A stretch of 36,222 nucleotides of DNA, from NCBI GenBank assembly GCA_938091335.1, contig CALLJG010000015.1:1-36222 (forward strand), given 5' to 3'. This document shows positions 1 through 36,222 of the stretch, piece after piece. The translations under genes were made by a program, and so were the position numbers. The stretch's first letter is position 1, and the number at the start of each line of letters is the position of its first letter. Below the pieces are notes generated by a model. The model worked only from the letters and a program-made list of their open reading frames with translations. It made no database searches and was not told the origin of the DNA. Origin of the DNA: an uncultured Thermodesulfobacterium sp. (GTDB lineage: Bacteria > Desulfobacterota > Thermodesulfobacteria > Thermodesulfobacteriales > Thermodesulfobacteriaceae).

Positions 1-142
1 AGAGATGGTAATGCCTGGGGATAATATAGAATTAGAGATTGAGTTAATAAAACCAGTTGCCTTGGAAGAGGGTTTGAGATTTGCTATAAGAGAAGGAGGA
101 AGAACCGTAGGAGCAGGAGTGGTTACTCAAATAATAGAATAG
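1..142 (+). CDS. tuf: Elongation factor Tu, C-terminal fragment
   Basis: This is the last 46 codons of a gene that begins before the window. Read from base 2 it gives the end of EF-Tu domain III, including the highly conserved MPGDN segment and the closing [19 protein letters not shown], followed by TAG. EF-Tu carries aminoacyl-tRNA to the ribosomal A site with GTP. A tuf copy directly before rpsJ is the standard str-to-S10 junction, so this supports the cluster order. Only the tail is visible, so nothing can be said about the GTPase domain. Confidence 0.95.
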
Positions 143-175
143 AGAAAAAACTGTGAGGTTTAAAGGATGATACCT

Positions 176-478
176 GTGCAAAAAATAAGAATAAAATTAA
201 AAAGTTTTGATTATAGAATTCTTGATAAGTCTGTAGCAAGTATTGTAAATACTGCAAAAGAAACAGGAGCTAAAGTTGTAGGACCTATACCACTTCCTAC
301 CAAAATAAGTAGATGGACTGTTTTAAGATCTCCTCATATTGATAAAAATTCAAGGGAGCAATTTGAGATGAGAATTCATAAAAGACTTATTGAAATATTA
401 GAACCCACTCAACAAACTATAGATGCATTAATGCAATTGGAGTTACCTGCAGGGGTAGAAGTAGAAATAAAGGTTTAG
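176..478 (+). CDS. rpsJ: 30S ribosomal protein S10
   Basis: S10 is a small-subunit head protein that also acts as NusE in antitermination. An ATG at 167 is in frame, but the GTG at 176 is the better start: it gives the family's usual N-terminus (M-Q-K-I-R-I-K-L-K), 100 residues, and places AAGGA (163-167) at normal Shine-Dalgarno distance. The core contains the family segments GPIPLPT and RSPHIDK. It opens the S10 block, 33 bases after tuf, with no separate promoter evident, so it may be read through from tuf. Confidence 0.95.
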
Positions 479-492
479 AAGGAGTATTAAAA

Positions 493-1140
493 ATGAAGCT
501 CGAGGGATTGATAGGGAAAAAATTAGGAATGACAAAAATTTTTGATGAAGAAGGTAATGCAATTCCAGTTACAGTTTTACAAGTAGGTCCTTGTGCAGTA
601 GTTCAAGTAAAAACTTTTCAAAAAGATGGATATAATGCAGTTCAGTTAGGTTTTGATTCTAAAAAATTAACTAAATGTTCTTTTCCTATGATAGGGCATT
701 TTCTTAAAGCTGGGCTTGAGACAGGATTTTATATTTTAAGAGAATTTAAAGTGGAAGATCCTTCAGAATTTAAAGAGGGTCAGTATATTACTTTATCTGA
801 TATAGTCTTAGAAAAAGGTAGTAAAGTAGATGTTACAGGAACTTCAAAGGGAAGAGGTTTTACTGGAGGTATTAAAAGATGGAATTTTTCTCGTCAACCA
901 ATGAGTCATGGAGCAAAACAAGTTCATCGTAAAAAGGGTTCAAGTGGGGCCACCACTTTTCCTGGAAGAGTTATAAAGGGTAAAAAAATGCCAGGTCATT
1001 ATGGAAATGAGACAGTTACTATCAAAAATTTGACAGTAATTGATGTAATTCCTGATAAAAACTTAATATTAGTTAAAGGTGGTGTTCCTGGCTGGGTTAA
1101 TGGATATGTTATAATTTATTTTAAAGAAAAGAGGAGTTAA
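493..1140 (+). CDS. rplC: 50S ribosomal protein L3
   Basis: L3 is an early assembly protein that reaches the peptidyl transferase centre. The 215-residue product starts with GLIGKKLGMTKIFDEEG, the usual L3 opening, and has the central loop signature GFTGGIKRWNFSRQPMSHG at about residues 117-135, close to the site that other bacteria methylate on Gln. AAGGAG precedes the ATG. Length is normal for bacteria. It is followed by rplD after 2 bases, so the two are probably translationally coupled. Confidence 0.96.
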   Translation: MKLEGLIGKKLGMTKIFDEEGNAIPVTVLQVGPCAVVQVKTFQKDGYNAVQLGFDSKKLTKCSFPMIGHFLKAGLETGFYILREFKVEDPSEFKEGQYITLSDIVLEKGSKVDVTGTSKGRGFTGGIKRWNFSRQPMSHGAKQVHRKKGSSGATTFPGRVIKGKKMPGHYGNETVTIKNLTVIDVIPDKNLILVKGGVPGWVNGYVIIYFKEKRS

Positions 1141-1142
1141 AA

Positions 1143-1775
1143 ATGGAAGCTATAAAAGCAAAACTTATAGATGCTTCAGCTACTGTAATAGGTGAAGTGG
1201 AATTACCTTTTGATATTTATGGAATTTCTCCTAAAGTGGGGATTTTACATGAAATTGTTAGGTGGCAAATGGCAAGATGGAGGGTAGGAACTGCCTGTAC
1301 TAAAACAAAAGGAGAGGTAAGAGGTGGAGGAAGAAAACCTTGGGCTCAGAAACATACAGGAAGAGCAAGACAAGGATCTATCAGAGCTCCCCAATGGGTA
1401 GGAGGAGGAGTGGTGCATGGACCTAAACCAAGAAGCTATGAATTTAAACTTAATAAAAAAGTTAGAAGATTAGGATTAAAAATGGCTTTATCTTCTAGGG
1501 CTTTAGCAAATAGAATTTATGTAGCAGAAAATTTTCCTGTTAAAGATATACCTAAAACTAAAACTTTGAAAACCTTCTTAAATAACTTAGGAATTGATGA
1601 TGCATTAATAGTGGTTCCTGAAAGAAATTTAGTGTTAGAAAAAAGTGCAGATAATCTACCTAAAATAAAGATATTAGCAGTTGAAGGATTAAATGTTTAT
1701 GATATTTTAAATCACCAAAATTTAATCTTGATAAAAGAAGCTTTACCAAAAATTGAGGAGCGTTTAAGGAGATAG
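1143..1775 (+). CDS. rplD: 50S ribosomal protein L4
   Basis: L4 lines the nascent-peptide tunnel with a long extended loop. The 210-residue protein has that loop at about residues 50-95, rich in Gly, Arg and Trp, with the conserved GGGRKPWAQKHTGRARQGS stretch. In proteobacteria L4 also represses its own S10 operon through the mRNA leader; the spacer between tuf and rpsJ here is too short to hold such a leader, so that regulation is not supported. It lies 2 bases after rplC and 2 before rplW. Confidence 0.95.
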   Translation: MEAIKAKLIDASATVIGEVELPFDIYGISPKVGILHEIVRWQMARWRVGTACTKTKGEVRGGGRKPWAQKHTGRARQGSIRAPQWVGGGVVHGPKPRSYEFKLNKKVRRLGLKMALSSRALANRIYVAENFPVKDIPKTKTLKTFLNNLGIDDALIVVPERNLVLEKSADNLPKIKILAVEGLNVYDILNHQNLILIKEALPKIEERLRR

Positions 1776-1777
1776 AA

Positions 1778-2068
1778 ATGAAAGATCCAAGAACTATAAT
1801 TTTGGCTCCTATTATTACAGAAAAGTCTATGTCTTTGAAGGAAAAGTATAATCAAGTAAGTTTTTGGGTAAATCCTTCAGCCAATAAAATAGAAATAAAA
1901 AAAGCAGTAGAAGAATTATTTAAAGTTAAAGTAATAGATATTCAAACCATTAAAGTGAAGGGTAAACCTAAGGGCAGTCTTAGAAATCCAGGAAGGACTT
2001 CTATTAGAAAGAAAGCTATTGTGAGATTGGCTCCTGAAAGTAGAATAGAATTTTTTGAAACAATTTAA
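1778..2068 (+). CDS. rplW: 50S ribosomal protein L23
   Basis: L23 sits at the tunnel exit and is the docking site for trigger factor (encoded further along at 16866) and for SRP. The 96-residue product has the family's opening ([11 protein letters not shown]) and the internal basic stretch around [20 protein letters not shown] at residues 61-80. Length and position between rplD and rplB are normal. It starts at ATG with GGAGATAG just upstream, inside the end of rplD. Confidence 0.95.
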
Positions 2069-2082
2069 AAGGGGTGATAGAA

Positions 2083-2904
2083 ATGCCTGTTAAAAAATGT
2101 AAACCTACTTCATCAGGAAGAAGATTTCAAACCTATTTAATTAATCCTGAATTGTCTAAAAAAGAACCTGAAAAAAGTCTAATAGAACCTTTAAAAAAGA
2201 CAGGAGGAAGAAATAATTACGGAAGAATTACTGTGAGATTCAGGGGAGGAGGGCATAAAAGACTTTACAGAATAATTGATTTTAAAAGGGATAAAGATAA
2301 CATTCCAGCTAAAGTAATAACTTTAGAATATGATCCTAATAGATCTGCTAATATTGCACTTCTTCAATATGCTGATGGGGAGAAAAGGTATATTTTAGCT
2401 CCTGTAGGATTAAAAGTTGGGGATACAGTAATATCTGGGGAGAATGTAGAAATAAAGATAGGAAATGCTTTACCTTTAAAAAATATTCCAGTAGGAACCA
2501 TGGTTCATAATATAGAAGTAAGACCAAAAAAAGGAGGTCAGTTAGTTCGTTCAGCTGGAGCCTTTGCTCAGATTTTAGGTAAAGAAGGAAATTATGTAAT
2601 ATTGAGACTTCCTTCAGGCGAAATCAGAATGATTCATGGGGATTGCAAAGCAACGATTGGTCAAGTAGGAAATTTAGAATGGGAAAATATTTCATTGGGA
2701 AAGGCAGGAAGAAGTAGATGGCTTGGTAGAAGACCTCATGTGAGAGGAGTTGCAATGAGACCAGTTGATCATCCTTTAGGAGGTGGAGAAGGAAGGTCTC
2801 ATGGAGGAAGACATCCTTGTTCTCCTTGGGGTTGGTTATGTAAAGGTCTAAAAACAAGAGGAAAAAAACTTTCTGATAAATTTATTATTAAAAGAAGAAA
2901 ATAA
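2083..2904 (+). CDS. rplB: 50S ribosomal protein L2
   Basis: L2 binds domain IV of 23S rRNA and is needed for subunit joining. The start is taken at ATG 2083, giving 273 residues, the usual bacterial length; an in-frame GTG at 2074 is really part of the Shine-Dalgarno GGGGTGAT. The C-terminal half has the conserved [20 protein letters not shown] stretch, including the His region implicated in peptidyl transferase structure. The N-terminal half has [17 protein letters not shown]. It lies between rplW and rpsS as usual. Confidence 0.96.
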
Positions 2905-2921
2905 ATGGGAGGTAATTTGGG

Positions 2922-3212
2922 ATGCCCAGATCAAAAAAGAAAGGGCCTTTTGTAGATGAACATTTGCTTAAAAAGGTTTTAAAAGCCAAGCAAACAGGGG
3001 ATAAAAAACCTATAAAAACTTGGAGTAGGCGTTCTACTATCATTCCTGAAATGGTAGGATTAACCTTTGCAGTTCATAATGGACATAAGTTTATTCCAGT
3101 TTATGTAACAGAAAATATGGTAGGACATAAATTAGGGGAGTTTGCTCCTACTAGAACTTATAAAGGACATCCTGCAGATAAAGGAAGGGTTAAAGGAGTA
3201 AAGAAAAAATAA
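2922..3212 (+). CDS. rpsS: 30S ribosomal protein S19
   Basis: S19 is a small-subunit head protein contacting S13 and the 23S A-site finger. The 96-residue product has the standard opening [17 protein letters not shown] and the family signature from about residue 52 on ([20 protein letters not shown]), followed by [12 protein letters not shown]. The ATG at 2922 follows GGGAGGTAATTTGG. It is in its normal place between rplB and rplV. Confidence 0.96.
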
Positions 3213-3225
3213 GAGGAGACTAATA

Positions 3226-3582
3226 ATGAAAGCTCGTGCAACTGCTAAATATGTATTAATTTCTCCTTATAAAGCAAGGTTAGTAATAGATTTAATAAGA
3301 GGGAAAAAAGTAGATGAAGCTTTAAATATTTTACAATTTACTCCTAAAAAGGCAGCTCGAATAATTAAAAAAGTGTTAGAAAGTGCAATTGCTAACGCAG
3401 AAAATAATTATGGAATGGATGTAGATAAGCTATATGTAGTGGAAGCTGTTGTAAATGAAGGTCCTCGGTTAAAAAGAATTTGGCCAAGAGCCTGGGGAAG
3501 AGCGAGTAGAATTTTAAGAAGAATGAGCCATATTACTGTAGTAGTTGAAGAAAAAGAAGAAAAAAAGAGTAAAAGGGGGTAA
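3226..3582 (+). CDS. rplV: 50S ribosomal protein L22
   Basis: L22 spans the large subunit and its beta-hairpin narrows the exit tunnel with L4. The 118-residue protein shows the N-terminal fold ([20 protein letters not shown]) and the C-terminal hairpin around [20 protein letters not shown] at about residues 78-97, the segment where macrolide-resistance changes occur in other species. A lysine- and glutamate-rich tail of about 12 residues ends the protein. It starts with AGAGGAGAC upstream. Confidence 0.95.
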
Positions 3583-3584
3583 TC

Positions 3585-4247
3585 TTGGGGCAAAAAGTTG
3601 ATCCAAGGGGATTAAGAATTGGCATTACCAGAACTTGGGATTCTCGATGGGTAGCTAAATCTTCAGAGTTTGCTAAATATGTACATGAAGATTATCTAAT
3701 AAGAAAATATTTGAAAGAAAATTATTATCATGCAGGTGTTGCTAGAATAGAAATAGAAAGAGCCTCAAATAAAGTAAAGGTTATAATATCTTCTGCAAGA
3801 CCAGGAATTATAATAGGTAAAAAAGGGGCAGAAATTGAAAGAATAAGAAATGAGTTAGTTAACTTATTGAAAAATAAGGAAATTGAAGTGGTAGTAAATG
3901 AGGTTAGAAGACCTGAGTTAGAAGCACAATTAGTGGCTGAAAATATAGCCAATCAAATTGAAAGGAGAGTTTCATTTAGAAGAGCTATGAAAAGAGCAGT
4001 AACTCTGGTGATGAGATTTGGAGCTCAAGGAGTGAAAGTACAATGTTCAGGAAGACTTGGAGGTGCTGAAATAGCAAGAAGTGAATGGTATAGAGTTGGG
4101 AGAGTTCCTCTTTCTACCTTGAGAGCAGATATTGATTATGGATTTTCAGAGGCAATTACAAAATATGGAAGTATTGGGGTGAAGGTTTGGATATTTAAAG
4201 GTGAGGTATTGCCTGAAAAAGGGGAACAAGGAAGAATTATAATATAA
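3585..4247 (+). CDS. rpsC: 30S ribosomal protein S3
   Basis: S3 lies at the mRNA entry tunnel and has helicase activity with S4 and S5. The start is a TTG (3585), supported by AAAAGGGGG just before it and by the normal N-terminus [12 protein letters not shown] domain (about residues 38-108) carries the GIIIGKKG loop, and the S3 C-terminal domain includes [20 protein letters not shown]. Length (220) is normal. It begins 2 bases after the rplV stop codon. Confidence 0.95.
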
Positions 4248-4262
4248 AAGAGGTGAATAAAA

Positions 4263-4679
4263 ATGTTACTTCAACCTAAAAAAACTAAATATAGAAAACA
4301 ACAAAAAGCAAGAGTACGAGGTAAAGCTACATGTGGATATATTTTGGAATTTGGAGACTATGGATTAAAGGTATTAGAAGGAGGTTGGATTACAGCTAAA
4401 CAGTTAGAGGCAGGGCGTGTTGCTATTGTGAGAACCGCTAAAAAGGGTGTAAAAATCTGGATAAGAGTCTTTCCAGATAAGCCCATTACTAAAAAACCAG
4501 CTGAAACTCGTATGGGTAAGGGAAAAGGAGCAGTTGAAGGTTGGGTGGCGGTAGTTAAACCAGGAAGAATTATCTATGAAATTTCAGGAGTTTCAGAAGA
4601 AGTAGCTAAAGAAGCATTAAGGATTGCAGCAAGTAAAATACCATTTAAATGTAAAATTGTTAGTAGGGAGGAATTTTAA
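4263..4679 (+). CDS. rplP: 50S ribosomal protein L16
   Basis: L16 positions the A-site tRNA elbow. The 138-residue product has the typical opening ([15 protein letters not shown]), the segment [18 protein letters not shown] and the signature [20 protein letters not shown] at about residues 81-100. The stop codon overlaps the rpmC start by one base (TAATG), so the two are translationally coupled. Confidence 0.95.
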
Positions 4680-4867
4680 TGAGGCCTCGTGAACTTAGAG
4701 AACTTTCAATCCCTGAATTGAAAGAAAAGCTTTCTCAGTTAAGAGAAGAATTATTTAATCTAAGGTTCCAAAAGACCATTCACAAACTTGAAAATCCAAT
4801 GAGAATAAGACAAGTAAAAAAAGATATAGCAAGAATTTTAACCATTCTAAGAGAAAAAGGAACTTAG
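4679..4867 (+). CDS. rpmC: 50S ribosomal protein L29
   Basis: L29 is a small two-helix protein near the tunnel exit beside L23. The 62-residue product has the helix [20 protein letters not shown] and the conserved ending [20 protein letters not shown]. Size is normal. Its ATG shares one base with the rplP stop, and AGGGAGGAA inside rplP serves as Shine-Dalgarno. Confidence 0.95.
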
Positions 4868-4890
4868 CATAAGATAATAGGAGTAATAAA

Positions 4891-5181
4891 ATGGGGAAGA
4901 AAAAACAATTTATAGGAACTGTAGTAAGTGATAAAATGGATAAAACAGTTACAGTTTTAGTGGAAACATTAGTTAAACATCCTTTATATGGTAAATATAT
5001 AAAAAGAAGAAAAAAATATATGGCTCATGATGAAAACAATGAATGTAAAATTGGTGATAAAGTTTTGATTGAAGAGACAAGACCACTTTCCCGTAGAAAA
5101 AGATGGAGAGTAAGAAAAATAATAGAAAGAGGTAAAAGATTAGAAACAGAGGAAAAAGAGGTTGGAGGTAAGGAGTTATGA
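4891..5181 (+). CDS. rpsQ: 30S ribosomal protein S17
   Basis: S17 is an OB-fold protein binding helix 11 of 16S rRNA. Conserved S17 segments are visible: [17 protein letters not shown], the [10 protein letters not shown] stretch, and the signature around [13 protein letters not shown]. The protein is 96 residues, about 10 longer than many bacterial forms because of a charged C-terminal tail ([15 protein letters not shown]). Its stop overlaps the rplN start by 4 bases (ATGA). Confidence 0.95.
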
Positions 5182-5546
5182 TTCAACAACAAAGTTATTT
5201 AAATGTAGCTGATAATTCAGGTGCAAAAAAAATAATGTGCATCCGGGTCTTAGGTGGTCCAGGAAGAAAATATGGAACAGTTGGGGATATAATTGTAGCT
5301 TCTGTAAAAGAAGCTCTTCCTAATTCAAAGGTAAAGCCTGGTGATGTAGTAAAAGCAGTGATAGTAAGAACTAAAAAAGAGGTAGCAAGACCTGATGGAA
5401 CTTATGTTAAATTTGATGAAAACGCAGCGGTGCTTATTAATCAATATAAAGAACCCATTGGGACAAGAATATTTGGACCTGTAGCAAGAGAACTTAGAAC
5501 AAAAGGATTTATGAAAATCGTTTCCTTAGCTCCAGAGGTAATATAA
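5178..5546 (+). CDS. rplN: 50S ribosomal protein L14
   Basis: L14 forms intersubunit bridge B8 and is the binding site for the silencing factor RsfS. The 122-residue product is highly typical: [20 protein letters not shown], the signature around [15 protein letters not shown], and [20 protein letters not shown] at the end. It starts within the last codons of rpsQ, with AAGGAG upstream. Confidence 0.96.
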
Positions 5547-5563
5547 AAATTAAGGAGAAAATT

Positions 5564-5932
5564 ATGATAAAAAGAGGAAAAAGCAAAAATTTACCTAAAC
5601 CCCATCAAGCAAAGGTGCATATTAGAAAAGATGATTTGGTAGTAGTAATAACAGGTAAAGATAAAGGAAAGATAGGGAAAGTATTAAAAGTTTTTCCTAG
5701 GCAAAAAAGAGCTATAGTTGAAGGGGTAAATTTAGTAAAAAAACATATGAAACCTACAGCTTATAGTAGTGGAGGGATAATAGATAAGCCTGCACCTATA
5801 CATATTTCTAATTTAATGATTTATTGTTCAAAATGTAAAAGGGGAGTTAGAGTGAGAAAAAAATTTTTAGAAGATGGAACCAAAGTAAGGGTATGTAAAA
5901 AATGTGGAGAAATTATTGAAGTTAAGGAGTAA
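5564..5932 (+). CDS. rplX: 50S ribosomal protein L24, zinc-ribbon form
   Basis: L24 starts large-subunit assembly and sits near the tunnel exit. The KOW motif is clear at about residues 23-50 ([20 protein letters not shown]). The C-terminal third contains two CxxC pairs (CSKC and CKKC), which probably bind zinc as in Cys-containing L24 proteins. At 122 residues it is longer than the E. coli protein (about 104), partly because of a basic N-terminal extension before the KOW motif. AAGGAG precedes the ATG. Confidence 0.95.
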
Positions 5933-5937
5933 AAAAA

Positions 5938-6477
5938 ATGGGTTGGTTAAAGGATTATTATCTTAAAGAGGTTAAACCAAGGCTCTTGAAAAAATTTAAT
6001 TATAAAAATATTTTTGAAGTTCCAAAAGTTGAAAAAATATGTGTAAATATGGGATTAGGGGAGGCGGTTTCCAATCCAAAAATAATTGATCAAGCTTTAT
6101 TAGAACTTGCTCAGATTACTGGACAAAGACCTAAAATTTGTAAAGCAAGAAAGTCTATTGCTGGATTTAAGCTTAGGAAAGGTGTTCCAATAGGAGTAGC
6201 TGTAACTTTAAGAAGAAATAGAATGTATGATTTTTTAGCAAGATTGATTCATGTAGCCTTACCAAGGATAAAAGATTTTAAAGGTCTTCCAAGAGAAGGA
6301 TTTGATGGAAGAGGAAATTATACTTTAGGTATAAAAGACCATACTATTTTTCCTGAATTAGATTTAGGTAAGATTGAAAAAATAAAAGGAATGAGTATTA
6401 CTATAGTTACTACTGCTAAAACAGATGAAGAAGCCTATGAACTTTTAAAAGAGTTAGGGATGCCTTTTAGGAGGTAA
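5938..6477 (+). CDS. rplE: 50S ribosomal protein L5
   Basis: L5 binds 5S rRNA and contacts the P-site tRNA and S13. The 179-residue product has the family signature around [17 protein letters not shown], then [20 protein letters not shown], and the conserved [20 protein letters not shown] region at about residues 115-134. Length is normal. It starts 5 bases after rplX and is followed by rpsZ after 5 bases. Confidence 0.96.
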
Positions 6478-6482
6478 TTTTA

Positions 6483-6668
6483 ATGCCAAGAAAAGCTCAA
6501 ATAGAAAAAGCAAAAAGAGAACCAAAATTTAAAGGAAGAAAAAGAAATCGTTGTTCTATTTGTGGAAGGTCAAGAGGCTACATAAGAAGGTTTGGTCTTT
6601 GTAGGATGTGTTTTAGAAAGTTAGCTGGAGAAGGAAAAATTCCAGGTGTAAGAAAAGCAAGTTGGTAG
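6483..6668 (+). CDS. rpsZ: 30S ribosomal protein S14, type Z (zinc-binding)
   Basis: This is the short, zinc-containing form of S14 (61 residues, against about 100 in the Cys-free form). Two CxxC motifs bind zinc: CSIC and CRMC, separated by [12 protein letters not shown]. The closing segment [11 protein letters not shown] is the conserved S14 end. AGGAGG inside the end of rplE is the ribosome binding site. Some annotation systems call this gene rpsN. Confidence 0.96.
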
Positions 6669-6680
6669 GAGGAAAAAAGG

Positions 6681-7076
6681 ATGTTAACTGATCCAATTGG
6701 AGATATGTTAATAAAGATTAAAAATGCTTTAATGGTAAAACATAAGAGTGTGACAATTCCAGCTTCAAAAATAAAATTAGAAATCGCAAGAATATTAAAA
6801 CAAGAAGGATATATTGAAGATTTTAAATATATTGAAGAAAAACCACAAGCAAAAATTGAGATAATACTTAAATATGATGAAAACAAACAACCTGTAATAG
6901 CAGGTGTTAGAAGGGTAAGTAAACCTGGAAGAAGGATATATAAAGGATATAAGGATTTGTCTAAAGTGATGAATGGGTTAGGAATAGCAATAATTTCAAC
7001 TTCTCAGGGAATTATGACTGACTATGAAGCAAGAAAAAGAAAAATTGGTGGGGAAGTAATTTGTGAAATTTGGTAA
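6681..7076 (+). CDS. rpsH: 30S ribosomal protein S8
   Basis: S8 binds the central domain of 16S rRNA and, in E. coli, represses the spc operon. The 131-residue protein begins with the conserved DPIGDMLIKIKNA and ends with the signature ISTSQGIMTDYEARKRKIGG and EVICEIW. Its last codons lie beside the Shine-Dalgarno of rplF. Confidence 0.96.
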   Translation: MLTDPIGDMLIKIKNALMVKHKSVTIPASKIKLEIARILKQEGYIEDFKYIEEKPQAKIEIILKYDENKQPVIAGVRRVSKPGRRIYKGYKDLSKVMNGLGIAIISTSQGIMTDYEARKRKIGGEVICEIW

Positions 7077-7090
7077 AAGGAGTAGTGAAA

Positions 7091-7675
7091 ATGGCTGAAG
7101 TTTCTCGTATAGGTAGAAAGCCTATTAATATTCCTTCAAATGTTAAAGTTCATCTTAAAGAAGACGGAATTATTGAAGTAGAAGGACCTAAGGGGAAACT
7201 ACAAAAGAGGTTGCCACCTTTAATAAAAATTAATATTGAGGACAATACTTTAAGAGTGGTTCAGGAGGAAGTGAGAAAAAAATTGAAGAAAAAGGCCAAA
7301 GCTTTTCAAGGATTGGCAAGATCTTTGATTAATAATATGATTGTGGGAGTAACTGAGGGATTTAAGAAATCTTTAGATATAATTGGGCTTGGATATAAAG
7401 CTGAACTTAAAGGAGATGAATTAATTTTAAGTTTAGGATATTCGCACCCTATTAATTTTAAAATTCCTGAAGGAATTTCTATAAAGCTGGAAAAGGGAGC
7501 TGGGGATGTTCAAGCAAGGATAATTGTAGAAGGAATAGATAAAGAATTGGTAGGGCAAACAGCAGCTAATATTAAAAAGTTTAGGCCACCAGAACCTTAT
7601 AAAGGAAAAGGAATTAGATATACAGGGGAGGTAATTTATAGAAAGGCTGGTAAGACAGGAAGAGGTGCCAAATAA
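7091..7675 (+). CDS. rplF: 50S ribosomal protein L6
   Basis: L6 has two similar alpha/beta domains near the factor-binding site. The start is taken at ATG 7091: it gives 194 residues and the usual N-terminus containing SRIGRKPI, and AAAAGGAG (7075-7082) lies 8 bases upstream. A longer reading from ATG 7070 would use that Shine-Dalgarno as coding sequence. The C-terminal domain has the signature KKFRPPEPYKGKGIRYTGE at about residues 165-183. Confidence 0.95.
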   Translation: MAEVSRIGRKPINIPSNVKVHLKEDGIIEVEGPKGKLQKRLPPLIKINIEDNTLRVVQEEVRKKLKKKAKAFQGLARSLINNMIVGVTEGFKKSLDIIGLGYKAELKGDELILSLGYSHPINFKIPEGISIKLEKGAGDVQARIIVEGIDKELVGQTAANIKKFRPPEPYKGKGIRYTGEVIYRKAGKTGRGAK

Positions 7676-7687
7676 AGAGGTGAGCTA

Positions 7688-8077
7688 ATGAGTAAAATAA
7701 AAAGGCGTGAGCTTAAGGAAAAAGCAAGATTAAGAAGGAAAAAGAGGATTAGAAAAAAAATCTTTGGTACACCTGAAAGACCCAGACTTTGTGTATATAA
7801 AAGTTGTAAACATATTTATGGTCAAATTATAGATGATACCATTGGACATACATTAGTTGCAGCTTCTTCTCTTTCTCCTGAAATAAGAGAAGAAATAGAA
7901 GAATTAAAAAAAAAGGGTGGTAAAACTGAGATAGCTAAAGCAGTAGGGCGACTTATAGCTAAAAAAGCTTTAGAAAAAGGAATTACTAAAGTTTGTTTTG
8001 ATAGGGCAGGATTTAAATATCATGGAAGAATTAAAGCTTTTGCTGATGCAGCAAGAGAAGTTGGATTGGAATTTTAA
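7688..8077 (+). CDS. rplR: 50S ribosomal protein L18
   Basis: L18 binds 5S rRNA together with L5. The 129-residue protein has a basic N-terminal tail, then the conserved [20 protein letters not shown], and the end [20 protein letters not shown] plus ARE.GLEF-type ending typical of the family. It starts at ATG after AGAGGTGAG. Position between rplF and rpsE is normal. Confidence 0.95.
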
Positions 8078-8098
8078 ATTTTTAAAAAGGAGGAAACC

Positions 8099-8602
8099 TT
8101 GGTTAAGGTGGAAGAAGAATTTATAGAAAAAATAATAATGATTAATAGGGTAACTAAAGTAACCAAGGGAGGTAAAAGATTAAGATTTTCAGCTTTAGCA
8201 GTGGTAGGAAATGGAAAAGGGAAAGTAGGTTTTGGATTAGGAAAAGCTCCTGAAGTACCAGATGCTATAAGAAAGGCTATTGAAAGGGCTAGAAAGAATA
8301 TGATTGATATTCCCATAATTCATGGGACTATACCTCATACTGTAATGAGTAAATTTGGAGCTACCAAAGTTTTATTAAAACCTGCTAAATCTGGAACAGG
8401 AGTAATAGCTGGTGGTACAATCCGTGCTATAATGGAAGCGGCAGGAATAACTGATATTGTAACAAAATGTATAGGAAGTAGTAATCCCCATAATTTGCTA
8501 AAAGCAACTTTTAAAGCTTTATCTCAACTTCAAAGTGTGGAATATGTTGCCAAAAAAAGGGGAAAAACTGTTGAAGAGATATTAACTCAGGTGAGGTTGT
8601 AA
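8099..8602 (+). CDS. rpsE: 30S ribosomal protein S5
   Basis: S5 is a mRNA-entry and decoding-fidelity protein. The 167-residue product has the S5 double-stranded RNA-binding N-terminal domain ([20 protein letters not shown], then [20 protein letters not shown]) and the C-terminal domain with [19 protein letters not shown]. The start chosen is a TTG, 5 bases after AAAAAGGAGG; a GTG three codons later (8108) is an alternative. It is preceded by a 21-base gap after rplR. Confidence 0.94.
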
Positions 8603-8604
8603 AG

Positions 8605-8790
8605 ATGAAAAAATTGAAGATTACTCTTATAAAAAGTAAATATAAAAGAAGACCTGATCATGAGCAAACTCTTAAAGGGCTTGGTTTAAGGAAAATTGGT
8701 CAAAGTGTAATAAGAGAAGATACTCCTATGATAAGAGGAATGATAAAAAAAATCCAATATTTATTGAAGGTGGAGGAATTGAATGAGTGA
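8605..8790 (+). CDS. rpmD: 50S ribosomal protein L30
   Basis: L30 is a small large-subunit protein that is absent from some bacteria but kept here. The 61-residue product has the L30 core: [20 protein letters not shown] followed by [17 protein letters not shown]. Its end overlaps the start of rplO by 8 bases. Confidence 0.94.
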
Positions 8791-9238
8791 ATTTATTACT
8801 TTAGAAAATTTAAAACCTTTTCCAGGTTCTAAACACAAAGAAAAAAGGGTTGGAAGGGGTCATGGCTCTGGGCATGGTAAAACCTCTTGTAAAGGACATA
8901 AAGGTCAAAAAGCGCGAAAATCTCCACACATTTCTCCTTGGTTTGAAGGTGGTCAGACACCTATTATAAGGAGAATTCCTAAAAGAGGATTTAAAAACCC
9001 ATTTAAAGTAGAATATAAAATTTTTAATATAAAAGATTTAGTAAAAAAATTTCAGCCTAATGAGGTAGTAAATTTAGAGACTTTGAAAAAAAAGGGATTT
9101 TTAAAAAACACAAAAAAACCTGTTAAAATATTAGGGGAAGGGGAGATAAATTATCCTTTAATTGTGAAAGTAAATGCAATTTCTTCTATTGCTAAAGAAA
9201 AGATAGAAAAAGCAGGGGGAAAGGTAGAGATTATTTAA
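8783..9238 (+). CDS. rplO: 50S ribosomal protein L15
   Basis: L15 is a late-assembly protein. The 151-residue product has the glycine-rich N-terminal arm ([20 protein letters not shown], about residues 21-40) that threads through 23S rRNA, followed by [17 protein letters not shown]. The C-terminal part is less conserved but of normal length. It starts inside rpmD, with GTGGAGG upstream, and is followed by secY. Confidence 0.95.
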
Positions 9239-9252
9239 TGGATATTTAGATA

Positions 9253-10563
9253 ATGAATGGAAGAGAAAGTCTTTTAAATTTAGCTAATATTCCTGAATTA
9301 AAGAGAAGAATATTTTATTTATTTTTAGGTTTAGCTATTTATCGATTTGCTGTTCATATACCTACACCTGGAATTAATGGAGAGGCTTTTTTAAGTTTAT
9401 TTAAGCAAGCAAGTGGAACTCTTTTTGGATTTTTGGACATATTCTCAGGAGGAGCCTTAAGACGTTTTTCTGTGTGTGCGCTTGGGGTAATGCCTTATAT
9501 AAGTGCCTCCATTATTTTACAGCTTATGACTGTGGTATATCCTTCTATTAAAGCACTCTATAAAGAAGGTCCAGAAGGCAAAAGAAAATTAGCTTATTAT
9601 ACTCGTTATTTAACAGTATTAATTTGTTTAATTCAGGGGTTTGGAATTTCTTTAGGATTAGAAAGGATGACTGCGCCTAATGGAATTCCTATAGTTAATG
9701 AACCTGGTTGGCTTTTTAGGATTACTACAATGATAAGTTTAACTGCAGGGACCATGTTTTTGGTTTGGTTAGGAGAGCAAATTACAGAGCATGGTATAGG
9801 GAATGGTATTTCTATAATAATTTTTGCAGGAATAGTAGGAGGGATATTTCCTGCTATCTCAAGAACTCTTAAATTTGTACAAACTGGTGAATTTTCAATT
9901 TTCTCTTTACTTTTTATTTTGTTTTTAATTACTGGAATTTTATCTTTTACGTGTTTTATGGAACTTGCTCAAAGGAGAATCCCGGTGCATTATGCAAGAA
10001 GACAGGTTGGGAGACAAGTAATAGGTGGTCAAGCCACATATTTACCTTTAAAAGTAAATACTGCAGGTGTTATACCTCCCATATTTGCCTCCTCCTTTTT
10101 AATGTTTCCAGCAACTATTGCAAATTTTATTCCTTTTGAATATTTTAAAAAAGTGGCCTCATTTTTAAGTCCAGGAGCCGTAGTGTATGAGAGTATTTTT
10201 GCTATTTTAATTATATTTTTTTGTTATTTTTATACAGCTGTAATTTTTAATCCTAAGGATGTAGCTAATAATTTAAAAAAATGGGGTGGTTTTATTCCTG
10301 GAATTAGACCTGGTAAAGCTACAGAGGAATTTTTGGACAAGGTTCTTAATAGAATTACTTTAATTGGAGCTTTATATATTGCCTTTATTTGTATACTTCC
10401 CAGTTTTTTAATTACTAAATTTAATTTTCCCTTTTATTTTGGAGGTACTTCCCTTTTAATTGTAGTGGGAGTAGCTTTAGATGTGATGGGACATATAGAA
10501 GCACATTTACTTACTCGTCAATATGAGACATTTATTAAACAAAGCAAAATTAAAATCAAATAA
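9253..10563 (+). CDS. secY: Protein translocase subunit SecY
   Basis: SecY is the channel of the SecYEG translocon in the inner membrane. The 436-residue product shows about ten hydrophobic segments and the family signatures: FDIFSGGALRRFS-type plug region at about residues 57-72, GVMPYISASIILQLM at about 78-92, and the cytoplasmic loop with YARRQVGRQV. The cytoplasmic region FNPKDVANNLKKWGGFIPGI near residues 333-352 is the conserved SecA/ribosome contact loop. No strong Shine-Dalgarno precedes the ATG. It sits in its usual spc position after rplO. Confidence 0.95.
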   Translation: MNGRESLLNLANIPELKRRIFYLFLGLAIYRFAVHIPTPGINGEAFLSLFKQASGTLFGFLDIFSGGALRRFSVCALGVMPYISASIILQLMTVVYPSIKALYKEGPEGKRKLAYYTRYLTVLICLIQGFGISLGLERMTAPNGIPIVNEPGWLFRITTMISLTAGTMFLVWLGEQITEHGIGNGISIIIFAGIVGGIFPAISRTLKFVQTGEFSIFSLLFILFLITGILSFTCFMELAQRRIPVHYARRQVGRQVIGGQATYLPLKVNTAGVIPPIFASSFLMFPATIANFIPFEYFKKVASFLSPGAVVYESIFAILIIFFCYFYTAVIFNPKDVANNLKKWGGFIPGIRPGKATEEFLDKVLNRITLIGALYIAFICILPSFLITKFNFPFYFGGTSLLIVVGVALDVMGHIEAHLLTRQYETFIKQSKIKIK

Positions 10564-10575
10564 TAGGGGGTGCCT

Positions 10576-11223
10576 ATGAATATTATATTTTTAGGGCCTC
10601 CGGGCTCAGGTAAAGGTACACAGGCTAAGATTTTGACAGAAAAATTTGGAATACCTCAAATTTCTACAGGAGATATGTTAAGAGAGCATGTAGGTAAAGG
10701 TACAGATTTAGGATTAAAAGCTAAAGAATATATGGAAAAAGGGCAACTTGTTCCTGACGAAATTATTCTTGATATGGTAAAAGAAAGACTTTCTGAATCT
10801 GATGCTCAAAAGGGATTTATTCTGGATGGATTTCCTAGAACAGTAGCACAAGCTGAAGCACTTGATAAAATATTAGACTCTGTTGGTAAAAAAATAGAAT
10901 ATGTTCTTGCCTTAATTGTACCTGATGAAGAATTGATAATTAGACTTACTGGGAGGAGAACTTGTAAAAATTGTGGAATGATGTATCATATTAAATTTAA
11001 ACCTCCAAAGGAAGAAGGGAAATGTGATGCCTGTGGAGGAGAGCTTTATCAAAGACCTGATGATAATGAAGAAACTGTAAAAAATAGATTGAAAGTATAT
11101 CATCAACAAACAGCTCCTCTTATTGAATATTATAAAAATAAAAGAATTTTATTTGAGGTTGATGGAAGTAAAAGTATTGAAGAAATCACTCAGCAATTAC
11201 TTCAGATCTTAGAGAAGAAATAA
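10576..11223 (+). CDS. adk: Adenylate kinase, zinc-binding long-lid form
   Basis: Adenylate kinase converts ATP and AMP to two ADP in the cytoplasm. The start is ATG 10576 (215 residues); an in-frame GTG at 10570 lies inside the Shine-Dalgarno AGGGGGTG. The P-loop GPPGSGKG is at residues 7-14, the AMP-site motif DGFPRT at about 84-89, and the long LID domain carries four cysteines (130, 133, 150, 153) that should hold a structural zinc. Its location between secY and map is standard. Confidence 0.96.
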   Translation: MNIIFLGPPGSGKGTQAKILTEKFGIPQISTGDMLREHVGKGTDLGLKAKEYMEKGQLVPDEIILDMVKERLSESDAQKGFILDGFPRTVAQAEALDKILDSVGKKIEYVLALIVPDEELIIRLTGRRTCKNCGMMYHIKFKPPKEEGKCDACGGELYQRPDDNEETVKNRLKVYHQQTAPLIEYYKNKRILFEVDGSKSIEEITQQLLQILEKK

Positions 11224-11224
11224 A

Positions 11225-11998
11225 TTGTATAGACCTTTTCTAGGATATAAGCCTATATTAAAGAATAAATGGGAATTAGAAATTTTAAAAAAAGCAAATG
11301 CTATAGTAATGGAAATATTGCTTTATTTAAAAGAAGAAGTGAAGCCTGGTAGAAATACTTTTGAATTTGAAGAAATAACTTTATACCTTTGTGAGAAAAA
11401 AAAAGTTAAACCTGCTTTCAAAGGATACAGAGGGTATCCTTTTGCTCTTTGTGTATCTGTAAATGAGGTAATTGTACATGGAATGCCCAAAAAAGACAAA
11501 ATTTTAAAAGAAGGAGATATTGTGAGTTTTGATTTTGGTGTGATTTATGAAAATTATGTGGGTGATGCAGCTTTAACAGTAGGAGTAGGAAAAATTTCAG
11601 AACAAGCTGAAAAATTGTTAAAAGTTACAGAAGAAGCCCTTTATAAAGGTATTGAAAAAGCTCATTTTAGTAATAGAATAGGTGATATTTCTTATGCTAT
11701 TCAAAGGCATGTAGAAAGTAATGGTTTTAATGTGATTAGAGAGTTTGTAGGACATGGGGTTGGTAAAAGTTTGCATGAACCTCCTGAGGTGCCTAATTTT
11801 GGTAAACCTGGTAAAGGGCCTAAAATTGAAATAGGAATGGTTATAGCAATAGAACCTATGGTATCAGCAGGAAGTTATGAAGTAGAAATTTTAGAGGATG
11901 GATGGACAGCGGTGACAAAAGATAGGAGTTTGGCAGCTCATTTTGAACATTCAGTAGCTGTAACACCTAAAGGACCAGAAATTTTATCCCATATTTAA
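11225..11998 (+). CDS. map: Methionine aminopeptidase, type I
   Basis: This enzyme removes the initiator methionine from new proteins. All five metal ligands are visible: Asp103, Asp114, His177, Glu210 and Glu241, plus the catalytic His at residue 85 in the VHG motif. The 257-residue length fits the type I class without an N-terminal zinc finger. The start is a TTG one base after the adk stop; the ribosome binding signal is weak, so coupling to adk is likely. Confidence 0.95.
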   Translation: MYRPFLGYKPILKNKWELEILKKANAIVMEILLYLKEEVKPGRNTFEFEEITLYLCEKKKVKPAFKGYRGYPFALCVSVNEVIVHGMPKKDKILKEGDIVSFDFGVIYENYVGDAALTVGVGKISEQAEKLLKVTEEALYKGIEKAHFSNRIGDISYAIQRHVESNGFNVIREFVGHGVGKSLHEPPEVPNFGKPGKGPKIEIGMVIAIEPMVSAGSYEVEILEDGWTAVTKDRSLAAHFEHSVAVTPKGPEILSHI

Positions 11999-12001
11999 AA
12001 A

Positions 12002-12247
12002 ATGCCTAAAAAAGAAGATGTAATCCTTTTGGAGGGGAAAATTTTAGAAGCTTTACCTAATGCTATGTTTAGGGTAGAACTTGAAACAGGAAATAAAATT
12101 TTAGCTCATATTTCAGGTAAAATGAGAATGCATTATATAAGAATTTTACCTGGAGATACAGTAGTTGTTGAACTTTCTCCTTATGACTTGACTAGAGGTC
12201 GAATTATTTATAGAGGTACTAAAAAAGATTATGAAAAAGGAGGTTAA
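12002..12247 (+). CDS. infA: Translation initiation factor IF-1
   Basis: IF-1 blocks the A site during initiation. The OB-fold is highly typical: [37 protein letters not shown] and [16 protein letters not shown]. The product is 81 residues, about 9 longer than the common 72, because of a C-terminal tail ([10 protein letters not shown]). The ATG starts 3 bases after the map stop and has no strong Shine-Dalgarno. It is followed directly by rpmJ. Confidence 0.95.
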
Positions 12248-12255
12248 AAACTGGT

Positions 12256-12369
12256 ATGAAAGTTAGTCCTTCTGTTAAAAAAAGATGTAGAAAATGTAAA
12301 ATAATAAGAAGAAAAGGTGTAGTAAGAATTATCTGTGAAAATCCTAAGCATAAACAAAGACAAGGGTAG
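12256..12369 (+). CDS. rpmJ: 50S ribosomal protein L36, zinc-binding form
   Basis: This 37-residue gene fills the gap between infA and rpsM. It begins [16 protein letters not shown] and ends [10 protein letters not shown], the standard L36 sequence. The ligands C11, C14, C27 and H32 form the zinc site of the Cys-containing form. The ATG is at 12256, and AGGAGG at the infA end (12237-12243 region) is the probable ribosome binding site. Confidence 0.94.
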
Positions 12370-12380
12370 GAGGGAAAAGA

Positions 12381-12752
12381 ATGCCTAAAATTGCTGGAGT
12401 AGATATACCTGAAAATAAACCTGTAGAAATTGCTTTAACTTACATTTATGGAATTGGGAGAACATTATCTCAGAAAGTTCTCACAAAAGCTGGTGTAGAT
12501 TGGTTTAAAAGGGTAAAAGATTTGACTGAAGAAGAAATTAATAAAATAAGAATGGTGATTGAAAGAGAGTATAAAGTAGAAGGAGATTTAAGGAAAGAGG
12601 TTAGACAAAATATTCAGAGGCTTATTTCTATAGGATGTTATAGAGGATTAAGACACAGGATGGGTCTCCCTGTAAGAGGGCAAAGAACAAGATCTAATGC
12701 AAGAACTTGGAAAGGTCCCAGACCTGGTTCATTGAGAAAAAAGAAAAAATAA
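12381..12752 (+). CDS. rpsM: 30S ribosomal protein S13
   Basis: S13 is a head protein that contacts the P-site tRNA and L5. The 123-residue product has the opening ARIAGVDIP-type segment ([20 protein letters not shown]), [12 protein letters not shown], and the signature [20 protein letters not shown] at about residues 94-113. The basic C-terminal tail is present. AGGAGGG precedes the ATG. It opens the alpha cluster. Confidence 0.96.
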
Positions 12753-12763
12753 GGAGGTAATAA

Positions 12764-13150
12764 GTGGCTAAACCAAAAACAAAGAAAAAAAAGATAAAAA
12801 AAACTGTAAGTGAAGGCATTATTCATATTCATTCTACTTTTAATAATACTATTGTTACTATTACAGATAGGATGGGTAATACTATTGTATGGACAAGTGG
12901 GGGAACAGAAGGATTTAAAGGAACAAGAAAAGGAACTCCCTTTGCTGCTCAATTAGCTATGCAATCTGCGCTTAAAAAGGCACAAGCTTATGGTTTAAAG
13001 TCTGCATGGGTATATGTAAAAGGTCCTGGTCCGGGCAGAGAAGCGGCTTTAAGGGCTCTTCAAGGTTCAGGGATTAAAATAACTTTGATTAAAGATGTTA
13101 CTCCTATTCCTCATGACGGATGTCGTCCACCTAAAAGAAGAAGGGTATAA
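12764..13150 (+). CDS. rpsK: 30S ribosomal protein S11
   Basis: S11 lies on the platform near the E site. The 128-residue product carries [20 protein letters not shown], the core [18 protein letters not shown], and the ending [20 protein letters not shown] followed by PKRRRV. The start is a GTG with AAGGAGG upstream. Position between rpsM and rpsD is normal. Confidence 0.96.
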
Positions 13151-13174
13151 AATTTAAGAAGGAGGTTATTTAAA

Positions 13175-13807
13175 GTGGCAAGATATACTGGACCAAAATG
13201 TAGGCTATGTAGAAGAGAAGGTATTAAGCTCTTTTTAAAAGGAGAAAGATGTTATACAGATAAATGTGCTTTTGAAAGAAGGAGTTATCCCCCAGGTCAA
13301 CATGGTCCTTTACAAGCTAGGGTAAAATTTTCAGACTATGGAATCAGATTAAGAGAGAAACAAAAAGTAAAAAGAATTTATGGAGTTTCAGAGAAACAGA
13401 TGAGAAGATATTATGAAATAGCTACTAAAATTCCTGGACAAGCTGGACATAACCTTCTTCAATTACTTGAAAGAAGATTGGACAATGTAGTTTATAGATT
13501 AGGTTTTGCCTTTTCAAGAGCTCAAGCAAGAGAATATGTTAATCATGGATTTTTTAAAGTTAATGGTAAAAATGTAGATATTCCTTCTTATTTGGTAAAA
13601 CAAGGAGATATAATTGAACTTAAAGAAAAATATAGAAATAATCCTTTAATTAAGGAATCATTAGAGGCTGTAATAAGGCGGGGTATTCCTTCTTGGCTAG
13701 AACTTGATATAGAGAATTTTAAGGGAATAATAAAAAGTTTACCTACAAGAGAAGATATCACCATGCCTATTCAGGAAAGCTATATTATAGAATTCTATTC
13801 ACGATAA
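13175..13807 (+). CDS. rpsD: 30S ribosomal protein S4, zinc-binding form
   Basis: S4 is a primary 16S rRNA-binding protein and, in E. coli, represses the alpha operon. The N-terminal region has four cysteines (CRLC, then C and C in CYTDKC) that should bind zinc. The S4 RNA-binding domain is at about residues 98-160 ([20 protein letters not shown]). Length (210) is normal. The start is a GTG with AAGGAGG 6-10 bases upstream. Confidence 0.95.
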
Positions 13808-13838
13808 AGATTATAAATAAAAAGAGGATAGAAAGCTT

Positions 13839-14804
13839 ATGAAAAAAGAAGTGGAATTAATTAAGCCAGAAGAAATTAAGATTCACAAAGATAGTCAATT
13901 TCCTTTTTATGGAAAATTTGTTATTGAACCTTTAGAAAGAGGATATGGAATTACTTTAGGGAATGCTTTGCGAAGGATATTACTTTCTTCTATTCCGGGA
14001 TATGCCATAACTGAAGTTAAAATAGAGGGAGTTTACCACGAATTTACTAGCTTGCCTGGGGTTTTAGAAGATATTCCGGAAATTATTCTCAATTTAAAGG
14101 GTGTAAGATTTAAATTAAATGGAGATGGTCCTTTTTATTTTATTCTTGAAAAAACAGAACCTGGAGAAGTGAGAGCAAGAGATATTCAAATAAATAAGGA
14201 AGGAGAAATTGTTAATCCTGACCATTATATTGCCACTCTTACTAAAGATGGAAAATTAAAAATGGAATTAAAGGTTGAAAGAGGAAGAGGTTATGTACCT
14301 GCAGAATATAGCAAAAATCATGAAATAGGAAGGATTTTAGTTGATGCCATATTTTCTCCTATTACTAAAGTTAATTTTATAGTTGGACAAGCTCGTGTAG
14401 GAAAAAGTAGTGATTATGATAGTTTAATATTAGAAATTTATACTGATGGAACTATAGATCCTAAATCAGCTCTTTTATATGCTGTAAAAATATTGATAGA
14501 ACAACTTATGGTATTTGTAAAGGAAGAAAAAGTTTCTTTAGAGCCTAAAGTTTCGGAGGCAGCAGCTTTAAATAGTATACTTAATCTAAATATTGAGGAA
14601 TTGGAACTTTCAGGCAGAGCTTATAATTGTTTAAAAAATGCAGGGATAAATTATATATATCAATTGGTGCAAAAAACAGAAACAGAACTTCTTAAATTAA
14701 GAAGTTTTGGTAAAAAATCCCTTGATGAGATTATAGAAAAATTATCCAAATTTAATTTAAGATTAGGTATGAAGGATATTAAGTGGAAAACCTCTAAAGA
14801 TTAA
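13839..14804 (+). CDS. rpoA: RNA polymerase alpha subunit
   Basis: The alpha subunit forms the dimer on which RNA polymerase assembles and contacts promoter UP elements. The N-terminal domain (about 1-235) contains GYGITLGNALRRILLSSIPG, the assembly region. The C-terminal domain (about 250-321) contains LELSGRAYNCLKNAGINYIY and LRSFGKKSLDEI, its DNA-binding helices. Length (321) is typical. It follows rpsD by 31 bases and precedes rplQ, as in most bacteria. Confidence 0.96.
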   Translation: MKKEVELIKPEEIKIHKDSQFPFYGKFVIEPLERGYGITLGNALRRILLSSIPGYAITEVKIEGVYHEFTSLPGVLEDIPEIILNLKGVRFKLNGDGPFYFILEKTEPGEVRARDIQINKEGEIVNPDHYIATLTKDGKLKMELKVERGRGYVPAEYSKNHEIGRILVDAIFSPITKVNFIVGQARVGKSSDYDSLILEIYTDGTIDPKSALLYAVKILIEQLMVFVKEEKVSLEPKVSEAAALNSILNLNIEELELSGRAYNCLKNAGINYIYQLVQKTETELLKLRSFGKKSLDEIIEKLSKFNLRLGMKDIKWKTSKD

Positions 14805-14827
14805 ATTTTGGAATAAGGGAGAAAAAA

Positions 14828-15322
14828 ATGAGACATAGAAAAGTAAGTAGAAAACTGGGAAGAGATGTGGAACATCATTGGGCTATATTGAGTACTCAGG
14901 TGAGAGACTTATTGAAACATGGGAAAATTGTTACTACACTTGCCAAAGCTAAAGAATTAAGAAGAATTGCTGATAAAATGATAACCCTTGCTAAAAAAGG
15001 TGATCTTGCTTCAAGAAGAAGAGCTCTAGCTTTCATAAAAGATAAGAATATAGTGAAAAAACTTTTTAATGAAATCAGAGCAAAATATATTGATAGACCT
15101 GGTGGTTATACGAGAATTGTCAAAATAGGAAAAAAGAGAGGAGATGGGAGTGATGTGGCTATTGTAGAGTTAGTTGAAGAAAAATTAACTATGAGGCCCT
15201 CTAAAGTTAAAAAAGATAGAATTAAAAAAATATTGGATTTTATTGAAGAAAAGAAGAAAAAATATGGTATTTCCCAATTAAAAGATTCTTCTCAAAAAGA
15301 ATCTCACCAAGAAAGTGAATGA
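14828..15322 (+). CDS. rplQ: 50S ribosomal protein L17 with C-terminal extension
   Basis: L17 lies near the tunnel exit. The core (about residues 1-118) is standard: MRHRKVSRKLGRDVEHHWAI, TLAKAKELRRIADKMITLAK and GGYTRIVKIGKKRGDGSDVA. The protein is 164 residues, roughly 40 more than many L17s. The extra part is a Lys/Glu/Ser-rich tail (from about residue 120) with no recognised domain. It closes the ribosomal part of the block; the next gene starts 18 bases later. Confidence 0.95.
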   Translation: MRHRKVSRKLGRDVEHHWAILSTQVRDLLKHGKIVTTLAKAKELRRIADKMITLAKKGDLASRRRALAFIKDKNIVKKLFNEIRAKYIDRPGGYTRIVKIGKKRGDGSDVAIVELVEEKLTMRPSKVKKDRIKKILDFIEEKKKKYGISQLKDSSQKESHQESE

Positions 15323-15340
15323 GAATCTCAATCTTTTTAA

Positions 15341-16789
15341 ATGTTATTAGAGTTTAAAAATCTTACTTCTAGATTTTTTGATCTTCTTAATTTTCCATCC
15401 AAAGAAAAAGAATTGATAATATCTTTTTTAAGGAAATTTAAAAATAGAAAAGATTTTTATTTAACAGGTGGTTCTGTTAGAGCTATTTTTACTTTAGAAT
15501 CTATTAGTGATTTAGATTTAACTGTAAAAGAAGATATAGATTTTTTAGTATCTTTTGCTAAAGACTATTTAGGATATAAGTTTGTTCCTTTAGCTCCGGA
15601 TTTAGGAATGTATAGATTGGCTAAAGGGAGAAATACTATAGATTTTACTAGTTTTAGGGGTTCAACTATAGAGGAGGATTTAAGAGAAAGAGATTTTACT
15701 TTCAATGCCATGGCTATTCCTGTGAGGTCTCTTTTTGAATCCAAGATGGAATTAATAGATCCTCTTTTAGGTTATAGAGATTTAAAAAACAAAATAATTC
15801 GGGCTATAGGAGAAAAAAATATTATAGAAGATCCTTTAAGAATTTTAAGAGGTTATAGATTTTTTGCTTCCGGATTAGGTGAAATAGAAAAAAATACAAG
15901 GTTTTTATTTCAGAAACATAAAAGATTGATTAGTATATGTGCTAAAGAGAGAATTTTACAAGAATTGCTATACATTTTAATTTCTGAAAATACCTATAAA
16001 ACTTTTAAATTAATGGATGAAGATAAAGTTTTTGATGAAATTTTTCAATATATGGAAAAAACAAAAGGGGTACCACAACCTACTTTTCATCATTTAGATG
16101 TAAGGGATCATCTTTTTGAATCTCTTAAGTACTGTGAAGATATAATCAAAAATCCAGAGAAATACTTAGGTCTTAAAAAAACAAATAAATTTTTAGAAGA
16201 GGATTTTATTATTTCAGTTAAACTTGCCACTTTATTTCATGATCTCGGTAAAGCTTTTACTTTTGATATTAAAGACAGAATAACCTTTTATGGGCATGAA
16301 AAGGTTTCAGCAGAACTTTTTAAGGAAATGGCAGAAAAATTGAGATTTAAAAAAGACCTAATTTATAAAGTTTATGTTCTTATTAAAAATCATATGAGAC
16401 CTTTTCATTTGTTAAAAGAAAAACAAGAAAAGAGACTTACTCTAAGAGCAAAAAGAAATTTGATTAAAGATGTATCAGACTTAGAAGAACTTTTTATAAT
16501 ATGTATGGCTGATTCTTTAGCTAGTCAGGGACCCGATAAAGAACCAGATTATGAAGAGCAATTGAAAGATCTATTTTATGAACTATTTAGATTGAAAGAA
16601 GAACTTGAAAGAGAATATAAAAAAGTGAGAATTGTTACAGGATATGATTTGATTGATTTAGGATTTAAACCAGGTCCCATATTTAAAGAAATATTACAAG
16701 ATATAGAAATTCAATTTTTAGAAAAAAAAGTTACTTCTAAAGAGGAAGCATTAAGATACATAAAAGAAAAATTTGGATTAAGTTCTTAA
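15341..16789 (+). CDS. cca: tRNA nucleotidyltransferase / poly(A) polymerase family protein with HD domain
   Basis: This 482-residue protein is a class II nucleotidyltransferase that probably adds C and/or A to tRNA 3' ends; the tRNA-Asn gene in this window does not encode its CCA. The head domain has GGSVRA at 43-48, the catalytic pair Asp57/Asp59 in SDLDL, motif B RERDFTFNA at 115-123 and the base-selecting EDPLR at 163-167. An HD phosphohydrolase-type domain follows, with His300-Asp301. The usual GGxVRD motif ends in Ala here. Some deep-branching thermophiles split the activity into CC-adding and A-adding enzymes, so the exact specificity cannot be stated. Confidence 0.85.
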   Translation: MLLEFKNLTSRFFDLLNFPSKEKELIISFLRKFKNRKDFYLTGGSVRAIFTLESISDLDLTVKEDIDFLVSFAKDYLGYKFVPLAPDLGMYRLAKGRNTIDFTSFRGSTIEEDLRERDFTFNAMAIPVRSLFESKMELIDPLLGYRDLKNKIIRAIGEKNIIEDPLRILRGYRFFASGLGEIEKNTRFLFQKHKRLISICAKERILQELLYILISENTYKTFKLMDEDKVFDEIFQYMEKTKGVPQPTFHHLDVRDHLFESLKYCEDIIKNPEKYLGLKKTNKFLEEDFIISVKLATLFHDLGKAFTFDIKDRITFYGHEKVSAELFKEMAEKLRFKKDLIYKVYVLIKNHMRPFHLLKEKQEKRLTLRAKRNLIKDVSDLEELFIICMADSLASQGPDKEPDYEEQLKDLFYELFRLKEELEREYKKVRIVTGYDLIDLGFKPGPIFKEILQDIEIQFLEKKVTSKEEALRYIKEKFGLSS

Positions 16790-16865
16790 AGCGTTATAAA
16801 CCTTGTAAATTTTCAAATTTAAGTTAAGCTAAAAATATAGAGACTTTAAAGGTAAGAGGGAAAGA

Positions 16866-18152
16866 ATGAAAGTGGAACTTCAAGAACTTAACGAAGTTGA
16901 AAAAATTTTAAAAATAGAGGTTCCAAGTGAAAGGGTTAAAGAGATTATGGAGGAAGTAACCTCTCAGATTAAGAAAAAAGCAAAAATTAAAGGTTTTAGA
17001 GAAGGTAAAGTTCCTCTTTATCTTGTCAAAAGGCTTTTTAGAGAACAAATATATGAAAAAAGTATAGAAAAAATTATAGAAAATACTTTAAATCAAGCTA
17101 TAAGAGAAACTCAAGTAGAGCCACTTTTGAGACCTAGAATAGAGGAATTTGGAGAATTGAAAGAAGGAGAACCCTTTATTTATTCAGTTTTGGTAGAAAT
17201 AAGACCCTCTTTTGAATTAAAAAGGGAAGATTATATAGGAGTGGAAGTTGAGAAAGAACCAGATATTGTAAAAGAGGAAGAAGTTGATAGGATGTTAGAG
17301 GAAATAAGATATTCTTTTTCAGAACTAAAAAGAGTCAAAAATGAGGAAGTCATTAAAGAAAGAGATGTTGTGGTAATAAAATTTTGCGCATATGATGGAG
17401 AAAATTTAATTCCAGGTCATCAAGCAGAGGCCTTGTTTATAGATGTAGGTACAGGAGAATTTAATGAAAAAATAGAAAAAGAATTATTAAATAAAAAAGA
17501 AGGAGATAAGTTTAGTATAGAAGTGGAATATCCAGAAGAAGGGCTAAATCCTCTTTTAGCAGGTAAAAAAGTTAAATATGAAATTGAAATAAAAGAAGTA
17601 TATAAAAGAGAATTACCAGAATTAAATGAGGATTTTATAAAAAAATTAAATATAGGATATGAAAATATGGAAAATCTTAAGGAAAGTATAAAAAATAGGT
17701 TGTTAGAAGAAAAGAAGAGAAAAAATGAAAGTAAACTAAAAGAAAAGATTTTATCTAAAATTCTGGAGAAGGTGGATTTTAAAGTTCCTAACAGGTATGT
17801 AGAATTAAAATTTAATCAACTTTTAGAACAGATTAAACAAAATTTAGAAAGAGATGGATTTAGTTTTGAAAAACTTAATATATCTATAGAAAAATTAAAA
17901 GATAGACTTTATCCTGTAGCTGAGAGACAAGCTAAAGAAGAAATATTATTAGAAAAAATAGCAGATATGGAAGATATAACAATTCCTCAGGAAGAAATAG
18001 ATAAAACAGTTGAAGCTATATCAAAGGGATTAAATGTATCTTTGGAACATGCTAGAGGGATTGTTTATTTTAATATTATACCTAAAAAGCTGGCAGAAAA
18101 GACTTTAAAATTTTTGATTGAGAATGCTAAACTTTTTATTAAAGAGAGTTAA
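16866..18152 (+). CDS. tig: Trigger factor
   Basis: Trigger factor is the ribosome-bound chaperone and prolyl isomerase that docks on L23. The ribosome-binding signature GFREGKVP is at residues 43-50. The FKBP-type isomerase domain should occupy about 150-245, and the Lys/Glu-rich helical C-terminal arms about 250-428. Length is normal. AGAGGGAAAG precedes the ATG. A 76-base gap before it is the longest in this part of the block and may hold a promoter, but no convincing one was found. clpP follows after 2 bases. Confidence 0.95.
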
Positions 18153-18154
18153 AT

Positions 18155-18739
18155 ATGACTTATTATATTCCAATTGTAATTGAACAGACAGGAAGAACTG
18201 AAAGAGCATATGATATATACTCAAGGCTTTTAAAGGAAAGAATCATATTTATAGGAACTCCTATTGATGAAAATATAGCTAATTTAGTAATAGCACAATT
18301 ATTATATCTTGAAGCAGAAGATCCAGATAAAGATATTATGCTTTATATTAATTCTCCAGGAGGTTTAGTTACTGCAGGGCTTGCTATTTATGACACTATG
18401 CAATATATAAAACCTGATGTTTGTACTATATGTGTGGGACAAGCTGCAAGTATGGCTGCTGTTCTTTTATCTGCTGGAACACTTGGGAAAAGATATGCTT
18501 TAGTTCATTCAAGAATAATGTTGCATCAACCTATAGGTGCTTTCCAAGGGCAAGCTACTGAAGTAGAAATTCAAGCAAAAGAAATTTTGCGTTTGAGAGA
18601 AGTTATCAATGAAATTTTAGCCAAACATACAGGTCAACCTAAAGAAAAAATAAGACAAGATACAGAAAGAGACTTTTATATGTCTGCTGAAGAAGCTCTT
18701 AATTATGGGCTTATTGATAAAATTTTAATTTCAAGATAA
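18155..18739 (+). CDS. clpP: ATP-dependent Clp protease proteolytic subunit
   Basis: ClpP forms the double-heptamer peptidase chamber used with ClpX. The catalytic triad is visible: Ser99 in GQAASMAA, His124 in MLHQP and Asp173 in RDFYM. The 194-residue length matches the mature-plus-short-propeptide form. It lies between tig and clpX, the classic tig-clpP-clpX-lon order, and begins 2 bases after tig. Confidence 0.97.
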
Positions 18740-18751
18740 GGTGGTGAAATT

Positions 18752-20014
18752 ATGAAAAGTTTTGGTAATGAACCAAAATGTTCTTTTTGTGGTAGGTCAC
18801 AAAGTGAAGTAAAAAAACTAATAGCAGGTTCTTCAGCATACATTTGTAATGAATGTGTGGAACTATGTAATGAAATTTTAGAAGAAGAACATGAAAGAGT
18901 TAATTTTTATGAAAAGGGATACGAAGAACTTCCTAAACCAGCTGAAATTAAATCCTATTTAGATCAATATGTGATTGGACAAGAAAGGGCAAAAAAAATT
19001 CTTTCTGTTGCGGTATATAATCATTATAAAAGAATAGATTATCAAAATACTCATAAAAAACACCTAAAAGACGTAGAACTTCAGAAAACCAATATTTTGT
19101 TAATAGGACCTACAGGATGTGGTAAAACCTTGATGGCTCAAACTTTAGCTAAATTTTTAAAAGTTCCCTTTACTATTGCAGATGCCACTCCGCTTACAGA
19201 AGCAGGATATGTGGGAGAAGATGTAGAAAATATTCTTCTTTATTTATTACAAGCTGCTAATTATGATTTGGAATTAGCTCAAAAAGGAATAGTTTATATT
19301 GATGAAATAGACAAAATTGCTAAAAAGGGGGAAGGACCCTCTATTACGAGAGATGTTTCAGGAGAAGGGGTTCAACAGGCACTTTTGAAAATTTTGGAAG
19401 GCACTATAGCTAATATTCCTCCGAAGGGAGGAAGAAAACATCCCCAGCAAGAATATATAAAAATGGATACTACCAATATCTTATTTATTTGTGGAGGTGC
19501 CTTTGTTGGACTTGAAGATATTATTAAAAGAAGATTGGGTAAAGGCTCCATAGGATTTAGAGCAGAGATTAAAAATATTAAAGATTTAACTTTAGGAGAA
19601 ATTTTATCCAAAGTTCAGCCTGAAGATCTAATAAAATACGGATTTATCCCAGAGTTTGTAGGTAGACTTCAAATAGTTGCTACTCTTGATGAACTTACAG
19701 TAGATGATCTTATAAAAATATTAGTGGAACCTAAGAACTCAATGATAAAACAATATCAAAAACTTTTTGAAATGGAAGGAGTAAGTTTAAAATTTACAGA
19801 AAGTGCCTTAAAGGTCATTGCTGAGGAAGCAGTAAAAAGAAAAACAGGAGCAAGAGGTTTAAGATCTATTATTGAAGATGTAATGATAGATGTGATGTTT
19901 GAGATTCCATCCTTGAAAGATGTAAAAGAATGTATAGTTACAGAAGATGTAATCTTGAAAAAAGAAAGACCGATCTTAATATTTAATAGAAAGAAAAAAG
20001 TAGAGGAGGGATAA
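18752..20014 (+). CDS. clpX: ATP-dependent Clp protease ATP-binding subunit ClpX
   Basis: ClpX unfolds tagged substrates and feeds them into ClpP. The N-terminal zinc-binding domain has C10, C13, C32 and C35. Walker A GPTGCGKT is at 119-126, the pore loop GYVGED at 152-157, Walker B IDEID at 183-187, and the sensor-2 motif GARGLR lies near the C-terminus. Length (420) is standard. AAGGTGGTG precedes the ATG, 12 bases after the clpP stop. Confidence 0.97.
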
Positions 20015-20024
20015 TAAAAAAATT

Positions 20025-22448
20025 ATGTTTAATGAAAACCTTAAAACTTTACCTTTATTACCTTTAAGAGAAATAGTAGTATTTCCATATACTGCAGTTC
20101 CTCTTTTTATTGGAAGAATGAAAAGTATTCTTGCTATTGAAAGTGCTTATAACAAAGATAAGCTTATTTTTCTTTCTGCCCAAAAGGATGCTAAATTAGA
20201 TAATCCTTCGGAAGAGGATATATATAAAGTTGGGACAATATGTAAAATAATTCAACTTTTAAGGCTTCCTGATGGTACATTAAAAATATTAGTAGAAGGA
20301 ATAAATAGAGGAAGAATAATTAGATTTTTGCCTAATCCAGATTATTTCTTAGTTGAAGTAGAATTAAAAACTGAAGTTATTGAGACAGATTTAGAAACAG
20401 TTGCACTTCTTAAACTTTGTAAGGATTCTTTGGAAGAGTATTCCCATTATAATAAAAAGTTAAATCCTGAAGTTATAAATAATATTTTAAGTATTGAGGA
20501 TCCTGCAGAATTTTCAGATAGATTAGCAGGTATCTTAAATCTTAAATTAGAACAAAAGCAAAAACTTTTAGAAAATATAAATGTAAGAAAACGTTTGGAA
20601 TCTTTACTTAATTATATTAGAGGAGAAATTGAAATTATAAAGACAGAAGCTCGTATTAGAGAAAGAGTTAAAAAGCAGATGGAAAAGACTCAAAGAGATT
20701 ATTATCTTCATGAACAGATGAAAGCTATTCAAAAAGAACTCGGAGAAAGAGAAGATGGAAGAAGTGATTTGGCAGAATTGGAAAAAAGAATTAAAAAGAA
20801 AAAACTTCCTAAAGAAGTTGCAGATATAGTAAGAAGAGAATTTAAAAAACTTTCTCTAATGTCTCCCATGTCTGCAGAAGCAACAGTAGTTAGAAATTAT
20901 ATTGACTGGCTTTTAAGTCTTCCTTGGTATGAAAAAACACAAGATAATATTAATATTGAAAGAGTAGAAGAACTACTTAATAAAAATCATTATGGATTAG
21001 AGAAACCTAAACAAAGAATAACTGAACATTTAGCAGTCCAAAAACTTACTAAATCTATAAAGGGACCCATTCTTTGTTTTGTAGGTCCTCCTGGAGTAGG
21101 TAAAACTTCATTAGCGAAGTCAATTGCTGAAGCCATTGGGAGAAGATTTGTGAGAATTTCTCTTGGAGGAATAAGGGATGAAGCTGAGATAAGAGGACAT
21201 AGAAGAACCTATGTTGGGGCTTTACCTGGTAAAATTATTCAAGGAATGAGAAGAGCAGGAACTATTAATCCAGTTTTTTGTTTAGACGAAGTAGATAAAA
21301 TAGGAATGGATTTCAGAGGAGATCCAGCAGCAGCTCTTTTAGAAGTTCTTGATCCAGAACAAAATCATTCTTTTCAAGACCATTATTTAGAAGTGGGATA
21401 TGATTTATCAAAAGTTCTTTTTATTACTACAGCTAATACTCTATATACTATTCCTCCTGCTTTACTTGATAGAATGGAGATTATAGAGCTTCCTGGATAT
21501 ACTGAAGAAGAAAAATTAGAAATTGCTAAAAACTATCTTCTTCCTAGACAGCTTCAAGCTCATGGGTTGGATCTCGAAAAGGTCCCATTAAGTGATAAAG
21601 TGATTCTTGAAATTATTAGAAAATATACTAGAGAAGCTGGTGTTAGAAATTTAGAAAGAGAATTAGCTACTATTTGTAGAAAAATAGCTAAAGAAGTAGC
21701 TAAAAATCCGGAAGAATTTAAGCCATTTAAGATTAGTATTTCTAAATTGGAAGAACTTTTAGGCATACCTAAATATAGATATGGAGTAGCAGAGGAACAA
21801 CCTCAAGTTGGTATTGCTACAGGTCTTGCATGGACCGAAACAGGAGGAGCTTTACTTCAAATAGAAGCAGTAATTATGCCTGGTAAAGGTAGTTTGCAGA
21901 TTACTGGAAAGCTGGGAGAAGTAATGCAAGAGTCTGTTCAAGCTGCTATGAGTTATGTAAGATCAAGGGCTCTACAATTAGGATTACCCTTTGATTTTTA
22001 TAGAAAAATAGATATTCATGTTCATGTACCTGAAGGTGCCATTCCCAAAGATGGTCCTAGTGCAGGAATAACTATTGTAACTGCTATTATTTCTGCCTTA
22101 ATGAAAATTCCAGTTAAAAATACAGTTGCTATGACAGGTGAAATAACTTTAAGAGGAAGAGTTCTTCCTATAGGTGGATTAAAAGAAAAATTACTTGCAG
22201 CTATAAGAGGAGGTATAAAGACTGTAATTATTCCTAAAGAAAACGAAAAAGAATTGAAAGAGATAAATCCTAAGATACTTAAAGATCTTGAAATTATATT
22301 AGTAGATAATATGGATGAAGTTTTGAAAATAGCCCTTCTTCTTGAAGATCCTTCTAAACTTTTTAAAGAAGCTCCATCTCTTGATATATGGGAGCTTACA
22401 GAACTTCAAGAAAAAATGAAAGATCAATCAGTTACTTTAGAACACTAA
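20025..22448 (+). CDS. lon: ATP-dependent protease La (Lon)
   Basis: Lon is the AAA+ protease that degrades damaged and regulatory proteins. The 807-residue protein has the N-terminal substrate-binding domain (about 10-200), a coiled region (about 200-250), Walker A GPPGVGKT at 354-361, Walker B ending in DEVD at about 421-424, and the Ser-Lys dyad Ser679 (GPSAG) and Lys722 (GGLKEK). It follows clpX by 10 bases. Its stop lies only 3 bases from the stop of rho on the other strand. Confidence 0.97.
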
Positions 22449-22451
22449 AAT

Positions 22452-23792
22452 TTATTGGTTCATTTTACTCAGAAATTCTTTATTACTTTTTGTATCTTTC
22501 ATTTTTTCAATTAAAAATTCCATACATTCTACAGGACTTAAAGGAGAAAGAACTTTCCTTAATAACCAAACTTTATGAAGTATACTTTCTGGTAAAAGCA
22601 ACTCTTCTTTTCTTGTTCCGCTAATATGAATATCTATAGCAGGCCATATTCTTCTATCAGCAAGTCTTCTATCTAATACTATTTCTAAATTACCTGTTCC
22701 TTTAAATTCTTCAAAAATTACTTCATCCATTCTACTTCCAGTATCAATAAGGCAAGTAGCAATAATGGTAAGACTTCCTCCCTCTTCTATATTTCTTGCT
22801 GCACCAAAAAATCTTTTTGGTTTATGGAGGGCATTGGCATCAATTCCTCCTGAAAGTAGCTTCCCACTTGGAGGAACTACTGCATTATATGCTCTAGTAA
22901 GACGGGTTAAACTGTCAAGAAGAATAACTACATCATATTTACATTCTACCAATCTTTTAGCTTTTTCAATAACAATTTCAGCTACTTGAGTATGTTTTTG
23001 AGGAGGTTCATCAAAAGTAGAACTTATAATCTCAGCTCTTGGTACAGTTCTTTGCATTTCTGTAACTTCTTCAGGTCTTTCATCTATTAAAAGAATAATA
23101 AGATGAACTTCTGGATAATTATGGACTATTCCATTAGCAATATTTTGTAGAAGAACAGTTTTCCCTGTTCTTGGAGGAGCAACTATTAAACCTCTTTGGC
23201 CTTTTCCTATTGGAACAAATAAATCAATAATTCTAGTAGAATAATTTTCTGGGTGCGTTTCTAATCTTAACCATTTGTTAGGATGAATAGGAATTAAATG
23301 ATCAAAAGAGGTTCTTGTTTTTACTATTTCTGGAGGATAATAGTTTACTTTTTCAATTTTAGCCAAAGCAAAATATTTTTCTCCTTCTTTAGGTTGACGA
23401 ATATATCCTAAAATAGTATCTCCTGTTTTTAATCCAAATTTTCTTATTTGGGGAGGAGAAACATATATATCCTCTGAACTTGGAAGATAGTTATAATCAT
23501 TAAATCTTAAAAATCCAAATCCTTCAGGTAAAACCTCTAAAACTCCTTCTACGATAACTTCAACTTCTTTATTGAGAAGATTACTTATAATTTGATAAAT
23601 TACTTCAGATTTTTTATAGTAATTATAAATATTTTCTATACCTAACTTTTCTCCTAAAGTATAAAGCTCAGAGAGAGTTTTTTTTCTAAGTTCAGAAAGA
23701 TAAACAGGAGAGATAATTTCTTCTGGCAAAGCTTCTAAAGAAACTTCTTTCCAATTTTCAGAAACTAATTTTCCATTGGTTGTTTGGTCCAT
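22452..23792 (-). CDS. rho: Transcription termination factor Rho
   Basis: Rho is the hexameric RNA helicase that ends transcription on untranslated RNA. The N-terminal helical part (about 30-75) is followed by the RNA-binding cold-shock fold with GFGFLRF and [12 protein letters not shown] at about 91-114. Walker A APPRTGKT is at 205-212, and the [12 protein letters not shown] and [12 protein letters not shown] stretches are diagnostic. Length is 446. AAAAGGAG (23799-23806 on this strand) precedes the ATG. The tRNA-Asn gene lies 97 bases upstream on the same strand. Confidence 0.97.
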
Positions 23793-23811
23793 AGGCTGCT
23801 CCTTTTTAAAT

Positions 23812-23841
23812 TTTATAGATAAGATAATTATATTTAATCAA
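23812..23841 (-). promoter_or_regulatory. Possible sigma70-type promoter for rho
   Basis: Read on the minus strand, TTGATT (23836-23841) and TATAAA (23812-23817) are separated by 18 bases and lie about 20 bases before the rho start codon. The fit is fair but the region is very AT-rich, so such matches are expected by chance. Rho may also be read from the tRNA promoter upstream. Confidence 0.3.
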
Positions 23842-23889
23842 GATTTCTTACCCGGAATTATAAGATCTTAAATTATATAAGAGTAAAAG

Positions 23890-23962
23890 CTCCCCGGGCA
23901 GGACTCGAACCTGCAGCCTATGGGTTAACAGCCCACCGCTCTGCCAATTGAGCTACCGGGGA
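23890..23962 (-). tRNA. tRNA-Asn (anticodon GTT)
   Basis: The 73-base sequence on the minus strand folds as a complete cloverleaf. The acceptor stem TCCCCGG pairs with CCGGGGA. The D arm is GCTC/GAGC. The anticodon stem GTGGG/CCCAT encloses the loop CTGTTAA with anticodon GTT, and the T arm is GCAGG-TTCGAGT-CCTGC. The discriminator base is G, as expected for tRNA-Asn. The 3' CCA is not encoded, so it must be added by a nucleotidyltransferase. It is transcribed toward rho. Confidence 0.96.
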
Positions 23963-23980
23963 TTTTTTTCATTTAACTAC

Positions 23981-24000
23981 TTTAATTATCGATAATTAAA
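23981..24000. promoter_or_regulatory. 20-bp perfect palindrome over the tRNA-Asn start region
   Basis: TTTAATTATC followed by GATAATTAAA is a perfect inverted repeat with no central spacer. It touches the -10 box of the tRNA-Asn promoter and would cover its start site. It could be an operator for a dimeric regulator, or form a small hairpin in the tRNA leader. The pairing is seen; the role is inference. Confidence 0.5.
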
Positions 24001-24027
24001 TGATAAAATTAAATCTCTTTTTGTCAA
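24000..24027 (-). promoter_or_regulatory. Sigma70-type promoter for tRNA-Asn
   Basis: On the minus strand a perfect -35 box TTGACA (24022-24027) is followed 16 bases later by TATCAT (24000-24005). The start site would fall near 23993, about 30 bases before the mature tRNA 5' end. The consensus -35 box and the position before a stable RNA gene make this a fairly good call. Confidence 0.6.
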
Positions 24028-24050
24028 GAGCTTTAGAAAATATAAAAAGT

Positions 24051-24078
24051 TTGCAAGAGTTAAAAGTTGTGATATAAA
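24051..24078 (+). promoter_or_regulatory. Possible promoter for the hypothetical gene and apgM
   Basis: TTGCAA (24051-24056) and TATAAA (24073-24078) are spaced by 16 bases on the plus strand. A start near 24085 would give a 70-base leader before the ATG at 24155. It diverges from the tRNA-Asn promoter about 25 bases away. AT-richness lowers the certainty. Confidence 0.45.
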
Positions 24079-24154
24079 AAAAGTAAAGATTTAAAATATG
24101 GCTTATAGATGGTTCCCACCATCTAAGAAAAATAAACCTCTTTGGGAGGGAAAA

Positions 24155-24586
24155 ATGGTTGAAAAAATAGAGTTGGAAAATGGTCTTATTTTAGAAATTT
24201 GGAATTATTCACGTAAGCTTGCAGGAGATCGCTGGTTAGTAGGTTTTCTTGCACAAATAGGTATAACTCCCTCAGAAAAAGATTTCTCAAATTCTGAATA
24301 TTATAATAAATTTTTAGAAAAAACTGATGGTAAAGTATATTATCGTTACAGAAAAGAAAGACATTTTGTTCCAGAAGATGCTGTATCAACTATTTTTTCA
24401 AATATAAAAGAAAATTTTTTAAGAGCTGCGCTTCCATATTTGTCTCATCCAGATTTTAAAGAAAAACTTCTTAAAAACGAACTGAAACAGTTTGAAAAAC
24501 AAATGGATTGGGAAGAAGAAATTAGAAAAAAAGATGAAGAAATAGAAAAACTTGAAAAAATCTGGAAAGATAAAAAAATTTTTTAG
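24155..24586 (+). CDS. Conserved-looking hypothetical protein
   Basis: I do not recognise this gene with certainty. The start is taken at ATG 24155 because GGGAGGG lies just upstream; an in-frame ATG at 24098 would add 19 residues. The 143-residue soluble protein has a mixed N-terminal part with LENGLILEIW, AGDRWLVGFLAQIGI and a basic YYRYRKERHFVPE stretch. It ends in a charged helical tail (about residues 105-143, Lys/Glu-rich) that could form a coiled coil. The first part resembles small uncharacterised proteins of anaerobic deltaproteobacteria-like lineages, from memory. It ends 9 bases before apgM and is probably cotranscribed with it. Confidence 0.7.
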   Translation: MVEKIELENGLILEIWNYSRKLAGDRWLVGFLAQIGITPSEKDFSNSEYYNKFLEKTDGKVYYRYRKERHFVPEDAVSTIFSNIKENFLRAALPYLSHPDFKEKLLKNELKQFEKQMDWEEEIRKKDEEIEKLEKIWKDKKIF

Positions 24587-24595
24587 ATAGATTTT

Positions 24596-25819
24596 ATGGA
24601 GATTTTAAAAACTCTTATAAAAAAAAGTGATACCAAAATTGTCCTTATTGTTCTTGATGGAGTAGGAGATTTACCTTTAAAGAATGGAAAAACACCTTTA
24701 GAATATGCCAATACTCCCAATTTAAATAATTTAGCTAAAAAATCAGCCCTTGGACTTCACATTCCTGTTGACTTGGGAATTACTCCTGGAAGTGGCCCTG
24801 CGCATCTTGGAATATTTGGATATGAACCTTTAAAAATTAATATAGGAAGAGGAGTTTTAGAAGCTTTGGGATTAGGTTTGGAATTAAGGGAAACTGATGT
24901 AGCTGTAAGAGGAAATTTTGCTACTATTAAATATGAAAAGGGAATACCAATAGTAATAGATAGAAGGGCAGGAAGAATTTCTACTGAAGAAAATAAAAGA
25001 CTTATAAAATATCTTTCTCAAAACTTTTCCTCCATAGAAGATGCTCAAATAATTTTAAGATCAGGAATGGAACATAGATTTGTGGTAATTTTTAGATTTC
25101 CTTACCAAATTTCTTATGAGGTAGAAACTATTAATGATACAGACCCACAAGCAGTAGGTAAACCTCCTCTTAAACCTTATGGAAAGGGGAAGATGGCTGA
25201 GAAAGTAGCAAAAATTGCTGAAATCTTTTGTGAAAAAGTTGCAGAACTTTTAAAAAATGAATCCAAAGCCAATTATGCCCTATTAAGAGGTTTTTCCGTA
25301 AAACCTAAGCTTGAAACCTTTGAAGAAAAATTTGGATTAAAAGCCTGTTGCATAGCTACCTATCCTATGTATAAAGGACTTGCAAGTCTTGTAGGAATGA
25401 AGCTAATAGAGTTTGAAGGAATGAATATAAAAGATGAAATAGAAACTTTGAAATTTCAATGGAATAATTTTGATTTTTTCTTTGTTCATATAAAAAAAAC
25501 AGATTCAGCAGGAGAGGACGGAAATTTTGAAATGAAAGTAAAAATTATAGAGGAATTTGATATGCTTTTGCCAGAGATTTTATCTCTTAATCCTTCAGTA
25601 CTTTGTATTACAGGAGATCATTCAACTCCCTGTATATTAAAATCTCATTCCTGGCATCCTGTGCCAGTATTAATCAATTCTTCTTATGTTTTAGGAAACA
25701 CCTCAGAAAGATTTACCGAAAGAGAAGCCTTAAAAGGAGAATTGGGAATTTTTTACGCATATAAACTTATGCCTCTTCTCTTGGCTCATGCACAAAGATT
25801 AAAAAAATATGGAGCTTAA
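24596..25819 (+). CDS. apgM: 2,3-bisphosphoglycerate-independent phosphoglycerate mutase, archaeal type
   Basis: This enzyme interconverts 3- and 2-phosphoglycerate in glycolysis/gluconeogenesis. It belongs to the alkaline-phosphatase superfamily ApgM branch common in archaea and some thermophilic bacteria. Metal ligands and the nucleophile are visible: Asp21 in LDGVGD, Ser66 in TPGSGPAHLG, and the C-terminal GDHSTPC and HSWHPVPV segments. Length (407) is normal for ApgM and shorter than the bacterial GpmI (about 510). Nothing in the window offers another mutase. Confidence 0.92.
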   Translation: MEILKTLIKKSDTKIVLIVLDGVGDLPLKNGKTPLEYANTPNLNNLAKKSALGLHIPVDLGITPGSGPAHLGIFGYEPLKINIGRGVLEALGLGLELRETDVAVRGNFATIKYEKGIPIVIDRRAGRISTEENKRLIKYLSQNFSSIEDAQIILRSGMEHRFVVIFRFPYQISYEVETINDTDPQAVGKPPLKPYGKGKMAEKVAKIAEIFCEKVAELLKNESKANYALLRGFSVKPKLETFEEKFGLKACCIATYPMYKGLASLVGMKLIEFEGMNIKDEIETLKFQWNNFDFFFVHIKKTDSAGEDGNFEMKVKIIEEFDMLLPEILSLNPSVLCITGDHSTPCILKSHSWHPVPVLINSSYVLGNTSERFTEREALKGELGIFYAYKLMPLLLAHAQRLKKYGA

Positions 25820-25822
25820 TAC

Positions 25823-25850
25823 TTGACAAAAATTTAAGATGAATTAGTAT
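25823..25850 (+). promoter_or_regulatory. Promoter of the exbB-exbD-tonB operon
   Basis: A perfect -35 box TTGACA (25823-25828) and TAGTAT (25845-25850) are spaced by 16 bases, directly after the apgM stop codon. The start would be near 25857, leaving a leader of only about 18 bases with no clear Shine-Dalgarno. No clear Fur-type inverted repeat was recognised, although such operons are often iron-regulated. Confidence 0.6.
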
Positions 25851-25874
25851 CACATTTTATAAAAAATTGACACT

Positions 25875-26309
25875 ATGGAATATTTAAAATTTATAATTGA
25901 TTACGGAATTATAGGTTTTTTGATTTTTTTGAGCATTATTTCAATTGCTATAGTGATAGAAAGAATTAAATATTATAAAAAAGTGGATCTTCAAAAATAT
26001 TCTAATGTAAAAGAGCTTGAAGCAGATTTAACAAAAGGATTGTATCTCATTGCTACTATAGGTTCAAATGCTCCTTATATAGGGCTTTTGGGTACAGTTC
26101 TTGGAATAATGTTTACTTTTTATATGATAGGGCAAGAAGGAATGGTTGATAGTAAAAAAATTATGGTAGGACTTGCATTAGCCTTAAAAGCAACTGCAGT
26201 GGGTCTTTTAGTTGCAATACCTTCTATTACATTTTATAACTATCTTTTAAGAAAGGTTAAAGAAAAAATTATACTTTGGGAGATAGAAAATGGAAGAAAA
26301 AGAGTTTGA
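25875..26309 (+). CDS. exbB: ExbB/TolQ-type proton channel, short form
   Basis: ExbB with ExbD uses proton motive force to energise TonB. The 144-residue protein is far shorter than E. coli ExbB (244). It keeps the hydrophobic segment at about 8-28, the conserved APYIGLLGTVLGIMFTFYM at about 63-81, and a third segment (KATAVGLLVAIPSITFYNYL) near 105-124. This matches the compact ExbB variants of some epsilonproteobacteria and thermophiles. It overlaps exbD by 20 bases. Confidence 0.88.
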   Translation: MEYLKFIIDYGIIGFLIFLSIISIAIVIERIKYYKKVDLQKYSNVKELEADLTKGLYLIATIGSNAPYIGLLGTVLGIMFTFYMIGQEGMVDSKKIMVGLALALKATAVGLLVAIPSITFYNYLLRKVKEKIILWEIENGRKRV

Positions 26310-26670
26310 TTATATAAATGTAATTCCTTTAGTTGATATAATGCTTGTTTTATTAACTATTGTTCTTATAACTGCCACCTTTATTGTAGAAGGAACTATC
26401 CCTATTAAACTTCCTACCTCAATTTATGGAGATACTAAAAATATAAAGGGTATCCAAATAACTATAAATAAAAATGAAGAAATATTTTTTGAAGGTAGAA
26501 AAGTGGATTTAAATATATTAGACCAAATAGTTAAAAATATAAATAAAGATTCTCAAATCTCTATTTTTGCAGATAAATCCTCCAAAGTTCAAAGTTTAGT
26601 ATCAGTGCTTGATATCTTAAAAAAGAATGAATTTAAAAAAGTTTTTATAAAAACAGAGTTAATAAAATGA
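26290..26670 (+). CDS. exbD: ExbD/TolR-type biopolymer transport protein
   Basis: ExbD is the single-span partner of ExbB. The 126-residue product has a short cytoplasmic N-terminus, one membrane helix (about 11-33) with the essential Asp16 in NVIPLVDIMLVLL, and a periplasmic domain of about 90 residues. Length is typical. The start lies inside exbB and the stop overlaps tonB by 4 bases (ATGA), so the three genes are translationally coupled. Confidence 0.9.
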   Translation: MEEKEFDYINVIPLVDIMLVLLTIVLITATFIVEGTIPIKLPTSIYGDTKNIKGIQITINKNEEIFFEGRKVDLNILDQIVKNINKDSQISIFADKSSKVQSLVSVLDILKKNEFKKVFIKTELIK

Positions 26671-27431
26671 TTAAATTAAAAGAATTTTTTGTATCTTTTT
26701 TTGTTCATTTATTTTGTTTTTTATTTTTAATTTTTGTATTTAGATCTGGTAAGGAAACCTCAGCTAAATATATAGAAATAGATTTATCTTTAAGTAATAT
26801 TTCCTCAGATTTTTCTCAGCTTAAAGAATTGGGTTTTAAAGCTGAAACAAAACAATCCTTTATAAAAAAAGGAATAGAAAATTTAGAATTTAAAGAAAAA
26901 AAGATTGTTATAGAGGAAAAAAAGAAATTTGTAGATAATGAGTTAAATGAAGATTCAGATAATTTGAATAATAAGTTTTATAACAAGGATTTAGGTAAAG
27001 AACTAGCCAAAAATGAAGGTACAATTGGAGAAGAAAAAGGAACTTATATTAGGAATGAAGAAAGTAAAGGGGGAGAGAATAAAGGATTTGTTATGGTAAA
27101 AGGGAATAAAGGTATAGATGTAAAAGAAGGCTTTTCAGAAAAAATAGAAGAAAAATTTTTGGTAGAAAAACTTTCTATTATTTCTCAAATTGTTCAAAAA
27201 AATATTAACTATCCCTATATTGCAAGAAAAATGGGTTGGGAAGGTAAAGTGATAATTTCTTTTATTTTAACTAAAGAAGGAAAAATCAATGATTTATGGA
27301 TAGAAAAATCATCTGGATATGAAATATTAGATAAAAATGCTTTAGAAACTATTCAAAAAGTCTCAAAGTATTTTCCTATTCCCCCTCTTAATGTTAGAGT
27401 CAAACTTCCTATTTTATATATACTTGAATGA
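26667..27431 (+). CDS. tonB: TonB family protein
   Basis: TonB transmits energy from ExbBD to outer-membrane receptors. The N-terminal anchor (about residues 5-26) has Ser10 and His14 spaced as in E. coli TonB. A Lys/Glu/Gly-rich periplasmic linker (about 30-170) replaces the usual proline-rich one. The C-terminal TonB domain (about 175-254) has YPYIARKMGWEGKVIISFIL and SSGYEILDKNALETI. No outer-membrane receptor gene is in the window. Presence of this operon implies a Gram-negative envelope. Confidence 0.9.
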   Translation: MIKLKEFFVSFFVHLFCFLFLIFVFRSGKETSAKYIEIDLSLSNISSDFSQLKELGFKAETKQSFIKKGIENLEFKEKKIVIEEKKKFVDNELNEDSDNLNNKFYNKDLGKELAKNEGTIGEEKGTYIRNEESKGGENKGFVMVKGNKGIDVKEGFSEKIEEKFLVEKLSIISQIVQKNINYPYIARKMGWEGKVIISFILTKEGKINDLWIEKSSGYEILDKNALETIQKVSKYFPIPPLNVRVKLPILYILE

Positions 27432-27509
27432 AATACTTCTTTGGTTACTTTTCATATTATTCCTGTTTGCAAAATTTATCTTGAGTTTACTCAAAGCACA
27501 CTTTATCCT

Positions 27510-27542
27510 GCTCTCTTCTATCCATATTTAGAGAGCTTTTTT
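27510..27542 (+). terminator. Intrinsic terminator after tonB
   Basis: GCTCTCT (27510-27516) pairs perfectly with AGAGAGC (27530-27536) across a 13-base loop and is followed by six T. It lies about 80 bases after the tonB stop. The stem is short but is the most GC-rich inverted repeat nearby. Confidence 0.6.
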
Positions 27543-27664
27543 ACAATGTAAAAGATGAAAAAAAGAACTTTTTTTTGCAGAAAAAAAGAGTAAATTAATA
27601 AAAAAAGGTCTTTGAAAAATTAAACTTTTTTCCTTAATTATTAAGAGTTTTAAAGAATTTTGCT

Positions 27665-27701
27665 GTTTCAGACCAACTTCCATTAAAACAAGAATTGAAA
27701 T
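27665..27701 (+). repeat. Solo CRISPR-type repeat, copy A
   Basis: This 37-base unit begins GTTTCAGACC and ends AGAATTGAAAT. It matches copies B and C at 35 of 37 positions; both differences are in the last 10 bases. The GTTTC start and ATTGAAA(C) end are typical of type I/III CRISPR repeats. No second repeat is found at spacer distance on either side. The fprA homology begins within its last bases, so the differences could be native fprA sequence or 3' decay as in terminal repeats. The flank TTTGCT before it is shared with copy B. Confidence 0.75.
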
Positions 27702-28885
27702 TAAAGAAAATTTTTACTGGGTGGGTGCCATCGATTGGAATGTAAGGAATTTTCATGGATATTCTACCTTTAGAGGTACAACCTATAATGCTTATCTTCT
27801 CATAGATGAAAAGATTACCCTTTTTGATACTCTCAAGCATGGCTTTGAAGAAGAACTATTAAATAGAATTAGTTCGAAAATTAGTCCAGAAAAATAAATT
27901 ATTTGGTAATAAATCACATTGAGCCAGATCATGCTGAAGCCTTTGCAAGGATAGTTGAGGTAATTAAACCTGAAAAGATTTTTCTTACTAAAAGTGCTAA
28001 AACTGGCCTTATTTCTCATTTCCACAGAGAGGACTATCCCTTTATTGAAGTTAAAACAGGTGATGAGATTAAAATTGGCAATAGAACTATAAAATTTATT
28101 GAAACACCTATGATTCACTGGCCTGATAGTATGATGAATTATATAGTTAAAGGAAAAATTTTAGTCTCTCAGGATGCCTTTGGAGCACACTATGCAACGA
28201 GTAGAAGATTTGATGATGAAGTAGATACTTGTGAATTAATTCAGGAAGCAGCTAAGTACTATGCTAACATTGTCTACCCCTATTCACCTCAAGTAAATAA
28301 ACTTTTGCAAACTGTAAAACAAATGGGATTGCAAATAGAGATGATTTGTCCTGACCATGGGGTGATTTGGAGAAAGGAGCCCGAGAAAATTATTTCTCTA
28401 TATGAAAGATGGAGCTCCTATACCTGTAATCTCAGAGTTTTAATTATTTTATGATACTATGTGGAAAAGCACAGGAAAAAATGGCTTATGCCATTATGTA
28501 AGGAGTGATTTAGGAAGGGGTAGAAGTAAAATTATGTACACTCTCTGTAGCAGATATGACCGATTTAATGAGAGATGTTTTGGAGGCAAAGGGAATTGTT
28601 TTAGGATCTCCTACTTTGAATAATGGTTTACTCCCTACTGTGGCTGGTTTCTTACAGTATATGAAAGGGCTCAGACCCAAGGGAAAAATTGGGGCTGCCT
28701 TTGGTTCCTATGGATGGAGTGGAGAGGCAGTAAAGTTTCTTTTGCAATATCTTCAGGAAATTCAGGCAGAGATTGTAGGTGAAGTAATTAGAACCAAGTA
28801 TGTCCCCGATAAGAAAGTAATAGAAGAGTGTATAGAACTTGGTAGAAAAGTAGCTCAACGAGTGAGAGAGGCTTGCTTTGTTTAA
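27694..28885 (+). pseudogene. fprA: A-type flavoprotein FprA (O2/NO reductase), 5'-truncated and frameshifted
   Basis: FprA-type flavodiiron proteins reduce oxygen or nitric oxide in anaerobes. Homology starts at IEIKENFYWVGAIDWNV, abutting solo repeat A, and no start codon remains. The beta-lactamase-like di-iron domain shows INHIEPDHAEAF and later CPDHG; the flavodoxin domain shows GSPTLNNG and GAAFGSYGWSGEAVK. Lesions: loss of one A in a run at 27890-27894, an extra T near 28450, an extra G near 28473, and in-frame stops at 28499 (TAA) and 28511 (TAG). A functional product is not expected. Open parts run 27903-28454 and 28556-28885. Confidence 0.88.
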
Positions 28886-29585
28886 AAAGGGAACCTATCT
28901 TAAAAATACTATTTGGAAAATTTTAGAAAATGTTCCTCTTGAGGGCTTAGAGGCTGCTCTAAGCCCCTATTCCCCAAGTAAGTGCATTAGTTTCCTCATT
29001 GGTGCCTTTTTGCATCCCAGGGAAGAGGTGCGTTGGAAGGCCATTTACGCCTTTGGTCTCATTTTGAATAAAGTGGCTGAAGAGGATTTAGAAAAGGCTC
29101 GTATCGTGATAAGAAGGCTTATGTGGATGTTAAATGAAGAATCAGGAGGAATGGCCTGGGGAGTAGGAGAGGGATTTGCAGAGGCTTTATACCGCACAGA
29201 AGCCCTTAAAAAGGAATATCTTCAAATTTATCTTTCCTATATATGGCCTGAAGGTAATTATTTAGAATTTCCACCAGCACAAAGAGGAATCCTGTGGGGT
29301 GTAGGAAGACTTGCTCAGAAATATAGAGAGGACCTTCTTAAATTATCAGCACACGAATATCTTATCTTTCATCTGACTTCTATAGACCCGGTAGTGGTCT
29401 TCTTCTCTCTATGGAGTCTTTCTTATTTCAAGGAGGCTATTCCTATAGAGAGAAATTTACTGAGTAGAGCTTTTCAGTTCTTGGAGAAAAATAGGACAAG
29501 TGTGCTTTTTCTTGATGGAAAAGAGATAAAGGTTCTAAGTTTTGAAGACTTAAAAAAACTCTATTTCAGACATTTATTCTCTTAA
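28878..29585 (+). CDS. DVU0298-like HEAT-repeat protein
   Basis: The 235-residue product is helical throughout. Segments such as REEVRWKAIYAFGLIL, MLNEESGGMAWGVGEGFAEA and PAQRGILWGVGRLAQ look like HEAT-type repeat units and resemble the DVU0298 family of sulfate-reducing bacteria, whose role is unknown; this match is from memory. It starts with TTG, overlapping the end of the fprA pseudogene by 8 bases, which suggests an old operon. It is uninterrupted, unlike its neighbours. Base composition is somewhat richer in G and C than the ribosomal block. Confidence 0.7.
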   Translation: MFKKGTYLKNTIWKILENVPLEGLEAALSPYSPSKCISFLIGAFLHPREEVRWKAIYAFGLILNKVAEEDLEKARIVIRRLMWMLNEESGGMAWGVGEGFAEALYRTEALKKEYLQIYLSYIWPEGNYLEFPPAQRGILWGVGRLAQKYREDLLKLSAHEYLIFHLTSIDPVVVFFSLWSLSYFKEAIPIERNLLSRAFQFLEKNRTSVLFLDGKEIKVLSFEDLKKLYFRHLFS

Positions 29586-29803
29586 CTCTTAGTCTCTACA
29601 TTTTTAAACCCTTTGGACGAGTCTGTGGTTAATATATTAAAAGGCCCACTTAATTACTATTTTGAAATGTCACATATGTGAAAGAACTTCTTTTCAATTC
29701 CATTATATCCATTTGCACTCTGCATAAGCAACTGCAATACTTATTAACAAAATTTAATAATGTAGTAAAATGTGGTGAATACAAAAAGTTATAAAAACTT
29801 TTA

Positions 29804-30106
29804 GTAATCATTCCTACTCTCCAATATACAGTTTTAGCTATGAGTTTAAGTTTAAGGGGTGAAGGTGAGACACTGATTTTATCAGAAATTCTTAGGGGAA
29901 CACTAAAATCAAAAAGATTATTAGGAATAATTACTTTAATTACCTTCATAGCGCTCTCTCTACTTATTGGAGATGGAGTTATCACCCCTGCTATAAGTAT
30001 TTTAAGTGCAGTAGAGGGAATTTCTTTGATCCCTCAATTACCAGCCCTCTCAGAAAGTTATATAGTTTTTATTAGTATCTTTACAGCAACCCTATTATTT
30101 GCTGTT
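29804..30106 (+). pseudogene. kup: Kup-type potassium uptake protein, internal fragment
   Basis: About 100 codons match the early membrane part of Kup/HAK potassium transporters: IIPTLQYTVLAMSLSLRGEG, then LLIGDGVITPAISILSAVEG. A complete Kup is over 600 residues. The 5' part is missing with no clear cause, and the homology stops at LLFAV exactly where solo repeat B begins. The reading frame continues through the repeat to 30211 but that part is not Kup. It cannot encode a working transporter. Confidence 0.85.
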
Positions 30107-30140
30107 TCAGACCAACTTCCATTAAAACAAGGATTGAAAC
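30104..30140 (+). repeat. Solo CRISPR-type repeat, copy B
   Basis: The 37-base unit begins GTTTCAGACC and ends GGATTGAAAC, identical to copy C. It truncates the kup fragment: kup sequence stops at its left edge and unrelated AT-rich DNA follows. No second repeat occurs within 100 bases. Orientation is the same as copies A and C. Confidence 0.8.
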
Positions 30141-30508
30141 ATAATAAAAAACTTAAACACATCAAAGCCAAAATAAAATACCTTAACACACTTAATCTTC
30201 TCATAACCTAACCTCCTCTAAGAAGTATTTCACATCCTTCTATAACCTAATCTCACAAACATTTTAAACCACCCCTTACTTTATCATCTCATTTCTATTA
30301 TACAAAGAATGTAGTTATATGATGTAGTTATGTGACATCCTGATACAAATAATTTCAATCATAAGATGATGGGATATTTAATATAGCATAACACTAAAAA
30401 TGCGCATAGAGGACCAGAAAGTAGAAAAAACTTTAGCCTTGAAATTGTGAAATGTATTAAAAGATTTGGTCTTGATATTTTAAACCTAAAAGGATTTTCT
30501 ATAAATGT
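30141..30508. other. AT-rich stretch without recognisable gene
   Basis: No convincing coding sequence was found on either strand. A 13-base near-perfect tandem repeat lies at 30309-30334 (ATGTAGTTATATG then ATGTAGTTATGTG). A 42-codon open stretch (about 30390-30510) with an Arg/Lys-rich translation could be a relic of some gene but matches nothing I recognise. The segment separates solo repeat B from the promoter of the permease gene. Confidence 0.5.
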
Positions 30509-30537
30509 TTGACAAATATTTTACTTTTTTGTAAAAT
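30509..30537 (+). promoter_or_regulatory. Promoter of the TSUP permease gene
   Basis: A perfect -35 box TTGACA (30509-30514), a 17-base spacer and TAAAAT (30532-30537) form a near-consensus sigma70-type promoter. The start would be near 30544, giving a leader of about 150 bases before the ATG at 30694. No riboswitch-like fold was recognised in it. Confidence 0.65.
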
Positions 30538-30693
30538 AGTCAAATTACCTTAAAACTATGTGCAATTTTGTGTAAGTTTTGATTGGAATGCTATTTGTTA
30601 TGCTTTTGCTAATTGAAACTGATGGGAAAAATAAAAAAGGTTTATTCTATTCCTCCTAGTTATTTAAAAATAGATTTTGCTAAGGAGAATAAT

Positions 30694-31431
30694 ATGAGTG
30701 AATATTTTGTTATTATCCCAGGTTTATTTATTCTTGCAATTGTATCAGGAATGTTGGGTCTTGGGGTTGCTTTTGCTTCCGTTCCTTTTTTAGGACTTTT
30801 CTTTTCTGATCTTGTGCATCAGGTCCAGCCTATTAGCCTTTTGCTTAATGGGATAACTGCAATGTTTTGTGTATTTGGATTTGCAAAGAGTAGTTTTATA
30901 AACTGGAGAAAAGCAATTATGTTAGCAATAGTGACTACTTTTTTTGCGCCTGTTGGTTCATATCTGGCTCAATTTGTGAACCAGGTCTATATATGGTATG
31001 TCTATTTTATATCTGTGGCTTATTTGGCATACAGGATATTTAAACCTGTGAAAAGAAAAACTGGTGAGGGTAATTTTAGATTGGTGATCATTCTTGCTAT
31101 ACCTATTTCTGTTTTAAGCGGATTTTTGGGTGTCGGACCTGGGTTTTTACTTATGCCTACTCTTATAGTTGCAGGTTTTGAGCCAAAAATGGCAGCTGGA
31201 ATAAATGCCTTTGCGGTATGCCCTCCTTCTTTTTCAGCTTTGATTCCACATCTATCTACTGCTTACTGGGATACTAATTTAATGATCCCTCTTATTGTAG
31301 TAGGCGCCATAGGATCTTTTATTGGAGCAAGAATAACGAGTTTATACTTGCCTGGTAAAAAGATTAAACGGCTTTTTGGAATACTTATGGTAGTTGTAAC
31401 GCTCTATAAAATTTATACATTGATGAGATAA
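30694..31431 (+). CDS. TSUP family (TauE/SafE) membrane permease
   Basis: This family moves sulfur-containing or small organic anions across the inner membrane; the substrate here is unknown. The 245-residue protein has about seven or eight hydrophobic segments and the two family repeats, each with a Gly-rich motif: GMLGLGVAFASVPFLGLFF near the N-terminus and GFLGVGPGFLLMPTLIVAGF near residues 145-165. ATG 30694 is chosen because AAGGAG lies 7 bases upstream; an in-frame TTG at 30613 is less likely. It is intact, between two pseudogenes. An uptake or export role in sulfur metabolism would suit the organism but is inference. Confidence 0.85.
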   Translation: MSEYFVIIPGLFILAIVSGMLGLGVAFASVPFLGLFFSDLVHQVQPISLLLNGITAMFCVFGFAKSSFINWRKAIMLAIVTTFFAPVGSYLAQFVNQVYIWYVYFISVAYLAYRIFKPVKRKTGEGNFRLVIILAIPISVLSGFLGVGPGFLLMPTLIVAGFEPKMAAGINAFAVCPPSFSALIPHLSTAYWDTNLMIPLIVVGAIGSFIGARITSLYLPGKKIKRLFGILMVVVTLYKIYTLMR

Positions 31432-31439
31432 AAAGATTT

Positions 31440-32183
31440 CAGAATTTCATGATAACCTTCAATTTTAAAATTTAGAGGATCAATTATGGCTTTAGTGTCA
31501 ACTTTTTCTAATTCTGGTATATCTCTCCTTATATATTTTCCTTGAGGGTCAAACTTTTTTAGCTTGAAGTATCGGGTTGAAGATCCTTAAAGGTTTTGGG
31601 TCAGCTCCTACAGAAACAACCTATTGCCAATTCCAACATTTACTACCTCATCATAATCTATCAAATATTTGGAGAAGAATTCCTCACCTATTCTCCAATC
31701 AATGAGTAGATCTTTTGTTAGGAAAGAACCAACTATCGTTCTTGCTCTATTATGCATCTAATTTTCTTGTTTTAGTTGTCTTATAGCGGCGTCTACTATT
31801 GGATATTCGGTCTCTCCTTTTTTAAACTTGTCAATGAGTTTTTCATCTTTTAACCACTTTAAATTTCTTCTTCTCTCTTGAAATTCTAAGCTTTTCATCT
31901 CTGGGAAATAGGTTTAATATGATACCAAAACTCCCTCCATGCTAACTCTTTTATAAAGTTATTGTCTAATTTTTTAGCAATCTCATAAAGTTTTCTTATG
32001 GAGATTACTCCAAATCTTATGTAAGGAGAAAGTCTTGATGAGCGTCTTTATCTAAATCATTTCTAAGTTTTGAGTAGTTTCTAAAATCAAAATTTTTTAG
32101 TCTATAAATCCAAAAAGTCTAAACTCCAATAGAAATTCTTTGATGGTATTAACTTTTCAATATTTTGAGGAAGGGCAAATCTT
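31440..32183 (-). pseudogene. phr: Deoxyribodipyrimidine photolyase, truncated and degenerate
   Basis: Photolyase repairs UV dimers with FAD and light. In several frames of the minus strand the C-terminal half is clear: LSPYIRFGVISIRKLYEIA, ELAWREFWYHIK, then TEYPIVDAAIRQLKQEN, then [20 protein letters not shown], and the end FDPQGKYIRRDIPELEK. The Trp of the usual WMHNR motif is a TAG stop (31758-31760). Further frameshifts and stops occur in the KPISQR region and after NVGIGNR. The N-terminal half is absent: homology ends where solo repeat C starts. It faces the TSUP gene convergently. Confidence 0.88.
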
Positions 32184-32220
32184 GTTTCAGACCAACTTCC
32201 ATTAAAACAAGGATTGAAAC
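32184..32220 (+). repeat. Solo CRISPR-type repeat, copy C
   Basis: This unit is identical to copy B over all 37 bases, beginning GTTTCAGACC and ending GGATTGAAAC. It cuts the photolyase gene on its left. On its right, 82 bases of AT-rich DNA lead to the first mntA. A short GTTTCA at 32244 is too close and too short to be a second repeat. Confidence 0.8.
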
Positions 32221-32302
32221 TAATTATCAATGCAAAAGTTTTTGTTTCAAAAGATGGAAAAAAGAGAAGTGATTTTATCTTTTTATTTAACTTGAGAAAG
32301 AA

Positions 32303-32607
32303 ATGAGTAAAAAGGTAGAAACATTAGAAGAAATAAAAAGTATTTTGAAGAAACTTAAGCCAGAACTTGAGCAAAAATATAAAATTAAAGAAATCGGTAT
32401 ATTTGGTTCCTGGGTTAAAGAAAAGCAGAAGAAAAAAAGCAATATTGATATACTTGTTGATTTTTATAAAAAACCAGACTTATTTACTTTTATTGAGATA
32501 GAGGACTTTTTATCCAGAAAATTGAAAAGGAAAGTGGATCTGGTTCTGAAATCCGTTTAAAACCCTTTATAGAAAAAATAATCCTAAGAGAAACGATTTA
32601 TATATGA
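32303..32607 (+). pseudogene. mntA: MNT-type nucleotidyltransferase antitoxin (MntA-like), frameshifted
   Basis: MntA-type antitoxins neutralise HEPN toxins, in known cases by adding AMP to the toxin. The 85-codon open part has the GS motif (Gly35-Ser36) and SNIDIL. The first catalytic Asp of the usual DxD is Asn47 here. The expected C-terminus continues in another frame after VDLVLKS ([16 protein letters not shown]) once one base is added near 32556. In that frame the stop at 32605 overlaps the hepT start as ATGA, the normal layout. Both the frame loss and the Asp-to-Asn change argue against activity. Confidence 0.8.
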
Positions 32608-32933
32608 GGGAATTTAGGGATTATCTTTATTATATAAAAAACGAATGCGAGTATCTTATTGATGAATTTATTTAAAACGAAGAATTCAAAAGAGCATTTG
32701 TGAGAAGTTTAGAAATAATTGGAGAAGCAAGCAAAAAGATACCACAGGATGTGAGGATAGGATATCCAGGGATAAAATGGAAAAGTATTATAAGAATGAG
32801 AAATAAAATAATACATGAATATTTTAGGGTTGATTATGAAATTGTCTGGGAGGTAGTGAAAGAAAGAATCCCTGAGCTTTATAATGGTATCCAGAAAATC
32901 ATTGAGGAGATGAACAAAAATAAAAATGGATAG
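32604..32933 (+). pseudogene. hepT: HEPN-family toxin (HepT-like) with internal stop
   Basis: HepT proteins are HEPN ribonucleases. The gene starts with ATG overlapping the restored mntA stop, but codon 24 is TAA (32673-32675) where the family has a continuous helix. After the stop the rest is intact, including IIGEASKKIP and the RNKIIHEYF segment that carries the RX4HXY motif. Translation restart at GTG 32700 would give a 77-residue product lacking the first helices; whether that is made or active is unknown. Confidence 0.8.
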
Positions 32934-33126
32934 AAACGAGGTAAAAAGATCAATAATTCAAGCATTTAAAAATTCTTAAAATAAAAGGATTTTGTTTTAT
33001 AAAAATGAAAGTAAAAAATGATATTTTAGCATTTATAATCATAAAAATATTTCTTTTAGAAAAAACTCAAATTTTTGGATTTTAGGATATTTGATTTTTA
33101 TATTTTTTATGGTTTATAATTTGGAT

Positions 33127-34678
33127 ATGAAAAAAGAAAAAGACATAAATTTTGAAGATAAACTCTGGAAGGCAGCAGATAAACTAAGAAAAAAAATTGA
33201 GGTTCATGAATATAAATATGTTGTACTTGGTTTAATATTTTTAAGATATATTTCTTATGCTTTTGAAGAAAGAAGAAAGGAATTGGAAAAAAAGTTTACT
33301 AATAAAGTCTCCGAAGATTTTATTCCTTATGAGAATATAAGAAAGGAAGCACTAGAAGATAAAGATAGATATCTTTCAGAGGGGATTCTTTATGTTCCAG
33401 AAAAGGCAAGATGGGATTATCTTGTTAAGAATGCAAATCAAACAAATATTGGAGAGATTATTGATAAGGCAATAGAACTGCTTGAGGAAGAATATCCAAG
33501 GCAGTTAAAGGATGTTATTCCTAAGATATATACAAGCATAAACCTTGACCCTGGTGACCTTGCTTATCTCATAAATCTCTTCACTCCTATAGATTTTGGA
33601 TATGACCATAAAGGAAAAGACATATTTGGCAGAATTTATGAGTATTTTCTTGGTAAGTTTGCTGAGGCAGAGGGTAGAAGGGGTGGCGAGTTCTATACCC
33701 CAAGATCGCTTACAAAACTCATCGTTTCAATTCTTGATATAAAAGGGGGAAGGATTTTTGACCCTGCTTGTGGCTCGGGAGGGTTTTTTATAGCAGCTCT
33801 TGAGAAATTAGAAAGAGAGGGGATTGACAAAAATAAACTTACTATCTATGGACAGGAATCAAAGGAGACACCGTGGCAGATATGCAAAATGAATCTTACC
33901 TTAAGAGGTGCAGAAGGAGATATTAGAATTGGTGATTCTTATCATGACGATAAATTCTTTGATTTAAGAGCAGATTATGTTGTTTCAAATCCCCCATTTA
34001 ATGATAGTGGATGGGGAGCAGATAGAATAACTTATAATGATCCAAGATTTAGATATGGAATTCCGCCAGATAATAATGGCAATTATGCATGGATACAGCA
34101 TTATATTTATCATCTGGCTCCTTCGGGTAAAGCAGGTTTTGTTATGGCAAATGGGGCTTTATCTGTTGGTGGAGTAGAAGGAGAGATTAGAAGGAAGATT
34201 ATTGAAGATGATCTTGTATATGGAATTGTAGCTTGTCCTCCCAAGCTTTTTTATAATGTCTCTTTGCCGGTTTCCCTTTGGTTTTTAAGAAAGTCAAAAC
34301 CAAATCATATGAAAGCTAAAGTTTTATTTATTTATGCGAAAAAGATGTATAAACAAATTTCAAGAAGACAAGTCATTTTTACGGAAGAACATATTGAAAA
34401 AAATTGTTGAGAAATTTAGGATGTTTGAAAATGGGGAGTCGGAAGAAAAAATAAACGAAATTGGCTTTGCAAAAGTGGCAGATTTAAAGGAGATTGAAAA
34501 GAATGGCTTTGTTTTAACTCCTGGAAGATATGTTGGAATAAAAATTGAAGAAGATGAAATCCCCTTTGAAGAAAAAATGAAAAGTTATTCTCAAGAGTTA
34601 TCAAAACTATTAAAAGAGGAAGAAGAGCTTACCCAAAAAGTCAAAGAAGTTTTTAAAGCTTTGAATTTTAAGATTTAG
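33127..34678 (+). pseudogene. hsdM: Type I restriction-modification DNA methyltransferase HsdM, interrupted by +1 frameshift
   Basis: HsdM methylates adenine in the recognition site with HsdS. The start is taken at ATG 33127 (MKKEKDINFEDKLWKAADKL), the usual N-terminus; an upstream in-frame ATG at 33091 adds a hydrophobic stretch not typical of the family. EFYTPR is at 188-193, the SAM-binding DPACGSGGF at 212-220 and the catalytic NPPF at 288-291. The frame shifts in an A7 run (34397-34403): with six A it would continue as EKIVEKFRMFENG to the stop at 34678, about 517 residues in all. As read, it stops at 34410, after both catalytic motifs. Slippage, phase variation or a sequencing error are all possible. 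Confidence 0.9.
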
Positions 34679-34694
34679 AAACTATGGCGAGGTA

Positions 34695-34994
34695 ATGGCA
34701 ATGAATATAGAAGAAATCAAAAGGAAAATCAGCGAGAAGAGGAATTTTTTGCAGGATAAATACAAGGTGAAAGGTATAGCAATATTTGGTTCAAGGGCAA
34801 GAGAAGAGGAAAGGGAAGGAAGCGATGTTGATATAATTCTGGAATTTTCAGAGCCCATTGGCTGGGAAATTGTGGAGATAAAGGAATATCTGGAATCACT
34901 ACTCGGTTTAAAAGTGGATATTTTGACTTACAAAGCAGTTTTGAGAAAACCCTCCCTATGGGATTCCATCAAAGAGGATTTAATTTATGTCTAA
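34695..34994 (+). CDS. mntA: MNT-type nucleotidyltransferase antitoxin (MntA-like)
   Basis: This is an intact minimal nucleotidyltransferase of 99 residues. The motif GSRAREEEREGSDVD places Gly32-Ser33, then Asp44 and Asp46 at the exact family spacing. Known MntA antitoxins add AMP to a Tyr of their HepT partner. It begins 16 bases after the hsdM end and overlaps hepT by 8 bases. GAGG precedes the ATG; a second ATG two codons later is an alternative. Confidence 0.88.
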   Translation: MAMNIEEIKRKISEKRNFLQDKYKVKGIAIFGSRAREEEREGSDVDIILEFSEPIGWEIVEIKEYLESLLGLKVDILTYKAVLRKPSLWDSIKEDLIYV

Positions 34995-35334
34995 AAGAGA
35001 ACCAAAATTTTTAATAGAAGATATGATTACCGCAATTAAAAAGATAGAAAAATATACACAGGGGATAAGTTCATTAGAGGAATTTGAAAGAAGTGATATT
35101 ATCTCAGATGCAGTAATTAGGAATTTAGAAATCATAGGTGAAGCTGCAAGTAAACTTTCCAACGAAATACAACAAAAATATTCAGATATTCCCTGGAAGA
35201 ACATTATAGGTTTAAGAAATGTAGTAATACATGGTTATTTTGTAGTTGACTTAGAGATAATATGGAAAATCATTAAAGACCAGCTCCCGTGGTTAAAGGA
35301 AAGATTAGAGATAATCTGGAATGAAATAAAATGA
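34987..35334 (+). CDS. hepT: HEPN-family ribonuclease toxin (HepT-like)
   Basis: This 115-residue helical protein is the partner of the preceding mntA. The RX4HXY motif is intact: Arg77, His82 and Tyr84 in RNVVIHGYF; in studied pairs the Tyr is the AMP acceptor. The IIGEAASKLS segment is typical of the family. Its stop overlaps the start of an hsdS-like relic (ATGA). Placement inside an hsd operon recalls PrrC, a HEPN-type anticodon nuclease guarded by a type I restriction system in E. coli; a similar role here is inference. Confidence 0.87.
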   Translation: MSKREPKFLIEDMITAIKKIEKYTQGISSLEEFERSDIISDAVIRNLEIIGEAASKLSNEIQQKYSDIPWKNIIGLRNVVIHGYFVVDLEIIWKIIKDQLPWLKERLEIIWNEIK

Positions 35335-35405
35335 ACTTCCGCAGGGGAAGGGAAATTAAAAAAACAGAAATTGGAGAGATTATAATTATAACCAAAGAGA
35401 AGTAA
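35331..35405 (+). pseudogene. Relic of an hsdS start, 24 codons
   Basis: The 24-codon reading (MNFRRGREIKKTEIGEI, then IIITKEK and stop) resembles the first residues of the hsdS that follows (MLKFRWETEFKETEIGEI). At DNA level, 35337-35380 and 35419-35462 agree at 36 of 44 positions without gaps. This looks like a duplicated or replaced hsdS 5' end, perhaps left by recombination or by insertion of the mntA-hepT pair. Confidence 0.65.
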
Positions 35406-35409
35406 TACA

Positions 35410-36222
35410 ATGCTAAAATTCCGCTGGGAAACAGAATTTAAAGAAACAGAAATCGGAGAAATACCAAAGGATTGGGAGGTGAAAAGATTGGATGGAGATG
35501 AATTTAAAATTATACCTTCGGGAATAGATAAATTTGAGGGATTTAAAGAATACCTTTCTACTTCATCTGTGCAGGAAAATGAAATTGTAGAAATAGAAGA
35601 ATTAATAACTTATGAAAAAAGACCATCGAGAGCCAATATGCAGCCAACTGAAAATAGTGTTTGGTTTGCAAGAATGATAAATTCACCTAAATTTCTTTTA
35701 GCAAAAGAAGATCAAATAAAACACAAAATATTGTCTACTGGTTTTATTGGTATAAAGGCAAAATATACGGATTCTGCACGTTATCTTTTTTTCTATATCA
35801 GGACCAAAGAATTTCAAGAATTAAAGGATAATTTTGTAACAGGTGCTGTTCAGGAAGGTTTAACAAATGAAATGGCTTCTGAACTATGCGTCCCATATCC
35901 TTCTCTTCCCGAGCAATCCCGCATTGCAGAGGTTTTATCCTATTTTGATGATTTGATAGAAAACAAGAAAAGGCAGAATGAGATTTTAGAAAAAACGGCA
36001 ATAGCAATTTTTAAGAACTGGTTTGTTGACTTTGAACCATTTAAGGATGGAGAATTTGTGGATAGCGAATTGGGAAAGATCCCGAAGGGGTGGGAGGTTA
36101 AAGCGATCGGAGAAGTGGCAGATATAAGAAATGGTTTATCTTATAGTGGAAAGGAAAAATTTTCTGAACCTGTGGAGGGAAGTTTTATTTTTATTACTTT
36201 AAACAATGCTATAGAAGGTGGT
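35410..36222 (+). CDS. hsdS: Type I restriction enzyme specificity subunit HsdS, N-terminal part
   Basis: HsdS selects the split recognition sequence for HsdM and HsdR. The 271 visible codons run off the window end without a stop. The first target-recognition domain spans about 10-165, starting IGEIPKDWEVKRL. The central conserved spacer is LPEQSRIAEVLSYFDDLIEN followed by a coiled-coil helix and IFKNWFVDFEPF (about residues 170-215). The second domain begins LGKIPKGWEVKAIGEVADI. hsdR is not in the window. Confidence 0.92.
   Translation, partial: MLKFRWETEFKETEIGEIPKDWEVKRLDGDEFKIIPSGIDKFEGFKEYLSTSSVQENEIVEIEELITYEKRPSRANMQPTENSVWFARMINSPKFLLAKEDQIKHKILSTGFIGIKAKYTDSARYLFFYIRTKEFQELKDNFVTGAVQEGLTNEMASELCVPYPSLPEQSRIAEVLSYFDDLIENKKRQNEILEKTAIAIFKNWFVDFEPFKDGEFVDSELGKIPKGWEVKAIGEVADIRNGLSYSGKEKFSEPVEGSFIFITLNNAIEGG

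Follow-up and report, generated by a model that had tools for sequence, protein, structure and literature searches.

A putative CRISPR relic with gene-sized DNA between its repeats in an uncultured Thermodesulfobacterium sp.

The Cas1-Cas2 integrase takes up short spacers, whose length it sets with a built-in ruler, and CRISPR arrays ordinarily lose spacers when their repeats recombine. Varble reportedly described prophages integrated into CRISPR loci in 2021. The review PMC8616872 describes how a spacer can recombine with its target, which fuses the incoming DNA into the locus where the spacer lies; the cases described involve phages. In PMC10651486, solitary repeat units are described on viruses and plasmids, often just 3' of a predicted promoter.

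The locus considered here lies in the window, the whole stretch of 36,222 nucleotides that was analysed, and resembles several of these systems in part. It shares with orphan or relic arrays a CRISPR repeat, a leader-like flank and an assembly without cas1, but kilobase-long, gene-bearing DNA rather than spacers of about 36 nt separates its single repeats. As in spacer-target recombination, incoming DNA seems to have been fused into the locus where a spacer would lie, whereas here the DNA appears to be a relative's ordinary chromosomal genes, at both block ends, and not a phage. Like the prophage-bearing loci it holds large DNA, but the ORFs scanned here include no recognisable integrase or phage gene. 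Its lone repeat copies with no cas gene adjoining recall the solitary repeat units, although those sit on viruses and plasmids and the 9 scanned window ORFs include no phage gene. An array in G010 (L148) that an IS seems to interrupt likewise has 1.5 kb between two repeats; there, the gap holds a 399-aa ORF for a putative IS110-type transposase, and nothing of that kind was seen here. Titles and opening lines of abstracts on CRISPR-repeat rearrangement, long spacers, interrupted arrays, spacer recombination, long prespacers and integration into CRISPR loci describe no such structure, and three partial repeat strings (25 to 29 letters) do not occur in the literature text searched.

The best explanation, given somewhat better than an even chance, is that the repeats are what remains of a single CRISPR locus, ordered leader-R1-block A-R2-block B-R3, with gene-sized DNA joined by recombination into both spacer positions. 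If the junctions are real, CRISPR loci would retain entire blocks of foreign genes, joined to the edge of a repeat, besides recording 36-nt tags, and the locus would offer a direct handle on CRISPR locus decay and on its role in gene transfer among thermophiles.

Repeat copies and the flank of the first

Three copies of a 37-nt repeat lie on the plus strand: R1 at 27665-27701, R2 at 30104-30140 and R3 at 32184-32220. Their distances of 2439 bp (R1 to R2) and 2080 bp (R2 to R3) bear out the earlier note, which had reported three same-strand copies about 2.4 and 2.1 kb apart. R2 and R3 match the repeat at 37 of 37 positions and R1 at 35, with its two differing bases at the 3' end; five of the six repeat ends across the copies are intact. 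Allowing up to three mismatches, the whole-genome search proposed in the note yielded no fourth copy across the 1.39 Mb of the assembly, and an exact 25-mer search agrees. The next-best sites in the window have 14 mismatches in 37, the nearest of them at 26335.

The repeat belongs to a genuine CRISPR family, as had been claimed. The Rfam model CRISPR-DR7 (RF01320) gives R2 and R3 40.6 bits each and R1 25.5 bits, under the gathering score of 37. In a 395-genome sample of the phylum, the 25-nt 3' part of the repeat occurs at up to two mismatches in 13 genomes, this one and 12 others, and 10 of those 12 carry regular arrays with a period of about 73 nt (3 to 90 matches each). As in a CRISPR array, the three copies are same-orientation direct repeats of a known family; regular short spacers (about 25-50 nt) are absent between them. 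The earlier statement that the window holds no array and no cas gene stands for the array and for the 9 window ORFs scanned with Pfam, in which no cas family was found, and it now reaches further: Cas1 has no match in the whole assembly (92% complete, 17 contigs), compared with its presence in 17 of 30 genomes of the family.

The A+T-rich 5' flank of R1 (27432-27664, plus strand), which carries TCTTTGAAAA at 27609, resembles a CRISPR leader in sequence. The motif TCTTTGAMAA, picked post hoc with the data already seen, is present in 8 of 22 listed leaders (8 of 15 within the family) versus 0.3% of random 150-mers; several of the eight leaders that bear it are close homologues of one another, and it occurs in none of the seven leaders of arrays with a related 37-nt repeat. 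Its single occurrence in the window is on the flank of R1, not of R2 or R3. Both R1 and R2 are directly preceded by TTTGCT, and the chance of six identical bases before two random window positions is P = 0.0009.

Gene blocks between the repeats

Block A (27702-30103, plus strand), between R1 and R2, is a segment ordered fprA-ORF235-kup that gene order and protein identities mark as foreign in type. Its first member is an fprA-like flavodiiron pseudogene (27693-28885, plus strand), delimited by BLASTN to relatives and to contig C5 and with an ODP domain in its longest ORF (Pfam). Homology to the C5 fprA starts at 27693, within the 3' end of R1, and the two variant bases of R1 agree with the C5 gene. 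The note had put a breakpoint of fprA at this repeat; the 5' loss and the junction in the repeat hold, but only about 3-5 codons are missing and the homology begins inside the repeat rather than after it. Compared by eye with the C5 protein, the interior has two frameshifts and two stop codons. An intact 235-aa ORF follows (28878-29585, plus strand), which has no Pfam match and adjoins fprA in relatives too.

The kup fragment (29801-30103, plus strand; tblastn) covers residues 48-148 of about 598 and reaches R2. With one tblastn setting the homology stops at 30103, immediately before R2; default scoring carries it 12 bases into the repeat, to 30115. The kup sequence resembles the start of the repeat. 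The reported 3' loss at the repeat edge is confirmed, but the first 47 residues are also gone, so the gene is cut at both ends. Each of the two genes runs into a repeat: kup meets R2 no more than 12 bases from its edge, and fprA joins the 3' end of R1. Because both homologies extend to the repeats, there is no room for block A to have been inserted within a spacer.

Block A is a second, foreign-type, decayed copy of its genes, judging by comparison with the rest of the assembly, where C5 carries an intact fprA whose DNA is 75% identical and C3 a kup-like match at 67%. Its gene order matches that of genus g6, which includes records titled Caldimicrobium, and its protein identities are highest to g6. 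The kup of G006, from the organism's own genus, is also near (74%). The donor is not fixed, because the fprA trees disagree: in the DNA tree the partner of block A is the C5 gene, in the protein tree it is not. Plasmid origin was set aside, since 27600-32350 has no match in PLSDB.

Block B (30141-32183) comprises, by ORF, Pfam and tblastn evidence, a stretch without recognised genes, a TauE/SafE-like transporter ORF (30613-31431, plus strand; PF01925, E 2.2e-33) and a photolyase pseudogene remnant (31431-32161, minus strand; tblastn) lacking the N-terminal 40%. Several stops interrupt the photolyase homology, which covers residues from about 181 to 431 of 452 and ends at 32161, 22 bp short of R3, or at 32032 with default scoring. 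The N-terminal loss described earlier is upheld, but the exact junction at R3 is not, as homology stops at least 22 bp before it. No microhomology is visible in block B, and at its left end the matches do not rise above chance. Across the two blocks, at least one gene-sized piece between the repeats looks foreign.

Routes to the present structure

If one CRISPR locus gave rise to this structure, the blocks would have been joined to the repeats by recombination. In one route, short stretches shared by the repeat ends and the incoming DNA would have guided illegitimate joining; in the other, a spacer would have recombined homologously with its target on the incoming DNA. The adaptation genes would have been lost and the captured genes would have decayed. 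The altered end of R1, the likeness of kup to the start of the repeat and the common TTTGCT suggest microhomology. Spacers from relatives' arrays (916 strings, 688 once shifted copies were merged) give weak short matches only to 27600-32320, the best ten having E of at least 0.04 and spanning at most 21 bases at 90%, and none of the 688, a set with no sister strain, matches a block end.

An assembly or binning artefact, by which contigs of different strains were joined via the repeat or via spacers identical to neighbours' genes, is unlikely. The draft state of the assembly, with its 17 contigs and incomplete content, leaves room for it, as does a similar 3.6-kb gap in G007 that lies on a contig with N gaps and differing G+C (0.48 versus 0.34). 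Against it, the window contains no Ns, the genes upstream of the repeats are syntenic with the organism's own genus, and the contig would presumably need three passes of the same 37-mer with different flanks. Moreover, the one-contig genome G018, a natural precedent for the one-locus reading too, has same-strand repeats 782 and 1602 bp apart with ORFs in between, one of which encodes an RDD protein; three of the four named gap ORFs were scanned with Pfam and include no transposase. As a precedent it is weakened by a degenerate repeat on the left of each gap (5 and 7 mismatches in 30). Given this anatomy, assembly error does not seem to be required, and the earlier suggestion of contigs joined at repeats, while keeping a small chance, is less needed.

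It is distinctly unlikely that each copy is the last repeat of an array or repeat insertion of its own, reduced by inter-repeat recombination, with unrelated gene deletions alongside. Such spacer loss is ordinary, but all copies share one orientation and kup meets R2 with no leader or spacer remaining. Because the leader-like motif is on R1 only, one locus with inserts is favoured over three arrays; the collapse of arrays after recombination proposed in the note thus comes close to the best reading but is amended to a single locus with gene-sized inserts. Three independent solo insertions are disfavoured by the same single flank and shared orientation.

A broad proposal has a slim chance: gene-sized foreign DNA would be captured between repeats as giant spacers in the CRISPR loci of these thermophiles, whether by the CRISPR integrase or by a repair route linked to it, and these loci would be sinks and hotspots for horizontally acquired genes. 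Its specific form, in which Cas1-Cas2 inserted kilobases of foreign DNA at the leader-proximal repeat and a new copy of that repeat was made at every insertion, has a slimmer one, and mis-targeted Cas1-Cas2 activity is retained from the note at that low level. The order leader-R-A-R-B-R is the expected product, most repeat ends are intact, and block A is foreign in type with ends cut irrespective of genes. Yet the length ruler of Cas1-Cas2 favours short spacers, Cas1 is gone from the assembly, and the changed end of R1 and the shared TTTGCT hint instead at microhomology.

Solitary repeat units of mobile elements serving as RNA anti-CRISPRs (Racrs) are a very improbable source: Racrs mimic repeats (PMC10651486), the 22-nt core of the repeat occurs in 17 stretches of viral contigs (11 single-copy at up to four mismatches, some stretches being short or ending near the match) and a weak promoter-like site (27612-27641) precedes R1, but the three copies stand in tandem order, the 9 scanned window ORFs include no phage gene, R2 is fused to a kup reading frame, and shuffled sequence has more promoter-like sites than the region itself (18 versus 12). 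The exact first 28 bases of the repeat occur in no viral contig. A transposon or other mobile unit ending in the repeat, also raised in the note, was rejected on finding no transposase or integrase in the 4 Pfam-scanned of 7 ORFs (at least 80 aa) between the copies; of the remaining three, one is the 3' part of fprA and two lie on the minus strand over fprA and kup. The repeat alone has one weak match in PLSDB, a plasmid record from Runella (83%).

Lone repeats and a leader-like flank

The most likely reading of the locus is that of a CRISPR relic expanded by DNA the size of genes. Its repeat, GTTTCAGACCAACTTCCATTAAAACAAGGATTGAAAC, is exact at 30104 (copy 2) and 32184 (copy 3) and has two 3' mismatches at 27665 (copy 1), all on the forward strand. 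The repeat matches Rfam CRISPR-DR7, and the three CRISPR-type copies of the earlier note are real. The whole-genome search proposed in that note recovered these three alone; the own assembly (1.39 Mb, 17 contigs, 92% complete, with the window as the whole of contig C15) has no further copy at up to three mismatches. The 25-nt 3' part of the repeat, at up to two mismatches, is found in 13 of 395 sampled genomes of the phylum, this one and 12 others. Ten of the 12 hold arrays of it, with a period of about 73 nt and 3 to 90 matches; in G057 two copies lie 877 bp from each other, and G100 has a single copy. A first sample of 59 relatives contained no full repeat at up to three mismatches, and under the stricter filters of another run the Rfam model matched none of 41 other genomes. 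Given the Rfam match and the arrays of its 3' part elsewhere, the window repeat is a true CRISPR repeat, unseen in other members of its own genus. A 22-nt core of the repeat recurs in 17 viral-contig stretches (L090-L106), in 11 of them as a single copy, with variable 5' parts; such stretches may represent mini-arrays or solitary repeat units.

Copy 1 has TCTTTGAAAA in its flank. Of 22 arrays listed, 8 show the motif TCTTTGAMAA in the 150 nt ahead of their first repeat, at positions -14 to -132: 8 of 15 own-family arrays, several of them close homologues, and 0 of 7 more distant related-repeat arrays. Array L161, its leader cut off, was omitted. The motif occurs in 0.3% of random 150-mers and is not found at copies 2 and 3. 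Because it was picked after the leaders had been inspected, its presence at copy 1 supports a CRISPR leader but is not conclusive. The 92% complete own assembly gave no Cas1 match; 17 of 30 family genomes have one.

Possible origin and joining of the DNA between copies 1 and 2

The first interval, block A (27702..30103), holds an fprA-like pseudogene with two frameshifts and two stops (by eye against the fprA of contig C5), an intact 235-aa ORF that matches no Pfam family, and part of kup. Five named loci (L011-L015) have fprA, ORF and kup in this order within about 2.4 kb, and in 6 of 7 genomes of g6, a genus with records titled Caldimicrobium, the ORF is at most about 1 kb from kup. The own assembly also carries an intact fprA on C5, next to a presumably desulfoferrodoxin-like ORF, and C3 has a kup-like match. 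Block A is a second, foreign-type copy of its genes. Its three proteins are closest to g6 (at best 73%, 68% and 77%), one own-genus kup is 74% identical to its kup, and a DNA tree pairs its fprA with C5 fprA, not g6; since tree and protein similarities disagree, the donor is uncertain. Near C5 fprA, the sole DNA match to the 235-aa ORF is 54 bp (L035, 8273-8326); the ORF is intact in block A. A 52-bp element lies between this ORF and kup, at 29624-29675. Copies at about 80-92% identity are scattered through the family, in many places in G029 and several in G014 and others, and the element is perhaps what is left of an insertion element or a MITE. The first 47 residues of kup are lost in the region of this element.

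The earlier note placed each repeat at the exact breakpoint of a gene, and was mostly right about the three repeats and the broken genes; the breakpoints themselves require correction. In tblastn with three kup proteins, residues 48-148 align to 29801-30103, and the match stops immediately ahead of copy 2; under default scoring it extends 12 bases further, into the repeat, owing to the likeness between kup and the first bases of the repeat. For kup the claim holds to within 12 bases of the repeat edge. The fprA match to C5 starts at 27693, within copy 1. Copies 1 and 2 are each preceded by TTTGCT, which at copy 2 is part of kup codons.

Block A touches both repeats, with no spacer remnant at either. 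We favour joining guided by short homology, since fprA matches the 3' end of the repeat and kup the border of leader and repeat. Alternatively, the block may have entered by recombination between a spacer and its target, known from phages (PMC8616872), with the same anatomy expected. A comparison of 916 spacer strings from the fetched arrays (688 after shifted copies were merged) with the region 27600-32320 gave weak, short matches only; among the best ten, no E was below 0.04 and no match exceeded 21 bases at 90%. The boldest reading, that Cas1-Cas2 integrated long DNA into the CRISPR locus, would likewise yield leader-R-A-R-B-R and has a low probability. Insertion of block A inside a spacer is rejected, as both ends abut repeats without spacer remnant.

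Gene-parted repeats in relatives

Large gaps were surveyed in 26 array entries of the fetched stretches, L139 and L187 being parts of one array; the L134 array was left out and showed no gaps when inspected separately. As a control, the reversed repeat gave 0 hits in 416,050 bases. Five arrays have N-free gaps. In the one-contig genome G018 these measure 137, 782, 186 and 1602 bp, between repeats with 0 to 7 mismatches in 30; the two large gaps hold ORFs of 202, 157, 66 and 116 aa, one an RDD protein, with no transposase among the three ORFs scanned. The gaps of the other four measure 832 bp (G024, a nucleotidyltransferase-like ORF), 1535 bp (G010, one ORF, which we take to be an IS110-type transposase), 1692 bp (G057, of another family) and 3580 bp (G007, an antiporter-like fragment among the contents, with N gaps elsewhere in the contig, and ORFs assumed to be cooS and cooC). 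In a draft contig of G012, repeats 780 bp apart flank a PIN-like ORF. Gene-parted repeats occur in the own family, one-contig genome included, most cases being drafts, some repeats degenerate and one gap an IS.

In G018 (L182, 8268-10903), the gene-bearing 782- and 1602-bp stretches part same-strand repeats past the CRISPR array, and the 116-aa ORF resembles, by eye, a 118-aa ORF adjoining the lone repeat of G024 (L133). In G057 (L113, 614-1525), two lone related-family repeats 877 bp apart surround a ParE-like toxin and an antitoxin-like ORF and adjoin an array of a different repeat type. In G007 (contig C31, L132, 7034-10640), a 3.3-kb block of higher G+C lies between second-type CRISPR repeats, all inside a first-type array with N gaps nearby.

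The second interval and the surrounding contig

In block B (30141..32183), a stretch of about 470 bp has no recognised gene; the block also holds a TauE-like ORF and what remains of a photolyase gene (about residues 181-431 of 452). The photolyase gene is broken near copy 3; its homology stops at 32161, 22 bp short of the repeat, and default scoring puts the end at 32032. In each of the two relatives with both a TauE and a photolyase match (G010 and G014), the two are at separate sites.

The nearest relatives of the window are in g1, a genus inferred from shared match coordinates to include Thermodesulfobacterium records. Upstream of 27432 the contig is syntenic with this genus, at 76-78% DNA identity to G004 and G005; hence its left part is this organism's own. 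After the tonB-like gene, G005 has other genes. Downstream of copy 3 lie a nucleotidyltransferase ORF and then an N6-methylase ORF. Within 32303-32930 the former is followed by a HEPN-like frame that has an in-frame stop near 32673, by eye; the HsdM-like methylase gene (33091-34678) has an apparent frameshift end near 34400 in the ORF list, and positions 34695-35334 hold an intact nucleotidyltransferase/HepT-like pair.
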